A DNA stretch of 64,000 nt from Gracilibacillus orientalis (GTDB taxonomy: Bacteria; Bacillota; Bacilli; Bacillales; Amphibacillaceae), in the NCBI RefSeq assembly GCF_900114645.1, contig NZ_FOTR01000007.1, positions 186,001 to 250,000 on the forward strand, given 5' to 3'. A program made the position numbers and the translations under genes. Below are positions 1 through 64,000 of this stretch, piece after piece; positions within the stretch are counted from its first letter, which is position 1; every line of letters starts with the position of its first letter. The notes under the pieces were generated by a model that ran no database searches, had not been told where the DNA came from, and saw only the letters and a program-made list of their open reading frames with translations.

Positions 1-637
1 TTAGTTCGTCATCGACATCATTTTTGTCTAATTCTTCAAATTCATCATCAAGTGACTTGCTTGCAGAAGATAAATCTTCACTTGTATCTGCTTCTGATTC
101 AAATTGAAGAACTTTTTCCTCCATACGTTCAAACCCTTGTTTCGAAGCATCATTACCAATAGACGACATCGTACGGTTCATTTTCGTACGAGTTTTTGCT
201 GATTCTGCTCTTGCTTTTAAAGAATCTTTCTTCAGTTGCATTTGTTGATATTCTTTTTTCATATCATCTAATTTTTCACGTAGCTGATCAGCATCACGTT
301 TAGCGCGTTCCCAAGATTCACGTAGCGTATTTGCTTGTGTTTCTTGTTCATTTTTGTCTTCTAATGCACGACGAGCAAGATCTTCGTTACCAGCTTCAAT
401 AGCTTTTTCTGCTTGCTCTTGACGTTTTTCCACTAGTGCTTGCGCATCATCTGACTTTCTTTTTAACATTTTTTCATTAGCGATTTGTTTGGCTACTGCC
501 GATTCTACTTCTCTAATATCAGATTCCATATCACGCATAAACTGGTCCAGCATTTTCACCGGATCTTCTGCCTTATCTAACATAGAATTCAATTCTGAAC
601 TAACCACTGTTTTTACACGATTGAAAAATTGAAACAT
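1..637 (-). CDS. pspA: PspA/IM30 family protein (3' end cut by window edge)
   Basis: The minus-strand frame is open from an ATG at 637 to the window edge, giving 212 residues with no stop. It starts MFQFFNRVKTVVSSELNSML and continues as a long charged coiled coil with the DPVKMLDQFMRDM segment typical of PspA/IM30. These proteins form oligomers on the inner face of the membrane and support it under envelope stress. The C-terminal part here is acidic (SLDDEFEELDKND). A strong ribosome binding site (AGGAGGAG) overlaps the end of the DUF4178 gene upstream, so the two are one transcript. The family call is firm; the exact paralogue is not settled. Confidence 0.93.
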   Translation of the reverse strand, partial: MFQFFNRVKTVVSSELNSMLDKAEDPVKMLDQFMRDMESDIREVESAVAKQIANEKMLKRKSDDAQALVEKRQEQAEKAIEAGNEDLARRALEDKNEQETQANTLRESWERAKRDADQLREKLDDMKKEYQQMQLKKDSLKARAESAKTRTKMNRTMSSIGNDASKQGFERMEEKVLQFESEADTSEDLSSASKSLDDEFEELDKNDVDDEL

Positions 638-656
638 AATAAACTCCTCCTAATAT

Positions 657-1166
657 TTAATGTGAACCTGCAATAATTTTAACTTCATAATTCTCAATTG
701 GATAACCAATGCTTGCTTCTACTTCACTATCCCACTCTTCCAAACTGATAAAAGATTCTTCATCTGTATCACAATACTCTGCATAGCGAATACGTTGACC
801 TGTAAGCGAACTGCTTCTTCCCTCACCAGTCACTTCAGCTTGCCCACTTTCATCTAGAGAGTAGTTTTTGTTATTAAATACGAATTTGTTAGGGAAATTA
901 TTGGCTTCAGGAAGTTGGATTTTCTCATAGATTCCTAACTCTAATTCATCATCCATCTCCGCAGCTAACCAAAGTATATTAGTTTCTCCTAACAGCTGGT
1001 AACTATACCATGTATAATTGCTTTGCCGGTACGTAATTTTACCAACTACCTCATAATCAGCTAAATCATATTCAACAATATCCCCCACTTCTATTGAAAG
1101 CAAATCTCTTTTTCTAACTGATGCCTTCTTTTCCTTTTTATTAAAGAACTTTGAAAAGAAACCCAA
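657..1166 (-). CDS. DUF4178 domain protein, co-transcribed with pspA
   Basis: About 169 residues matching the DUF4178 pattern: a basic amino-terminal tag, then a beta-rich domain with GDIVEYDLADYEVVGKI and a WYSYQLL core. I place the start at a TTG (1166) giving MGFFSKFFNKKEKK, because GAGGTG lies 6 bases before it and family members usually begin this way. A GTG at 1175, nine bases after AGAGGA, would add three residues and cannot be excluded. DUF4178 genes often sit beside PspA, DUF350 and aminopropyltransferase genes in Firmicutes. The molecular function is unknown, and a membrane-stress role is inferred from the pairing. There is no signal peptide or membrane helix. Confidence 0.85.
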   Translation of the reverse strand: MGFFSKFFNKKEKKASVRKRDLLSIEVGDIVEYDLADYEVVGKITYRQSNYTWYSYQLLGETNILWLAAEMDDELELGIYEKIQLPEANNFPNKFVFNNKNYSLDESGQAEVTGEGRSSSLTGQRIRYAEYCDTDEESFISLEEWDSEVEASIGYPIENYEVKIIAGSH

Positions 1167-1252
1167 GTGGTGCACCTCATTTCTTCCTCTAATGGGTTGT
1201 TATATTTTAATACGAACTAGTTCAAAAAAAGGTTTCAATTTTCTAAAAAAAA

Positions 1253-2005
1253 TTACCGATGTTGATGAATAACATCTAATCCACCTGTAACATCTACAAC
1301 TGTACCTGTTACCATATCTGCATCCTCTTCACACAAAAACATTACCGTTCGCGCTATATCTTCACCCGTTCCAGAACGTCCAATTGGTGTGTTGGGATCT
1401 TCGATTTTCCTACTTTCCTTGATCGATGTCTCCTTCATCTCTCCGACAATGTCGCCAGGACATACCATATTCGATGTAATACCATTCTCAGCTTCTTCAT
1501 ATGCGATAGACTTTGTTAACGATACTAACCCCACCTTCGCAGCAGAAAAGCCGGCTCGACTTACCCATCCAGCTGCAGTATTAGCACTCTGGAAGCCATA
1601 ATTTACAATCCTTCCAAAATGTTGATCTCGCATTGCTGGTATCGTTAATTTTAACATATAATAAACAGCATCTAAATTGCCACGAATCATTTGATTCCAT
1701 TCCTCATCAGTATGATCCATTAATTTTTTTCTCTCAAATATAAATGGTCCCGCATTATTTATTAAATAGTCAATGGTACCAAACCTTTCCACGGCTTTTT
1801 TAACTGCCTTCGTTAAGTCATCTTTATTACAGACATCAGCTTGCATAATTTCTATCGATGCTTCCGGAAATTTTTCTAACATCTCTTTCGCTCGCTGATG
1901 ATCACGGAAATATGTAATGGAAACAGCATGTCCTTTTTTGATAAATGCCTCTGTTACTTTCAACCCTAAGCCTTTTGTTCCAGCCGTAATAAAGGCGTGC
2001 CCCAT
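1253..2005 (-). CDS. SDR family oxidoreductase, YtkK-like, with Tyr-to-Phe at the catalytic position
   Basis: A 250-residue classical short-chain dehydrogenase fold. The nucleotide-binding turn TAGTKGLG lies at residues 7-14 and NNAG at 83-86. Asn110, Ser140 and Lys157 fit the catalytic tetrad. The residue that should be the active-site Tyr is Phe153 (GFSAAK; codon TTT), 13 residues after Ser140 as expected. The family reduces or oxidises carbonyl/hydroxyl groups with NAD(P)H, but a protein lacking this Tyr may be inactive or use another mechanism. Start: ATG 2005, preceded by AAGGAGG. Position next to ackA and other ytk-region genes suggests B. subtilis YtkK as the counterpart. Confidence 0.9.
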   Translation of the reverse strand: MGHAFITAGTKGLGLKVTEAFIKKGHAVSITYFRDHQRAKEMLEKFPEASIEIMQADVCNKDDLTKAVKKAVERFGTIDYLINNAGPFIFERKKLMDHTDEEWNQMIRGNLDAVYYMLKLTIPAMRDQHFGRIVNYGFQSANTAAGWVSRAGFSAAKVGLVSLTKSIAYEEAENGITSNMVCPGDIVGEMKETSIKESRKIEDPNTPIGRSGTGEDIARTVMFLCEEDADMVTGTVVDVTGGLDVIHQHR

Positions 2006-2218
2006 GTTTTTTCCTCCTTACGTACTTCTCTGTCATCTTCTATGTTACATGATTGGCTTACTTTTTTCTATTATTGTGTAGCATAGTTTTGTTTTAGGGT
2101 ACAGGTTTTAGACATAGCTACTAGTGGTATATGACTAATAAGAATAATTTATTCTTATTTTCACATGTAAACGGATACATGATATACTGAAACTATAGAT
2201 GTGAAGGGAGAGATAGTA

Positions 2219-2662
2219 ATGGCATTTGAATATAGTCGTATTTTAGTAGCAGTGGATGGGTCTGATGCCTCAGAGCTAGCATTTAAGAAAGCAGTTGATA
2301 TTGTCTTAAGAAATGATGCAAAAATGTTTTTAGCACATGTGATTGATACAAGAACCATTACAACTGTGGCACCAGAAGTTTATGATCAAACACTTGCAGC
2401 TCGCTCCGAAAATTATGCTCAAACTCTACTTGATGAATATACAGATAAAGCAAATAAAAAAGGAATAACAAATATTACTACACATGTAGAAATTGGCTCT
2501 CCAAAAATTAAAATTCCAAAAGATCTCTCTAAAAAATTTGAAGCAGACTTGATTATTTGTGGGGCAACCGGAATGAATGCAGTTGAAAGGTTTTTAATTG
2601 GAAGTGTTTCAGAAAGCGTCACCCGATATGCATCATGTGATGTGTTGGTTGTAAGAAGTTAA
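2219..2662 (+). CDS. Universal stress protein (UspA family)
   Basis: A 147-residue single-domain UspA protein beginning MAFEYSRILVAVDGSDAS. The ATP-binding signature G-x2-G-x9-G-S is complete near the C-terminus (GATGMNAVERFLIGS), so it belongs to the nucleotide-binding subgroup. The start is ATG 2219 rather than the in-frame GTG at 2201, because GAAGGGAGA lies between them at proper spacing. It is transcribed alone on the plus strand, diverging from the SDR gene. The repeat element downstream begins 11 bases after the stop. The cellular role is not predictable beyond a stress or dormancy function. Confidence 0.95.
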   Translation: MAFEYSRILVAVDGSDASELAFKKAVDIVLRNDAKMFLAHVIDTRTITTVAPEVYDQTLAARSENYAQTLLDEYTDKANKKGITNITTHVEIGSPKIKIPKDLSKKFEADLIICGATGMNAVERFLIGSVSESVTRYASCDVLVVRS

Positions 2663-2672
2663 AAGTTTACAG

Positions 2673-2885
2673 AAAACGAGGTTGAGACAAAAGAGTAATT
2701 AAACAGGAAAAATCTGAACATTAATGCCTGAGCAAATTTACCACTTCGGCAAAATACTTCGCTTTCCTTGGGCACGGATTCAGCTAGTGGGAGTTCCAAC
2801 AGGAGCCTGCGTATTTTGCCTACGCTAAGTTCAGATTGTTCGGATTCTCCTTTTTCCTATTTAGTTATGTCCCAGCCTCGTTTTT
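2673..2885. repeat. Long imperfect inverted-repeat intergenic element (copy 1)
   Basis: The left arm (AACGAGGTTGAGACAAAAG onward) is matched in reverse complement by the right arm (AACGAGGCTGGGACATAAC onward), each about 45 bases. An inner pair, GGCAAAATACTTCGC and its counterpart GCGTATTTTGCC, lies nearer the loop. The whole can fold into one long hairpin. No credible ORF lies within it. Inner blocks resemble those at 50.5 kb. It sits between two genes reading toward each other. Confidence 0.75.
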
Positions 2886-2964
2886 ATCGCGTCTATTGTA
2901 CATCTTTTGTCTAACTTCTTCAACTTACACCCCACTAATCCCGAACCAATATAGACGATGGCTA

Positions 2965-3948
2965 TTATATACGAGAATCAGTAATAAATTCCAATGCACT
3001 TCGTGAATGATGATCGGCTAGACCATGTGCAAATTGTTTATCCGGAAATCCTCGATGTAGTAGCTTCAAACCACCTGAGATTAACGAGATATGGTGGTGA
3101 AATCGATAAAATAACATCCTGTTATAATCAAGAGTATCATTCTTTAGAAATCGGTAAAAATCCCCAAAGCGAAACTCTAAAAAGCTATGTTCATGTTCGA
3201 TATCAAAGAACATTGCTCCTTCAATATCAATCAAAAAGGGATCAAGTTCATCATTAACCAAAACATGGTCAGGGCCTAGTTCTCCGTGTATAAATCCATA
3301 CTGTGTTCTGGGTTTAATTTTTGATTCAAGCTCATACAAAGTATCGAGTAATTTACTTTGATTAGCTCTGATGTGTTCAAGATATTGAGAGGAATAAGAT
3401 AATTGTTCTTTTGCATTCTCCATTTGCAACAGATGACAACTTTCTGTATAAACACCCTCATAATTTAATTTCCCATAAGATTTTTTATTATTGGTGTGCA
3501 TGCGGGCCAGCATATCGCCCAACTTCTGAAACAAGTTATCTTGAACCTTGGAGTCTGAATGATGAAAAAAAACTTCTGCTTTGTTACCAGCCACATATTC
3601 AACGAGAGCATAATCAAAAGGGTAACGCATTTTTTCTGTATTTAAATCATATAGAGCAGGAGTTCTAATACCCTTTTGGATTAAATATTGGTAATTTAAT
3701 TCAAATAAATCACTACCATCAGAACGTTCATTTATATCTAAATTTGTTTGCTCTTCTTGAAAATAATTCGAAGCAGGATCCCATATATATAAAATGCAGG
3801 AAAATCCATTACTAAAATCAAGCTTATAAACTACCTTTTGTGTACCCCCGTTTATTTTCGATATCCTCACAACAAAATAATCAGAACCAAAAACCTTCTT
3901 TACATAATCCTGTAAATCAGCATAATCGAGATGACAAGTAACTTCCAT
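2965..3948 (-). CDS. Aminoglycoside phosphotransferase (APH)/choline-kinase family protein
   Basis: A 327-residue protein kinase-like fold of the APH superfamily. A catalytic-loop motif HGELGPDHVLVN occurs near residue 220, followed by the metal-binding DIEG about a dozen residues later. The usual HGD Asp is Glu here and the Asn two positions on is His; similar loops occur in environmental APH homologues, so activity is not ruled out. The substrate is unknown: small-molecule hydroxyls such as sugars, amino alcohols or antibiotics are possible. Start ATG 3948 has AAAGGAGT upstream. It is a lone gene in an accessory stretch between conserved blocks. Confidence 0.8.
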   Translation of the reverse strand: MEVTCHLDYADLQDYVKKVFGSDYFVVRISKINGGTQKVVYKLDFSNGFSCILYIWDPASNYFQEEQTNLDINERSDGSDLFELNYQYLIQKGIRTPALYDLNTEKMRYPFDYALVEYVAGNKAEVFFHHSDSKVQDNLFQKLGDMLARMHTNNKKSYGKLNYEGVYTESCHLLQMENAKEQLSYSSQYLEHIRANQSKLLDTLYELESKIKPRTQYGFIHGELGPDHVLVNDELDPFLIDIEGAMFFDIEHEHSFLEFRFGDFYRFLKNDTLDYNRMLFYRFHHHISLISGGLKLLHRGFPDKQFAHGLADHHSRSALEFITDSRI

Positions 3949-4066
3949 TTACCAACACTCCTTTTCTCAATTTTGTTCTTGAACTCAACTATACAATTTA
4001 TTTTTCAGAAAATATAGACTATTTGTTATGATGTTGAATAGGATCCTGATAAAAATTGACATAACT

Positions 4067-4103
4067 AAACGCCATTGGGTATAAAATCCAATGGCGTTTT
4101 TTT
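4067..4103. terminator. Hairpin with T-run, terminator-like
   Basis: AACGCCATTGG and CCAATGGCGTT pair around a short loop and are followed by seven T on the plus strand. It lies just past the 3' end of the methyltransferase gene, whose strand has only a weak T-run. It may act mainly on plus-strand readthrough. Confidence 0.6.
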
Positions 4104-4132
4104 GAGCATATTTATCTTATCCATTGCTAATG

Positions 4133-4873
4133 TTAGCGTAACATTCTTGATTTAATAACAATAAAAGATGGTCTTCTTCTTTCATTTACTAACTTAGGCA
4201 TTTTCTCTAATCCAGATGGAATGGACTGTGGTTCAATAATCTTCTCTAATATAAATCCATTGTCTATAAGGGTATTTATTAAGGTGGAAATTGTTCGATG
4301 ATAAACAATCACTCCATCAACATACCAATTATGCTCCCTCTTTCCTTCTTCCTGATAATTGTCTAATGCCCAATGTAATTTCTCTCCGTTACTGTCCTTC
4401 ATCCAATTGTTCTCCTCATTTCGGGCAGTTACAATAGGGTGTTCAGTTGAAAATATAAACTCTCCATTCTCATGTAATAAACTTCTTACCTTCACAATCA
4501 GTTTTGTGTAATCTTCTATATAGTGTACTGCTAAAGAGCTTATAATTAAGTCGAATTTTTGATTATGTAATTCTAAATCTTCTATTGGTGAACATATATA
4601 TTCTATTTTCTTATCCCCGTTTTCTTTTTTAGCCTGCTCTATCATATTTCTTGAAATATCCACACCTATAACCTTTGATGCACCGTTCTCGATACAATAC
4701 TTTGCAAACTGACCAGTCCCACAACCTAAGTCTAATATTGTTTTATTTTTGAGAGTAGAAATGGCTGATTTTATTGCTGGTTGTTCAACAAAATCATTAT
4801 ATGTTACTCCACTTTCACGCAAAGAAATATACTCTCTAAAGAAAACAGGATTGTCATAAATATTTTGCTTCAA
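4133..4873 (-). CDS. Class I SAM-dependent methyltransferase
   Basis: About 246 residues with a Rossmann methyltransferase core: motif I LDLGCGTGQFAKYC near residue 50, an acidic motif II (VIGVDIS), and motif IV/post-I DLIISSLAVHYI. This is the Methyltransf_11/25 type that acts on small molecules or lipids; the substrate cannot be told. I choose TTG 4873 (MKQNIYDNP) because GGAGGGG lies 6 bases before it. An upstream TTG at 4888 overlaps that ribosome site and is unlikely. It is monocistronic, between the APH and HAD genes. Confidence 0.88.
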   Translation of the reverse strand: MKQNIYDNPVFFREYISLRESGVTYNDFVEQPAIKSAISTLKNKTILDLGCGTGQFAKYCIENGASKVIGVDISRNMIEQAKKENGDKKIEYICSPIEDLELHNQKFDLIISSLAVHYIEDYTKLIVKVRSLLHENGEFIFSTEHPIVTARNEENNWMKDSNGEKLHWALDNYQEEGKREHNWYVDGVIVYHRTISTLINTLIDNGFILEKIIEPQSIPSGLEKMPKLVNERRRPSFIVIKSRMLR

Positions 4874-5000
4874 TAGTTTCCCCTCCAATATTGTTATCTT
4901 GCAAAAATTAGTCCCACAAATCAGTACAATAAATAACTTTTCCCTAATATCTCAATAACTCCTCAACTCTATATTAAAAAATATTATCGGAATTTTTAGC

Positions 5001-5026
5001 AAAAAAACGACCAATGTATGGGTCGT
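5001..5026 (-). terminator. Rho-independent terminator after the HAD gene
   Basis: On the minus strand ACGACC pairs with GGTCGT across a short loop and is followed by a run of seven T. It is about 70 bases past the HAD hydrolase stop. Confidence 0.7.
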
Positions 5027-5098
5027 CTTGTTGGATTCTAGCACCCGTTTAGTCTTTCCTCTGGTTCTCATGTGTATCTTGGAAATATAAATAAGTAA

Positions 5099-5767
5099 TT
5101 ATTTTGTCACGTTGCTCCCCATCAAAATATCTTTTAACTGATTAACATTATTAACAATATGAGTAGGGTTGGAATGACTCAATTCTTCAAATGAACCATA
5201 CCCGTAAGTAACTCCAATAGAATCAATTCCCGTATTTCTTGCCCCAATAATATCGTGCTTTCTGTCTCCAACCATTATAAAGTCACTAAGCTTATGTTCA
5301 TTATATTTATCTAGTATGTATTGAATAATTTCAGTTTTTGACGATCTTGTTCCATCCAGATTACTGCCTACAATAAGTTTAAAATATTGGTCAATATTAA
5401 AATACTTTAGTATTTGCTTAGCAAAAACAGTAGGCTTTGAAGTTGCTACAACTAAAGTAATCCCTTGTTCTTCTAACGTTTTTAAAAGTAAGGGAATATT
5501 TGAATATAACTCATTCTCAAACATCCCCACTTCCGTAAACCTCTCCCTATATAAATCTATCGCTTTTTCTGTATACGCCTCATCAAAATTGTAATATTCA
5601 GCAAATGACAGGTGCAAAGGTGGTCCTATAAAACATTTCAGTCTATCGATATCACGCTCAACAATGTTCATTTGATGTAACGCATATTGAACAGATTTAG
5701 TTATTCCTACCTTTGGATCTGATAGTGTGCCGTCTAAATCAAATAAAATTACTTTATAACTAGCCAT
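5099..5767 (-). CDS. HAD-IA family phosphatase (phosphoglycolate-phosphatase-like)
   Basis: A 222-residue HAD hydrolase. Motif I is LFDLDGTLSD at residues 9-18 (nucleophile and acid/base Asp). Motif II is a Thr/Ser in VVATSKP. Motif III Lys is followed by motif IV VGDRKHDIIGA. The helical cap between motifs I and II marks subfamily IA, as in Gph, PgmB and PpaX. The reaction is phosphoester hydrolysis of a small cytosolic metabolite; the substrate is not determined. ATG 5767 has AAAGGGGGAG upstream. It is monocistronic with its own terminator. Confidence 0.9.
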   Translation of the reverse strand: MASYKVILFDLDGTLSDPKVGITKSVQYALHQMNIVERDIDRLKCFIGPPLHLSFAEYYNFDEAYTEKAIDLYRERFTEVGMFENELYSNIPLLLKTLEEQGITLVVATSKPTVFAKQILKYFNIDQYFKLIVGSNLDGTRSSKTEIIQYILDKYNEHKLSDFIMVGDRKHDIIGARNTGIDSIGVTYGYGSFEELSHSNPTHIVNNVNQLKDILMGSNVTK

Positions 5768-6007
5768 GTAAAACTCCCCCTTTTAGTAACTTAATTTCCT
5801 ATAAGCGGTGTAGAACTCAAATTTAGCTGTTAACTCAAATAAGTGATTTTTCGTAATCTTTCTTCATTTTAACATGACTATAAAAAAATCCTCTTCAGGA
5901 AAATTTCTACTTTAATCACTAGGTTCTAGCATCATCAATTGTATAAACTTTCTTATTTGTTTTCATGTCGTGCTTTTTCTTTTTCTTAATTGTTGTTTTT
6001 TAACAAT

Positions 6008-6060
6008 TTAAAAACCGACCTCCTTCTATGCATTTTTAATTACATAGAAAAAAATCGGTT
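6008..6060 (-). terminator. Terminator-like hairpin downstream of ackA
   Basis: On the minus strand AACCGA and TCGGTT form an outer stem, with an inner stem TTCTATG/CATAGAA separated by unpaired bases, followed by TTTTTAAA. It lies about 60 bases past the ackA stop. A smaller hairpin (GTTGT AAAAAT ACAAC) lies between. Confidence 0.6.
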
Positions 6061-6119
6061 AAAATTTAGTAATGGTTAGCAAGTTGTATTTTTACAACTC
6101 ATAAAATAATATATCCATT

Positions 6120-7310
6120 TTATGACGTTAATCGAATGGCATCTCTGGCAATCATAACTTCCTCATTGGTCGGTATGACGATTACTTTTACAGGTGAATG
6201 TGGATAGTTAACAAATGTTTCTTTTCCACGAATGTTGTTCAGGCTCTGATCCCAGTAAACACCCATAAATTCTAGTCCTTTTAATACACGTTCACGAATA
6301 GTTATACTGTTTTCTCCTACACCTGCAGTAAAGATGATTGCGTCCACACCGTGCATTCTTGCTGCATATGAACCAATGTATTTATGGATTCTCTCCGCAA
6401 ATACTTGAAGTGCTAATTCTGCACGCTTGTCACCTTGTTCGGCTTTCTCCTGGATATCTCTTAAATCACTAGAAAATCCAGACAGAGCCAGCATACCACT
6501 TTTCTTATTCAAAACATTCATCACTTCTGAAGCAGATTGACCGGTTTTCTCCATTATATATGGAATTAAGGCTGGATCAATATTTCCAGATCTTGTCCCC
6601 ATTGTAACACCAGCTAAAGGTGTAAAACCCATAGAAGTATCAATGGACTTGCCTTTTTCAATCGCCGCAATACTTGCACCGTTTCCTAAGTGACAAGATA
6701 AGAGACGCAACTGTTCCAAAGGTACACCCATTAAGTCTGAAGCACGTTCTGAGACGTATTTATGTGACGTACCATGAAATCCATATTTACGAATACCATA
6801 TTTTTGATAATATTCATATGGTAGACTATATAAATATGATTGCTCTGGCATTGTTTGGTGAAATGCTGTATCAAACACTGCAACAGAAGGTACTTCCGGT
6901 AGCACTTCACGGAAAGCACGAATACCTGTCAAGTTTGCCGGATTATGCAACGGCGCTAGATCAGATACCTCTTCAATTTCCTCAATTACATTATTAGTAA
7001 TCACTACGGAATCATTAAACTTCTCTCCACCATGTACAACACGGTGTCCAATACCATCTATTTCATCCAAACTTTTAATCACACCAAATGATGTTAATTT
7101 TTCAAGTAATAGCTTAACAGCTACGGCATGATCAGGGATATCTCGTGTTTCTTCATCTTCTTTATCATCAAATTCGATAGTAAAAACGGAATCTGCAATT
7201 CCAATTCGTTCAACAAGTCCTTTTGACAACACTTTTTCTTCAGGCATTTCAATTAGTTGAAATTTTAGTGAAGAACTTCCAGCGTTAACAGCTAAAATTT
7301 TACGCAACAT
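6120..7310 (-). CDS. ackA: Acetate kinase
   Basis: A 396-residue ASKHA-fold kinase interconverting acetyl phosphate + ADP and acetate + ATP in overflow metabolism. Family signatures are present: [11 protein letters not shown] at the amino terminus, [19 protein letters not shown], and [19 protein letters not shown] including the active-site Arg. The start is ATG 7310 ([11 protein letters not shown]), 6 bases after AAAGGA, not the upstream in-frame ATG. In B. subtilis ackA is activated by CcpA; a cre-like site and promoter lie upstream here at matching distance. ytxK lies directly upstream on the same strand, but ackA has its own promoter. Confidence 0.98.
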
Positions 7311-7374
7311 TTTCAATCCTTTCATTCGTTCATTTACTTCTTCTGACTAGCGATCTGTTCAACATTCCATATCC

Positions 7375-7403
7375 ATTTAAACACCGTCAGAATAAGTTTG
7401 CAA
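7375..7403 (-). promoter_or_regulatory. Predicted sigma-A promoter of ackA
   Basis: On the minus strand TTGCAA is followed after 17 bases by TTAAAT (each 4 of 6 to consensus). The predicted start is near 7368, about 58 bases before the ackA ATG. Confidence 0.6.
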
Positions 7404-7416
7404 CCGGAATATCAAA

Positions 7417-7431
7417 TGGTAACGTTTGCTT
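7417..7431 (-). promoter_or_regulatory. Candidate CcpA-binding cre site upstream of ackA
   Basis: AAGCAAACGTTACCA on the minus strand matches the cre consensus WTGNAANCGNWNNCW at all but one position. Its centre is about 56 bases upstream of the predicted ackA start, the geometry of the activating cre in B. subtilis ackA. Confidence 0.7.
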
Positions 7432-7458
7432 CCTAATATTTTTATTTTCTGACTTTTC

Positions 7459-8436
7459 TTATTTTTCTGATTTAAACCAGTCGTCTATTTTTTTAAGGAT
7501 ATTTTGTGTTGCATGGACATCTTTAAATGATGGTAATTGAGCCATTAATGTTTCCTTTGGTGGTTTTGTGTCTTTACCCTGCTTCTGTAAAACTAATATA
7601 CTTTTAGCATGTTGTTCGGAAGAAAACATTGATAATGGTAATTGCAACATTGCTAGTATATGGGCATTATGGCGTAAATACTTTTGTAATTTATCACTTT
7701 GTTCACTAGTAAAAAGAAAATTAGGAATTAAAAATAATAAGTAACCTGCCTCTTTTGTGTACATCATGCTTTGCTCAATAAATAAATGATGGGAAAACGC
7801 ATGTCCCTCATCAGCATTTAATTCAAATTTTGCTGCTTGCTCATCATTTGGGTAATATCCGACAGGTAAGTCTGCTACAACTGTATCAACTGGTTCTAAT
7901 AATAATGGAGTCAAACTATCTTGATGAAAATATTCAACTGCTACTTTCTGCAGGTTCGCACTTTCTACTGCAAGTTGAATTAATGTCGGATCAATTTCAC
8001 TTCCATATCCCGTAACATCCGCTTCTACTTGATTGATCACAGCAGTTAACAAATTCGCTGCACCGCTCGCTGGATCAAACAAACTAAATTGTTTTGTTTC
8101 AGGCATTAACTTTTGAATAAAATAGCCCATAAACATGGCTACAGAATCAGGTGTTACAACATGTTGATGTTGAGTAGATCCTTTCATCCCTTTGATTAAA
8201 GACAGCTGAATGACTTTTCTAATCGATTCACTTGTTATATCTTCATTTAAAAATGATTTTTTCAGTGATGCTAAACTTTCTTCCGTTTTTTGATTAGGCA
8301 AATCCAAAGGTTCTTCCGTTTGGATTGCACGTAAAGCAAAAATTAAACTTTCTAAATATGGTTCATTTTCCGTTTCTTCTATAGCAGATGTTAGTTGTTC
8401 TAAATCTGAAAAAGCTTTCTCTATATCAAATGACAT
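7459..8436 (-). CDS. ytxK: YtxK, class I methyltransferase of the N6-DNA methylase fold
   Basis: About 325 residues, the usual length for YtxK. The SAM-binding motif is SLFDPASGAANLL, with an acidic residue in GYGSEIDPTLIQLA. The catalytic tetrapeptide of N6-adenine methylases (N/D-P-P-Y/F) appears as DLPVGYYPND, i.e. a divergent DLPV. No target-recognition domain is visible. Function is not established, and the altered motif argues against ordinary DNA methylation. Start ATG 8436, after GGAGGG. It precedes ackA as in B. subtilis, but tpx, which lies between ytxK and ytfJ there, is absent. Confidence 0.9.
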   Translation of the reverse strand: MSFDIEKAFSDLEQLTSAIEETENEPYLESLIFALRAIQTEEPLDLPNQKTEESLASLKKSFLNEDITSESIRKVIQLSLIKGMKGSTQHQHVVTPDSVAMFMGYFIQKLMPETKQFSLFDPASGAANLLTAVINQVEADVTGYGSEIDPTLIQLAVESANLQKVAVEYFHQDSLTPLLLEPVDTVVADLPVGYYPNDEQAAKFELNADEGHAFSHHLFIEQSMMYTKEAGYLLFLIPNFLFTSEQSDKLQKYLRHNAHILAMLQLPLSMFSSEQHAKSILVLQKQGKDTKPPKETLMAQLPSFKDVHATQNILKKIDDWFKSEK

Positions 8437-8523
8437 CTTATGGCTCCCTCCATCAATATACAAAATGATTTCACTGCCTATTTATTATGAAGGCAGTGAA
8501 ATCAAATTGTCTACTGAGAAGCA

Positions 8524-8985
8524 TTATAAATCATTACCTTGCTGCTTTTCATCTTTTCTTTGTTTTAACATATCCAAAACTTGATCGATCACTTGTGGGC
8601 TTTTCTCTAATACTTTATCAAAAGGTCTTGAAGTTTCATTTAATGTCATAAGTTGGACACCTTGTTTATTTGCTATTAGGAATGCTGAGGGTATAATCGA
8701 AACACCTCCACCACTACCTCCACCAAACGGGATAATCGAATCTGATTGACTATCACCTTGTTGACCTTTTTGATCCTGTTGATCCTGTTGACCTCCTGGA
8801 ACAAACTCACTACCACCAGCTGCAAAGCCAAACTTTACTTTTGATAAAGGAATGATCAAACTACCATCTGGAACCTCTATTGGTTTACCAATCGCTGTAT
8901 CCACTTCGATTAATTGTTTCAAATTTTCCATCGTTAAATTCATAAATCCTTCTAACGGGTGTGCATTTTGATTATTATCTTCCAC
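8524..8985 (-). CDS. ytfJ: GerW/YtfJ family sporulation protein
   Basis: A 153-residue protein with the GerW family pattern: an N-terminal helix ending in NLKQLIEVDTAIGKPIEVPD, a core with VKFGFAAGGSEF, a Gln/Gly-rich insert (residues about 65-85), and a conserved SIIPSAFLIANKQGV segment. In B. subtilis YtfJ is a forespore product and GerW is needed for some germination responses. The start is a GTG at 8985, about ten bases after AAAGGAG, within the last codons of ytfI, so the two are translationally coupled. Confidence 0.92.
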   Translation of the reverse strand: MEDNNQNAHPLEGFMNLTMENLKQLIEVDTAIGKPIEVPDGSLIIPLSKVKFGFAAGGSEFVPGGQQDQQDQKGQQGDSQSDSIIPFGGGSGGGVSIIPSAFLIANKQGVQLMTLNETSRPFDKVLEKSPQVIDQVLDMLKQRKDEKQQGNDL

Positions 8986-9511
8986 TATTTTCAGACTCCT
9001 TTCGTAATTTCTTCATTTTCTTTATTCCTTTGATAGTCTTACTCATTTTTACTGATATCATGCACTCACCTACTGATTGAAAAGTTTCTTGTTCAAAATC
9101 TGCTGATACATCGAGCTGAATGTGCCGTTTATTACTGTAATGGGACCTGATCCATTCAACTAATGTTATTATGGACACATATAAATAAGCTGTAATAGAA
9201 GGATCATATGTAGCAACAATAGTTTCTGTATCTATCTTTTCTATTTCCGATTTTTTTAGCACACTTTTTGCCAGGTGATACATCTCTTTCATCTCCGCAT
9301 GATTATCCGTATCTAAAGACGGGAAATCTAACTCGGTGAGATCGATTGTCTCTTGATAAAGAGTGATATGCAATAAACTGACTTTAAATTGGACACATTT
9401 ATCTTCTTCGTCCCATTGCCAGTCCATATATATGTAAACTCGAGATCGCGATAAAATAAACAGCATGATCATGAAAAGAAATATTATAATTATTAATAAG
9501 ACAATCAGCAT
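8975..9511 (-). CDS. ytfI: DUF2953 family membrane-anchored protein YtfI
   Basis: 178 residues. A hydrophobic helix occupies residues 1-20 (LIVLLIIIIFLFMIMLFI), then a DUF2953 domain with beta-rich WDEEDKCVQFKVSLLH and a C-terminal Lys/Arg-rich tail. DUF2953 proteins are linked to sporulation in Bacillus by gene context (ytfI-ytfJ). The stop overlaps the ytfJ start by 11 bases. Start ATG 9511 has GAGGTGAG upstream. The biochemical role is unknown. Confidence 0.88.
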   Translation of the reverse strand: MLIVLLIIIIFLFMIMLFILSRSRVYIYMDWQWDEEDKCVQFKVSLLHITLYQETIDLTELDFPSLDTDNHAEMKEMYHLAKSVLKKSEIEKIDTETIVATYDPSITAYLYVSIITLVEWIRSHYSNKRHIQLDVSADFEQETFQSVGECMISVKMSKTIKGIKKMKKLRKESENSGR

Positions 9512-9664
9512 ATTCTCACCTCATCCTTATTATTTACGAGAAAATACTAGAATAATCATAAAGTAGTAACAATCAACACAAAATAATCAAAGTTATCGAT
9601 AGGATAGCTCAGGAAACCATGATAAGATGAGAAGGGATACATATGCTTGTTAGGAGGCAAGAAA

Positions 9665-10465
9665 ATGGACAACAGAAGTAATTTATTTTTTTATTACAAG
9701 AAAAATAAGGATCTTATTAAAAAGTTGAAACCTTTATTCGAATATGTTGAAAGTCAAGGCTTTCAAATTGTAGAAGAATCAAAAGATGCTAATATTGTCA
9801 TCAGCGTCGGTGGAGATGGTGAATTCCTACAAGCTGTCCGTCACACGCACTTTCGTCAGGATTGTTTATATGTAGGAATTACGCAGGCAGATGAATTAGG
9901 CTTGTACTGCGATTTTAATATTGATCAATATGATGAGATCGTGGATTCAATGATTAATGACAGTATCGAGGTTCGCCGCTTTCCGGTAATTGATGTAACC
10001 ATCAATGGACAGTCAACGTTCCATTGTTTAAATGAAGCTGCTATTCGCTCAGCTATTATTAAAACGATTGTTATGGATGTATTTATTGATGATAATCATT
10101 TCGAGCGATTCCGTGGAGATGGATTAATTGTGGCGACTCCTACTGGAAGTACAGGTTATAATAAGTCAACTTCAGGCGCTGTTATTGACCCGAAAATCCC
10201 TTGTTTACAAGTAACGGAGCTTGCTTCTTTAAACAATAATCGCTATCGTACGTTGGGTTCTTCGTTTGTATTAAGTCAAGATCGAGTATTACGCCTCGAA
10301 GTGATACAGGATGGTAATGACTATCCGATTGTAGGGCTTGATAATGAAGCCTACTCAATAAGAAACATTCAAACGTTAACAATTCAGTTGAGTGATAAGC
10401 GAATTAAAACGGTGAAGTTGAAAAACAATTCCTTCTGGGATCGCGTCCAACGAACATTCCTTTAA
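9665..10465 (+). CDS. nadK: NAD kinase (second Bacillus type, NadF/PpnKB)
   Basis: A 266-residue NAD kinase making NADP+ from NAD+ and ATP or polyphosphate. It has the GGDGEFLQAV motif carrying the catalytic Asp, LNEAAI for NAD binding, and DGLIVATPTGSTGY with the glycine-rich loop. Bacillus carries two NAD kinases; position beside ytfI and ytcJ identifies this as the YtdI-type copy. Start ATG 9665 follows TTAGGAGG; an in-frame ATG 18 bases upstream overlaps that site. B. subtilis sppA and yteJ, which lie between ytfI and this gene, are missing here. Confidence 0.95.
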   Translation: MDNRSNLFFYYKKNKDLIKKLKPLFEYVESQGFQIVEESKDANIVISVGGDGEFLQAVRHTHFRQDCLYVGITQADELGLYCDFNIDQYDEIVDSMINDSIEVRRFPVIDVTINGQSTFHCLNEAAIRSAIIKTIVMDVFIDDNHFERFRGDGLIVATPTGSTGYNKSTSGAVIDPKIPCLQVTELASLNNNRYRTLGSSFVLSQDRVLRLEVIQDGNDYPIVGLDNEAYSIRNIQTLTIQLSDKRIKTVKLKNNSFWDRVQRTFL

Positions 10466-10640
10466 GAAAAGCGCAAAACGCCCGTTTAGAAACGTAGTGG
10501 CTGGAGCGAATCAACTGAGATAAAGGAATCACGGTAAGCTTGCGAGCCGATGATGACTTATCGTAGGGTGATTCGTGAAGTCGCCTAGTTTTTGGGCGTT
10601 TGGAGCTAGACACCAGCGCAAATTTTATACTTTCTTGTCA
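10466..10640. repeat. Bacillaceae-type intergenic repeat unit
   Basis: The stretch after the NAD kinase stop begins AAAAGCGCAAAACGCCCG and ends near GGGCGTTTGGAGCTAG, so ACGCCC and GGGCGT pair across about 110 bases. Inner parts GATAAAGGAATCACGG and CCTACGATAAGTCATC can also fold. From memory, units with GTCTAGCTCCA and a GCGCTTTT end recur between genes in many Bacillaceae. The distal end carries TTTTATACTTTCTTGTC, also seen at 47.5 and 56.0 kb. Confidence 0.65.
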
Positions 10641-10673
10641 TAAAAAAACAGAGGTGCTATGCCTCTGTTTTTT
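10641..10673. terminator. Bidirectional rho-independent terminator
   Basis: AACAGAGG and CCTCTGTT pair around a short loop, with an A-run before and a T-run after. It serves the convergent NAD kinase and ytcJ genes; the last codons of ytcJ form part of the stem. Confidence 0.85.
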
Positions 10674-12252
10674 CGTACATGATTTCTCCGTCTACGATGG
10701 TTGCTTTTACTTCTATTTCATGGAATAGGTCAGGATCGTGTTGGAACAGATCTCTTTCTAATATAGTGAAATCGGCTACATAGCCTGGCTTGATCAGGCC
10801 GCGGTCATGGACATGATTAATAACATATGCACTACCTTTGGTATATAAAGAAATCGCTTCAAATACGGAAAGCTTCTGATGACTGCCATATATTTGTCCA
10901 TCCATATTTGATCTTCTTGTCACCGCTGCTTGCATTCCCAATAGCGGATTCACCTCTTCAATTGGCGCATCTGAACCACCAGCACAGGCAATACCGTTAT
11001 TTAAATAAGTTTTCCATGGATAAGCAGCGTTTGTTCGACTGTCACCTAGCCTGTCCTTGACCCACGGGAAATCCGAAGCAACAAATGATGGCTGAATATC
11101 CAACACTACCGGGATTTTCTTTAATCTATCCAATAATTTATCATTCATAATTTGGGCATGAATGATTCGATCTTTTAAATCATTATCTAGTGGATACTTT
11201 TCAATACAAGTGACAATCTCCTCAACCGCCTTATCACCTATTGCATGCACAGCGACCGGATGCTGAAATTTTCGTGCTTTTTGAAAAAGAATCTCTAAAT
11301 CTTGCCTCTTATGAATAGGGATTCCTGCATTTTCTGAGTCATCATGGTACGGTTCACTCAACCATGCAGTCCTGCCACCTAATGCACCATCTGAAAATAT
11401 CTTCATGGCTCCAAGTGTGGTGAATTCTCCACCATCACCATATTGCAATCCCTGATCAAACATTTCATTAAATACAAGGTGATGAACTAATAAGTGTGCT
11501 CTAAATTTATACTTCTTAGGTAAAATTTGATGATATGCTTTCAATGTTCGTTTGAAGCCACCATAATAGGAAAGATCTTCACTATGTCCACCGACTAAAC
11601 CTAAACGAAGTAGATCCTCTATTGCAACCTTGACTGTTTCCTCCAATTTCGATTCTGATATCGGGGGCATCATTTCCTTCACTAATTCCTGGGCTTGATC
11701 TAGTAAATATCCTGTCGGCTCTCCTGATCGATCTCGAATAATTTTCCCACCCTGTGGATCTTCTGTTTCAGTTGTTATCCCTGCTAATTCCAATACCTTA
11801 GAGTTAACAATAATCGCATGACGACATATTCGAGACAATATGATGGGATGCCCTCTCGAAATATCATCTAATTCTTTTTTATCCATAATTCTTGCATCTT
11901 GCCATTGATTTTCATTCCATCCATCTGCTATTAACCAGTCACCTGGTTTTAATTCCTCCACTTTTCTTTCTAAAGCTTGTAATACTTCTTTTGCAGACTT
12001 CATAGAGGATAAGTCTAGGTGTAGCAATTTTTCACCATGACCAATTATATGTAAATGACTATCGACAAACCCAGGGTACATTGTTGCCCCATCCATGTTA
12101 TATTCTTCGTCTATTCTGTGCCTAAATGTATGGAGTAACTCCGACTTGTTACCAACTTCTATAATTGTTCCATCTTCTACATATACAGCTTCTGCTATCG
12201 ATGTTTCATCTTCCATTGTATAAATTGTTCCACCATAAAAAAGTGTTCCCAT
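10657..12252 (-). CDS. ytcJ: YtcJ-like amidohydrolase (amidohydrolase-3 family)
   Basis: About 531 residues of the metal-dependent amidohydrolase superfamily. The amino-terminal beta-sandwich is followed by the metal-binding FVDSHLHIIGHG (HxH). A carboxylate-containing barrel strand, AVHAIGDKAVE, a HAQIM His and the metal Asp in GGSDAPIEEVNPL follow. The C-terminal GYVADFTILE closes the sandwich. Substrates of this group (formamides, N-substituted amides) are mostly unknown. Start ATG 12252 lies 6 bases after AGGTG. It is monocistronic and shares a terminator with the NAD kinase gene. Confidence 0.92.
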   Translation of the reverse strand: MGTLFYGGTIYTMEDETSIAEAVYVEDGTIIEVGNKSELLHTFRHRIDEEYNMDGATMYPGFVDSHLHIIGHGEKLLHLDLSSMKSAKEVLQALERKVEELKPGDWLIADGWNENQWQDARIMDKKELDDISRGHPIILSRICRHAIIVNSKVLELAGITTETEDPQGGKIIRDRSGEPTGYLLDQAQELVKEMMPPISESKLEETVKVAIEDLLRLGLVGGHSEDLSYYGGFKRTLKAYHQILPKKYKFRAHLLVHHLVFNEMFDQGLQYGDGGEFTTLGAMKIFSDGALGGRTAWLSEPYHDDSENAGIPIHKRQDLEILFQKARKFQHPVAVHAIGDKAVEEIVTCIEKYPLDNDLKDRIIHAQIMNDKLLDRLKKIPVVLDIQPSFVASDFPWVKDRLGDSRTNAAYPWKTYLNNGIACAGGSDAPIEEVNPLLGMQAAVTRRSNMDGQIYGSHQKLSVFEAISLYTKGSAYVINHVHDRGLIKPGYVADFTILERDLFQHDPDLFHEIEVKATIVDGEIMYEKTEA

Positions 12253-12320
12253 TTCTATCACCTAGCCTAGCCTTATAATCTTCTGTTGATATGATATAAC
12301 GATAGCAAAAAGTGTTCCAT

Positions 12321-12351
12321 AAGAAAAGGATAGTGCTCTATAGCACTATCC
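12321..12351 (-). terminator. Terminator of the SASP gene
   Basis: A perfect 10-base stem, GGATAGTGCT with AGCACTATCC, around a four-base loop, followed on the minus strand by TTTTCTT. It is ten bases past the sspA-like stop. Confidence 0.9.
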
Positions 12352-12360
12352 TCGATTTTA

Positions 12361-12567
12361 TTATTGATTTGCTTGTCCACCCATTTGTTGTTCAGCCATT
12401 TGTACAAGACGTTTTGTGATCTCTCCACCAACTGAACCATTAGCACGTGAAGTAGTATCAGCGCCTAAGTTTACACCAAATTCTTGTGCAATTTCAACTT
12501 TCATTTGGTCTAGAGCTTGGCTAACACCTGGAACTACTAGATTGTTTGAAGTGTTGTTATTCGCCAT
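12361..12567 (-). CDS. sspA: Alpha/beta-type small acid-soluble spore protein
   Basis: 68 residues, the normal size. It has the two conserved blocks of alpha/beta SASPs: [15 protein letters not shown], with the Glu-Phe bond cleaved by the germination protease GPR, and [20 protein letters not shown], which contacts DNA. The protein coats and protects DNA in the dormant spore and is degraded during germination. It has a perfect AGGAGGTG ribosome site, its own terminator and a sigma-G-type promoter, so it is monocistronic and forespore-specific. Synteny with thiI and nifZ supports sspA. Confidence 0.97.
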
Positions 12568-12596
12568 CTGCTTTCACCTCCTCTTGACTACATTAC

Positions 12597-12627
12597 TATC
12601 ATGAGCTTTTAGAGGTGAAATCATGCA
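12597..12627 (-). promoter_or_regulatory. Predicted sigma-G promoter of sspA
   Basis: On the minus strand TGCATG (-35) is separated by exactly 18 bases from CATGATA (-10), matching the sigma-G pattern TGMATR-N18-CATNNTA. It ends 30 bases before the ATG. Confidence 0.85.
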
Positions 12628-12665
12628 AAATATTAACTGGTAGTTGTTGTTAAATCATCCAACTG

Positions 12666-13868
12666 TTAGAGTAAATCTTCCATTTCCTCTTCTTGTTTAT
12701 TTTTTGCTTCAACCACAACAGTTTCAACCGATGACAAGATGTCCTGAATATCTTGGTCATATTCTACATTTACTTCAAATTGCTCTACCTTTTCCAATTT
12801 TGGTTTTGTTTTTGGCTGTTTAGGTACGAAAACCGTACAACAATCTTCAAACGGCCGGATAGAAATATCATACATGTCGATATCTTCCGAGATTCTTATG
12901 ATTTCGTCTTTATCCATCGTAACTAACGGCCTGATCACAGGATAATTCGTTACTGCGTTAATGGCATGCATGCTCTCCATTGTCTGACTGGCTACCTGTC
13001 CAAGACTTTCACCAGTTATAAGCGATAAGATGCCTTCCTGTTTTGCAACTGCTTCACTAATACGCATCATCATTCTTCTCATCACTGTCATCGAATAACC
13101 ATGTGGAATTTCACGGTGTATCTTCTGTTGCAACGCTGTAAAAGGCACAATATGCACTTTTATTGAATGGCCGTAAAATGTCAATTTTTCCGCTAAATCT
13201 AATACTTTCTCTTTTGCCCTTTCACTTGTATATGGTGGTGAGTGAAAGTGGATAGCTTCTAATTGAACACCACGTTTCATCGCTAAATAACCAGCTACAG
13301 GACTATCGATACCACCTGATAAAAGAAGTAAAGATTTCCCGGAGGAGCCTACTGGAAGACCGGTAGCACCTTGAATCTTTTTAGATGTTAAATAGGTTGC
13401 CTCAGGACGAATATCAACGGTGATTTCTAAGTCCGGTTGATGGACATCTACCGTGATATTTTCGGTATTTGCTAATAAATAACCGCCTAAAACCTGATTA
13501 AATTCTTGTGAACCAATAGGAAACTCTTTATTAGAACGCTTGGTTGATACTTTAAAGGTTCTGACATTCTCTGTTTCCGTTAAGAGATTAAGTGCTTGCT
13601 CTTTAATCGCTGTTTCATCATTCTCGACTTTGAGTGCCACACTCATATTTTGAATACCGAAAATCTTTCGGCATCTTGCCATTATCGCCTCAGGATCTTC
13701 TCCATTTAACACAATATACATTCGGTCACGTTTTTTGTCTACTTTAATCGCTGGAAAATTGCGCAATGCTTGACGAACATTATAAGCTAATTGAGTAGTA
13801 AACAGTTTTCTATTACGACCTTTCAATGTGAGTTCTCCATATCTAATCACTATATGATCAAATTGCAT
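12666..13868 (-). CDS. thiI: tRNA uracil 4-sulfurtransferase ThiI
   Basis: 400 residues in the order N-terminal ferredoxin-like, THUMP (about 60-165) and PP-loop adenylase domain (LLLLSGGIDSPVAGY near residue 180). The rhodanese domain of E. coli ThiI is absent, as in Bacillus. The enzyme adenylates and thiolates U8 of tRNA using persulfide from its partner cysteine desulfurase, encoded six bases upstream. The acidic C-terminal tail (KNKQEEEMEDLL) is unremarkable. Start ATG 13868. Confidence 0.97.
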   Translation of the reverse strand: MQFDHIVIRYGELTLKGRNRKLFTTQLAYNVRQALRNFPAIKVDKKRDRMYIVLNGEDPEAIMARCRKIFGIQNMSVALKVENDETAIKEQALNLLTETENVRTFKVSTKRSNKEFPIGSQEFNQVLGGYLLANTENITVDVHQPDLEITVDIRPEATYLTSKKIQGATGLPVGSSGKSLLLLSGGIDSPVAGYLAMKRGVQLEAIHFHSPPYTSERAKEKVLDLAEKLTFYGHSIKVHIVPFTALQQKIHREIPHGYSMTVMRRMMMRISEAVAKQEGILSLITGESLGQVASQTMESMHAINAVTNYPVIRPLVTMDKDEIIRISEDIDMYDISIRPFEDCCTVFVPKQPKTKPKLEKVEQFEVNVEYDQDIQDILSSVETVVVEAKNKQEEEMEDLL

Positions 13869-13874
13869 TGATAT

Positions 13875-15017
13875 CTACCCCATTACTTCACTTAATTTTT
13901 TAATGACTTCCTTTATTTTTTGACAGAAAAACTCAATTTCTTTTTCTGTTGTCTCATAAGACATACTAACACGCAGGCCGGAAATTGCAATATCCCGGTC
14001 TTTACCACATGCAATCAGAACCGCACTTTCATCCGCACTCTTCGATGAACATGCAGACTTGGTGGAAATAAATATGTCAAAGTCCTCTAAAGCATGTATT
14101 ACTACTTCTGGTTTTAATCCACGCACCGAAAAATTCACTATATGAGGCGCGCTATTTATTTTTGGTGTATTGATCACTACTCTATCCAGGCTGTGCAATT
14201 GTTCTATTAATACATTTTTCAGTGAAGTTAACTTTTCATCAAGCTTCGGTTGGTTTTCTTTAGCCAAACGCATCGCCTTCACTAATGAAACGATTCCGGC
14301 AACATTCTCCGTACCTGAACGTATTCTTCTTTCCTGACCACCACCATGTGCTAACGAAAACAACCTTACATTGTGCTTGACATAAAGAACTCCAGTCCCT
14401 TTCAATCCATGAATTTTATGACCGGATATCGTACATAAATCAATATGACACTCTTGAATGTCTAAAGCTACTTTTCCGTATCCTTGCACATGATCAACAT
14501 GAAAAAAAGCTTTCGGATAATTTTGAACAACTTCTCCTATTTCCTTTATTGGCTGAATCATACCTATTTCATTATTTACATGCATGACAGAAACCAATAT
14601 CGTATCTTCTCTCATCTCTTTCTTTAAGCTGTCTATTTCAATTAAACCTGACTGATCCACATCTAAATAAGTTACTTCAAAACCTAATGCTTCTAATCCC
14701 TGGCAAGTTTCGATAACAGACGGATGTTCAACAGAAGAGGTAATAATATGTTTCCCTCTATTTTGGTGTTCTAATGCAATACCTTTAATGGCTAGGTTAT
14801 TACCTTCTGTACCTCCCGATGTAAAGATAATTTCATTAGGGTATACTTCCAACAAAGATGCAGCTTGTTCTCTCGATTTACGTAATAAACGCTCCGCATC
14901 CATCCCAATGCCATGAATCGATGATGCATTACCAAAGTATTGAGTAGAAGCTTTAGTAAAACTGTCTAATACTTGTGGATTTGGCTTTGTCGTAGCGCTG
15001 TTATCTAAATAAATCAT
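13875..15017 (-). CDS. nifZ: Cysteine desulfurase (NifZ/IscS type) paired with ThiI
   Basis: A 380-residue class V aminotransferase fold. It has SGGTEGNNLAIKG for cofactor phosphate, HVDHVQGYGK, the PLP-binding Lys in SGHKIHGLKGTG, and the persulfide-carrying loop Cys in STKSACSSKSADES. It converts cysteine to alanine and passes sulfur to ThiI for 4-thiouridine. The start is ATG 15017 (MIYLDNSATT), the usual first residues of the family, close behind GAGGGGTTAAGG. Its stop is six bases before thiI, so they form one operon. Confidence 0.96.
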   Translation of the reverse strand: MIYLDNSATTKPNPQVLDSFTKASTQYFGNASSIHGIGMDAERLLRKSREQAASLLEVYPNEIIFTSGGTEGNNLAIKGIALEHQNRGKHIITSSVEHPSVIETCQGLEALGFEVTYLDVDQSGLIEIDSLKKEMREDTILVSVMHVNNEIGMIQPIKEIGEVVQNYPKAFFHVDHVQGYGKVALDIQECHIDLCTISGHKIHGLKGTGVLYVKHNVRLFSLAHGGGQERRIRSGTENVAGIVSLVKAMRLAKENQPKLDEKLTSLKNVLIEQLHSLDRVVINTPKINSAPHIVNFSVRGLKPEVVIHALEDFDIFISTKSACSSKSADESAVLIACGKDRDIAISGLRVSMSYETTEKEIEFFCQKIKEVIKKLSEVMG

Positions 15018-15115
15018 CCTTAACCCCTCTTTTTTGATTAACATTGGCATATCTTATCATAATTTACCGATCATGCAAATAAGTTATGCCTGACAAAAGT
15101 TTGCTTTTACCAATA

Positions 15116-15151
15116 GAAAAGATATTCCTATATCAAAACAGGAATATCTTT
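15116..15151 (-). terminator. Terminator for the ezrA-side transcript
   Basis: AAAGATATTCC and GGAATATCTTT pair around a short loop, with a short T-run on the minus strand. It is ten bases past the small membrane-protein gene and before nifZ. Confidence 0.75.
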
Positions 15152-15160
15152 CGACTTTTA

Positions 15161-15499
15161 CTATTCAGTATCAATATCTAACTTCGACATTAATTCGTCG
15201 ATGGAAACAGTATTGTCATCATTTAAATTTAGTGTGATGTTTGCTAAAGGTTGTTGAGCTTCCTGAGATTGTTGGGAATCAGCATCTGTATTATTCGTGT
15301 CCTCGTCTCGTTCTGAAAAATCGGGTATTTTCTTCGACCTAAATATAAAATCCGTCTGTTTGTAATCATGTTTATGTTGAACAGCCGCATGTTGATCAGC
15401 ATATACGTAGTTTTTTTGCCCCAAATCCAAATAAAAGAATAATACAATGCTCCAGGTGGTGACTGTCACCACAGATAATGTGATTACTAACTTCTTCAT
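15161..15499 (-). CDS. Hypothetical membrane-anchored protein, 112 aa
   Basis: Not recognised. Residues 4-26 form a single hydrophobic helix with two lysines before it (MKKLVITLSVVTV), suggesting an uncleaved anchor with the rest outside the cell. The exposed part has a basic His-rich stretch (QHAAVQHKHDYKQ), a charged linker and a Gln/Asn/Asp-rich region. It ends in a possible amphipathic motif, DELMSKLDID. A proper ribosome site (AAGGTGGG) precedes ATG 15499, 22 bases after ezrA, so it is probably co-transcribed with ezrA and then terminated. It has no equivalent in the B. subtilis locus. Confidence 0.7.
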   Translation of the reverse strand: MKKLVITLSVVTVTTWSIVLFFYLDLGQKNYVYADQHAAVQHKHDYKQTDFIFRSKKIPDFSERDEDTNNTDADSQQSQEAQQPLANITLNLNDDNTVSIDELMSKLDIDTE

Positions 15500-15521
15500 G
15501 TCTTCCCACCTTTAATTATAC

Positions 15522-17228
15522 CTAATTAGCCGTTTGTTGAAATGCTTTGTCCATTTCCTCTATTTTTGCCATGGCATTTGGATCAATATCTTCCAATGCT
15601 TTTACAACTGTTTCTAAGGCATTTTCGTATTTATAGTTTCTAAATAATTTTTCCGCTTCAGATAACTGGGCAGCTAATAATGGATGACCGCTTCGATATC
15701 GATTGCCATATTGAATCGCTAGTTCTACTAATCGTGCCTGATCCAGCAATAAATTCGTTTGTTCCACAAAATTATTAACTGATTTATTCGCTTCCGAAAT
15801 ACTATGTTGTACCTTTCCCATATCTAAAGGATGTTTTTGTAATTGATTCAGAACGAGTTCGCATTTTTCAACTGATTCTTCCAATGTATTGATGATAAAA
15901 GATGGAATACCTGGCATATTACTTTTCTGTAACTTCTTATCCGTATAGATTAATTGCTTCTTTAATGCTGCAATTTTTTCTTTTGCTTCCATTTCATCTT
16001 TTCTTAAATCTTTAATTTGCAATTGGAAGTCTTCTTGTGCTTTATCTAACTTATCAAGGTCTTCAGAGAATGTGTCAAGTTTATCTTTAATCTCCAAATG
16101 ATTAGCTTTTCGATCTTCATAATCTTTTTCTATTTGTTCAAATTGATTTTCTGTTTTAGCAAGCCATTTCTCAATACTAAGAAACAACTCTAAATCGGCC
16201 TCTTCTAAATAGTATGTTTGTTGCAATTCCTTAATTTGAGTAGACGTACTTTCAACCTGCTGTTTAATATCAGTTAAATGTTGTCTCTCATTCGGAAATT
16301 GGCTTTCTACAATTGACTTTGCTTTCGCTTCTTTTTCCAATAACTGAAACATTTCGTTCAGACGCTCATCCATTTGTTCTAATGATTCTTGAATAGTATT
16401 TGTCTCACCGTTATCTAATTCTCTTATAGCGCTTTTTAACAGGTTTTCATATTGCTTTATTTCCTTTTCAAAACCGAACTGCTGAACCCGATAACCTTCT
16501 TCCTCCATTTCAGCCATTCCTCTAAGCAATTCTTTCATCTGCTCTGGAATTAGCTGTTTGCATTGACGATAGAGATCTGGAAATGCACTTATTCTTTCTT
16601 CAATATTTTCAATCTCGTCTTTTAACACCTCGATCAATTCTTGCGCTTCAATATAATTTCCATCATCTGTTAACATGGAATACTCTGATAATCGTTTATC
16701 CACCTTAGTTAATTCGGATTCAAAAACAATTTCCGCTCGCCCAAATTGCGTGCGATTATGTAATAAGTATTTCTTCAGTTCTTTTATTCTCGGATCTAAT
16801 TCCTTGATTTCCTGTCGAACATATTGCTCTGAGTTAAGCAAATGATCAAGTTCTTTATACATGTCTTCAATATTACCTTCAATATTTTGCAAGGAATTTT
16901 CAACATGTTGCAGATTTTTCCTCGATGCAGTAATTCGAAATTTATCTGCCGCTTCTTCCGCGTCTAACAAGTATTCCTCCATATCAGGCAGTTCTCTTGT
17001 TAGAATGATATCCCAGCTTTCTTTCCAACTCTCAAATTTTTCTTGTGTTTCACCTGATAAATTCAGCTGTTTTACTTTGGCTAATTCTGACGTAACATGT
17101 CGATTCATAATATCCATCTTCCATGCTTCCAGTCGATCGACGTTATCATAGACCTTTTTCCTAAAGATTAGTCCAATAATAAGTAATACGATAATAATAA
17201 GAATTCCACCGATCACGAATTCCAACAT
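15522..17228 (-). CDS. ezrA: Septation ring formation regulator EzrA
   Basis: 568 residues, the family size. An amino-terminal transmembrane helix (FVIGGILIIIVLLIIGLIF) is followed by spectrin-like coiled-coil repeats to the end. The C-terminal patch NRYRSGHPLLAAQL contains the QNR-like segment required for mid-cell localisation. EzrA binds FtsZ and prevents extra Z rings, and also links to PBP1 recycling. The start is ATG 17228, 7 bases after AAGGAGG. Confidence 0.96.
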   Translation of the reverse strand: MLEFVIGGILIIIVLLIIGLIFRKKVYDNVDRLEAWKMDIMNRHVTSELAKVKQLNLSGETQEKFESWKESWDIILTRELPDMEEYLLDAEEAADKFRITASRKNLQHVENSLQNIEGNIEDMYKELDHLLNSEQYVRQEIKELDPRIKELKKYLLHNRTQFGRAEIVFESELTKVDKRLSEYSMLTDDGNYIEAQELIEVLKDEIENIEERISAFPDLYRQCKQLIPEQMKELLRGMAEMEEEGYRVQQFGFEKEIKQYENLLKSAIRELDNGETNTIQESLEQMDERLNEMFQLLEKEAKAKSIVESQFPNERQHLTDIKQQVESTSTQIKELQQTYYLEEADLELFLSIEKWLAKTENQFEQIEKDYEDRKANHLEIKDKLDTFSEDLDKLDKAQEDFQLQIKDLRKDEMEAKEKIAALKKQLIYTDKKLQKSNMPGIPSFIINTLEESVEKCELVLNQLQKHPLDMGKVQHSISEANKSVNNFVEQTNLLLDQARLVELAIQYGNRYRSGHPLLAAQLSEAEKLFRNYKYENALETVVKALEDIDPNAMAKIEEMDKAFQQTAN

Positions 17229-17480
17229 AAGTAATCCTCCTTCAAACAACCGATAGCTTGTATATGTATAGTTAAATTTCCTTATATTTTGAGATAAATT
17301 TATTGTTACTAGCTATGATACCATGTTTCTACACCTTTTTGCTAAAAATTTTACTATTTTTGAATATTTTTATCGAAAACTGTATTTTCCTACTGTAAGC
17401 TTCATTATTTGTCACTTAAAAGAATGTGTTGTATGCTAATAAAAATTCATAAAAGTCAGAATGATGAGGAGTGAAGATAT

Positions 17481-17960
17481 ATGTTTGAAACGCAAGGTTA
17501 TAATGGTGCTAAAGAAAAAAATTATCCAATAGTTATTAAACAATTAGATGCCCTTTTACAAGATGAACCGGATGTGATTGCTAATTTATCTAATGCATCG
17601 GCATTATTAAATCAATTCTTAGATGATGTTAACTGGGTTGGCTTTTATATGTGGAAAGACGACGAACTTGTATTGGGACCTTTCCAAGGATTACCGGCAT
17701 GTGTACGAATTAAAAGTGGTAAAGGAGTATGTGGATCTGCTGTTGCTGAAAAGAAAACCAAACTAGTAGCAGATGTACACCAATTCCCTGGCCATATTGC
17801 TTGTGATGCTGCGAGCCAATCAGAAATTGTAGTTCCAATTATTAAAAATGGTGAAGTTTTCGGTGTGCTGGATATTGATAGCCCTAATAAAAATCGCTTC
17901 GATGAAACAGACCAGAAATATTTAGAACAATTCGTTCAAACTTTGGAAAAATATATTTAA
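17481..17960 (+). CDS. ytsP: GAF-domain free methionine-(R)-sulfoxide reductase (YtsP)
   Basis: A 159-residue single GAF domain of the fRMsr type. LGPFQGLPACVRIKSGKGVCG carries two conserved Cys, and a third lies in GHIACDAASQSEIVVPI. Together they reduce free methionine-R-sulfoxide with thioredoxin as regenerant. VFGVLDIDSPNKNRF completes the fold. The start is ATG 17481 behind GAGGAGTG. It diverges from ezrA and precedes rpsD; B. subtilis hisJ and yttP between ezrA and ytsP are missing. Confidence 0.94.
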   Translation: MFETQGYNGAKEKNYPIVIKQLDALLQDEPDVIANLSNASALLNQFLDDVNWVGFYMWKDDELVLGPFQGLPACVRIKSGKGVCGSAVAEKKTKLVADVHQFPGHIACDAASQSEIVVPIIKNGEVFGVLDIDSPNKNRFDETDQKYLEQFVQTLEKYI

Positions 17961-17975
17961 AGAATCATATATATG

Positions 17976-18004
17976 TTGACATTCCTTCCCTATCATCATA
18001 TAAT
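17976..18004 (+). promoter_or_regulatory. Sigma-A promoter of rpsD
   Basis: TTGACA and TATAAT are both perfect consensus hexamers, 17 bases apart. The predicted start is near 18011. Confidence 0.92.
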
Positions 18005-18011
18005 GAACTTT

Positions 18012-18231
18012 GTGTAAAATTGTAGCCTATGTGAACCGCTGGCTGACCATTTTGTTCCTTACATTGGATCTTCAACTAATTCGTTGACGCCACCACATCC
18101 TGTGGAAGTGAGGTGCATCGTGTAACTCTCTGCTACTAGGGCGAGGATGCATGAAAACAAAATGGCTGTTGAGATAGGAACACTCTGTCTTATTTTATGC
18201 AAAATTCATATATAAAAGGAGAAGATGCACT
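18012..18231 (+). ncRNA. rpsD leader: S4-binding autoregulatory RNA
   Basis: A roughly 220-base untranslated leader between the promoter and rpsD. CCATTTTGTT (18047) pairs with AACAAAATGG about 100 bases on to close a multi-branch structure that includes CACATCCTGTGG. In B. subtilis S4 represses its own gene by binding a pseudoknot in the rpsD leader. Length, position and long-range pairing agree, but I have not matched it to a covariance model. AAAGGAG precedes the start codon. Confidence 0.75.
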
Positions 18232-18834
18232 ATGTCTCGCTATACAGGTTCTGTATGGAAAAAGTCTCGTCGTCTTGGTATCTCATTAACAGGTACTGGT
18301 AAGGAGTTAGACAAACGTCCTTACGCACCAGGTCAACACGGACCTAATCAACGTCGTAAACTATCTGAATATGGTTTACAGTTACAAGAAAAACAAAAGC
18401 TACGTTTTATGTACGGAGTAAACGAACGTCAATTCCGTAATCTTTTTGATGCAGCTGGCGCAATGAAAGGTATTCACGGTGAGAACTTCATGATCCTTCT
18501 TGAATCTCGTCTTGATAACATTGTCTACCGTCTAGGTCTTGCACGTACTCGTCGTCAATCTCGTCAATTAGTAAACCATGGTCACATTACTGTAGACGGA
18601 GGTCGCGTTGACATTCCTTCTTACCAAGTAAAACCTGGTCAAGTAATTGGTGTTCGTGAAAAATCTCAAAACATTGATGCAATTAAAGAAGCGATTGAGG
18701 CTAACTCATTCACACCTGAATTCGTATCATTTGACGCAGACAAATTAGAAGGTACATTCACTCGCTTACCAGAGCGTTCTGAATTACCAGCAGAAATTAA
18801 CGAACCACTTATCGTTGAGTTCTACTCTCGTTAA
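18232..18834 (+). CDS. rpsD: 30S ribosomal protein S4
   Basis: 200 residues, full length. It begins [19 protein letters not shown] and has the S4 RNA-binding domain at about residues 90-150 ([20 protein letters not shown]). It is a primary 16S rRNA binder that nucleates the 30S body and represses its own gene through the leader upstream. Codon use is strongly biased, as expected of a highly expressed gene. It is monocistronic with strong promoter and terminator. Confidence 0.99.
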
Positions 18835-18861
18835 GAAAAATAACGTGCGAATAATTGCAAA

Positions 18862-18906
18862 AGAAGCCTTGTAACTGTTGTTATATCAACGTTCCAAGGC
18901 TTTTTT
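18862..18906 (+). terminator. rpsD terminator
   Basis: AAGCCTTG and CAAGGCTT form a stem with an inner GTTG/CAAC pair, followed by TTTTTTG. Confidence 0.88.
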
Positions 18907-19049
18907 GTTTTATGTTTGCAAGATAATGCAAGTACTGTATTTATCTCTATGAATGTGCTTTTAAAAAGTTATATACTTCAATAATGTTAGTTTTAAATTT
19001 TTTGTTCCAATGAGTGTTAGAATCCCCAATAGAGTTAAATATTTCTTAA

Positions 19050-19187
19050 TTTGAGTTTGTCAAAGGGGCATATTTTACTAATCAACACGAACTTGACCTT
19101 GAATTTTTTGATTACGTTCATTGGTTCAATTATATTCGATTTCATGGATCTCTAGATTATTTAACACCTACTGAATACAAGTTATGA
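19050..19187 (+). pseudogene. IS3-family transposase remnant (C-terminal 45 codons)
   Basis: An open fragment ending in TGA at 19185. It reads KGAYFTNQHELDLEFFDYV, then WFNYIRFHGSLDYLTPTEYK, the characteristic end of the IS3 OrfB integrase core just after the catalytic Glu. It has no start, no DDE Asp residues and a stop just before it. No terminal inverted repeat was recognised. It marks the junction between the conserved rpsD backbone and the accessory sugar locus. Confidence 0.85.
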
Positions 19188-19305
19188 ACCTTTAAAAATT
19201 TGTTCGATTTAGTGTTGACATACCATCTTCCATCGCAATAATTTATCACGACACTAACCGTCAGGGGGGGAGAATCCCCCCTAATGATAGAAGTTTAACT
19301 TATAT

Positions 19306-19926
19306 TTACACTTCATTATTATTCATTCTTGGCAAAGACATGGAGGAAATTTTCATAACTAGGAAGGCAAATATGCTAAATCCGCAAACTGGGATTAATC
19401 CGGGCATCCATCTTAATACATACATTAATGCCACAATGCTAACCATCATAAATATGGTATGGAAAGGTCTACCTATTATTAAGATAATCGTGTATTTAAA
19501 ATAGCCTAAAATATTCGTGTCATAATGGACAAACACCGGAAAAATATACGTAAATAAAGCCATATATACCACTATTAATAGGAACACAATAATAAGAAGA
19601 AATTGATTCATTATGCCAGGGTCTAGTTGCTTCAGTATATATATATCCGCGAAAAGAATAGTCCCAATTATTAAAACGACAATACCTAAACAGTTGGATT
19701 TTACAAAATCTGATTTATAAGTACTCCAAAACAGTTGAAAGATAGGCACATCATCATCCTTTTGCATTACTAATTTCCTTATAACTGCAAATAAAGCTAC
19801 GGTAGCTGGAAATAAGCCAAAAATCACCAAGCCTAGTAGTGTGAACATAAACCATAATATATTAAGAATTAAAAGCTTTAGAATCCAATTACCAAATCGC
19901 ATATACCATTCAGGAAGTCCTGTCAT
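19306..19926 (-). CDS. YesL-like DUF624 membrane protein
   Basis: 206 residues with about five hydrophobic helices, beginning with the DUF624 pattern in which WYMRFGNWILKLLILNILW is followed by LGLVIFGLFPATVALFAVIR. These proteins accompany LplABC/YtcQP-type oligosaccharide importers but have no assigned activity. It is the last gene of the minus-strand run that includes DUF2264 and two permeases, about 180 bases after the DUF2264 stop. Start ATG 19926, behind GAGGTAGG. Confidence 0.85.
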   Translation of the reverse strand: MTGLPEWYMRFGNWILKLLILNILWFMFTLLGLVIFGLFPATVALFAVIRKLVMQKDDDVPIFQLFWSTYKSDFVKSNCLGIVVLIIGTILFADIYILKQLDPGIMNQFLLIIVFLLIVVYMALFTYIFPVFVHYDTNILGYFKYTIILIIGRPFHTIFMMVSIVALMYVLRWMPGLIPVCGFSIFAFLVMKISSMSLPRMNNNEV

Positions 19927-20107
19927 TCGCTATCCCTACCTCGTTGTTGCTTTTATATTGTTACCATTTTCCATCTTTAGTCACTATAATGCGCATATCA
20001 CTACAAGGTTCTTATCATCAAAAATACTTCCGCTTGTACTACCTGAAATAATTCCTAACTTACTCTTAAAATGTCAAAGGTTCGCGCTCTAATAAGACGG
20101 ACGCCCT

Positions 20108-21253
20108 TTAGATAGCATGATCACTCGGGATTTCTTTACCTAACCATACTCGCTTAGCTGTCCATTCCATTGGGGGTTCACTCCAGAATGGGGCTGACTC
20201 GGGTAATCCTAACGGTAGTAATCCTGCCAGACACAAGTAAACACTACCTGTAGAAATATAACCTTCTCCGATTCCCGGTTGATGTCCGCAAAATCCAATT
20301 GTTAACCAGCCTGAATCGGTAAATGTTCCAGGCGCTTCTATTGTTCGCTTTATTACTTCGGTCAATGCACTCCTCACCTGCCCAGGTGGAAGCTGACTCG
20401 GTAAGTCATTTCGGAGTCCGTGCTGTGCTAACGTTTGAAAAACACCAAAACGATAGGCAAGTGACCTGCCCATAGGTGGAAATGTTCCCTCCGGAGAAAT
20501 AGTTCGTTCTTGAATGACCGCATATCTCTGAGAACGAGCCAAAATGGCGCCCTTAAGTGCTTCCCACTCCTTGTACTCATGACCAACTGTTACTATCAAA
20601 TCTACTAACATGGGCTGAATAACAAAGCTGTTATAATAATCATGGTGATACTCTGGGCCGTCACTATAGACCCCATCTCCTAAATACCATTGGTCAAATT
20701 GGCGAATGGCATAGTCGATTCGCATCGGATCCCAGTCTTTTTCTCCTACCTTGTATAAAAATGCTTCAATGATTGCTGAAAACAATAGCCAGTTTGAAAA
20801 GATTGGTTTTCTGGTTCTTGTTGCTTTCAACGCAGTAATGACATTCCTTTTCACCTTTGCATCAAGCTTTTCCCATAATTCATTAGGTGCTCTTAAGAAG
20901 GCATGCGCCAAAAAGGCAGTATCTACAATTGGCTGAAAATCATCAGAAAAATTCATATAATCTGGTGACTGTGGATCTGTTCCAGCATCTATTGCCGCTC
21001 TTGCTAATCCAGCATATTGAACACGGAGCTTTTCTTCCTCCTTATTTTCACACTCAAGTTCAAGCCATGGTGCCATACCAACTAATAAGCGTGCCATTGC
21101 TTCTAGATGGGCGAATTGTTCACGATTGGTGCCTTCTTTCATCTCGACTGGCATTTTCTTTTTTAATGTTCTATCCTTCAAGTTTATCAGGACAGGTTTT
21201 GCTATCTTCAACATTGAATGAAGCCAATATTCTCGCTCTTTATGGTTTGTCAT
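20108..21253 (-). CDS. DUF2264 domain protein (putative alpha/alpha-barrel carbohydrate enzyme)
   Basis: About 381 residues of DUF2264: an all-helical protein with MARLLVGMAPWLELE, FSNWLLFSAIIEAFLY, a conserved YSDGPEYHHDYYNSFVI motif and GRSLAYRFGVFQ. The HHDYYNS and RS..YR motifs resemble active sites of (alpha/alpha)6 polysaccharide lyases and unsaturated glycuronyl hydrolases, so a role in cleaving an imported oligosaccharide is likely but unproven. No signal peptide, so it is cytoplasmic. I place the start at ATG 21253; a GTG two codons upstream closer to GGTGG is an alternative. The upstream in-frame extension is unlikely to be translated. Confidence 0.85.
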   Translation of the reverse strand: MTNHKEREYWLHSMLKIAKPVLINLKDRTLKKKMPVEMKEGTNREQFAHLEAMARLLVGMAPWLELECENKEEEKLRVQYAGLARAAIDAGTDPQSPDYMNFSDDFQPIVDTAFLAHAFLRAPNELWEKLDAKVKRNVITALKATRTRKPIFSNWLLFSAIIEAFLYKVGEKDWDPMRIDYAIRQFDQWYLGDGVYSDGPEYHHDYYNSFVIQPMLVDLIVTVGHEYKEWEALKGAILARSQRYAVIQERTISPEGTFPPMGRSLAYRFGVFQTLAQHGLRNDLPSQLPPGQVRSALTEVIKRTIEAPGTFTDSGWLTIGFCGHQPGIGEGYISTGSVYLCLAGLLPLGLPESAPFWSEPPMEWTAKRVWLGKEIPSDHAI

Positions 21254-21366
21254 GTTCACTTTTCCACCCTCTCCCTTTTGATCATCTCGTCCATTAGCAA
21301 AATAGATAGAATAAAGGCAATGGAAGTGTAAAGAATATTTACAGACTTCCACCAACCTTCAATAAA

Positions 21367-22245
21367 CTAACCTTTTATTCCACCTATCATGACACCTTTC
21401 ACAAAGTACTTTTGTAAAAAAGGGTACAAACAAAGAATTGGCAATGTGGCCACAACTATAGTTGCGTACTTAACAGTTTCACCTATCGGCATAGCGTCCA
21501 CTGCACTTACCCCTGATGTCATACTGCTCGTATCATTTGCAATTAAGATTTCACGTAGTATCAGCTGTACTGGAAATAGTTCTCTGTCCTGCAAGAAAAT
21601 CATCGCATGGAACCAGGAATTCCAATGAAACACACCATAGAACAAAACCATAACAGCGACAACCGGCATTGACAATGGAAGGATGATTCTAAACAAAATA
21701 GTAAAATCATTTGCACCATCTATCCGAGCAGATTCTTCTAAACTGTCTGGTATCCCCTGAAACGCTGTACGCATGATAATTAAATTAAATGCACTAATTG
21801 CTGTTGGCAGGATTAATGCCCAACGAGTATCAATCATGTTTAATTCGTTAACAAGCAAGTAAAGAGGAATTAGGCCACCTTCGAAAAACATGGTGAATAC
21901 AATCATAAACATGATAAAGTTGCTCCACATCACATTTTTTCGTGAAAGTGCATAAGCTCCTAAAGATGTCAGAAGAATATTTACAGTCGTACCCACAATT
22001 ACATAAAAGAATGTATTCAGGTAAGAAGTAACAATCATTGGATTTTTGAATACCATCTTATACGCTGCTATGGTAATTTCTTTTGGATAGAGCATAAGCC
22101 CCCTCGTTTGCGCAACATAAGTGGGATCACTCAATGACGCAAATAATATATAAAGTAATGGGTAGATTGTTACTAATGACAACAGGCAAAGAAATATTAT
22201 ATTCCCATAATCAAACAATCGCTCCCCCAGTGATTTCCTCATCAT
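21367..22245 (-). CDS. Carbohydrate ABC transporter permease (YtcP/LplC type)
   Basis: 292 residues with six predicted helices and the binding-protein-dependent permease loop (EAA motif) ESARIDGANDFTILFRIILP. It is the MalG-type partner (shorter, no amino-terminal extension). It takes a sugar oligomer from the lipoprotein encoded two genes upstream; the ATPase is not in the locus and is probably a shared MsmX-type protein. The start is 10 bases past the partner permease stop, so the two are co-translated. Confidence 0.93.
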   Translation of the reverse strand: MMRKSLGERLFDYGNIIFLCLLSLVTIYPLLYILFASLSDPTYVAQTRGLMLYPKEITIAAYKMVFKNPMIVTSYLNTFFYVIVGTTVNILLTSLGAYALSRKNVMWSNFIMFMIVFTMFFEGGLIPLYLLVNELNMIDTRWALILPTAISAFNLIIMRTAFQGIPDSLEESARIDGANDFTILFRIILPLSMPVVAVMVLFYGVFHWNSWFHAMIFLQDRELFPVQLILREILIANDTSSMTSGVSAVDAMPIGETVKYATIVVATLPILCLYPFLQKYFVKGVMIGGIKG

Positions 22246-22254
22246 AAATCCCTC

Positions 22255-23226
22255 CTACCATAGTTTGGTGTCGCCAACTTTTCTTGCTATTGAGTTAGCT
22301 ATAACTAATAGCGTAAAGGCTATCAACGCTTTAAACAACCCAACGGCAGCACTGTAACTGAAGTTACTTTCTAAGATACCTTTTCTGTACACATAAGTTC
22401 CAATTACATCAGCAGTTTCATAGGTTGTCGGATTATACATTAATAATATTTTTTCCTCACCTACTGTCATAAACTTACCAATTAACAAGATTAATAAGAT
22501 GACAACTGTTGGCATAATCCCTGGTAATGTAATATGCCACATTTGCTTTAACCTGCCAGCACCATCTATTTTGGCTGCTTCATATAATGCTGGATCAACA
22601 TTTGACATTGCAGCCAGGAAGATAATTGAACTCCAACCAACATTTTGCCAAATATCTGAGCTGATAAACAGTGTTCTAAACCAATCTGCTTCTCTCATAA
22701 AAGCAATTGGTTCACCCCCAAATAAAAAGACTAAAATGTCATTAACTACACCATCTCTTGCCATGAAATCAAATAATATACCGACGATAACAACTAACGA
22801 AACAAAGTGCGGCATGTATGTAATCGTTTGGACAGATCGCTTGAATATACCACCTCTTATTTCATTTAGTAATAATGCCAAAATAATACCTGCTGGAAAG
22901 GCAAATAATAAACTATAAAAACTAAGCAGAAGTGTATTCTTTAATAGTCGCCAAAAGAAGAAACTATTAAAAAACTCCTTAAAATGTTCAAAACCTACCC
23001 ACGGACTTTGCAGAAAACCAAGTGCCGGTGTATAATCTTTAAATGCAATCTGCAACCCGTACATAGGACCATATTGAAAGATAATATAATATAGAACAAC
23101 TGGAGAAACCATCAAGTAGATAACTTTATTTCTTTTAAAATCCTTGATTACTTTCTCCCCGAAGCTATTCATTTTATTTTTCGGCTTGGAGTTAAACGAA
23201 GTAACTTCCTTCTCCAATTTCGCCAT
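22255..23226 (-). CDS. Carbohydrate ABC transporter permease (LplB/YteP type)
   Basis: 323 residues. A charged cytoplasmic head (about 35 residues) is followed by six helices and the EAA motif EAAKIDGAGRLKQMWHITLP. The segment YGPMYGLQIAFKDYTPALGF is typical of LplB-like permeases in Bacillales. It pairs with the downstream permease to form the channel. The start is ATG 23226 behind GGTGGAGGG; the in-frame region upstream lacks a ribosome site. Confidence 0.94.
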   Translation of the reverse strand: MAKLEKEVTSFNSKPKNKMNSFGEKVIKDFKRNKVIYLMVSPVVLYYIIFQYGPMYGLQIAFKDYTPALGFLQSPWVGFEHFKEFFNSFFFWRLLKNTLLLSFYSLLFAFPAGIILALLLNEIRGGIFKRSVQTITYMPHFVSLVVIVGILFDFMARDGVVNDILVFLFGGEPIAFMREADWFRTLFISSDIWQNVGWSSIIFLAAMSNVDPALYEAAKIDGAGRLKQMWHITLPGIMPTVVILLILLIGKFMTVGEEKILLMYNPTTYETADVIGTYVYRKGILESNFSYSAAVGLFKALIAFTLLVIANSIARKVGDTKLW

Positions 23227-23312
23227 TCCCTCCACCCCTCTCTCCTGATTTATGAATGTATAAATGCTGTCGTGCCAAAGATTTCTCCAGCACAACAGCA
23301 TCAAACTTTAAA

Positions 23313-24938
23313 TTATCTCGCCATATAACGATCTAAAGCTGCTTGTTGAAGCTCAATTGCTCTATTTATACCCATTCCTTCTAATGTTGCAACGAACTCG
23401 TCAAAATTATCTAATGGTTCATCTCCCATAATGAATCTTATAACGGTTTCGTCATAGTATGTGTCTAAATCACTCATAATGGAATTAAACTCATCACTCT
23501 CGTCAGAATTCATTGTGATAGGTGGCATATTGATGTTGTTTTCTGCTGTTTCCTCCCAGATCTCAATCGCTTCTTTTTGTGCAGGTAGGTCCAAGTACTG
23601 TTCCACATAACGGACATCTTGGATCATAGGGCCTCCATAATTTGCTCGAATGTATTTACCTAGGGCATTGGACATTGGTAAACCATCTGGATTATTCGTG
23701 ATTTCCTCAGTATAAGTAGGATATCCATCAATCATTTCATAGCTTTCACCTTCAACACCGAAATTGAAAAGCATATGACCTTCCTCTGAGTATGCAAAAT
23801 CCAACCATTTAGCAATTTCTTCTGGATTTTCAGCTTGACCCGAAATTGCTACACTGTGATATCCTTCATGTGGAAAGGCCTTTTGTGCTGTAGCAGCGAT
23901 TCCACCTTCTTCTAGAGCTGGATGAGGGGTTGCTGAAAGTTCAAACGTAGGATGGTCTTCCATTAATCCCGTAAATCTACCAATACCGCCACCAGTATAT
24001 CCAAATAAACTACCAAGCTGATCATTTGTAACCTTTGCATCCACTAATTTACCATCCATAGCAGCAAAGTCCGCATCAAGTAACCCCTCTTCATACCATC
24101 TGTTCATTGTTGTTAAGAACTCTTTGAATTCAGGTTGGATGGAACCATATTTAACAGTGCCGTTGTCGTTATAGAATTGAGCATGGATTCCGTATGCCCC
24201 AACAAATGGACCAATATTTTTGAAGTCATCTGGTTGAACCAATAGTGGAACCTCATCTTGTTCGCCATTTCCGTTAGGATCACCGGTTTTAAAAGCTTTT
24301 AAAACTTCTTCCCATTCTGCAATCGTAGTTGGAGTATCTAAATCAAGCGTATCTAACCAGTCTTGACGGATTATCATACCCATAAATACCATTAATTTTT
24401 CATCGCCACGGATAAAGGGGAACGTATAAATATTTCCTTCATCTGTTGTTACCGTTTTCTTAACTTCCGGATTTTCATTTAAATATTGATTAAGATTAGG
24501 CGCATAATCTTCAATTATTTCGTTTAAACGGATAATTGTACCATCCTCGATTGCATTATCCGGGCCTTTCGGAACAGTTCGCCAGTTGTACTCGATCATA
24601 TCGGGTAACTTACCAGAAGCAAGCATCAAGTTAAATTGTTCCGTAATATCCGTACCTTCACCTGAAGGATGTTTAAATTCAATTGTTGTACCCGTAGTTT
24701 CTTCCATTACTTGATATGCTCTAACATCGTTAAGAGTCTGTGCTGTTTGAGCAGCATTGCCATTTAATTCTGCCCAATAAGTAAGTGACTCTGGATACCC
24801 AACTTCTGATGGATCCTTTAGTTCTGTTTCTTGCTCTGTTTCTTCACTAGATGTTCCATTATCAGAACACCCAACAATTAACGCAAAAAATAATAGTAGA
24901 AAAAATAGAACTGTTAACGCTTTCAAGTTATTTTGCAT
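23313..24938 (-). CDS. Extracellular sugar-binding lipoprotein (LplA/YtcQ type)
   Basis: 541 residues. The signal peptide (LTVLFFLLLFFALIVGC) ends in a lipobox whose Cys is residue 24, so it is a lipid-anchored solute-binding protein. It is followed by an acidic linker and a two-lobed family-1 fold with the EF-hand-like DPNGNGEQDEVP calcium loop seen in LplA-type proteins. It should capture oligosaccharide, perhaps pectin- or uronate-derived, for the two permeases. The first gene of the operon, it has GGGGAGGAG upstream and a candidate cre in its leader. Confidence 0.95.
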   Translation of the reverse strand: MQNNLKALTVLFFLLLFFALIVGCSDNGTSSEETEQETELKDPSEVGYPESLTYWAELNGNAAQTAQTLNDVRAYQVMEETTGTTIEFKHPSGEGTDITEQFNLMLASGKLPDMIEYNWRTVPKGPDNAIEDGTIIRLNEIIEDYAPNLNQYLNENPEVKKTVTTDEGNIYTFPFIRGDEKLMVFMGMIIRQDWLDTLDLDTPTTIAEWEEVLKAFKTGDPNGNGEQDEVPLLVQPDDFKNIGPFVGAYGIHAQFYNDNGTVKYGSIQPEFKEFLTTMNRWYEEGLLDADFAAMDGKLVDAKVTNDQLGSLFGYTGGGIGRFTGLMEDHPTFELSATPHPALEEGGIAATAQKAFPHEGYHSVAISGQAENPEEIAKWLDFAYSEEGHMLFNFGVEGESYEMIDGYPTYTEEITNNPDGLPMSNALGKYIRANYGGPMIQDVRYVEQYLDLPAQKEAIEIWEETAENNINMPPITMNSDESDEFNSIMSDLDTYYDETVIRFIMGDEPLDNFDEFVATLEGMGINRAIELQQAALDRYMAR

Positions 24939-24975
24939 AATAATGACTCCTCCCCTTTTTCCTTGTTTTGTAAAC

Positions 24976-24990
24976 TTGTTACGCTTTCAT
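24976..24990 (-). promoter_or_regulatory. Candidate CcpA cre site before the sugar-transport operon
   Basis: ATGAAAGCGTAACAA on the minus strand matches the cre consensus WTGNAANCGNWNNCW at 14 of 15 positions. It is about 40 bases upstream of the lipoprotein ATG, a roadblock or promoter-overlap position that fits catabolite repression. Confidence 0.7.
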
Positions 24991-25203
24991 CATATGTCAC
25001 AGCATAGATAATTGGATATAGCCTATTCTTTTGATTAGTTATCAATATATTAGAAATGGCTGTTATCACTTTATTGTCGCGTTATCTGATCTTTATATAG
25101 GGTGGATAAGCGCTTGATTTACATACATATAAAGGGAGACTGTAATCAAGATGTTAGTGTCTATTTACCCCCACTTGTTCGAACAAATGATAATCTCACC
25201 TTA

Positions 25204-27516
25204 CTAAGCTTGCATGCTCTCTCTATATTGTCCAGGTGTTACACCCTCCACTTTTTTAAATACTCTAATTAATCCGACACTGTTTGCATAACCTACTTGT
25301 GGTGCAATTTCTGAAATCGTAAGCCTTCGATTTGGTAGCAGTTTCTTAGATTCTTCTATTCTCACTTTCATAATAAATTCAGAAATCGCAATACCACCTT
25401 GTTTTTTAAAAAAAGAAGACAAATAGGATGAATTCATCCCAAAATGGTCCGCTATCATTCCAAGACTAAGCATATTATCATTAAAATTATCTTCAATAAA
25501 ATCGACTATTTCCTGATATAATCGTTCCCCCTGAGTAGATTGCTTAGCCTCCATTTTAAGACAATAGTCATAATACAGAGATTTTATTTCCTTCTGCAAT
25601 TCCTGGACTGTGCTACATTCTGGCACCGTTTTAAATGGATTGTGTTGCTCGATCACTCTTTTTTTTTCTTCGCCACTCAAAGAACTAAGCAGTTTAACCC
25701 ATGTACTTAATAAATCATAGGATAAACATTTACTAATTTCCGGAGTCATCTCTTTTTGGACATTATTACTAAAAATCTGATCAAGTGTTCTTTCTACATT
25801 TTCATAATCACCATTTTTCGCAAAGTTAAGTATCTGAACTTCCGTTTCAACCGGGTAATGGTAATCATATCCACTATTATTCTTAATATCATTATAAAAA
25901 ATAATATAGTTTGGTCCTTTTATTATCCTGTAATCCAATGCCATAACTGATTCTCCATAACATTCAGATATTTTATTTAAGCCAAAATGAATTTGACTAA
26001 TTGCTACAGAAATCTTAATACCAAATTGTTGTTCTAATATGTCCATTAATTCTCTGGTTAAGTTAAGCTGATTGGTTGTTTCATCTGCCGAGTTATTTTG
26101 ATGATTATACAGGATGATAAGCTTATCACGTTCCATTTCAATTGTGTATCCATTATCACCCATTAACTCTTCGCTCAAGTTAGCAATTATAAATCTGGTC
26201 AACACCCATTTTGTGTCGATATTTTCTTTTGTAAACTGACAGCAATCATCTATCTGAATAGTAATGACGCTGAAATAATTAAATTTAAAAGTAATTCCCA
26301 TACTGTCTATCTCTTTTTCAAGATAAGACGTTACATCTACTTGTCCCCTTAACAATCGTAAAATAAAGTTAGACCTTATTACTGGTTCCTGTTGAGAAAT
26401 AATCCGTTTTAATTGTGATTGTTCATTCATGGAACTAACGATTGTTTGCTTTATTAAATCTATTTCATTAGTAAATGTCCCTTTTGGCGTATTTTTACCT
26501 ATAATCGTGTTGACTACTTCATGAATAGGTCGATAATTTTGATTCGCTAAATAATAGGAAACAACTATTCCGATAATTATTGCTATTAACACCAGGCTCA
26601 ATGCCCAAGACTTCACGTTATTCACTTTTGCCAACACAAACTCTGTCGGGACTATAGAGACGTAAGTCCATTCATTTTTTTCTGACATGGTATAGGAGAC
26701 AATCATATCTTTCCCGTCAATCTCTTTCGTAAAAAAGCCCTCTTTATCCGCTAATAATGGACTTATTTCTGCAAAGATACTTTTATTCTCACTGGTAGAC
26801 ATCATGATCTCATCTTTCTCATCTGCTATATACATAGCACCTTTGTTTAAGCCTTCCATTTGTTGCAGCATCTCTTTAAACTGCTGTTCATAAATATGGA
26901 CCATTAGCACACCTTTAACATCTGTCACTTCTCCATATGGCAATGATTGAGTAAGCGTGATAATATTTTCTTCTCCTGAACTCATGATTACTTTTTCTGA
27001 AGGGAAATAATCTCTTAAGTGAAAGCCTGTCATTCTATTATTCATTACTTCCTCATACGTACTATTTTCATAACGCTTAATGTGTTTCAAGAATAAATAT
27101 GAATCCGTTTTCATTGTTGGGGAAAGTAACACATCCGATTGGTTGAAATAAATATAGTAATCATCAATATGTGTACTGATGGTGTTATATCTTTTTAACT
27201 CCTTCATGTAATTAATATAATCATAGTTACTTACATTTTGCTGATTCATTAACAGCCTGTTTAACTTTTCATCTAATGAAATTTGTAAGGATAGCTGCTC
27301 GATCTCTTCAAATTTGTTTTCTAATACATCTCTTACTTGCATCAACATCGTAGTATTTGACTTATTTGCATTCTCTACCATAATTGATTCGATTTTGTTA
27401 AATAGAAAAAGACCAATAATAACAGGTAAAAGTAGAACGATTAAATATGAAACCAGGAGCTTTGAGAAGACATTATTGCCTGTTCCCCTTACGTTTAAGC
27501 GCTTCCATTTAGACAT
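25204..27516 (-). CDS. Membrane-anchored AraC-family regulator with extracellular sensor (YtdP-like)
   Basis: About 770 residues. Helix 1 (LLVSYLIVLLLPVIIGLFLF), an extracellular Cache-like sensor (about 40-290), helix 2 (LVLIAIIIGIVVSYYLA), a long linker, and a C-terminal AraC-type double helix-turn-helix (FIEDNFNDNMLSLGMIADHF onward to the end). This single-chain design is typical of YtdP/YesN-like regulators beside LplABC importers. It likely activates the operon downstream on the same strand in response to an extracellular ligand. I choose ATG 27516 because GAGGTG lies 6 bases upstream and overlaps the in-frame GTG. Confidence 0.92.
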   Translation of the reverse strand: MSKWKRLNVRGTGNNVFSKLLVSYLIVLLLPVIIGLFLFNKIESIMVENANKSNTTMLMQVRDVLENKFEEIEQLSLQISLDEKLNRLLMNQQNVSNYDYINYMKELKRYNTISTHIDDYYIYFNQSDVLLSPTMKTDSYLFLKHIKRYENSTYEEVMNNRMTGFHLRDYFPSEKVIMSSGEENIITLTQSLPYGEVTDVKGVLMVHIYEQQFKEMLQQMEGLNKGAMYIADEKDEIMMSTSENKSIFAEISPLLADKEGFFTKEIDGKDMIVSYTMSEKNEWTYVSIVPTEFVLAKVNNVKSWALSLVLIAIIIGIVVSYYLANQNYRPIHEVVNTIIGKNTPKGTFTNEIDLIKQTIVSSMNEQSQLKRIISQQEPVIRSNFILRLLRGQVDVTSYLEKEIDSMGITFKFNYFSVITIQIDDCCQFTKENIDTKWVLTRFIIANLSEELMGDNGYTIEMERDKLIILYNHQNNSADETTNQLNLTRELMDILEQQFGIKISVAISQIHFGLNKISECYGESVMALDYRIIKGPNYIIFYNDIKNNSGYDYHYPVETEVQILNFAKNGDYENVERTLDQIFSNNVQKEMTPEISKCLSYDLLSTWVKLLSSLSGEEKKRVIEQHNPFKTVPECSTVQELQKEIKSLYYDYCLKMEAKQSTQGERLYQEIVDFIEDNFNDNMLSLGMIADHFGMNSSYLSSFFKKQGGIAISEFIMKVRIEESKKLLPNRRLTISEIAPQVGYANSVGLIRVFKKVEGVTPGQYRESMQA

Positions 27517-27612
27517 TTTGTTCACCTCTATTTTAATAGATTATTTATGTAGGAATAATCATGCCTTTTATGATAATCCATAGAAAAAATACTTTATACA
27601 GGTAATTATAAC

Positions 27613-27649
27613 TTGGCTATTAGAAGAAAAGTTGTTGTATAATAGCCAA
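27613..27649 (+). promoter_or_regulatory. Inverted-repeat operator candidate over the second AraC promoter
   Basis: TTGGCTATTA and its exact reverse complement TAATAGCCAA are separated by 17 bases. The right half overlaps TATAAT, a likely -10 box, and the left half provides TTGGCT. The site is 40 bases before the ribosome binding site of the AraC gene and sits between the divergent regulators. Confidence 0.6.
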
Positions 27650-27688
27650 TAATATTGTTTTATTGTTTTATTAGGAGGTTGTGCAGTT

Positions 27689-28549
27689 ATGAACAATTTA
27701 TTCGAACAAATTGATTTAAAGCCATTTCATTGGATTTATCGGCGAGTATCTGAAGATAACTTTAGTGGATTCTATCATTGGCATCAAGGCTGTGAATTGT
27801 TATTCGTTTACCGTGGACAAGGACGAGTACTTGTCAATCAACAATCCTATACTATCAAACCGGGAATGCTTTTTTTCTTTCAACCTTTTCAATTGCACAG
27901 GATTTATGTAGAAGTGTCCCCTGACACACCTTATGAGCGGAGTATCATGCACTTTGATCCTGTAACACTCGGAAAAAATCTGGATCGCTTCCCTGGTCTT
28001 CACAAATTACTAAACCGAATGCAACACAGTGTTCTGGAGCAACAAGGATTTGACTTAATTAATCAATATACGTATATATATGAAATTTGTGAGGCACTAA
28101 ATCATTCGCTAAAAAAAAATACCCCGGAAGAAGATAGTCAACTTTTTCTCATGCAAATGCTCACATGTATCCGTTTGAATATGCAAGATATGAAATTAGA
28201 CATGTCCCAAGGTAAATATCGTCTCTCTAACTATACGGAAAAAATGATGCAATGGATAGAAGAACATTACATGGAGCCATTTGATCTGGAAAGACTGTCA
28301 AGGGAACTTCACTTATCAAAATCCTATGTTTCCAGAATATTCAAACGCGAAACAGGGAGTAGCCTAACGGAATATTTAACTATTCTCCGAATTAAGCATG
28401 CATGCCAGTTACTACAAATGAGCGAAGAACCCATAGAAATAATTAGTGAAAGCGTGGGCATAGGAAATATCTCTTATTTTATCCAACTTTTCAAAAAAAT
28501 AATAGGAACAACTCCACATCAGTATAGACTTTCCCATAGGGTAACTTAA
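27689..28549 (+). CDS. AraC-family transcriptional regulator with cupin sensor
   Basis: 286 residues. The amino-terminal cupin (HWHQGCELLFVYRGQGRVLV, then IKPGMLFFFQPFQLHRI) binds a small ligand in the cytoplasm. The C-terminal AraC pair of helix-turn-helix units comes at about 190-285 (LSRELHLSKSYVSRIFKRET, then IGISYF-like IGNISYFIQLFKK). It is transcribed divergently from the YtdP-like regulator and probably controls the same sugar locus or itself. Start ATG 27689 has TTAGGAGG ten bases upstream. Confidence 0.93.
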   Translation: MNNLFEQIDLKPFHWIYRRVSEDNFSGFYHWHQGCELLFVYRGQGRVLVNQQSYTIKPGMLFFFQPFQLHRIYVEVSPDTPYERSIMHFDPVTLGKNLDRFPGLHKLLNRMQHSVLEQQGFDLINQYTYIYEICEALNHSLKKNTPEEDSQLFLMQMLTCIRLNMQDMKLDMSQGKYRLSNYTEKMMQWIEEHYMEPFDLERLSRELHLSKSYVSRIFKRETGSSLTEYLTILRIKHACQLLQMSEEPIEIISESVGIGNISYFIQLFKKIIGTTPHQYRLSHRVT

Positions 28550-28917
28550 AACACAGCTATTCTTTTCTTTTCTAAATCTAGTATTGGGGTTATTTTCTAT
28601 AGAGTGGTTCATTTTTCAATTGCGATTGTGGTCTATTTTTAAGTTATCATATACACTTATGCAAATGGAATTAATTTTTTATAAGCAACAAATTTCAGTT
28701 ATTCATCATATCCCCTTCTCTATTTTGTGGTGTTTTTGACCGTGCAAAAACAGCCGTTAAACCATTGGTATCAAAGGTTCAACGGCCTATTTTATCAAAA
28801 ATAATGACTTTTCAGAACAAATTGACTATTATCTGATGTATGGTTGGTTCAACTAATTTCGTTTATGGGTTGCTCCCACATAGATGATTTCTAATTTTTG
28901 AAGCATTTAATTTACCA
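28550..28917. other. Non-coding stretch
   Basis: No credible gene. It holds one weak hairpin, AAACAGCCGTT with AACGGCC (28745-28793), which may end the AraC transcript. The base composition is very AT-rich. Confidence 0.4.
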
Positions 28918-29025
28918 TTACGCTAATTCTATGAGTTTTTCTTTTGTTATTTGTCCATAAGTCCAGGTAACCCCATCATTCCAATTCAAATAGAAATGGA
29001 TCTTTTCATGTTCTAAGTTATTCAT
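28918..29025 (-). CDS. Small ORF, 35 aa, unknown
   Basis: ATG 29025 is preceded by AGAGGT at nine bases and followed by 35 codons beginning MNNLEHEKIHFYLNWNDGV and ending in KEKLIELA. The sequence is rich in aromatics and looks globular rather than random. It could be a true small protein or the end of a decayed gene. It lies alone between the AraC regulator and the sulfotransferase. I do not recognise the family. Confidence 0.4.
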   Translation of the reverse strand: MNNLEHEKIHFYLNWNDGVTWTYGQITKEKLIELA

Positions 29026-29255
29026 CTGTCTAATACCTCTACAAATGAATTATGAGCTCTAGTGGATTAACGGACTTGATGGAAAAGCACAGACACTTTT
29101 ATTAGATTAGCCCTTATGTAACTGATCATTGGTTCTTTTCCACCCGGTCTGTTTCAATAAGATGTACCTCTTGTATAACCTACACATAATTCTGTTAACT
29201 GCTTATAATACAGTAAAAATCTTATGATAAAAAAACGACAGAAAGGCTGAAAAGC

Positions 29256-29966
29256 GTGATAATTTTTGATAAAGAAGCAACAACCCCCGAGAACCCCGTT
29301 TTTTTGCATATACCGAAAACAGGTGGAAAGACTTTATGGGATTTATTTGAAAGACAACAAGATACTATCCATGTTTGGCACAATAGGTATTTTAAGGAGT
29401 ATCAAAAACCAATTCGTTTTTTCACGATTCTAAGGGACCCTGCTGACCGCGTTATTTCTACTTATTATTATATAAGAAGTTATGAACGAGACGCCTTATA
29501 CCAAAAGGTAAATAATATGCCTCTTCAAGAATTTATAGAATATATGCAAAATGACAAAATAGAAAATAAACTTTATAAGAAAAAGGATATTCGTAATATT
29601 CGTTATAGAACGGTTAACCTCGCAACTCGCTATTTATCCGGTGGCGATCCCAATGATTTAGAACAAGCGAAAAAGAATATCACAAAACATTTTGACTTAG
29701 TAGGATTTACAGACATGTATCTTGAATCATTGTTTTTTATGAATAAAATTCACGACTGGAATTTTTCATCTATTAATAGAAAAAATAAAACAGACAACAG
29801 ACCTAAGATTGATGAAATTTCTCCAAAAATCATTCAATCTATTGAACAAGTCAATCAACATGACAAAGAACTATATGAGTGGGCAAAGAGGAAGTTCCAT
29901 AAAAAATTGACATCACTTGATAAACATACAAAAAAGGAATTAAATAAATGGGTCAATCAGTTTTAA
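29256..29966 (+). CDS. Sulfotransferase-family protein
   Basis: 236 residues of the sulfotransferase-2 type. The PAPS 5'-phosphosulfate loop is IPKTGGKTLWDLF at about residues 20-32. The 3'-phosphate site is RDPADRVISTYYYI. It should move a sulfate from PAPS to a carbohydrate or other hydroxyl, possibly at the cell surface, but no substrate gene is adjacent. The start is GTG 29256 with AAAGG nine bases upstream. It is monocistronic with its own terminator, AT-rich and isolated, which suggests acquisition. Confidence 0.85.
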   Translation: MIIFDKEATTPENPVFLHIPKTGGKTLWDLFERQQDTIHVWHNRYFKEYQKPIRFFTILRDPADRVISTYYYIRSYERDALYQKVNNMPLQEFIEYMQNDKIENKLYKKKDIRNIRYRTVNLATRYLSGGDPNDLEQAKKNITKHFDLVGFTDMYLESLFFMNKIHDWNFSSINRKNKTDNRPKIDEISPKIIQSIEQVNQHDKELYEWAKRKFHKKLTSLDKHTKKELNKWVNQF

Positions 29967-29993
29967 ACATAAATGTATAAAAAACATAAATTA

Positions 29994-30030
29994 TCCCCAC
30001 CTATTATTTAGATGGGGAACTTATTTTTTA
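29994..30030 (+). terminator. Terminator of the sulfotransferase gene
   Basis: TCCCCA and TGGGGA form the stem, followed by TTATTTTTTA on the plus strand. Confidence 0.65.
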
Positions 30031-30123
30031 ATTTCATAATCATGTGCTAAGTTCCTTCTAATAGATAGTAGACTAGATGATTTCTTGATACATTAAGTTC
30101 TAATTATGCAGCAAAACCACATA

Positions 30124-30987
30124 TCAAGAATTAATAGAAGAAGGAAAATAACGCTCTTTTAATCGCGTTGAAATAATCTCCAAGACAATAGCAACAACTA
30201 AGATCGCGTATGTAATAAAACCAACTTCCCGTAAATCAAAATAGAACCCAGACGCCATAAATAGTTCAAAACCGATACCACCTGCTCCGGCGGCAGCCCC
30301 CATTGCAACTGCTACAGAGAAATTTATCTCAAATCGTAAAAACGTCCAAGACAGTAAATAAGTGAAAGTCGATGGCAATACACCATTGACGACAATATGC
30401 CACCAGCTTGAGCCTGTTGCACGTAGCGCTTCGATTATTCCTGGATTAACTTCCTCAAATGATTCTGAAAAAGCTTTTACCAGATAGGCTACTGAGTGGA
30501 ACAACATCCCAAGTACTGCTGCTTCACTGCCAAGACCAGCAGCGATAGCAAAAATTAACACCCATAGTACTGTTGGCACTGCACGGATAAACGCTACTAC
30601 AATTCGAACGGTGTTTGATAACCACGATTTAGAGAGATTTTCTGCTGCCATTAACGAAAGAAAGAAGGCAATAATCGCACCAAAAATGGTCGCTAAAATC
30701 CCTAATCCTAGTGTAACTCCTACTTGGTAAACTGCTTCACTCCAACTAAAATGACTTAATCCTGGCTCCAAAAACATCACTCGTATATTGTGGATAGTCT
30801 CTGTGATTGCCCGTTCTATCTGAAACCCCGTATAGTCAAAGACGAAAAAAGCCAATACCGTTAGAAAAGTCAGTATCCAGATCGTCCATTTCACGACAGC
30901 ATCTATTTTATTTCCCGATTTAATATTAATTTGCCCGTTCCGCTTACGCTTGATAAGAGCAGGATTCAATTCTTTCACCATCTCCAT
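30124..30987 (-). CDS. phnE: Phosphonate-type ABC transporter permease (second PhnE)
   Basis: 287 residues with a basic cytoplasmic start, six helices and the PhnE-type EAA loop IIEALRATGSSWWHIVVNGVLP. It is the last gene of the phnD-C-E-E run. Its start codon shares one base with the stop of the preceding permease (TAATG), so translation is coupled. Paired non-identical PhnE permeases are common for phosphonate or phosphite importers. Confidence 0.92.
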   Translation of the reverse strand: MEMVKELNPALIKRKRNGQINIKSGNKIDAVVKWTIWILTFLTVLAFFVFDYTGFQIERAITETIHNIRVMFLEPGLSHFSWSEAVYQVGVTLGLGILATIFGAIIAFFLSLMAAENLSKSWLSNTVRIVVAFIRAVPTVLWVLIFAIAAGLGSEAAVLGMLFHSVAYLVKAFSESFEEVNPGIIEALRATGSSWWHIVVNGVLPSTFTYLLSWTFLRFEINFSVAVAMGAAAGAGGIGFELFMASGFYFDLREVGFITYAILVVAIVLEIISTRLKERYFPSSINS

Positions 30988-31772
30988 TATAAGATAACCC
31001 TCCGTATTCTATTAGATATTAATTCAATGGCGATAACGGCGATAATAATGGTAAATGTAATTAATGCAACTAGATTATAATTCATATTCTTATAATAAAG
31101 ATCAAACATGTACCCGATACCAGTACCTGTTAGGATTCCAACCAATGTAGCGCTACGTATATTGGTCTCGATCATGAACAAAATCCAGCTAAGCATTTGA
31201 GGAAGACTTTGAGGAATAACAGCTTTACTGATCATATGGAAATAGGTTGCACCTGTAGCAGTAAGTGCTTCAACAGAACTTTGATTTGCTTCATCCACCG
31301 ATTCAATAAATGCTCTTGTCAAGAAACCTACTGTTGCAACAAATAAAGCCAAAAATCCGGTTATAGAATTCTGACCGAAAGATATTAACAGAATCAGTGA
31401 CCAGGCAACAACCGGGATATTTCTCGAAAATGAGGCGATAAACCTAGCGATGACGCTAAACGTTTGATTCACTTTGGTTGTTTTGGAACCCATTATCGCC
31501 AGAAAAAGTGATACTACCGCAGCCAACGTCGTAGCGGCAATCGACATAAAAATCGTTTCACCTAACTTTTCCAATATCTGAGGCAGCTTTTCTAAAGACT
31601 CCTCGGTGATCAAAAGATTAGAGAATATCCAACTGAACGCAGCTGGTATGGTTGCAATACTATCAATGAAATTAAATTTCGTAATTGCGGTAGATAAATA
31701 GGTGACAATAATAATGAGAATGAAAAAAATCGTTGTCTGCCACTTGTTCTTGCGCATTTGCTTTGCATTCAT
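30987..31772 (-). CDS. phnE: Phosphonate-type ABC transporter permease (first PhnE)
   Basis: 261 residues with six helices and the EAA motif SVEALTATGATYFHMISKAVIP. It forms the channel with its neighbour and is energised by the PhnC ATPase, whose stop lies 13 bases upstream. The similarity of the two permeases indicates an old duplication. Start ATG 31772, after a GGGAGTAGG-like site. Confidence 0.92.
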   Translation of the reverse strand: MNAKQMRKNKWQTTIFFILIIIVTYLSTAITKFNFIDSIATIPAAFSWIFSNLLITEESLEKLPQILEKLGETIFMSIAATTLAAVVSLFLAIMGSKTTKVNQTFSVIARFIASFSRNIPVVAWSLILLISFGQNSITGFLALFVATVGFLTRAFIESVDEANQSSVEALTATGATYFHMISKAVIPQSLPQMLSWILFMIETNIRSATLVGILTGTGIGYMFDLYYKNMNYNLVALITFTIIIAVIAIELISNRIRRVIL

Positions 31773-31785
31773 GTTACCTACTCCC

Positions 31786-32550
31786 TTAAACCGTTATTAA
31801 TTCTCTTGATTCCATTCCATATATATTCTGGATTTGCTCACCATAAAGAAGCTTACTAGGACCATCAAAGACAATTTCACCTTGTTTTAGTCCTACAATT
31901 CTACTCGCATATTCCTTTGCTACTTCTACCTGATGGAGATTAACAATACAAGTAATGCCCATTTCAGTACTAATGGATTTTAAATAGTCCATAATAACTT
32001 TGGAGGAGTTTGGATCCAAAGATGCAATTGGTTCATCACAAAGAATGAGTTCTGGCTCCTGAATAAGTGCACGACATATTCCGACACGCTGTTGTTGACC
32101 GCCACTTAATTGATCACAGCGTTTATATGCATGCTCAGAAATCCCAAGCTTCTCTAACAGAAAAAAAGCCTGTTCCTTCTCTGGTTCTGTAAACCTTCCA
32201 AGAACACCCTGTATTGTTGATTTATAGCCGAAACGACCATGCAGTACATTTTCAATCACCGTTAAGCGCGGTACGAGGTTATAATGCTGAAAAATCATGC
32301 CAATATTAGTACGCAGCTTTCGTAATTCCTTTTTCTTCATTGCGCCTACATCTAACCCATTAAAAATGACTTTCCCTTCATTGATTTCAACCAAGCGATT
32401 CATACACCGAAGTAAGGTTGACTTTCCAGCACCAGAAGGACCAATAATCGATAAAAACTCGCCTGCCTTGACTTCAAAATTAACATCCTTTAACACCTTG
32501 GTTTCCCTATCATAAAACTTGCTTAGTCCCTCGACTTTAAGTAATGACAT
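31786..32550 (-). CDS. phnC: Phosphonate-type ABC transporter ATPase
   Basis: 254 residues. The ATPase has Walker A GPSGAGKST, the Q-loop in GMIFQHYNLVPRL, the signature LSGGQQQR, Walker B ELILCDEP and the H-loop His in IVNLHQVEVA. The C-terminus (SRIVGLKQGEIVFDGPS) is PhnC-like. It powers uptake by the two permeases and lies directly between the permease pair and the binding-protein gene. Confidence 0.95.
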   Translation of the reverse strand: MSLLKVEGLSKFYDRETKVLKDVNFEVKAGEFLSIIGPSGAGKSTLLRCMNRLVEINEGKVIFNGLDVGAMKKKELRKLRTNIGMIFQHYNLVPRLTVIENVLHGRFGYKSTIQGVLGRFTEPEKEQAFFLLEKLGISEHAYKRCDQLSGGQQQRVGICRALIQEPELILCDEPIASLDPNSSKVIMDYLKSISTEMGITCIVNLHQVEVAKEYASRIVGLKQGEIVFDGPSKLLYGEQIQNIYGMESRELITV

Positions 32551-32584
32551 GGAACAATCTCCTTTTTCATTTTTTTAGAAAATG

Positions 32585-32612
32585 CGGAGTATGCAATCTC
32601 CATGCATACCCC
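32585..32612 (-). terminator. Intra-operon hairpin between phnD and phnC
   Basis: A stable stem (GGTATGCA with TGCATACT) lies in the 71-base gap after phnD, followed by only a weak T-run. Such hairpins after the binding-protein gene usually stabilise its mRNA or cause partial termination. Confidence 0.5.
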
Positions 32613-32621
32613 TTTTCATTA

Positions 32622-33653
32622 TTAATTCTGAGAAAGTTCACGAATTGGATTGAACCACTCGTCCTCTACCGGAACAAATCTTTCCTGATCAGATTTTGAG
32701 AACAGTCCGGATACATCAGAATCTTTTGGAACAAAGATTTCTTCATTATTTGCTATTTCATCAGAGGCAAACACTTCTTGAATGAGTTCATAATCTTCTT
32801 CTCCCAACACATCCATATTTGCAACAAATGGAGCATTCAATACTGGCGTCACACTCATCAACATAAACTCACTACCAGTCACCGTATTAAACGGTTCTTC
32901 AGCATCATCTTTTACTCGATATACACTACCAACTGTGTTTTCTTCACCTTCTGCTACTTCCACATAATTGTTCACACACGTATCACAAAACGCTGCAATA
33001 TCAGCACTATCATTTAGTAAGTTAACAGCTGAACCTTGATGAGAACCGCCAAACAATACTTGAGAGAAAAGTGGACCAGACTCCATTAAATCTTCTTCCG
33101 CTAAATCTTTGTCAGAGAAATGCCCAATTATGGTTGCAGAAGGTACTACAAATCCAGATGTTGAACTATTGGAGACAAATGAAAATCTTTTTTCTTCGAT
33201 GGTATCTAGTGAAAACTCTCCATCTACTTTAAATTCATCCTGGTCATCGACTTTCATCGCTAGCCAACTATGATACATAGCGTCATCTAATGTACCAGAC
33301 GGACCAGTTGATACAACAATTGGCTGAACAGCATCATTTTGATCACTTGCCTCGATATAACCTTGTGCTCCCATAAATGCAAGGTCTGCATTATCATTAA
33401 CAATCGTTTCAATCGCAATTGCATAATCTGTTGTTAAATGATGTTCTACTTCTTTACCTGTCGCTTCTGCAATTTCACTTCCAATTGCATCTCGCGCAGT
33501 TTTTAAATCATTTCCAGATTCATTTGGATACCAGACAATATCTATTACATCGTCTCCCTCTGTTTCTTCTCCTTCAGCACTATCCATCGAACATGCTGCT
33601 GAAAATACCGTTATTACAAGAAATAAAACACCAAGTAACCATTTTTTTTGCAT
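32622..33653 (-). CDS. phnD: Phosphate/phosphite/phosphonate-binding lipoprotein
   Basis: 343 residues. A signal peptide (LLGVLFLVITVFSAAC) ends in a lipobox, followed by an acidic linker and a PhnD-type fold with IVWYPNESGNDLKTARD and FSFVSNSSTSGFVVPSA, the phosphonate/phosphate ligand loop. The ligand could be a phosphonate, phosphite or hypophosphite; no C-P lyase or phosphite dehydrogenase is in the window. Start ATG 33653, behind GGAGGG; the in-frame upstream codons are not supported. Confidence 0.94.
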   Translation of the reverse strand: MQKKWLLGVLFLVITVFSAACSMDSAEGEETEGDDVIDIVWYPNESGNDLKTARDAIGSEIAEATGKEVEHHLTTDYAIAIETIVNDNADLAFMGAQGYIEASDQNDAVQPIVVSTGPSGTLDDAMYHSWLAMKVDDQDEFKVDGEFSLDTIEEKRFSFVSNSSTSGFVVPSATIIGHFSDKDLAEEDLMESGPLFSQVLFGGSHQGSAVNLLNDSADIAAFCDTCVNNYVEVAEGEENTVGSVYRVKDDAEEPFNTVTGSEFMLMSVTPVLNAPFVANMDVLGEEDYELIQEVFASDEIANNEEIFVPKDSDVSGLFSKSDQERFVPVEDEWFNPIRELSQN

Positions 33654-33897
33654 GACAATTCCCTCCATGATTATTAAGTAGGTTTCCATTTATCTGAGAA
33701 GTATTTTCTATTAGAAGCTAGTCACATTAAATCATAAACTATAATAGAATTGGGCAAGTTTACTATCTCTTCACATATAATTAAGATAATTCACATTAAT
33801 TAAACAAAGGGTTTACAAGAACAAAAATCTTTCTTGTAGCTCTTGTTGAAACACTATATATTTTCTTGCTAGGCAACATGATTTCCCTTGGATTAAC
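33654..33897. other. Non-coding upstream region of phnD
   Basis: AT-rich, no ORF of merit. It should hold the phn operon promoter; no Pho box or clear -35/-10 pair was recognised. Confidence 0.4.
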
Positions 33898-33924
33898 CAA
33901 AAAAAGATAGCTATTATAGCTATC
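33898..33924 (-). terminator. Orphan terminator of the decayed monooxygenase gene
   Basis: GATAGCTA and TAGCTATC form a perfect stem followed on the minus strand by a run of seven T. It is about 100 bases past the monooxygenase remnant, the only gene it can serve. Confidence 0.7.
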
Positions 33925-34029
33925 CTACTTATCATGTATATAATATTGGTAGTGCAATCCACTTTCTACAATATGAATTGCTGAAGAACTCTAATTTAAA
34001 AATATATCACTTGTCTCTCACGATTTCGT

Positions 34030-34239
34030 TTAACAAGTCCGTTTACTTATATTGCTCACAATATATTCTGCATCATATCCTACACCTTGTAGTAAAGCAG
34101 ATCCTCGTCTATATTGCCACGGTAGACCAATGAAATATAAACCCTTGATATTTGATTCTCCTCTAGTATGTATCACTTGTCCTTCCTTATCTAAGACTCC
34201 TTCTATGTCTAATAAACTTAGGCACGATTCGCAACTATT
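34030..34239 (-). pseudogene. Flavin-containing monooxygenase remnant (C-terminal 69 codons)
   Basis: A minus-strand fragment ending in TAA at 34030. It reads IEGVLDKEGQVIHTRGES, then NIKGLYFIGLPWQYRRGSAL and LQGVGYDAEYIVSNI, which is the C-terminal NAD(P)/FAD-binding block of CzcO-like monooxygenases. An in-frame stop at 34240 cuts it, and no FAD- or NADPH-binding amino-terminal half is present. It is a truncated relic with its terminator still in place downstream. Confidence 0.8.
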
Positions 34240-34251
34240 TTAAAAACTATG

Positions 34252-34283
34252 AAAAAACCCAGTCTTTAAAATAAGACTGGGTT
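34252..34283 (-). terminator. Terminator of the alanine/Na+ symporter gene
   Basis: AACCCAGTC and GACTGGGTT pair, followed on the minus strand by TTTTTTC. Confidence 0.88.
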
Positions 34284-34288
34284 GCATA

Positions 34289-35713
34289 TTATTTCTCCTC
34301 GTCCTGTGCTCCCCACCAAGAAATGTTCTTCAAACCTTTAACATTCTTATAGTGAAAGTCAGGATCTTTTCCTTGTTTTCTCTGTTTAACATAGTCTTGT
34401 AGCACATCCATTGAAACTTTACTTAACAGTAAGATTGCGATTAAGTTTACTACAGCCATCATGGCCATAAACAGATCTGCCATATCCCAAACTAATTGGA
34501 TAGATGCAAGTGAACCGAACATAACCATGCCTAAAACGACCACACGATAGACATTTACCCATATTCCCTTCGGATTTAAGAAGCTAACATTCGTTTCACC
34601 ATAATAATAGTTTCCAATTACGGAACTAAAGGCAAAGAAGAAGATCGTAATCGCTAAGAAAATCGATGCCCATTCACCGACATGAGCACTTAAAGCAACT
34701 TGTGTTAACTGAATTCCGTCTTCTGAGGCTTGATAGAAATTATCATACAGAATGATAATAAAGGCAGTTAAACTGCAAATGACAATCGTATCAAAAAAGA
34801 CTGCCAATGATTGTACAAGACCTTGTTTAACCGGGTGGTTAACACCTGCTGTTGCAGCAGCATTCGGTGCACTCCCCATACCACCTTCATTGGAGAAGAG
34901 GCCACGACGGATACCGTACATCATTGCTGCCCCGGCACCACCACCAAAGACTTCTTCTAATCCAAATGCATTGCGTATAATTAGCATAAATACATCCGGG
35001 ATAGCTGTAATATTAGTGAATACTACGTAAAAACCAACAATCATATAAATAACTGCCATGACAGGTACAATTACTCCGGCGACAGTAGCAATACGTTTAA
35101 TACCACCAAAAATGATTAATCCTGCCAGTACAACTAGTAAAATACCGGTCCATACTTTATCAATATTAAATGCTTGCTCTACTGCAGCTGAGATTGTATT
35201 GGCTTGTACAGCATTAAATATAAAGCCAAATGTAATGGTTATCAATATTGAGAACACAATACCCATCCATTTTTGCCCTAAAGCTTTTTCCATATAATAA
35301 GCTGGTCCGCCTCTGAAGCCATCTTTATCAGGTACTTTATATACTTGGGCAAGCGTACTCTCAATAAATGCTGTTGCCATTCCAATTAAGGCAATCACCC
35401 ACATCCAGAACACTGCACCAGGACCACCTATTGCAACAGCTAAAGCTACACCTGCTAGGTTACCTGTTCCTACTCTTGATGCGATCGTAATACTAAATGC
35501 TTGGAAGGCATTGGTCCCTTTTTTACCGCTTTGCTCAACTGCTTCTTCAGAAATTACTTTAAACATATCTCCGAATAAACGGAACTGAACAAATTTAGAT
35601 CGGAAGGTGAAAAATAAACCTGCACCTATTAATAAGTAAATTAGTACATAATCCCAAAGAATTAAATTACCCCATTCGATTAGTTTGGAAGCTATCAATT
35701 CTAGTTTGTCCAC
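34289..35713 (-). CDS. Alanine/glycine:cation symporter (AGCS family)
   Basis: 474 residues with about ten helices. Family signatures include FQAFSITIASRVGTGNLAGV near the amino terminus and GGPGAVFWMWVIALIGMATA. It takes up alanine or glycine with Na+, consistent with a sodium-using lifestyle. It is monocistronic with a strong terminator. Start ATG 35713, behind GAGGAGTG. Confidence 0.95.
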   Translation of the reverse strand: MDKLELIASKLIEWGNLILWDYVLIYLLIGAGLFFTFRSKFVQFRLFGDMFKVISEEAVEQSGKKGTNAFQAFSITIASRVGTGNLAGVALAVAIGGPGAVFWMWVIALIGMATAFIESTLAQVYKVPDKDGFRGGPAYYMEKALGQKWMGIVFSILITITFGFIFNAVQANTISAAVEQAFNIDKVWTGILLVVLAGLIIFGGIKRIATVAGVIVPVMAVIYMIVGFYVVFTNITAIPDVFMLIIRNAFGLEEVFGGGAGAAMMYGIRRGLFSNEGGMGSAPNAAATAGVNHPVKQGLVQSLAVFFDTIVICSLTAFIIILYDNFYQASEDGIQLTQVALSAHVGEWASIFLAITIFFFAFSSVIGNYYYGETNVSFLNPKGIWVNVYRVVVLGMVMFGSLASIQLVWDMADLFMAMMAVVNLIAILLLSKVSMDVLQDYVKQRKQGKDPDFHYKNVKGLKNISWWGAQDEEK

Positions 35714-35827
35714 GATATTTCACTCCTCTCATATGAAAATCCTATACCCCAAAATATATAATATAATACACTTCCTCTAAAAAAACAAGTAAATCCCTTA
35801 TCCAATGAATGGACAAGGGATATGTAG

Positions 35828-36283
35828 CTACTTTGAAACTGCTGCTTCTTTCATCAATCGATTTGCAACAGACTCTGTAAATTCAATCGTTGTTTTTGGT
35901 ACGACAGATTTTAATATACTATTAATCATTGGGCTCATCATGCCACCTGCGGATATTGATAAACAACCGGTGACATTCGTTCTTTCAGGAGTGATTTTCT
36001 CCGCTTCAAAATATCCGCTTCCTTCTAAGTTTTCACTTATTCCCTTTAATTCAAATCTGACACTAGTTGGTGCCGCCCATTCTTTTATATTCACTTTTAA
36101 CCCTATCTTTTTTTGCATCTTGCCTACGTCACCTTTAAAATGCCATGTCGATTGACGCTCATTAACAATCTGATGATCAATATACCCGGGGGCTAAAGGT
36201 GCCCATCTGTTTATATCGCTGACAAATTCCCAGACTTTTTCAATTGGCAATTCTAACTGGACAAAATGTGTACCATTCGGCAT
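35828..36283 (-). CDS. SRPBCC-fold protein (CoxG-like)
   Basis: 151 residues of the START/SRPBCC helix-grip fold, CoxG subgroup, with FVSDINRWAPLAPGYIDHQ, VGKMQKKIGLKVN and a C-terminal amphipathic helix (FTESVANRLMKEAAV). CoxG proteins help mature or recruit CO dehydrogenase in carboxydotrophs, but many Bacilli carry them without cox genes, and none is seen here. Binding of a hydrophobic ligand is likely; the role is unknown. Start ATG 36283, behind AAGGAGGG. Confidence 0.85.
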   Translation of the reverse strand: MPNGTHFVQLELPIEKVWEFVSDINRWAPLAPGYIDHQIVNERQSTWHFKGDVGKMQKKIGLKVNIKEWAAPTSVRFELKGISENLEGSGYFEAEKITPERTNVTGCLSISAGGMMSPMINSILKSVVPKTTIEFTESVANRLMKEAAVSK

Positions 36284-36424
36284 TAAAATCCCTCCTTATC
36301 ATTTCTTATGTTGAGCTTTGAACAATCATTCACCTTTTTGTATTTAGTTTATGTAAAAAAGGTATATTCTTCTTTATCTAGTTATACACTACCAATAGCT
36401 TATCGCTAATCGGAGGATACCACC

Positions 36425-36520
36425 ATGTATAAAAAACATGAACACAGGTTAATTATTTTAGCTTTTTTTGTTGCCTTTGTTATCGGTTTATCTTTACTGG
36501 GACGGATTCTTTCAGGATGA
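36425..36520 (+). CDS. Small single-helix membrane protein before cydA, 31 aa
   Basis: ATG 36425 lies eight bases after GGAGG and is followed by a basic head (MYKKHEHR) and one helix (LIILAFFVAFVIGLSLLG). The stop is 12 bases before the cydA start, so it is the first gene of the cytochrome bd operon. It could be an accessory small subunit or an assembly factor. It does not show the CydX/CydS pattern clearly. Too short for most gene finders. Confidence 0.6.
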   Translation: MYKKHEHRLIILAFFVAFVIGLSLLGRILSG

Positions 36521-36532
36521 GAGGGAGTAACT

Positions 36533-37870
36533 ATGGAGAGTGAACAAGCTGTTTTTTACAGTCGACTATTAACCGAATTAACACTTTCATTTCATATTAT
36601 ATATGCAACGATAGGTGTGGGAGTCCCATTTCTTATTTTTTTAACACAGTGGCTTGGAATAAAAAAACAAGACGACCATTATATTTTATTAGCTAGAAGA
36701 TGGACAAGAGGTTTTATTATTACAGTTGCTGTTGGAGTCGTAACAGGGACGGCAATTGGATTACAGCTTAACCTGTTATGGCCTACCTTTATGGAGCTAG
36801 CAGGAAATGTAATAGCACTTCCATTATTTATGGAAACATTCGCCTTCTTCTTCGAGGCTATTTTTCTTGGTATTTATTTATACACATGGGACAGATTTCG
36901 TGATCAACGCAAGCATATGTTACTTTTACTTCCTGTAGCGATTGGAGCGTCATTTTCTGCAATTTTTATTACTATGGTAAATGCCTTTATGAATGCACCA
37001 CAAGGATTTGAATTAATGAATGGGGAATTCATTAATGTCGAACCAATTGTCGCGATGTTTAATCCTGCCATGCCGACAAAAGTTGCTCATGTTGTATCAA
37101 CAGCATATATGACTTCAGCATTTGTATTAGCAGCTATCGGTGCTTTCCGTCTGCTAAAGGGCTCTAATCATATCTATCATAAAAAGGCTCTTTTACTTAC
37201 ATTGAAAGTTGGACTAGTGTTCTCGATAGCTTCTGCTATTATTGGAGACTTTTCTGGTAAATATCTAGCCGAATATCAACCGGAAAAGCTGGCAGCAATG
37301 GAATGGCACTTTGAAACAGAAGAACAGGCATCACTGACATTGTTCGGTTTTCTAACCAATGGAGATGAGATTACATTTTCCCTTGAAGTTCCTTATGCAT
37401 TAAGTATTCTGGCACATGGAAATCCAAATGCGGAAGTAATCGGCTTAGATCAGTTCGCGGAAGATGAAACCCCTCCACTCTATATCCATTATTTGTTTAA
37501 CATTATGGTAATTATCGGCATGATCGCCATGATAATCGCACTTTTTTACATTGTTGGCAACGCATTGAATAGAAGCTTTATTATGAACAGAGTCTTTCTA
37601 TGGCTGATAGTTAGTACAGGACCATTAACTATCCTTGCTATTGAAGCCGGCTGGTGGTTAGCAGAAGTTGGCAGGCAGCCATGGGTATTACGCGGCATTT
37701 TACGTACAGAAAATGCTGCCACGACCAGTAATCATGTTGATTTAATGCTATTACTCTTTATTGGATTATATACAGTACTCGGGTTGGCTAGTGTTATTGT
37801 ATTAACCCGGATGTTTAAAAACAATCCAGTAGAGCAAGAAATATTGGATCAACAAAGAAATGGAAGGTGA
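36533..37870 (+). CDS. cydA: Cytochrome bd-type quinol oxidase subunit I
   Basis: 445 residues, nine or so helices. His in LTLSFHIIYATIGVGVP matches the haem b595 ligand region. The hallmark GRQPW motif occurs in LAEVGRQPWVLRGIL. The loop KYLAEYQPEKLAAMEWHFET is a short Q loop, as in CIO/YthA-type oxidases. It reduces O2 to water at the membrane without proton pumping, with high oxygen affinity. ATG 36533 follows GAGGGAG. Confidence 0.95.
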   Translation: MESEQAVFYSRLLTELTLSFHIIYATIGVGVPFLIFLTQWLGIKKQDDHYILLARRWTRGFIITVAVGVVTGTAIGLQLNLLWPTFMELAGNVIALPLFMETFAFFFEAIFLGIYLYTWDRFRDQRKHMLLLLPVAIGASFSAIFITMVNAFMNAPQGFELMNGEFINVEPIVAMFNPAMPTKVAHVVSTAYMTSAFVLAAIGAFRLLKGSNHIYHKKALLLTLKVGLVFSIASAIIGDFSGKYLAEYQPEKLAAMEWHFETEEQASLTLFGFLTNGDEITFSLEVPYALSILAHGNPNAEVIGLDQFAEDETPPLYIHYLFNIMVIIGMIAMIIALFYIVGNALNRSFIMNRVFLWLIVSTGPLTILAIEAGWWLAEVGRQPWVLRGILRTENAATTSNHVDLMLLLFIGLYTVLGLASVIVLTRMFKNNPVEQEILDQQRNGR

Positions 37871-37875
37871 GCTAT

Positions 37876-38892
37876 GTGTCCTATGAAATCATTGGTATAG
37901 TAGTACTCTGGCTTTTTTTATTCGGATATATTATCGTTGCGTCTATCGACTTTGGAGCAGGGTTCTTTCATTCCTACAGTGTCTTAACCAACAAACACCA
38001 TATCATTAGTAACATTGTGCAACGCTACCTTTCACCAGTCTGGGAAGTTACCAATGTCTTTCTTGTTTTTTTCTTTGTCGGGATTGTAGGATTTTTTCCT
38101 AGTACTGCTTATTATTATGGAACTGTATTATTAGTACCTGCAAGTCTGTCTCTTATCTTATTAGCTATTCGAGGGGCTTACTATGCCTTTACTACTTACG
38201 GCAAATTAAGGAGTAATTGGTGGACTTACCTATACGGTTTTTCCGGTTTATTAATACCCGCCTCCCTATCAATTGTATTAACTATTTCTGAAGGTGGTTT
38301 TATTGAAGAAAGCAATAACCAGCTTTCCTTGCAATATAAAACACTGTTTTCAAGTCCTCTAACATGGAGTATCGTAATCTTAAGTTTAACTTCTGTTCTC
38401 TATATTTCTGCTGTTTTTCTGACGTGGTATGCCAATAAAGCAAAAGATCGAGCAGCAACCGCCCTTTTGCGAAAATATGCTTTAATATGGGCATGTCCTG
38501 CTATCATTACCGCTACTGGTATAATTGTTGAATTGAGAACACATAATCCTGTTCATTTTCAAAGGATGCTCGACTTATGGTGGATGTTTGCTCTGTCAGG
38601 AATTTTGTTCATCACTACTGTCTATCTGGTTTGGCGGAAAAAATCCTATGGCCTTGCTTTTTCCTTGCTTACTGGACAGTTTTTTGTTGCCTTTTATGCT
38701 TATGGACTCTCCCATTATCCTTACCTGCTGTATCCTTATTTGACGATAGAAGAAGGTTTTACCAACGAAGGAATGGCTCTTGCATTGATTATTGCTTTTA
38801 TTGCAGGTCTTTGCTTATTGCTCCCTTCTTTATGGTTGTTATTACGTCTTTTTCTATTCAATAAAGATTATGTAGAAGGAAAGATAAAGTGA
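37876..38892 (+). CDS. cydB: Cytochrome bd-type quinol oxidase subunit II
   Basis: 338 residues with about eight or nine hydrophobic helices and the amino-terminal FGYIIVASIDFGAGFFHSYS pattern of CydB. It supports the haem-bearing subunit I. The start is GTG 37876 behind AAGGTGA; a GTG at 37867 overlapping the cydA stop is an alternative. The last codons (GGAAAGATAAAGTGA) are repeated at the distal copy of the repeat downstream. Confidence 0.93.
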   Translation: MSYEIIGIVVLWLFLFGYIIVASIDFGAGFFHSYSVLTNKHHIISNIVQRYLSPVWEVTNVFLVFFFVGIVGFFPSTAYYYGTVLLVPASLSLILLAIRGAYYAFTTYGKLRSNWWTYLYGFSGLLIPASLSIVLTISEGGFIEESNNQLSLQYKTLFSSPLTWSIVILSLTSVLYISAVFLTWYANKAKDRAATALLRKYALIWACPAIITATGIIVELRTHNPVHFQRMLDLWWMFALSGILFITTVYLVWRKKSYGLAFSLLTGQFFVAFYAYGLSHYPYLLYPYLTIEEGFTNEGMALALIIAFIAGLCLLLPSLWLLLRLFLFNKDYVEGKIK

Positions 38893-39095
38893 GACTATGA
38901 TCAGTGGGGGGGTTGACCCCACTGATCATTAGCGAAACTTATCAGGGTGTTAGCGCCTGTATCCCCACTTAACTTCCTTGTGTTACTTGAAGCTTGAAGT
39001 GGGGTCTTACAGACGGTTAGCACCGTGATAAAGTGAGACTAGTGGGAGGATTGACCCCGCTGATCATTAGCGAAACTTATCAGGGTGCCACAGAG
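38883..39095 (+). repeat. Direct repeat pair with hairpins in the cydB-cydS gap
   Basis: GATAAAGTGAGACTA plus a following block ending CATTAGCGAAACTTATC occurs at about 38883-38945 and again near 39027-39083. The first copy carries a perfect hairpin (GATCAGTGGGG with CCCCACTGATC). A second hairpin (CCCCACTT with AAGTGGGG) lies between the copies. The left copy starts within the last codons of cydB. It is non-coding and inserted in the operon. Confidence 0.7.
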
Positions 39096-39138
39096 GGTTA
39101 GTCGTTTGGTCAACGTGAATAAACTAGGAGGGAACAAA

Positions 39139-39237
39139 GTGAACGGATTTCTATACTTTTATGCACCATTTATTATCATTATCATCAGTATTATCTTTAC
39201 GTTCTGGTTTATTGCAAAAGATACGAAAATAAAATAA
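39139..39237 (+). CDS. cydS: CydS-like cytochrome bd small subunit, 32 aa
   Basis: GTG 39139 lies behind TAGGAGGG. The protein MNGFLYFYAPFIIIIISIIF continues TFWFIAKDTKIK, one transmembrane helix. The FLxxYAPF opening and FW...KD close resemble the CydS subunit found with CydAB in Geobacillus. It probably sits in the oxidase and stabilises haem. It is 246 bases from cydB because of the repeat element. Confidence 0.75.
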   Translation: MNGFLYFYAPFIIIIISIIFTFWFIAKDTKIK

Positions 39238-39314
39238 AAGAATGGAAGAAGGCAAATCACAAAGAGTCACTTCGCAGTTCATGTGTTTTATGTGTGATTG
39301 TAAATTTGATTGTT

Positions 39315-39344
39315 CAAAAAAACCAGGCTGTATTTGCCTGGTTT
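39315..39344 (-). terminator. tyrS terminator
   Basis: AAACCAGGC and GCCTGGTTT form the stem, followed by a run of T on the minus strand. Confidence 0.88.
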
Positions 39345-39360
39345 CTGCTACATATTAGCT

Positions 39361-40632
39361 TTAAAATCGAATTAAAAAGTATTTTTTCTTTCCTCTTCTA
39401 ATAATCGTAAATTTATCTTCAATCCGGTCTTCATCTGTTAATTGATGTGTTAATTCCTGATTTCTTATCCCATTAATGTAAATGGCACCATTCTTAATAT
39501 CTTCCCGCGCTTGACGTTTTGATGAAGAAATATGAGCTTCCACTAACAAATCAATTAACCCAATTTCTTTATTTTCAATAGTGACAGAAGGTACATCTTT
39601 AAATCCTTGCTCTATTTCCACTGCATTCAAGCTTGCTAAATCACCACTGAATAATGCGTCAGTAATTTTCTGTGCTTGTTTTAATGCCTCTTCTCCGTGA
39701 ACAAGCTTAGTCATTTCTTCTGCTAAACGTTTGTGTGGAATGCGTTTCTCTGGTGCATCTTCCAATTCTTTCTCTAAAGCTTCGATTTCTTCAAAGTCAA
39801 TAAAAGTGAAATATTTAATGAAACGAAGCACATCACGGTCATCCGTATTAATCCAGAATTGGTAAAATTCATATGGTGTTGTTTTCTCAGGGTCCAACCA
39901 AACAGCTCCACCAGCCGTTTTACCGAATTTTGTGCCGTCACTCTTAGTGATTAATGGTACCGTTAAACCAAATACTTCTGCCTCTTCTTCTTCGTTCTCA
40001 AAACGGTTACGACGAATCAGCTCCTTACCTGCTGTAATGTTCCCCCATTGATCACTACCACCAATTTGGAGTGTGCAATTTTCTTTTTCGTACAGATTAA
40101 GAAAGTCGAACGATTGCAACATCATGTAACTAAATTCTGTAAAGGTAATACCATTTTCCAATCTGGATTCTACAGAATCTTTAGCCAACATATAGTTGAT
40201 ACTGAAGTGTTTACCAATATCACGTAAAAATTCAATAATTGTCATAGTGGATAACCATTCATGATTATTTCGAGCTACTGCGCTATTTTCCCCTTGATCA
40301 AAATTTAAGATACTTGCCAATTGTTCTTTAATTTTATCACTGAAGCCCTTTACGACTTCTGGGCTATTTAAGGATCTTTCCGTAGAACGACCACTTGGAT
40401 CACCAATTAACCCTGTTCCGCCACCAATTAAAGCAATGGGACGATGACCAGCTTTTTGGAATCTTTTGAGCATTAAAACCGGCAACAGATGTCCAATATG
40501 TAAACTGTCTGCTGTCGGATCAAAACCACAGTAAAGGGTAACCAGATTATTATCTAAATGTTTTCTTAATCCTTCATCATCTGTTGTTTGTTGAATTAAG
40601 TCTCTTTTTGAAAGTTCATCTAAAATATGCAT
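39361..40632 (-). CDS. tyrS: Tyrosyl-tRNA synthetase
   Basis: 423 residues. Class I synthetase motifs are present: HIGH in SLHIGHLLPVL, KMSKS-like KFGKT in SDGTKFGKTAGG, and the Tyr-binding QIGGSDQWGNI. An S4-like domain ends the protein (RRGKKKYFLI). It charges tRNA-Tyr. I prefer ATG 40632 over 40638 because AAAGGAG lies ten bases before it (four before the other) and the start aligns with B. subtilis. A T-box leader precedes it. Confidence 0.97.
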   Translation of the reverse strand: MHILDELSKRDLIQQTTDDEGLRKHLDNNLVTLYCGFDPTADSLHIGHLLPVLMLKRFQKAGHRPIALIGGGTGLIGDPSGRSTERSLNSPEVVKGFSDKIKEQLASILNFDQGENSAVARNNHEWLSTMTIIEFLRDIGKHFSINYMLAKDSVESRLENGITFTEFSYMMLQSFDFLNLYEKENCTLQIGGSDQWGNITAGKELIRRNRFENEEEEAEVFGLTVPLITKSDGTKFGKTAGGAVWLDPEKTTPYEFYQFWINTDDRDVLRFIKYFTFIDFEEIEALEKELEDAPEKRIPHKRLAEEMTKLVHGEEALKQAQKITDALFSGDLASLNAVEIEQGFKDVPSVTIENKEIGLIDLLVEAHISSSKRQAREDIKNGAIYINGIRNQELTHQLTDEDRIEDKFTIIRRGKKKYFLIRF

Positions 40633-40695
40633 TTCCATGACACTCCTTTATTTCATTATGTTGTTCTTTTGTTCTATGGTAAAAGAAAAAAATCC

Positions 40696-40925
40696 ATAAA
40701 AAAACTCCCCCCTCATAATAAGGGACGAGATATTCGCGGTACCACCCTTGTTGCACTTCGCATGAAATGCCACTTAAGGAAATAACGATGCAGACCACAC
40801 CGTCTTCATTCAACATGAAGAAACTCTGGAACGTAATTCATGGTAAGATTATTTACTAGCTTTCACCAACCGCTAGCTCTCTAAAAAAGGGAACCTTCCA
40901 CTACTTCGAACCTTCATTGTTTTAT
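40696..40925 (-). promoter_or_regulatory. Tyrosine T-box riboswitch of tyrS
   Basis: The T-box sequence AAGGGTGGTACCGCG is perfect on the minus strand at 40735-40749. A terminator hairpin (about 40696-40730, then T-run) follows it. A Stem I with the AGCTAGCGG/GCTAG elements lies at its start, and TAC at 40833-40835 in AATTACGTTCC is the likely Tyr specifier. Uncharged tRNA-Tyr would favour the antiterminator. Confidence 0.95.
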
Positions 40926-41054
40926 AGATGTTTAATTGTTATATCATTATTAGCATATTTGTAATAAAAATGCAATATTATTTTCATTAATTTCTATAAA
41001 TTTTGTTTGACTGCTGTGCTATAATATTTAGTGAAATATTTAGGAGGTAATCTT

Positions 41055-44000
41055 ATGGATACAAAAGATTTTTTTCATAATTTGTGGCAATCTATGAAAG
41101 AAATTTGGAATAAAAAAATTATTCAAAGATCTACAAGAATCAGCTATCATATCATTTGGAATATTGTGTTATTCTTTATTACGATTGGTATCATTGGAGG
41201 ATTTTTCGTTGCTGGTCTTGGTGCAGGGTATTTTGCATCATTAGTTGATGACGAAGAAATCCAAACAGAAGAACAAATGGCAAGTGCTGTTTACGACTAT
41301 GAGGAAACATCAGAATTATATTTTGCTGATAATAATTTTCTTTCAGATGTGAGTTCTGATTTATTGCGAGATGAAACTTCATTGGATAATGTAAGTGAAC
41401 ATGTCCAAAATGCGGTTATTGCCACTGAAGATGAGTATTTTGAAACACATAACGGAATCGTACCTAAAGCGATTTTACGTGCGGTTTTCCAAGAGGTTAC
41501 AAACTCCACTACTAAGTCAGGTGGAAGTACATTAACGCAACAAGTCATCAAAAATCAAATTTTAACTAACGAAGTATCTTTTGAGCGAAAAGCAAAGGAA
41601 ATGCTTTTCGCTATGAGATTGGAACGTTTTTTTGATAAAGATGAAATATTAGAAGCTTATTTAAACATTGTACCTTTTGGCCGAAACTCTTCCGGTCAAA
41701 ATATAGCAGGTATCCAAACAGCAGCCAATGGAATATTCGATGTAGATGCAAAAGATTTAAACCTTGCACAAGCAGCTTTCATTGCTGGTCTTCCCCAAAG
41801 TCCATCGTATTACACACCATTCTTAAACGGTAGTGGATTAAAAGATGACAAAGGCCTTGAGCCTGGGTTAAATCGTATGAAATCTGTTTTAAGCAGAATG
41901 TTAGAAGCAGGATACATTAATGAAGATGAGTATCAAGAAGCATTAGACTATGACATAGTTGCCGATTTTAAAAAACCAGAAGAATCTGTACTAGAAAACT
42001 ATCCTTATTTAATGCGTGAATTACAAGATAAAGCTGTTGCTATTTTAGTGGAAGTCCTTGCTGAACAAGATGGATATTCAAAAGAAGATTTAGAATCCAG
42101 TGATATTTTACAAGAAGAATATGAAATAAGAGCAAATCGTGAAATTGGTAGAAATGGTTACAAAATACACTCAACGATTGATAAAGAAATATACGATGTT
42201 TTTCAGAAAACAGCTCGAGAATATAATAATTACGGAAGAGATAAGTTAGCAAGAGACAAAGAGACAAATCAACCGATTATGATTGAAGACCCAGATACTG
42301 GTGAAATGAAACAACTAGGTGAACAACCTGTTCAAGTTGGAAGTGTATTGATTGAAAATAGTACAGGGAAAATATTAAGTTTTGTTGGTGGTCGTGATTT
42401 CGAGAAATCAGAATATAATCATGCAACAAATGTACCACGACAATTTGGTAGTACGATGAAACCTATTGCCGGATACGGTCCTGCTATGGAATTAGGTGTT
42501 GTTCAACCTGGTTCTGTCATTGCAGATGTAGAAAAAACTTATGGTGATGATTATACACCAGGAAACTATTCTCAACGTTATTATGGTTTAACTACTGTTA
42601 GAGAAGCATTATACCGTTCACATAACGCTACAGCTGTTTCAGTTTTTAATGAAATCAGAGGTCCTGAATTAGCCAAAAACTTCCTTTGGAAAATGGGATT
42701 AGAAGATATAACAGAAACTCAAACTAGTTTAGCAGCTACTGTTTTAGGTACTATCGAATTAACAGTAGAAGACAATACAAATGCATATGCAACTTTCGGT
42801 AACTTAGGTGAATTCGTTGAAGGCTATATGATTGAAAAAATTGAAACAAAAGATGGAGAAGTTGTTTATCAACATGAATCCGAATCCGAAAAAGTATTTA
42901 GTCCTCAAACAAGTTATTTGATGATTGACATGATGCGAGATGTGCTCACACGCAGTGCAGGTACAGGTACTGCTGCCAGAGCCAACCTAGCTAATAAAAG
43001 TGTTGATTGGGCTGGAAAGACAGGAACAACTAATGATTATCGTGATACATGGTTTATTGCAACAAATCCGAATGTAACACTTAGTAGTTGGATGGGCTAT
43101 GACAATAATCAACAGTTAGACCAAGACGGTTATAGTACCCGTAATAATACATTCTGGGCAAAACTAGTTAATGCTGCCACTGAAGTCCGCCCTGAATTAA
43201 TGGCACCTTCTCAAAAATTTGAGAGACCTGGTGGTATTGTTTCCAGATCATATTGTGCGGTCTCAGGCCTGTTACCATCAGATGAATGCAGTGAACTTGG
43301 ATTAGTTAAAACAGATATTTATAATGCTAATTATGTACCATCTAAGCGAGATTATAGTCTTATTAAAGAAAACTATGCAACAATTGATGGTAATGTAGTA
43401 CTTTCCGGCGAAAAGACACCAGATGAATTTTCTGATGGTGATGGTGTAAGCTTTAATCCTGAATGGTTAAAGGATATGGGCTATAATAAGTTGGCAAATA
43501 TTAAGCAACTTACTGCTGGTAAATCCGGTGCTTGGGAAAAAATAAAATATCCTAGTGATGATAACGAGGTCAATAATGATGGCAAAGCACCAAATGCCCC
43601 TACTTCCTTAAAGTTAAATGATCAAAAGCTGAACTGGAATAATTCGAAAAACTCTGATGTTGTTGGTTACCGCATTTATCGGGCGAGTGATCCGGATTCT
43701 GACGATTTCCAACGGATTGGTTCTACAGCTGAAACGTCATTTTCCATTCCTGGCAGTGATGCGGTCTACCATGTTAGAGCCGTTGATTATTTTGGACAAG
43801 AATCTAAACCAAGTAACGTAGTAGAAAAAGGGGATTTTTCTGAACCCGAAGAAGAAGAAGAAGAGGAAGAAGAAGATAAAAAAGCAGATAAAGATAAAGA
43901 TGAAGAAGAAGATAAAGACAATGCCGAAGAAGATGAAAAGAAGAAGCAAAATAATAACAATTCTGATAACAATGACTCTAATAATGATGATAACTCTGAT

Positions 44001-44069
44001 AATGAAAATTCCAATAACAATTCTGACTCTGACTCCGAACCAGAGCCAGAAGAAGGTAACACTGATTAA
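41055..44069 (+). CDS. Class A penicillin-binding protein (PBP1A family)
   Basis: 1004 residues. A cytoplasmic tail and one helix (IIWNIVLFFITIGIIGGFF) are followed by a glycosyltransferase-51 domain (ATEDEYFETHNG, GGSTLTQQVI). The transpeptidase has STMK (SxxK), SHN (SxN) and AGKTGTTND (KTG). A fibronectin-III-like domain with IYRASDPDSDDF comes before an acidic Glu/Asp/Asn repeat tail of about 80 residues. It polymerises and cross-links peptidoglycan outside the membrane. The start is ATG 41055, close after TTAGGAGG. It is divergent from tyrS. Confidence 0.96.
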   Translation: MDTKDFFHNLWQSMKEIWNKKIIQRSTRISYHIIWNIVLFFITIGIIGGFFVAGLGAGYFASLVDDEEIQTEEQMASAVYDYEETSELYFADNNFLSDVSSDLLRDETSLDNVSEHVQNAVIATEDEYFETHNGIVPKAILRAVFQEVTNSTTKSGGSTLTQQVIKNQILTNEVSFERKAKEMLFAMRLERFFDKDEILEAYLNIVPFGRNSSGQNIAGIQTAANGIFDVDAKDLNLAQAAFIAGLPQSPSYYTPFLNGSGLKDDKGLEPGLNRMKSVLSRMLEAGYINEDEYQEALDYDIVADFKKPEESVLENYPYLMRELQDKAVAILVEVLAEQDGYSKEDLESSDILQEEYEIRANREIGRNGYKIHSTIDKEIYDVFQKTAREYNNYGRDKLARDKETNQPIMIEDPDTGEMKQLGEQPVQVGSVLIENSTGKILSFVGGRDFEKSEYNHATNVPRQFGSTMKPIAGYGPAMELGVVQPGSVIADVEKTYGDDYTPGNYSQRYYGLTTVREALYRSHNATAVSVFNEIRGPELAKNFLWKMGLEDITETQTSLAATVLGTIELTVEDNTNAYATFGNLGEFVEGYMIEKIETKDGEVVYQHESESEKVFSPQTSYLMIDMMRDVLTRSAGTGTAARANLANKSVDWAGKTGTTNDYRDTWFIATNPNVTLSSWMGYDNNQQLDQDGYSTRNNTFWAKLVNAATEVRPELMAPSQKFERPGGIVSRSYCAVSGLLPSDECSELGLVKTDIYNANYVPSKRDYSLIKENYATIDGNVVLSGEKTPDEFSDGDGVSFNPEWLKDMGYNKLANIKQLTAGKSGAWEKIKYPSDDNEVNNDGKAPNAPTSLKLNDQKLNWNNSKNSDVVGYRIYRASDPDSDDFQRIGSTAETSFSIPGSDAVYHVRAVDYFGQESKPSNVVEKGDFSEPEEEEEEEEEDKKADKDKDEEEDKDNAEEDEKKKQNNNNSDNNDSNNDDNSDNENSNNNSDSDSEPEPEEGNTD

Positions 44070-44075
44070 GTATTA

Positions 44076-44118
44076 AAGAACTCTTATCCTAAATTGGATA
44101 AGAGTTCTTTTCTTTTCA
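44076..44118 (+). terminator. Terminator after the PBP gene
   Basis: AAGAACTCTTATCC and GGATAAGAGTTCTT make a 14-base stem followed by TTCTTTT. Confidence 0.9.
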
Positions 44119-44325
44119 AGGTAAGAAAATGGCTAGGTATATTCCAGAAACCTAGATACTTGCCGAAAAATTGACCATTGGTTTAACTAAAGGCTTAGAA
44201 TCATCCATGTTGAATCCGGATAATCACTATGATGTTAAACAGGTGAACTAAGCTTTTCTTACTGTTCACTGCTATCATTCTACGTTATAATGAGACAAAT
44301 GGATTGACTAGAGGTGATAGAACTT

Positions 44326-44946
44326 GTGAAACACGAAAAACTATACCAATCCGAAAAAATTGACTCCAATACCGTAAATATTCTGATAGAAGGACCTGTA
44401 TCGTCTGAAAAAATTACACAATTAACAATGCATGAAGCATTATCTGCTTTTCGACCTCCATATGAGCAACAGCAAGCATTAAAGGAAATAGCCGATTTAC
44501 CTGAAGGTAGAATCTTGATAGCAACAGTAGACCAAAAAATGATCGGCTATGTTATATTCCTCCACCCTGATCCTATTGAACGGTGGTCGAAATATCCTAA
44601 AGATAATTTATTAGAATTGGGTGCTATTGAAATAGCGCCACAGTACCGGGGAAATAAGCTTGGTTCCCGTTTAATTGAAACTTCTATGAATGATGAAAAT
44701 ATGGAAAATTATATTATTATTTCAACGGAATACTATTGGCATTGGGATTTGAACTATTCTGAATTAAGTGTATGGGACTATCGAAAAATCATGGAGAAAA
44801 TGATGAAAGCTGGTAGTCTGTATCCTGCACCTACCAATGAACCTGAAATAATGGCGCATCCTGCCAATTGTTTAATGGTTCGAATTGGGAAAAATGTCGC
44901 GAAAGAAGATCAAGACTTATTTAAAAAGCTAAGATTTCTTACGTAA
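44326..44946 (+). CDS. acuA: AcuA, GNAT acetyltransferase of acetyl-CoA synthetase
   Basis: 206 residues of GNAT fold with the acetyl-CoA loop PQYRGNKLGSRLIE. In B. subtilis AcuA acetylates and inactivates AcsA, and AcuC reverses this. Start GTG 44326 (MKHEKLYQSEK) follows AGAGGTGAT; a GTG four codons upstream lies within that site. First gene of acuABC. A TATAAT at 44286 probably belongs to its promoter. acsA, divergent to acuA in B. subtilis, is absent. Confidence 0.93.
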   Translation: MKHEKLYQSEKIDSNTVNILIEGPVSSEKITQLTMHEALSAFRPPYEQQQALKEIADLPEGRILIATVDQKMIGYVIFLHPDPIERWSKYPKDNLLELGAIEIAPQYRGNKLGSRLIETSMNDENMENYIIISTEYYWHWDLNYSELSVWDYRKIMEKMMKAGSLYPAPTNEPEIMAHPANCLMVRIGKNVAKEDQDLFKKLRFLT

Positions 44947-44957
44947 GGAGTGGGCAA

Positions 44958-45608
44958 ATGTTAGTAAAAGATATTATGAAAACAGACGTAGTTACCATAA
45001 CACCTGATACTTCCGTCTCAGATACATTACAGCTATTACAAAAACACAGTATCCGACATATACCTGTTATTAATCAAGATCAGCATGTCATAGGCATTGT
45101 TTCAGATCGTGATGTGCGCGATGCAAGCCCATCTATACTAGATGATGAAATAAAGAAAGAAGTATTATCGAGATCCATTCAGGATATTATGTCTACACCG
45201 GTTATTACTACTCATCCTTATGATTTTTTTGAGGAAGTCGCTTATACTTTCTATCAGAAGGAATTTGCCTGCTTACCTGTTGTTAAAAATCATCAGTTGG
45301 TAGGAATGATTACCGAAAAGGATATGTTGTATGCCTTTATACAATTAACTGGTACTCATTCACCTAACACTCAGCTTGAAATAAAAGTCTCCGATCAAAT
45401 AGGTGTTCTATCAGATGTATGTCAATATTTCACTAAGAGAAATATTAAGATTATATCCGTTTACAGTTATCCAGATACTGCCGCACCAAATTATAAAGTG
45501 CTCGTTTTTCGTATTCAAACAATGAATCCAATGCCGGTTGTTAAAGATTTTCAACAGTCTGAATATCAAATACTCTATCCATACAGGGAGGACCAAGATG
45601 AAATCTGA
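44958..45608 (+). CDS. acuB: AcuB, CBS-ACT domain protein
   Basis: 216 residues with two CBS motifs (VKDIMKTDVVTI; QDIMSTPVITTHP) and a C-terminal ACT domain (IKVSDQIGVLSDV onward). CBS pairs bind adenine nucleotides and ACT domains bind amino acids, so it may sense energy state, but its partner is not known. It sits 11 bases after acuA and overlaps acuC. Confidence 0.93.
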   Translation: MLVKDIMKTDVVTITPDTSVSDTLQLLQKHSIRHIPVINQDQHVIGIVSDRDVRDASPSILDDEIKKEVLSRSIQDIMSTPVITTHPYDFFEEVAYTFYQKEFACLPVVKNHQLVGMITEKDMLYAFIQLTGTHSPNTQLEIKVSDQIGVLSDVCQYFTKRNIKIISVYSYPDTAAPNYKVLVFRIQTMNPMPVVKDFQQSEYQILYPYREDQDEI

Positions 45609-46767
45609 GAGAACAGCTTTTATTTACACCGATGATTTCCTGGATTATTCCTTCCATGAAGAACATCCTTTTAATCAGAGAAGGTTACTGTTAACGAAAG
45701 ACCTATTAGAACTAAGCAAGGGATTAACAGAAAAACAAATCGTTCAACCGGCACTACTAGATGAGGATATCTTATATTCTATTCATGATATCGACTATAT
45801 TGAGGCAGTAAAGACAGCAAGTAAAAATCACCCTGTCTCCTATGAAGGTTATGGGATAGGAACGCATGATACCCCAAGTTTTTCGAAAATGTTTGATGCA
45901 TCACTTATTTCAGTAAGTGGATCAGTGGAGGCGTGTGAACAAGTAATGCATGGTAACGTAACTCATGCATTAAGTCTTGGCGGTGGACTTCATCATGGAT
46001 TTCCAAACCGTGCCTCTGGTTTTTGTATTTTTAATGACATAGCCATTGCTATTCAACATATAAGGAAGCATTATGATATAAAAGTTTTATATATTGATAC
46101 AGATGCACATCACGGGGACGGAGTACAACATTGCTTTTATCATGATCCTAATGTCTGTACAGTATCCTTTCATGAGACTGGCCGATATTTATATCCTGGA
46201 ACAGGGAAAACAAGTGAGCGTGGTATCAAAGAAGGCTTTGGTTATTCTTTTAACTTTCCTTTGGATGCTTTTACAGAAGATGATTCATTTCTCGAAGTAT
46301 TTCACTCATCTATCGAGGAAATAGCCGAGTACTTTCAACCAGATATCATTGTCAGCCAGCATGGTGTCGATGCACATTATCTTGACCCTCTTACCCATTT
46401 ACATGGTAGCCTGCACCTATTCGAAGAAATACCTAAAATTATTCATCAACTTGCCCATCAATATTCCCAAGGAAAATGGGTAGCCTTAGGCGGTGGCGGC
46501 TATGATATTTGGAGAGTTGTCCCAAGAGCCTGGTCGCAATTATGGAAGGTGATGAATACAAACGAAACCTTTCAGGGAACTATTCCCCAAGCTTGGCTAG
46601 ATAAATGGCAGTCAGAGTCTCCAGTTCTTTTGCCTAATACGTGGCACGATAGTTTACAAGATTATCGTGAAATTCCTAGACGTGAGGAGATCGAAGAAAA
46701 TAATAGACGCATGTATCAACAAGTACTGAAATTTATTGGTAATAAGAAATGTAGAAAGCACGACTGA
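45598..46767 (+). CDS. acuC: AcuC, HDAC-family deacetylase of AcsA
   Basis: 389 residues of class I histone-deacetylase fold. GGGLHHGFPNRASGFCIFND carries the active-site His pair, DTDAHHGDG the zinc Asp/His, and ALGGGGYD the end motif. It deacetylates AcsA in B. subtilis. The start is ATG 45598 behind AGGGAGG, overlapping acuB by 11 bases. Confidence 0.95.
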   Translation: MKSERTAFIYTDDFLDYSFHEEHPFNQRRLLLTKDLLELSKGLTEKQIVQPALLDEDILYSIHDIDYIEAVKTASKNHPVSYEGYGIGTHDTPSFSKMFDASLISVSGSVEACEQVMHGNVTHALSLGGGLHHGFPNRASGFCIFNDIAIAIQHIRKHYDIKVLYIDTDAHHGDGVQHCFYHDPNVCTVSFHETGRYLYPGTGKTSERGIKEGFGYSFNFPLDAFTEDDSFLEVFHSSIEEIAEYFQPDIIVSQHGVDAHYLDPLTHLHGSLHLFEEIPKIIHQLAHQYSQGKWVALGGGGYDIWRVVPRAWSQLWKVMNTNETFQGTIPQAWLDKWQSESPVLLPNTWHDSLQDYREIPRREEIEENNRRMYQQVLKFIGNKKCRKHD

Positions 46768-47074
46768 GCTGACCATAAGCATGAGTGTTTAAGAAAAAAC
46801 ACTATTTTAGACCTTATTTAAAAGAAAACAAGAAATCTGGTATGCTACCGTTCGAAAACAATTTTAAATCTACACTATTTCTTGTTCAACGGGATCCCCA
46901 CTCGTTATAAGATATGACTTAGGCTTGAAAATTCTGATATTTAAGAGATACCAGGAAAGTGAGCCCACCCGGACCTTATAACAGACAAAAATAAGCATCG
47001 TGACATGCAAAAAAGGGTGGATATCTGATCGTTTACTTTGCTCACATACGGTTGAAATGAATAGTATAGATAAC
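46768..47074. other. Non-coding stretch after acuC
   Basis: No gene. No clear terminator after acuC was found: the sequence AAGAAAAAACACTATTTT is AT-rich with no stem of note. Small ORFs here are artefacts. The stretch runs into the repeat cluster. Confidence 0.4.
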
Positions 47075-47210
47075 ACCCGCTTCGGCTTGTCCATTTCGCT
47101 TTCCGGGTGGCGTGCTCGTCAGCTAACTTTGCAAAGAAAAGCCCTTTGCAAAGTGGATATCCGCTCAAGCTGATCACCCTGGAGTCGAAATGGCCGCCTA
47201 CGCTACATCA
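47075..47210. repeat. Long inverted-repeat intergenic element (copy 2)
   Basis: The segment GCTTCGGCTTGTCCATTTCG onward pairs with its near reverse complement in GAAATGGCCGCCTACGC. A middle hairpin (CTTTGCAAAG with CTTTGCAAAG) forms the loop arm. No ORF. Related in layout to copies 1, 3, 4 and 5. Confidence 0.65.
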
Positions 47211-47304
47211 TGCTCGACAATGCGTGTAAGTAGTGATGACTACTGCCATTCTATGTTTGAAGAAAACTCGACATGTTCCGTGTACCTAACATTGTAGCAT
47301 CACT

Positions 47305-47450
47305 ATCTAGCGAAGGCCGGACACTTCCACTCCAGTGGGAACTGTTTTACTCGAAGATCCACTTTTCCAAGTGTTTTTTGCTTGGAAAAGTTAGCTGAGA
47401 GGAAAACCCCACGGAAAGGGAAGTGGCCAGCCGTAGCGATTGCCTAGCAT
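47305..47450. repeat. Long inverted-repeat intergenic element (copy 3)
   Basis: Left CTAGCGAAGGCCGGACACTT mirrors right GGCCAGCCGTAGCGATTGCC across about 90 bases. The interior has CTCCAGTGGGAAC and CCCCACGGAAAGGGAAG, blocks that recur at 50.8 and 55.9 kb. A small internal hairpin (CTTTTCCAAG / CTTGGAAAAG) makes the tip. Confidence 0.75.
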
Positions 47451-47537
47451 TCTATATCTTTCAAAACACGCTGGATTCATGTCGCTGCTATTAGACAAAA
47501 CGCTGTGATACCAAGGATTTTATACTTTCTTACATTA

Positions 47538-47567
47538 TTAAAAAGGATGACACTGTTGTCATCCTTA
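47538..47567 (-). terminator. motS terminator
   Basis: AAGGATGACA pairs with TGTCATCCTT around a three-base loop, followed on the minus strand by TTTTTAA. The motS stop overlaps its start. Confidence 0.85.
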
Positions 47568-48371
47568 AGATTCCTCTGTTGAATCAAGTATTACTATTTC
47601 TACTCTTCGATTTGTACTCCATCCTTCAGAACTATCATTTGATGCTACTGGCCGTGTATCACCAAATCCAGTTGCGATAAAGCGAGATTCTTTAAAATCA
47701 TTTGATTCTATGAGAAATCGAATAACACTACTAGCTCGAGCACCTGATAACTCCCAATTCGAAGGATAACGATAGCTTGAAATCGGGCGATTATCTGTAT
47801 GTCCCTCTACTCTGACTTCATTTGGAATATTAGAGAGTAATGTACTAATTTTATTCAAAAATGGTTTAGCGGGGTCAAGCACTTCTGCTTCCCCTGTTTC
47901 AAAAAGAACTCTTTCCTGTAAAACCAATACAACACCTTGATCGGTTCTAGTAGCAGAAATAACCTGATTTAAATCATTTTTATTTAAATAGGATTCTACT
48001 TCTGCTAACAACTCATCTAGCTCGTCTTGATCTGGTGTGCCTTCCACTGTATTAAATTCTGAGTCGATTTGTTCTTGTCCTTCATGGTCTTCACCAAGAA
48101 TTGTATCTTCTGATTTATCATCATTTTCTTCTTCTTTTAGTACTTCTACATTTTCAGTTGGAAATTGTTCTTCAATGATAGATGGCATTGCCTCAAATAT
48201 GTTTTCACTTTTAAAGGCGTCCGCAATCGCTCTGAACTTTTCCGCATCTATTTGTGACATGGAAAATAACAAGACAAAAAATACTAAAATTAATGTTACC
48301 ATATCCGCATATGTTACCATCCATTTTGGTGCACCTTTTTTCTCTGGACGTTGTTTGTTTCTACGCTTCAT
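47565..48371 (-). CDS. motS: Flagellar motor stator MotS (Na+-type)
   Basis: 268 residues. A basic head and one helix carrying the ion-binding Asp (MVTYADMVTLILVFFVLLFS), an acidic linker, and a C-terminal OmpA-like peptidoglycan-binding domain with VEGHTDNRPISSYRYPSNWE. It anchors the sodium-driven stator to the wall. It is linked to motP and ccpA as in B. subtilis, whose MotPS is a Na+ stator. It overlaps motP by 11 bases. Confidence 0.93.
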   Translation of the reverse strand: MKRRNKQRPEKKGAPKWMVTYADMVTLILVFFVLLFSMSQIDAEKFRAIADAFKSENIFEAMPSIIEEQFPTENVEVLKEEENDDKSEDTILGEDHEGQEQIDSEFNTVEGTPDQDELDELLAEVESYLNKNDLNQVISATRTDQGVVLVLQERVLFETGEAEVLDPAKPFLNKISTLLSNIPNEVRVEGHTDNRPISSYRYPSNWELSGARASSVIRFLIESNDFKESRFIATGFGDTRPVASNDSSEGWSTNRRVEIVILDSTEES

Positions 48372-49185
48372 TAAAGGATTCCTCCGTGAAATTCTCCTCT
48401 TCTGTTTCTACTTTCTTATTCTTTTCTTTATCTGATAAAAATGCGCTTAGTTTTTCTTTCAAAATTCTAGGATTTTGTCCAGATTGTACACCGATTACAC
48501 CTTCTATAATAACTTGCTTTATAAAGACCTCTTCACTTGTTTTCGTTTCTAATTTACCAGCCATTGGTGTAAATACTAAGTTCGCCATCACAGATCCATA
48601 GAAAGTTGTTAGTAAGGCCACTGCCATACTGGGGCCAAGAGTAGTTGGATCCTCCAAATTTTGCAACATAAGAATTAAACCTATTAAAGTACCGATCATT
48701 CCCCAGGCAGGTGCATATTCACCAGCTTTTTCAACAATTAGACGGCCACGGTAATGGCGATCTTCCATTGCATCAATTTCTGCGTTCATAATATCATTAA
48801 TCACTTCAGGCTCAATCCCGTCAATGGCTAATAGTACGCCTTTTCTAATATAGGGATCATTCACTTCTTCTAGTTCATTTTCCAGAGCCAATAATCCTTC
48901 CCGTCTAGCTCGATCAGATAATCGCTCAAATAATTCAATCAATTCGGCCAAATTATGTTCATTTCGCTTAAATACTTCTTGTATAACATTTTTCGTTGTT
49001 TTTATTTGTTCAATATTAAAATTAACTAGTAGTGCCGCTACTAGACCACCAAGTACAATCAAGACAGAGGATCCTTGCACAAAACCAGCAAAGCCTCCCA
49101 TACCACCACTGCTAATAATCCCAAACATAATCATTATAAAACCAATGGTAATGCCGATTGGAGTCAAAAAATCTCTTTTGTTCAT
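48361..49185 (-). CDS. motP: Flagellar motor stator MotP (Na+-type)
   Basis: 274 residues, MotA/TolQ/ExbB-like with four helices. It has PIGITIGFIMIMFGIISSGG, EKAGEYAPAWGMIGTLIGLI and GPSMAVALLTTFYG, with the Pro/charged loop contacting FliG between helices 2 and 3. With MotS it forms a Na+ stator. The start is ATG 49185 behind GGGGAGAG. It lies 83 bases after ccpA with a terminator between. Confidence 0.93.
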   Translation of the reverse strand: MNKRDFLTPIGITIGFIMIMFGIISSGGMGGFAGFVQGSSVLIVLGGLVAALLVNFNIEQIKTTKNVIQEVFKRNEHNLAELIELFERLSDRARREGLLALENELEEVNDPYIRKGVLLAIDGIEPEVINDIMNAEIDAMEDRHYRGRLIVEKAGEYAPAWGMIGTLIGLILMLQNLEDPTTLGPSMAVALLTTFYGSVMANLVFTPMAGKLETKTSEEVFIKQVIIEGVIGVQSGQNPRILKEKLSAFLSDKEKNKKVETEEENFTEESFNEA

Positions 49186-49213
49186 AGTATTCTCTCCCCA
49201 GTAAAAAACTCTA

Positions 49214-49252
49214 AAAATAAAATGCCAGGATGTAACGAAGCATCCTAGCATT
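49214..49252 (-). terminator. Terminator or attenuator between ccpA and motP
   Basis: ATGCTAGGATG pairs with CATCCTGGCAT (one wobble), followed by TTTTATTTTT on the minus strand. It lies just beyond the ccpA stop and should reduce readthrough into motPS. Confidence 0.8.
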
Positions 49253-49268
49253 ATTATCGGCATTTATT

Positions 49269-50264
49269 TTATTTTGTTGAGTTTCTTTTAACAATTTGAT
49301 GTGGTAATACAACATTTTGTTCCTCTACGTTTTCTTTATTCATAAATTTAGTCAATAAACGCATCGCAACCGCACCAATGTCATACATAGGTTGTACAAC
49401 TGTTGATAGTGTTGGACGTACCATTGTCGCTAATCTTGTATTATCAAAACCGACTACTTCAACGTCCTCAGGGACATTAACCCCATTATCTTGTAGACCA
49501 TGGATAACACCAAGTGCCATTTCATCCGTTGCTACGAAAATCCCTGTTGGATAATCTTTGATGTTAATAATTTGATTAGCTGCCTCTATTCCTGATTCAT
49601 AGGAGAACTCTGCTGATATAATATAATCCTCATTTACTTCTTTATTCGATTCTTTAATCGCTTTTACGTAACCTGCATATTTCTTTTCATTGACAGCAGA
49701 AGTTTCTTGCCCACTTACATAAATCGGATGTTTTGTGCCGTTTTCAATGAGAAGTGAGGTTGCTTCATAAGCTGCTTGTTCATAATCAATATTAACTGAT
49801 GGAATGGTTTCACTCGAATCAATGGTTGCAGCTAAAGCTACAGGTACAGGCGAAGTTTTTAATTGCTGTACATGCTCTTCACTAATATTCGCGCCCATAT
49901 ACACTAGGCCATCTACTTGCTTTTCAAACATGGTATTAATCAATCGTAACTCTTTATCTTTATTTTGATCAGAGTTACTCAAAATAATATTATATTTATA
50001 CATAGTAGCAATATCATCGATACCTCTAGCTAGCTCTGAAAAGAAGATGCTTGAAATATCTGGAATGATAACCCCTACTGTAGTTGTTTTTTTACTTGCC
50101 AGACCTCTTGCAACAGCATTTGGACGATAGCCTAGTCTTTCTATTGTATTTAGTACTTTTTTTCTTGTCGCTGGCTTCACGTTCGGGTTTCCGTTCACAA
50201 CACGTGATACTGTAGCCATGGAGACGTTAGCTTCTCTTGCTACGTCATAAATTGTTATATTCAT
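49269..50264 (-). CDS. ccpA: Catabolite control protein A
   Basis: 331 residues of LacI family. The helix-turn-helix [20 protein letters not shown] at residues 3-22 is followed by the hinge and the periplasmic-binding-like core with [10 protein letters not shown] and [16 protein letters not shown]. It binds cre sites with HPr-Ser46-P as cofactor and controls carbon metabolism, including the two cre candidates of this window. Start ATG 50264 after GGAGGTTA. Confidence 0.97.
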
Positions 50265-50504
50265 TATAATAACCTCCAATATTCTAATTAACGGTATATT
50301 TCTCTCATCATACGCTACAAAGAGTATTTCTGCAAAAAATAAACGATATCTACATTATATATGTATATCATTCATATTATAACAAATTTTGCACAAAAAT
50401 TAACATCAAAATAATCATTTTATGAAAAACTTTTCATTTTATTATATCATGTACCCTATTGAACTTAAAATAAACTACATAAAACATAAACTGTGAAGTA
50501 ATTT
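50265..50504. other. ccpA upstream region
   Basis: An AT-rich untranslated and promoter region. On the minus strand a perfect TATAAT (50376-50381) is a candidate -10; the -35 is poor. Otherwise nothing but the start of the repeat block. Confidence 0.4.
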
Positions 50505-50725
50505 ATTGCGTGGATTTGCTCTTCCACCTTTTGTGAGTGCTGGGAAACGCTGCGGCAGAATACTCCGCTTTCACCCAAGGGCACAAGTGCGACATCTGTT
50601 CAACCAAGTTTTCACAGTGTCTTCTATGCCACAAGGCACGGCCTCTGTCTCCTCAAAAAGCAAAAAAAGCTTTTCTGCGGGGTGTAGGAGTCTGCGTATT
50701 CTGCCTCCGCTAGTAAGGATTCTCT
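50505..50725. repeat. Long inverted-repeat intergenic element (copy 4)
   Basis: GCTGCGGCAGAATACTCCGC pairs with GCGTATTCTGCCTCCGC across about 130 bases; CTTTCACCCAAGGGCAC follows the left arm, as CTTTCCTTGGGCACGG does in copy 1. A Lys-rich tip, AAAAAGCAAAAAAAGC, lies before the right arm. A 73-codon ORF in it is spurious. Confidence 0.75.
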
Positions 50726-50794
50726 GATGATAGAAAGGTTAAAATCCATGGAATAAACATCTTGAGGATTTATTTTCACTTGATCAGAAGACTA

Positions 50795-50935
50795 TTCTAA
50801 GCTGCGGGAAAATGCGACACTCCTGTGGGAAAGGAACAGTCTGAAGACCCCGCAAGAAGCGATTTTTGCTTCTGAGGAGGCTGAAGCGTTCCCACGGAAA
50901 GGGAGCGTTTTTTCGCAGCGATGGCCTACCACTCA
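50795..50935. repeat. Long inverted-repeat intergenic element (copy 5)
   Basis: GCTGCGGGAAAATGCGACAC mirrors the right arm ending TTTTTTCGCAGCGATGGCC. CTCCTGTGGGAAAGGAACAG and CCCACGGAAAGGGAGCG are the best-conserved inner blocks. The hairpin tip is GAAGCGATTTTTGCTTC. It lies about 70 bases from copy 4. Confidence 0.8.
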
Positions 50936-51028
50936 TTCATAAAAGTATGGATGGGAGCCTCACTATATAGAGAATTTCATTACTTCGCTGTTTGTATCTA
51001 CTGTTCTATAGGAGAAAATTAGGCAAAA

Positions 51029-51057
51029 TAAAAACTCCTGTCAGAAACAGGAGTTTT
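51029..51057 (-). terminator. aroA terminator
   Basis: ACTCCTG and CAGGAGT form the stem, with T-runs on both strands. Confidence 0.88.
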
Positions 51058-51061
51058 TTGG

Positions 51062-52126
51062 TTATTTATTTTGTAATTCACTCAAAAAGTTATGGAAGGT
51101 TGGGATATCCATTTGTTGTGCTGCGTCAGATAGTGCTACTGCTGGATCTGGGTGCACTTCTGCCATGACTCCGTCTGCGCCGATCGCTAACGCAGCTTTT
51201 GCTGCCGGTAATAATAAATCTCTTCTACCAGTCGAATGTGTTACGTCAACCATAACAGGTAAGTGCGTTTCTTGTTTTAAAATCGGAACAGCTGTTATAT
51301 CTAACGTATTACGAGTTGCTTTTTCGTATGTTCTAATTCCACGTTCACACAGAATAATTTGTCCATTACCTTTAGAATTTACATATTCTGCTGCATTGAT
51401 AAAATCAGAAATTGTAGCAGACATACCACGTTTTAACAGTACTGGTTTATTCGTTTCGCCTGCAGCTTTTAATAACTCAAAGTTTTGCATGTTACGAGCA
51501 CCAATTTGAATGACATCTATATAATTAACTGCCTCTTCAATATGTGCAGGATTTACAATTTCACTGACAACTGCTAATCCATACTCATCTGATACCTTTT
51601 TCAAAATTTCAAGCCCTTCAAAACCTAAACCTTGGAAATCATACGGTGACGTTCTTGGTTTAAAAGCACCGCCACGAATTAATTTCAAGCCTTCTCCCTT
51701 AATAGCAGAAGCAACTTCCGCTACTTGATCATAGCTTTCTACTGCACATGGACCAAAAATGAAGTGCTGATTACCATCACCAAATTTATCTCCATTTATA
51801 TCAATTACCGTATCTTCTGGTTTTTTCTTACGAGATACTAGTAATGCTTTACTATGGTCATCTTCTTGTAATTCAAGACCTGCTTTAAATACTTCTTTGA
51901 ATAAGTGAACAATCGTAGAATTTTCAAATGGGCCATTATTATGCTTTGTAATTAAATTTAACATATCGCGTTCACGAACTGGATCATAACTACGATTAGC
52001 ACCTTGTTTTTCTTTTACCTGACCAGTTTCTTTCACAAGTTCAGCTCGTTTATTAATTAACTCTAATATCTCTAAGTTAACTTGGTCAAGCTTTCCGCGA
52101 AGCTGATCCAATTGTTCATTACTCAT
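51062..52126 (-). CDS. aroA: Bifunctional chorismate mutase / DAHP synthase
   Basis: 354 residues. The amino-terminal AroQ chorismate mutase ([20 protein letters not shown], to about 85) is followed by a KDO8P/DAHP synthase barrel with [28 protein letters not shown] and [11 protein letters not shown]. It makes DAHP from PEP and erythrose-4-P; the mutase domain gives feedback inhibition by prephenate/chorismate. The start is ATG 52126 behind GGGGG; the upstream in-frame codons lack support. It follows ccpA as in B. subtilis. Confidence 0.96.
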
Positions 52127-52285
52127 TATAAATCCCCCTACTCCTATTTTAAATTCCTGAAAAGATGTTATACTTTTTATAGAATTACGGATAATTATAG
52201 CTAAAATATGGCGACTTGTCACCAGTTAGAAGAAATGTTTTATAGAATATTTCTAATTTTTTCACAATAGGAAGGAAAAACAGTT

Positions 52286-54424
52286 ATGAATGAGCAAATG
52301 TTCGCACTAGATATCGGTACCAGGTCTGTCGTAGGTCTTTTAATGGAAAAGAATAATGACCACTATCATTTGATAGATTATCATATGGTAGAACATGATG
52401 AACGGTCCATGTTAGATGGACAAATACATGATATTGTTTCTGTTGCAAAAGTGATACAGCAAGTAAAAATACATATGGAAGAAAAACATAATACAGTATT
52501 AGAAAAAGTATGTGTAGCTGCTGCTGGACGTGCTTTAAAAACAAAACGGATTAAAACAACGAAAGAAATTGCTAAACAACCATTAATGAACGAAGAAGAT
52601 ATTCTTTTCTTAGAGTTAGAAGCGGTACAACAGGCACAATTTGAACTTGCAACAGGAGATGATGAGGCCAGTCATCATTATTATTGTGTTGGTTACTCTG
52701 TTATTCATTATTCGCTAGATGGAGAAGAGATCGGATCATTAATTGACCAGCAAGGTGAAAAAGCTGAAGTGGAAATTATCGCAACTTTTCTACCAAAAGT
52801 GGTCGTAGAATCATTATTATCTGCCTTAAGCCGTTCGGAATTGCAATTAGAAGCTTTAACATTAGAACCGATTGCGGCAATACAAGTATTGATCCCTACT
52901 TCTATGAGGCGATTGAATGTTGCATTAGTTGATATTGGTGCTGGTACAAGTGATATCGCACTTACATCTGAAGGCACAGTTACTGCTTATGGTATGGTTC
53001 CAAGAGCAGGAGACGAAATAACAGAAGCGATTAGTGATCACTATTTATTAGATTTTAATCAAGCGGAAGATTTCAAAAAAGAAATCACTTTACATAAAAA
53101 GGCAACAGTTTCTGATATTCTTGGGTTTGAACAAGAAGTAACTTATGAAGAATTAATCGAACATATCTCACCTCCAGTAGACGAACTGGCTAGATCGATT
53201 TCAGAAGAAATAATTGCTTTGAATGGTAAGGCACCTAAAGCCGTCATGTTAGTTGGTGGAGGCAGTCAAACACCTGAATTAGCCAAGAGACTTGCGATCA
53301 AGCTGAAACTCCCAACCAACCGAGTAGCGATTAGAGGAGTAGATGCAATTCAATTGTTATCAAAAGATGATGATTTACCAATTGGCCCTGAATTTATCAC
53401 TCCGATTGGTATCGCTATTGCGGCAAAACAAAATCCGGTGCACTATATAAGTGTTACGCTGAATGAACAAGTGATTCGCTTATTTGAAATGAAAGACTTA
53501 ATTGTTGCAGATTGTCTGCTTGCGGCAGGAATTAATATCAAGAAACTGTATGGTAAACCAGGCATGGCAGCAATGGTTGAATACAATGGTAAGCCCATCA
53601 CTTTACCAGGCGAATTCGGTACTGCCCCGAAAATTTTATTAAATGATCACGAATCGAACGTTGACGACATCGTTCATAATGGAGATATGTTAATCATTGA
53701 GAAAGGACAAGACGGAGCACCTGCGAAAATGAGTCTTGAAGAATTTATTGGAGAAACTTCTTCCATAACAGTCTATTACAATCAAAAAGCAATGAAAATG
53801 AAACCAAAGATTCTAGTAAACAATGAAAAAACTAACAATAGCTATCTATTAAAAGATGGAGATAAAATTGAATACAGTCACAACATTACCTTAAAAGATC
53901 TCTTACACTATTATCAGATTTCAGAACAAGTGAACACACCATATACGATATGGATCGATGATAATAAGAAAGTATTAGAAGATTACAGTCAAACATTACT
54001 ACATAATGGAAAACCAGCAAAAATAGATACGCTTCTAAAAAATGGTGATAAGCTAGAAACATACGCAGCAAATATTCCGCCGTTACAAGAACTTCTGGAG
54101 AAATTAGAGATTCGTTATCAGAATGAAATGACTATTACCTACAATAAAAAGCGTTTAACACTTTCAAAAGACCTTGTAAAAGTATATCGTCGAGGAGAAG
54201 TGCTATCTTTAGAGGCATCTATAGAAGATCAAGATAAACTGCAAATCTTTGAGCAAAAAGCAGATCCATTTATTTTTCAGGACATCTTCCGTTTTATTTC
54301 ACTTGACGTATCTCAAGCCAAAGGCAGGGTTGAATTAAAAAGAAATGGACAATCTGCGACATTCCTTGAAGAGTTGCAACCAAATGATCATATTGAAATA
54401 AATATAGAGAGTCGCCTGATTTAA
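52286..54424 (+). CDS. FtsA/PilM-like actin-fold protein with repeated C-terminal domain
   Basis: 712 residues. An FtsA-type ATPase at about 1-370 has phosphate-1 FALDIGTRSVVG, phosphate-2 VDIGAGTSDIAL and adenosine VMLVGGGSQTPEL. The rest (370-712) is not in FtsA: it holds about four units with a Gly-Asp turn (VHNGDMLII, LKDGDKIEY, LKNGDKLET, LQPNDHIEI), beta-grasp-like. FtsA links the Z ring to the membrane, but the C-terminal amphipathic helix is not obvious here. Function unknown. Start ATG 52286 after AGGAAGG; divergent from aroA. Confidence 0.85.
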   Translation: MNEQMFALDIGTRSVVGLLMEKNNDHYHLIDYHMVEHDERSMLDGQIHDIVSVAKVIQQVKIHMEEKHNTVLEKVCVAAAGRALKTKRIKTTKEIAKQPLMNEEDILFLELEAVQQAQFELATGDDEASHHYYCVGYSVIHYSLDGEEIGSLIDQQGEKAEVEIIATFLPKVVVESLLSALSRSELQLEALTLEPIAAIQVLIPTSMRRLNVALVDIGAGTSDIALTSEGTVTAYGMVPRAGDEITEAISDHYLLDFNQAEDFKKEITLHKKATVSDILGFEQEVTYEELIEHISPPVDELARSISEEIIALNGKAPKAVMLVGGGSQTPELAKRLAIKLKLPTNRVAIRGVDAIQLLSKDDDLPIGPEFITPIGIAIAAKQNPVHYISVTLNEQVIRLFEMKDLIVADCLLAAGINIKKLYGKPGMAAMVEYNGKPITLPGEFGTAPKILLNDHESNVDDIVHNGDMLIIEKGQDGAPAKMSLEEFIGETSSITVYYNQKAMKMKPKILVNNEKTNNSYLLKDGDKIEYSHNITLKDLLHYYQISEQVNTPYTIWIDDNKKVLEDYSQTLLHNGKPAKIDTLLKNGDKLETYAANIPPLQELLEKLEIRYQNEMTITYNKKRLTLSKDLVKVYRRGEVLSLEASIEDQDKLQIFEQKADPFIFQDIFRFISLDVSQAKGRVELKRNGQSATFLEELQPNDHIEINIESRLI

Positions 54425-54447
54425 ACAACGGCGACTCTCTCTTTTAT
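54407..54447. terminator. Bidirectional terminator between FtsA-like gene and ytxJ
   Basis: GAGAGTCGCC and GGCGACTCTC form a perfect ten-base stem. It overlaps the last codons of the FtsA-like gene, with TCTTTTAT after it. Confidence 0.85.
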
Positions 54448-54767
54448 AAGCAATTAGCTTCTAAACTACGTTCTGTAATATTGGAATGACTCGTATCCCA
54501 TGTTGGTTTTCCATCCACTACTTTTATCACTTGTGGTGATTCATGCTTTATCTCATACGTATCAGCTATGTAATTAGAAAGTTCTCTCGCATGCTGTACG
54601 TGCAATCGAAAAAGCGGAATACCATCTTTCTCACTAAAATTTTCATACTCTTGATTGGCGGCTGTACTGATCGGACAAGTTAAACTATTCTTCAGCAAAA
54701 CAAATTGATTATTCTCCTCAATGATTTGCTGAAATTGTTCAATTGATTCGATATTTTTTATTTCCAT
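54444..54767 (-). CDS. ytxJ: Bacillithiol-system protein YtxJ
   Basis: 107 residues, thioredoxin-like, with the DUF2847 signature LLKNSLTCPISTAA: a single Cys followed by Pro-Ile-Ser, as in bacilliredoxin-type monothiol proteins. It ends with ITERSLEANCL. It likely reverses bacillithiol mixed disulfides or stores thiols. Start ATG 54767 ten bases after AAGGA; a GTG nine bases upstream is too near it. Last gene of ytxGHJ. Confidence 0.92.
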   Translation of the reverse strand: MEIKNIESIEQFQQIIEENNQFVLLKNSLTCPISTAANQEYENFSEKDGIPLFRLHVQHARELSNYIADTYEIKHESPQVIKVVDGKPTWDTSHSNITERSLEANCL

Positions 54768-54812
54768 TTGTTCCACATCCTTACTGGCTACTAAAAAGAT
54801 TGTCCCAATGCT

Positions 54813-54846
54813 AAACCCGTTTCATTTATGACATAGAAACGGGTTT
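54813..54846 (-). terminator. Intra-operon hairpin between ytxH and ytxJ
   Basis: AAACCCGTTTC pairs with GAAACGGGTTT, eleven base pairs, with no T-run. It probably protects the mRNA or partly terminates. Confidence 0.6.
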
Positions 54847-54885
54847 AGACCTTGTGAGACTATTCTATAAAACAGCCTTGTGTGA

Positions 54886-55320
54886 TTATACGTTTGTATT
54901 ATTTTCTTCTTCTACAGCCTGTGCTGCTTCTTCAATGGCTTGTGCTACTTCTTCTGCTGCTTTTTCTGGATCTTCATCTTTAGATATTTTTTCCTGAATA
55001 GTTTCTTTCGTTTCTTTTAACTTACTGGTTAGATCTTGTGACCTTTCTGAAACAGTGTGGCCTAATTGTTGAGACTGTTCTTTCGCATAGTCTCTCCACT
55101 CACCACTTTTTTCATAAGCAACATCTTTCCAATCATTAGCGCGATCTTTTACGTAGTGTGCACCCTGGTTAAGATCACCTCTTAATTCTTTACCTGACTT
55201 TGGAGCGAAAATTAATGCCAATGATGCCCCGACAATTCCACCAATTAGTGAGCCTATTAAAAAGTCCTTGCTGTTAATGTTTTGATTCTCTTCATTCTGA
55301 TTTTGATTTTGATTCGTCAT
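54886..55320 (-). CDS. ytxH: YtxH general-stress protein
   Basis: 144 residues. A Gln/Asn-rich head, one glycine-rich helix (FLIGSLIGGIVGASLALIFA) and PKSGKELRGDL, the YtxH family signature, then a long helical tail (KDRANDWKDVAYEKSGEWRD) ending in an Ala/Glu-rich stretch. In B. subtilis ytxGHJ is under sigma-B and sigma-H. The role is thought to be at the membrane; no activity known. Start ATG 55320 behind GGAGGA. Confidence 0.92.
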   Translation of the reverse strand: MTNQNQNQNEENQNINSKDFLIGSLIGGIVGASLALIFAPKSGKELRGDLNQGAHYVKDRANDWKDVAYEKSGEWRDYAKEQSQQLGHTVSERSQDLTSKLKETKETIQEKISKDEDPEKAAEEVAQAIEEAAQAVEEENNTNV

Positions 55321-55352
55321 TTCTCATTCCTCCAATAAAATATTATTTTTCT

Positions 55353-55760
55353 TTATTTTTCTTTATTTTTTTTAAACAATTCCATTACTACTGTGCTCCA
55401 CTTAATAGCTTCTGCCGTTGTTTCTTTGTTTTCATCTGCAATGCGATTTACAGATTGGGAAACATTACGAATAGATTGGGTGAAATCTTTTACAGTATCC
55501 CCAATATTTTTCACACCATCTACTAATGTATTTAGTTTTACGGTCTTTTCATTGATATCTTCGGCTAAATTGTTTGTCTTATTTAATAAAGCCGTTGTCT
55601 CAACTGTAATACCCTCCATTTGTTTTTCTAAACCTTCCAGTGTGTCTGCCACATGTGACATAGTACGTTTTGTTTCTTTCAAAACTTTTACTAAGTAAAT
55701 AACTAAAATGGCAAAAGCAACTGCTGCTATGATTGCGGCAAGGTATAAGAGAATTTCCAT
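55353..55760 (-). CDS. ytxG: YtxG, DUF948 protein
   Basis: 135 residues. An amino-terminal helix (LLYLAAIIAAVAFAILVIYLV) is followed by a coiled coil with DTLEGLEKQMEGITVET, the DUF948 (methyl-accepting-like) pattern. First gene of ytxGHJ. ATG 55760 follows AAGG at five bases; a GTG at 55772 lies directly behind AAGGA and is unlikely. A membrane stress-response role is inferred. Confidence 0.9.
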   Translation of the reverse strand: MEILLYLAAIIAAVAFAILVIYLVKVLKETKRTMSHVADTLEGLEKQMEGITVETTALLNKTNNLAEDINEKTVKLNTLVDGVKNIGDTVKDFTQSIRNVSQSVNRIADENKETTAEAIKWSTVVMELFKKNKEK

Positions 55761-55812
55761 CCGAGCCTTCACTCCTTCATTATGTATTACTAATTAACCT
55801 AATAATTATGGT

Positions 55813-55837
55813 ATACCCTTTATAAGCTATTCTAAAC
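55813..55837 (-). promoter_or_regulatory. Predicted sigma-B promoter of ytxGHJ
   Basis: On the minus strand GTTTAG is separated by 13 bases from GGGTAT, a close fit to the sigma-B pattern GTTTAA-N13-GGGTAT. It is about 50 bases upstream of the ytxG start, matching the regulation known for the B. subtilis operon. Confidence 0.8.
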
Positions 55838-55927
55838 AAGATAATCATAAATTGCACGTAATAGGGTTAAATTTTTTCAGAAAAGTCAAGTATTAACACT
55901 TGCTAATTGTCTTCTAAGAAAACCAAC

Positions 55928-56010
55928 CAAACTCCTGTGGGAAAGTAACAGTCTGAAGCCCCGTGATGTGTCTGTGTCTTCTAGTAACGCTTCGTAGTAT
56001 ACTTTCTTGT
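55928..56010. repeat. Truncated intergenic repeat (copy 6)
   Basis: ACTCCTGTGGGAAAGTAACA and CTGAAGCCCCG repeat the block of copy 5, but only the left half is present. The tail GTATACTTTCTTGTCTTA is shared with the units at 10.6 kb and 47.5 kb. Confidence 0.65.
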
Positions 56011-56015
56011 CTTAT

Positions 56016-56047
56016 AAAAAAAAGAAGGGTCCACCCTTCTTTTTTTA
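56016..56047. terminator. murC terminator
   Basis: AAGAAGGGT and ACCCTTCTT form a nine-base stem with A and T runs on each side, able to act on both strands. Confidence 0.88.
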
Positions 56048-56075
56048 CACATATACAAAAATGGTCGAATCCTTC

Positions 56076-57371
56076 TTATTTAAGGCTTTTTTCATATGCT
56101 TCCTGGTATTTCTGAATATCTCCGGCACCCATAAATACTAATACACTATTCTGGTGATTTTCTAAAAGATGAATATTATCTAATTTCAATAACTCACTTT
56201 GATTGATTAATTGTTTCAAATCATTAATCGTCAAGTTTGCTTGCGATTCTCTTGCAGACCCGAAAATATCACATAAGTATATAGCATCCGCTTCTGACAA
56301 AGCTTCACCGAATTCATTCATAAAAGTTTTCGTTCTGGAATACGTATGAGGCTGAAATATCGCAACAATTTCCTTTTCAGGATATTTTTTTCGAGCTGCT
56401 TCTATCGTCGCTTCTACTTCCTTCGGATGATGAGCATAGTCATCAATTAAAACTTGATTATCGACTTGTTTCTCGGAAAACCTTCTTTTTACCCCTTTGA
56501 ATGATACAATCTCTTTAATTTGGGACGCAGTAAAGTCTTCATAATGACAAATGGTAATAACAGCTAATGCATTTAATATATTGTGGTCTCCAAATGCGTT
56601 AATTTGAAATGTATCATAATAGTTATTACGAACAAATACATCAAATTTCGTACCATTTCCAGCCACTTGAATATTTTTAGCACAAAAATCATTACTATCA
56701 TTTAATCCATAATAAAGAACAGGTACTTTAGCTTGGATCGATTGTAAATACTCATCATCACCACAAGCAACAATACCCTTTTTTACATTATCAGCCATTT
56801 GTTGAAAAGACTCAAATACATCATCAACATCTTTAAAATAGTCAGGATGATCAAAATCAACATTTGTCATAATAGCATAATCTGGTTTATAGGCTAAAAA
56901 ATGACGTCGGTATTCACATGCTTCAAATACATAATACTCACTGTCTTCTGCTCCTTTACCAGTACCATCACCAATTAAATAGGAGATTGGACAAGCTTTA
57001 TCCAGAACATGGGCAAGTAAGCCAGTTGTTGATGTTTTTCCATGTGCACCAGTAACTGCAATACTTGTATATTGGTTAATCCATTCACCTAAAAACTCAT
57101 GATATCGATAGAATGGTAGCCCTAGTTCTTTTGCTTTTTTGATTTCCTCATGATCCTCATTAAAGGCATTTCCCGCAATGATTGTTAAGCCTTCTTTAAT
57201 ATTATCTTCTGAAAAAGATAATATCGGTATATTCTTATCTTCTAAAGCATCTTGTGTAAATATATATTTTTCAATATCAGACCCCTGTACTTGTTCACCA
57301 GAGTCTGCCAGGATTTGTGCCAAAGCACTCATTCCTGTCCCTTTAATACCAATAAAATGGTAAATTTCCAT
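56076..57371 (-). CDS. murC: UDP-N-acetylmuramate--L-alanine ligase
   Basis: 431 residues. Mur ligase motifs: the ATP loop [38 protein letters not shown] with the metal-binding residues, and [14 protein letters not shown] in the C-terminal domain. It adds L-Ala to UDP-MurNAc, the first step of the stem peptide, in the cytoplasm. It lies downstream of sftA and upstream of ytxGHJ. Start ATG 57371 behind GGAGG. Confidence 0.97.
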
Positions 57372-57602
57372 AAAAAAGAACCTCCAAAATCAATGATAAA
57401 ATTAATTCGTCTCATCATGATTGTTTTTCTAATCATATTTTTAATTTTATATAACACAAGAAATTATCTTCTAATAAATTTTAATTTGTGTCAAGTCTTT
57501 AGGCATATTTAGGTATTTATGCTATTATATACGCAATCAATGTTGAACGTTCTTCCAATCATTTTGAACTGCTCTATAAACGTTCACCATACAATTAACT
57601 GA

Positions 57603-59693
57603 CTAATTTTTGTTTATTAGATCATGACGAGATAATAAAATCTCTCTTTGTTTACTTCCATTCTGTCCAGAAATGATACCATTATCCTCCATCATGTCAA
57701 TTAACCTTGCTGCACGATTATATCCAACCTTAAATCGACGTTGTAGTAAAGAAGCACTAGCCCCATTATAATCCAAAATAAATTCAACCGCTTCATGATA
57801 AAGTTCATCTGTATCTTCGTCGGAAGAAACTTGCTGTATTAGTTGCTCTTGCTCAAATAAATAGTTTGGACTTGCTATCTGCTTGACATAATTAGTAATA
57901 CGCTCTATTTCATCATCAGATACAAAGGCACCCTGTATTCTTTTGGTTTCCCCTGACCCATTCTCGACAAATAGCATATCTCCCTTTCCTAGTAATTTTT
58001 CTGCTCCATTTGTGTCTAAAATCGTTCTGGAATCTACTTGTGACGATACACTAAATGCAATTCTACTAGGTATATTAGCTTTTATTAGACCCGTAATAAC
58101 ATCTACAGATGGTCTTTGTGTAGCTATTAGCAAATGAATACCACACGCTCGTGCCTTTTGTGCAATACGGCAAATGGCATCTTCCACATCTTGTGGAGAT
58201 GTCATCATTAAGTCTGCCAGCTCATCAATCACAATGACGATATACGGCATATGTTCTTCAGAACGATTTTGTTGTTTCATTTTCTCATTATAGCGATTAA
58301 TATCCCTTGCTCCTTCTTGGACAAACTTCCCATACCTGTCCTCCATTTCCTGAACAGCCCATTTTAAAGATGAAGTTGCTGCTTTTACATCCGTAATGAC
58401 AGGTGCTACCAAGTGAGGGATATCATTATAAGGTGTTAATTCGACCATTTTCGGATCAATTAACAAAAATTTAACTTCCTCGTGATTAGCTTTATATAAT
58501 AAGCTAATTAAGATCGTATTGATACAGACACTTTTACCAGAGCCAGTTGCACCAGCAATAAGTCCGTGTGGCATTTTCTTCAAATCGGTTGCAACAGAGT
58601 TTCCTTCTATGTCAGAACCAAGTGCAACAGTTAGTGGTGATGAATTTCCTTGAAATGCGTTGCTCTCTAACATCTTTTGCAAAAAGACAGGCTCCGGATT
58701 CAAGTTAGGCACTTCAATACCAATGGTGTTTTTGCCTGGAATTGGTGCTTCCATTCGAATATCTTTTGCCGCTAAATTCAACTTGATATCATCACTTAAA
58801 TTCTTAATTTTACTAACTTTCACACCTGGTTCTGGTTGAATTTCAAAACGTGTCACAGACGGACCTTGTGTCTTATCAACGACTTTAGCTTTTATATTAA
58901 AGTAACGTAAAGTAGTTTGTAAGGTTTCCGCTTGTTCATTAACCCATCCATCATATTTTTGTTCGGTTTGTTTTGCATCATTGAGCAAATGGATAGGAAC
59001 TGATTTTTGTATTTGAACATGATCTGAAGTCGGGTGATGACTTTCATGCCTATGTTGTCTTGGTTTTTCCCGTTTCTTATGTTGCTTCCATTTATCCCTT
59101 GGAGTCATCATCACATTTAATGGCTTAGCACTCGATTTTCGATCGTTTTTATCTTTCTTCTTGGTTTCCATTACTTTCGATATTTCTACTGTTTTACTAG
59201 GTTTATTTTCTATTTCAGATTGCTTTTTCTCTTCCGTAACAGGTGGAGATGAAGGTGTTGTTGAAGGTAATTCACTCTCTACTACCTGTTCATGCTCCAT
59301 CATTTCATTTTTTGAAGTCGCAGTTTCATGTTCATTTTCCACTTTCGATTCCAATTGTCCATCTGACGATTCCTTAGCTTCTATGACTGGCTTAGAATTA
59401 TTTCGAAAGCCATGTACAGGAGAAGGTACTTCCTGTGCTTTAAAAGGCTGTCGCTTACTTTGATATTCAACATGTTCTTCTTGTTGGTGTTGGTGCTGCT
59501 TTTGGTCCGATGAACGATTTTCTTTATGTACACTTTTTCTTTTTATGAGCTTGTCGGTTGTATTATTTTTCGGATACTTATATGCCATTTTCGTTTCTAT
59601 CGTTTTTTTTTGTAACGGTTTTGTTTCACTCGTTAATTCTGGCTCGTTCTCTTCAAATAAATGTTCCCATCTCTTTTTAATATTTTTCCACAT
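57603..59693 (-). CDS. sftA: Soluble DNA translocase SftA (FtsK/SpoIIIE family)
   Basis: 696 residues. No transmembrane helix, but a long Glu/Lys/Ser/Gln-rich amino-terminal half (about 1-230) that would reach the Z ring. The motor has Walker A IAGATGSGKSVCI, Walker B YIVIVIDELADLMM and the C-terminal gamma winged helix (VEFILDYNGASASLLQRRFK). SftA moves DNA away from the closing septum. It is the soluble B. subtilis YtpT counterpart. Start ATG 59693 has only weak ribosome-site pairing (GAGAGTGA). Confidence 0.94.
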   Translation of the reverse strand: MWKNIKKRWEHLFEENEPELTSETKPLQKKTIETKMAYKYPKNNTTDKLIKRKSVHKENRSSDQKQHQHQQEEHVEYQSKRQPFKAQEVPSPVHGFRNNSKPVIEAKESSDGQLESKVENEHETATSKNEMMEHEQVVESELPSTTPSSPPVTEEKKQSEIENKPSKTVEISKVMETKKKDKNDRKSSAKPLNVMMTPRDKWKQHKKREKPRQHRHESHHPTSDHVQIQKSVPIHLLNDAKQTEQKYDGWVNEQAETLQTTLRYFNIKAKVVDKTQGPSVTRFEIQPEPGVKVSKIKNLSDDIKLNLAAKDIRMEAPIPGKNTIGIEVPNLNPEPVFLQKMLESNAFQGNSSPLTVALGSDIEGNSVATDLKKMPHGLIAGATGSGKSVCINTILISLLYKANHEEVKFLLIDPKMVELTPYNDIPHLVAPVITDVKAATSSLKWAVQEMEDRYGKFVQEGARDINRYNEKMKQQNRSEEHMPYIVIVIDELADLMMTSPQDVEDAICRIAQKARACGIHLLIATQRPSVDVITGLIKANIPSRIAFSVSSQVDSRTILDTNGAEKLLGKGDMLFVENGSGETKRIQGAFVSDDEIERITNYVKQIASPNYLFEQEQLIQQVSSDEDTDELYHEAVEFILDYNGASASLLQRRFKVGYNRAARLIDMMEDNGIISGQNGSKQREILLSRHDLINKN

Positions 59694-59814
59694 CGTACGT
59701 TCACTCTCACTTCCTAATTTATGTACGATTTTACAATCGAGAACTCTTTCCCCATTTTATCATGAAAAGGCTACTTGTAATAGTTATATTTTTTGAAAAA
59801 TCATGTTAAAACAA

Positions 59815-59844
59815 GTAAAAAACCCTTGTCCGGAGACAAAGGTT
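59815..59844 (-). terminator. ytpR terminator
   Basis: TTGTC and GACAA stem with outer ACC/GGT, followed on the minus strand by TTTTTTAC. Confidence 0.75.
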
Positions 59845-59846
59845 CT

Positions 59847-60446
59847 CTAAAATTGGAACTCATTACCTACTTCTCTATCAGCTGGTAAAACATAAATCCC
59901 TTTTTCTTTTGGTGCGTTTGGTAACCCTAATTCTTTCTGTGAACAAATCATCCCACAGGAATCTACACCTCTTAGTTTAGTCGGCTTTATTTCCAATCCA
60001 CTTGGCATGATAGCACCCACTTTTGCTACGACAACTTTTTGTCCTTGGTCTACATTTGGTGCTCCACATACAATTTGTAATTGCTCATTGCCGACATCAA
60101 CTTGACAGAGGCGTAATTTGTCCGCATTTTCATGAGGTTGAATCTCATTCACATAACCGACAACAAATTTTGGCGACAAATCTAAATCTAATGGATCATT
60201 TAGGTTATTTTGTCCAAACGCTTTTCTTATGGTTGCAAGTAGTTCTTCCGTTAATTTAATTTTTCCATCTGATAAATCAGTGAAATAGTTAGATGCATGG
60301 AATACATTATATCCCACAACCTCATTTGTATTTTCATCGATAATCTTCACAACATCGTTAAATGATTCAAATGTTACTTTTTCACTATTTTTAATTGGGA
60401 AAAGAAGTACGTCTCCAATACCTTTTTGATTGTAGTAAACAAACAT
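59847..60446 (-). CDS. ytpR: YtpR family tRNA-binding-domain protein
   Basis: 199 residues. An amino-terminal DUF4479 domain is followed by an OB-fold tRNA-binding domain ([20 protein letters not shown], then [20 protein letters not shown]) like that of bacterial PheRS-beta. It presumably binds RNA; the role is unknown. It is in the ytpT-ytpR-ytpQ-ytpP order of B. subtilis. Confidence 0.93.
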
Positions 60447-60463
60447 TTTTTCTTATTCCTCTC

Positions 60464-61267
60464 TTATTCTTTTGGTTTATTTTTAGCTAAGATAAATACT
60501 GGTTCTAAATGCTTATCTTCATATATAAACGGTAGTGATGTAATAGGCACTCGTCCTTCAGCAAAGAACTTCATTGTCATCTGTGCAAGGATATCATATC
60601 CTGCTTCATTTTTGATATCTGCTACAATCAACACGTCTTGATGAGGTACAGCTACAACTACCTCTCCAAGTGCATTAGCTTTCATTTCTTCTAAGAATGC
60701 CTCATTTAATATACGACTAGCATCATATCCATCCTGTGTCGCTATAAAATTAAAATCATTGTCTGCCACCGTATCTTTTTTTGGTGAAACAGATAAAGAA
60801 CGAATATTAAACGTAGATATTTCCTTTAACCTTTCAAATGACCAGCCTTGTTCTTCTATCATCTTTTCATCAATAAGCTGGTAAGTCGTACCTAAATCTA
60901 ATGCATAATAGATATTCGTTTCTGCTGTATGCTCAGAATAGACTAAACGTGTACCTGCCTTTGTTTTCTTTGGAAAAGATGTCGCACGTATAACAGGGTA
61001 TATTTGCTTTTCCTGTCCTTCAAGCTGGTGATCTTCATGCATCATTTTTAACGATTCACTCACATGGAACTGTAATTCCTCTAGTGCTGTGTCGCCTCTT
61101 CGTTCATATTTTGCAATCACATTAGGAATATTTATCGAAACACCTTGTTTGGTGTCCTTCCATTCAATGCGATAAACGTCTTTATCTCGATTAAATGAGA
61201 CACGCCAAGCATCACTTTCAAATAATTCGTCTAGTTTTCTTTTCATTTTAATAGAAGTCATTTTCAT
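60464..61267 (-). CDS. ytpQ: DUF1444 family protein YtpQ
   Basis: 267 residues of DUF1444, a family with no known activity. Core motifs are AWRVSFNRDKDVYRIEWKDT and STFNIRSLSVSPKKDTVADN. No signal or helix. I choose ATG 61267 (MKMTSIKMKRK) nine bases after AGGAGG; the first ATG overlaps the ribosome site. It is 17 bases from ytpR. Confidence 0.9.
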   Translation of the reverse strand: MKMTSIKMKRKLDELFESDAWRVSFNRDKDVYRIEWKDTKQGVSINIPNVIAKYERRGDTALEELQFHVSESLKMMHEDHQLEGQEKQIYPVIRATSFPKKTKAGTRLVYSEHTAETNIYYALDLGTTYQLIDEKMIEEQGWSFERLKEISTFNIRSLSVSPKKDTVADNDFNFIATQDGYDASRILNEAFLEEMKANALGEVVVAVPHQDVLIVADIKNEAGYDILAQMTMKFFAEGRVPITSLPFIYEDKHLEPVFILAKNKPKE

Positions 61268-61362
61268 TCTCTTCATCCTCCTTTTGGGGAAGAAAACACT
61301 AAAGGGTATTGTAACACTTTTTTATGCAAATGGAAAATAGCTAATCTGCTAGCAGAAAGAAC

Positions 61363-61396
61363 AAAAAGAATCTACCTAAATGGATAGATCCTTTTT
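61363..61396 (-). terminator. Terminator between ytpP and ytpQ
   Basis: GGATCTATCC pairs with GGTAGATTC on the minus strand, followed by TTTTTG. Confidence 0.7.
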
Positions 61397-61404
61397 ATGG
61401 TTTA

Positions 61405-61716
61405 TCATAAGTTTTCAATAAAATTTTCAATCTCATTTTTAGTTTTACTATCTTTACTTACAAAACGATCTAATTCTTTTCCATGATCATAAGCTAAAAA
61501 GCTTGGAATTCCAAAAATATCATTGTTTGCACATATATCAATAAATTGATCTCTGTCGACATATACAAATAAATACTCATTATATTTCTCTTCTATTTCA
61601 GGTAAAAGTGGCTCAATAACACGACAATCCGGACACCAATCCGCTGAAAATAAAAAGATAACTTTTTGTTCGTTTTTCAACTGTTCAAATTCTTGTTCTG
61701 ATTGTAAAGTTTTCAT
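61405..61716 (-). CDS. ytpP: Thioredoxin-like protein YtpP
   Basis: 103 residues with a thioredoxin fold. The active site FSADWCPDCRVIEP keeps a Cys-x-x-Cys with Pro-Asp between. The FGIPSFLAY cis-Pro loop is present. It is a small thiol reductase without a signal. Start ATG 61716, nine bases after AGGAG; an upstream in-frame ATG lies within the previous gene. Confidence 0.93.
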   Translation of the reverse strand: MKTLQSEQEFEQLKNEQKVIFLFSADWCPDCRVIEPLLPEIEEKYNEYLFVYVDRDQFIDICANNDIFGIPSFLAYDHGKELDRFVSKDSKTKNEIENFIENL

Positions 61717-61717
61717 A

Positions 61718-62248
61718 TTACGATGCTCCTGTCTCTTCATATGCTATAGAGTTGGCGATATCCATCATATCCATTACATCTTGCTTCAATTCACTTTCCG
61801 TACTTATTGTCGTAACTTTAACACCACCAACACCCAATTGTACTTCAAATTGCTCTTCATGTTCAACTATATTTACATAACCAAAACGATCTTGGTCTTC
61901 GAAGGAAACTAGCCACTCATGGTTATCTTCTTCCTTCGCTGCTTCATAATTTAATCTACTCGTTTGAGCCTCTAATGCATTATAAAATAAAATGAATGTC
62001 TTTTCTTCTTTTGTCAGTAACCAATTATTAGCTGCTTGTTTTTCTACTTCATATCCTTCTGGTAAATATAAAGAAAAGCTATCTATTTGTTGATTTTGCT
62101 CTTTTGAATTTTGTTGAAATTGTTGCTCTGCAACTTCAATTGCTTCAGATAAAACTTCCTCAGTCGGCTTGATTGTATAAATACTCATTAATATTAAAAA
62201 AATAATTAACAAGGAAACGACAACCAAACCAGATATTTCCATTTTCAT
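61718..62248 (-). CDS. Hypothetical membrane-anchored protein, 176 aa
   Basis: Not recognised. A hydrophobic helix (SGLVVVSLLIIFLILMSIY) at residues 6-24 is followed by a Glu/Gln-rich coiled segment and a beta-rich part with DSFSLYLPEGYEVEKQAANN, WLLTKEEKTFILFYN and a C-terminal Asp/Met-rich helix (VMDMMDIANSI). No lipobox or catalytic motif. It should face outward. The ytpP start follows two bases after its stop, so the two form one transcript. Confidence 0.75.
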   Translation of the reverse strand: MKMEISGLVVVSLLIIFLILMSIYTIKPTEEVLSEAIEVAEQQFQQNSKEQNQQIDSFSLYLPEGYEVEKQAANNWLLTKEEKTFILFYNALEAQTSRLNYEAAKEEDNHEWLVSFEDQDRFGYVNIVEHEEQFEVQLGVGGVKVTTISTESELKQDVMDMMDIANSIAYEETGAS

Positions 62249-62336
62249 ATAAATCCTCCTGATATGTTAGTCCTAGTCTCCCCCTTTTTCTATAATACTA
62301 TTTTTTATATATTTCACAAGCCAAAATTCATGCCAT

Positions 62337-62846
62337 TTATTTACTGTTAAGATGATATTTTTCTTGTCCTGCCAGAAGTTTGACTACATGTGTAAACATA
62401 TCTTCGCGTGAAACATGTGCATCCGTAAATATACCGATAGCACCCTGGTGTTGACGAATGTCATTTATTTTTGTCCATTCTCTCATAATTTCGCCTAATT
62501 CTTGTCCATTTAATAGGGATTGAGCAATTTCGACTGATAAGGGAATCCTTGCACCACTGGCAATATACAAGTGGTCATGTGGTGTGACAAGAGCACCCCA
62601 ATTACACAAAAAAACTTGATCATCGATTTGCATTATTCCACCTTCAAGACCAATACCATAACAATTATCTTCTATTTGTTTACTTGCTTTCGCTCGATTT
62701 ATTGCCCCTTGCATAGTCTCCGGATCCGACTTCGGTTGAGCATTCACACCAGAATCAACATCAGCACTCATTATATTTGCATTTGGAAACATACACTGAA
62801 CAGCTTTCACTTTTGCTTTGTTATAAGATCCTACAACAATATTCAT
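62337..62846 (-). CDS. DUF84 family nucleoside triphosphatase (YjjX-like)
   Basis: 169 residues of the inosine/xanthosine triphosphatase superfamily, DUF84 branch. It has VVGSYNKAKVKAV for base/phosphate, VNAQPKSDPETMQGAINRA and GIGLEGGIMQI. The family hydrolyses non-canonical NTPs such as ITP and XTP. Start ATG 62846. It lies nine bases after the peptidase gene, in one operon. Confidence 0.9.
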   Translation of the reverse strand: MNIVVGSYNKAKVKAVQCMFPNANIMSADVDSGVNAQPKSDPETMQGAINRAKASKQIEDNCYGIGLEGGIMQIDDQVFLCNWGALVTPHDHLYIASGARIPLSVEIAQSLLNGQELGEIMREWTKINDIRQHQGAIGIFTDAHVSREDMFTHVVKLLAGQEKYHLNSK

Positions 62847-62855
62847 TATTGGATT

Positions 62856-63923
62856 TCACCCGTTATTTAGGATGGCATCTACCGTATTTTGATCTGTATT
62901 TTTCACCAATTTTATTAACAATTCTTTTGCTGCTTGATAATCGTCTACATGAATAATTGATGCATGTGTATGAATATAACGAGAGCAAATACCAACAACA
63001 GCTGAAGGAACTCCATGATTGGATAAATGAACACTACCAGCGTCTGTTCCACCTTGTGAGATAAAATATTGATACGGAATATTATTACTCTCTGCTGTAT
63101 CTAGAACAAAGTCCTTCACCCCATGATGCGTGATCATCGAACGGTCAAAAATACGTAAGAGTGCTCCTTTACCTAGCTGCCCAAATTCTTTATCATCTCC
63201 TGACATATCATTGGCAGGAGAAGCATCTAAAGCATAAAAAATATCCGGCTTAATCATGTTTGCAGCTACCTTTGCACCACGAAGCCCAACTTCTTCCTGA
63301 ACAGTAGCACCAGCGAAAAGTTCGTTAGGTACAGTTTCACCTTTCAACTCCTTTAACAATTCTATAGCTAAACCACATCCATAACGATTATCCCAAGCTT
63401 TCGCTAAAATTTTCTTATCATTTGCCATCGGAGTAAACTCAGAAACAGGAATGATCGATTGCCCAGGTTTTATACCGATATTTTCTGCGTCTTCTTTATT
63501 ATCTGCTCCGATATCGATTAGCATGTTTTTCTGTTGCATAGGCTTGGAACGTTCAGCTTGCGTCAGATTATGCGGTGGAATCGAACCCACTACACCAATG
63601 ACTTTTTTGTCATCTGTATATATTTCCACTCTTTGAGATAATAATACCTGTGACCACCAACCACCTAATGGCTGAAAACGAATCATACCGTTATCTGTAA
63701 TCTGTGTCACCATAAATGCTACTTCATCCATATGACCTGCAACAAGAACTTTTGGACCTTGTCCTTTTTTAACACCAAAAACACCACCAAGTCTGTCTTG
63801 AATGATGTCATCTGCATACTTGGTCAATTCTTGTTTCATCAACTTTCTAACTGCATGCTCATTACCTGGAGCACCTGGAAGTTCTGTCAATGTTCGAAAA
63901 AGCTCTAGCGTTTCTGCATTCAT
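62856..63923 (-). CDS. M42-family aminopeptidase (YtoP-like)
   Basis: 355 residues of the M42 di-metal peptidase family. Metal and catalytic ligands are visible: [12 protein letters not shown] (His/Asp), [11 protein letters not shown] (bridging Asp), [10 protein letters not shown] (Glu pair), [11 protein letters not shown] and [11 protein letters not shown]. It removes amino-terminal residues from peptides in the cytosol. Start ATG 63923 behind AAAGGATG. Matches B. subtilis YtoP by context. Confidence 0.94.
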
Positions 63924-64000
63924 TTGTCGTCATCCTTTCTTTCATATACTATATCATTTTTAATTATTATTCGAAAAGCATTATACATTTAAAAGATGAT

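Follow-up and report, generated by a model that had tools for sequence, protein, structure and literature searches.

Two intergenic gaps in the window, a 64,000-nucleotide stretch of the Gracilibacillus orientalis genome (contig NZ_FOTR01000007.1, positions 186,001 to 250,000), each hold a single composite element of approximately 510 to 585 nt carrying two divergent hairpins of approximately 131 nt. The original prediction, which placed these gaps on both sides of a motPS-ccpA block, had described four repeat copies in tandem pairs. All four copies lie where it put them and score with a covariance model (41.5–123.7 bits), and the inner blocks it quoted are present in the sequence. The copies are not in tandem; those in each gap are divergent, minus strand then plus, and together belong to a single larger element. 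The copy given as 50505 to 50725 is indeed a hairpin, but its extent is 50545 to 50713 and is lengthened by an internal insert. The parts of the two elements, termed A and B, and one further hairpin are as follows.

46962 to 47544, no strand: element A, whole unit with two divergent hairpins, delimited by how far its matches in other parts of the genome extend and by alignment of copies
47075 to 47206, minus strand: left hairpin of element A (covariance model R1, 102.5 bits; in the training alignment)
47307 to 47441, plus strand: right hairpin of element A (R1, 123.7 bits; in the training alignment)
50471 to 50479, no strand: left outer arm of element B (TRYGMANNA consensus of 43 elements, read outward; position inferred from the core)
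50486 to 50995, no strand: element B from core to core, 510 nt (positions 1192–1701 of locus L001)
50486 to 50501, plus strand: left terminal inverted repeat core of element B, ATAAACTGTGAAGTAA (from the sequence and the pairing of ends in L001)
50545 to 50713, minus strand: left hairpin of element B with the internal insert (R1, 41.5 bits; outside the training alignment)
50798 to 50923, plus strand: right hairpin of element B (R1, 96.4 bits; in the training alignment)
50980 to 50995, minus strand: right terminal inverted repeat core of element B (from the sequence and the pairing of ends)
51002 to 51010, no strand: right outer arm of element B (consensus over 43 elements; position inferred from the core)
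2739 to 2828, minus strand: fifth hairpin, unpaired (54.9 bits)

Elements A and B are alike in their interiors, each with two hairpins, and unlike at their ends. Element A has matching copies elsewhere in the genome, including C23 (583 bp at 94%) and C29 (at 92%). Element B is bounded by a 16-nt core with the consensus AYAAACTGCGMAGTRA, inverted at its two ends, and a terminator-like repeat is present in the sequence on its right side. The insert in its left hairpin (50545–50713), approximately 50 nt long with a CAAGGGCACAAGTGC-like stretch, has similar counterparts inside hairpins of loci L018, L036, and L053. Elsewhere in the window, the unpaired hairpin at 2739–2828 (minus strand) is enclosed by another inverted repeat (2690–2886) ending in TATGTCCCAGCCTCGT, and a fragment at 55932–56010 carries the block CTCCTGTGGGAAAGTAACAGTCTGAAG, which the covariance model does not report. 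A T-box leader at 40718–40926 on the minus strand (129.1 bits) is the only Rfam match in the window; no family reached threshold over the elements.

The hairpin was characterized from a collection whose third and last profile round gave 310 matches in the collected loci, including 153 distinct, full-length hairpins. From these, 62 were selected, and 47 diverse hairpins were used in the alignment. RNAalifold returned 30 base pairs, 25 with double compensatory changes, and 96.9% of the 1367 cells in the hairpin structure were paired. Cells in which both sides had changed numbered 249, compared to 72 (SD 8.5) in 500 shuffles and 25 to 36 in slid controls, and none of the 500 shuffles attained any of five measures. 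The hairpin fold is under selection. The original prediction had called for compensatory changes between the arms, which are there, and its description of the repeats as structured is strongly supported by this covariation. A tally of the pair tables gave 58 G-U cells versus 12 A-C cells, an excess that favors the written strand as the one that folds. This strand reads outward in both hairpins of an element. In the sample of loci collected for their resemblance to these elements, 84 pairs of neighboring hairpins lay less than 400 nt apart, of which 76 were divergent (median gap 104), eight were on the same strand, and none were convergent; some of the same-strand pairs belong to elements having three hairpins.

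The elements are abundant in the 4.61 Mb genome containing the window (G000; 29 contigs). A left-end pattern allowing one mismatch had 60 sites compared to a single site for a control pattern, and a right-end pattern allowing two mismatches had 112 compared to 16, with the left ends included among the 112. In several cases, element ends lie near contig ends. The covariance model found at least 42 hairpins in this genome, where the original prediction had expected no fewer than about five copies. Across the order Bacillales, the model matched in at least 58 of 81 genomes and at least 43 of 59 genera, both counts being lower bounds from a survey in which up to 42 candidates per genome were scored under strict filters. 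Among named genomes, 45 of the 51 stretches with an exact match to the left end are from Gracilibacillus. The other six comprise one each from Ornithinibacillus, Virgibacillus, and Pseudogracilibacillus, each with a divergent hairpin pair, one from Oceanobacillus with one hairpin, one from Natronobacillus with partial matches only, and an Omnitrophota contig with none.

Copies outside chromosomes are rare. Two element or hairpin queries matched 2 of 72,556 plasmid records, with element A found in none of them, and one element used as a query matched none of 50,697 phages. Among viral contigs, one pattern gave no match and another gave three stretches, one of which had a hairpin. Within the viral collection, a 5.8 kb contig (L275) carries a single hairpin at 1342–1462, scoring 70.6 bits. 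Such near absence from plasmids and phages is unusual for mobile DNA and counts against reading the elements as mobile cassettes.

Near-identical copies at unrelated sites have common end points. In the genome G002, the copies L112 and L117 match at 98.7% identity over 471 nt, and their similarity ends approximately 3 nt beyond the core on both sides. In G009, the left end is common to three near-identical copies up to the ATCC before the core, after which they diverge. Five right ends in the window's genome (L029, L070, L071, L072, and L074), sorted from left ends by a simple rule that misfiled some, agree inward of the core except for one core base of L029 and differ outside it and in its first bases. 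The outer sequence, though it differs, follows TRYGMANNA outward on both sides in a consensus of 43 of the 45 elements with paired ends, L008 and L150 being left out as doubtful pairings. This outer arm and the inner arm, TGCGMAGTA, are one motif in inverted orientation. Since the outer arm varies among near-identical copies, it belongs to the site, and the inner arm to the cassette.

Terminal inverted repeats were found in 45 elements with both ends. The flanking target duplications raised in the original prediction did not appear: direct repeats in the flanks of these 45 elements gave no signal at offsets of 3 to 44, a test that a duplication of only one or two bases might escape. Inverted likeness between the two outer flanks of an element likewise showed no in-register excess (z of 1.5 at offset 0). 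Other ends also occur. At the site of element B, in the gap that separates ccpA from the DAHP synthase gene, G012 has a two-hairpin element (L103) with ends of a third family, GGATTATGCGACATAACTCT. The end variant ATAAAATGCGACGTAAC belongs to an element of Radiobacillus kanasensis (L158; NZ_CP088021.1, 1950–4170) in which an IS110-family transposase gene, together with its flanking DNA, breaks up the left hairpin. As a driver of the elements, IS110 was rejected on this one case: the gene sits within the conserved block of the left hairpin and so seems to have inserted into the element.

Left ends tend to come after T-runs, which are likely terminators. A run of five T oriented toward the element was found 15 to 70 nt outside 54% of 54 left ends in the window's genome and 61% of 71 in relatives, compared to a background farther out of 11% and 8%, respectively. 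Right ends showed no excess (23% and 17%, n = 35 each). A crude test for a stem plus a T-run gave a weaker signal at left ends (26% and 23% toward the element, 13% and 21% away) and, at right ends, 17% and 9% toward and 14% and 3% away.

We compared 13 sites with one or more relatives for each. At five of the 13, sister species clearly have differing elements flanked by conserved sequence. Two of the five are divided between contigs in the assembly of the window's genome, and their occupants differ among G000, G002, and G009; the other three are the orthologue pairs L012/L112, L014/L169, and L030/L114. Orthologues and paralogues were compared among 46 elements having both ends in one locus, with four orthologous pairs above thresholds. 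The occupant of L112 was 0.99 identical to that of L117, at another site, and 0.52 to its orthologue L012; that of L014 was 0.97 identical to L015, also at another site, and 0.56 to its orthologue L169; and that of L114 was 0.96 identical to L112 and 0.56 to its orthologue L030, the three orthologue values being computed over the longer sequence. Over aligned positions only, the same orthologues were 0.82, 0.75, and 0.78 identical, near the flank identities of 0.67 to 0.83, which counts against cassette exchange. The pair L052/L268, at 0.75 compared to best paralogues of 0.85 and 0.73, gave no clear exchange. Beside the five clear sites, L020/L168 and L021+L063/L165 look to be further cases of differing occupants by piecewise matches.

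Four sites, namely L029, L065, that of element B at ccpA, and L145/L162, carry just a remnant, half of the element, or nothing of it in one of the genomes; at L145/L162, the deleted form is that of the window's genome. The site of element A holds another repeat in G002 and a short gap in G009. Different, abundant-looking repeats lie at or inside the same sites in relatives at L101 (the element A site of G002), L134, and L209, and an example contains CGCCCGTTTAG...ACGTAGCGACT...GAATCAAC. At the two split sites, homology passed through the end core and stopped 0 to 11 nt inside it in six of eight junction comparisons; of the remainder, one reaches the core via a second, weaker piece, and one ends 48 nt short. 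The empty sites that the original prediction proposed to look for in related strains were found in part, as the remnant, half, and absent copies above, but none of the 13 sites could be read as empty to the base.

Our best explanation, in which we place about even confidence, is that these units are non-autonomous mobile cassettes that a putative recombinase, acting in trans, moves or exchanges. A cassette would have an inverted end sequence on either side, with a strand-specific hairpin inside each, and the two hairpins would be directed outward from a center of approximately 100 nt. The putative enzyme would recognize the paired arms at the ends, possibly along with hairpins folded from single-stranded DNA, and cassettes would be inserted or exchanged by site-specific recombination, not by a DDE transposase. 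The paired inverted arms, taken with the lack of target duplication, suggest a recombinase over a DDE transposase. End points common to near-identical copies at unrelated sites fit small mobile elements, as do copies that differ or are absent between sister species. On both counts the data fit the first half of the original proposal, that of mobile elements relying on an enzyme from another place, but no such enzyme was found. Neither a recombinase nor a circle or excision product turned up, which counts against the cassette reading. The selected stretches contained ordinary genes and no autonomous parent transposon with the same ends, and no transposase was enclosed between ends in five other genera.

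The main rival explanation is that the elements are old and fixed and have been homogenized by RecA-dependent gene conversion, paralogues overwriting the interiors while flanks and outer arms stay orthologous, without recent movement. Consistent with it are the sites common to several species, the paralogue identities of up to 0.97–0.99 within a species, the failure to find an enzyme or target duplication, and the near absence of plasmid and phage copies. Conversion tracts should end variably, however, and in independent sets of near-identical copies the end points coincide on both sides; the sequence common to the ends is also short. Gene conversion inside old elements would account for the pattern of sites as well, but we consider it somewhat unlikely. 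That the hairpins are primarily functional RNAs, such as divergent small RNAs from the center or elements of mRNA stability or termination, with their spread being secondary, seems improbable. The strand-specific fold with its 58 G-U and 12 A-C cells would suit an RNA, as would a weak similarity to the Staphylococcus aureus sRNA tsr24 (37.2, 31.0, and 30.6 bits compared to a gathering score of 50), yet identical covariation is expected from single-stranded DNA, and no Rfam family attains the gathering threshold across either element of the window.

Mobilization by a Y1 (RAYT) transposase, as for REP/BIME-like elements, would account for high-copy, structured palindromes in inverted pairs with no target duplication, and nine of the 13 genomes from the genus have PF01797 matches. 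G002, however, is a one-contig genome whose copies are very recent (98.7% identical), and it lacks a PF01797 match, which makes a Y1 transposase unlikely; matches are also lacking in G004, G011, and the 73% complete G003. In the window's genome the only match is a 24.3-bit fragment containing a stop, and in G009 it is a 62-aa fragment. This reading we regard as extremely unlikely. Movement by the host XerC/XerD, as with p-dif modules, is very unlikely. Inverted arms around a short spacer would suit these recombinases, for which an autonomous partner is not needed, and one dif per genome was found in five of five genomes. The Bacillus subtilis dif resembled the left ends with p = 0.019, the best of eight tests, but the dif of the genus itself gave p = 0.70 for left and 0.77 for right ends, and the other five tests gave 0.15 to 0.82. 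The arms look Xer-like by eye, but the shuffle test with the host's own dif gave the resemblance no support.

A more ambitious form of the cassette reading, which we put forward tentatively and consider rather unlikely, is a cassette-exchange system. Each chromosome would offer dozens of conserved docking sites with their own outer arms, where interchangeable two-hairpin cassettes would be swapped by a putative recombinase reading single-stranded DNA hairpins; the hairpin would be common to the order Bacillales and used by several end families. Cassette exchange, if true, would be a recombination system that operates host-wide and lacks a visible mobile parent. With a covariance model, defined ends, recent copies, and orthologous sites whose occupants differ, the mechanism is directly testable. 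The elements are very common between the genes of many Bacillales genomes.

REP/BIME and TIR families are associated with RAYT/TIRYT transposases (PMC3733652). Like these families, the present elements are non-coding intergenic palindromic repeats in inverted pairs and in many copies; the unit here is ten times longer, and no Y1 transposase is found in the genome with recent copies. The bacterial MITEs RUP, NEMIS, bcr1, and EFAR are also short non-coding units with terminal inverted repeats. The elements here differ from them in their two conserved hairpins, with no target duplication detected and no parent insertion sequence seen in the selected stretches. The stem-loop families Bhal-1 (74 bp), Efa-1 (163), and Sta-1 (105), according to PMC2267715, are structured intergenic repeats of low-GC Firmicutes, some of them double hairpins; their sizes differ, and it is by the sizes given there, not by sequence, that they are set apart. 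No description of the two-hairpin element was found in the open-licence literature, including the accessible parts of PMC10969869 and PMC8632094. In Rfam, three elements match RF02577 (S. aureus tsr24) weakly in sequence and structure and fall short of the gathering score, the maximum over elements in seven loci being 37.2 bits compared to 50, and an open-licence literature search for "tsr24" returned unrelated works only.

Integron cassettes and p-dif modules are exchangeable units at fixed sites, with strand-specific hairpins or inverted recombinase sites. The elements described here would resemble both as exchangeable units at fixed sites with such hairpins or inverted sites and differ from them in that no integrase or attC motif was identified and a resemblance to dif was unsupported. 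In kind, the elements are short structured intergenic repeats, a known class, and it is the behavior of sites and occupants that is unusual.
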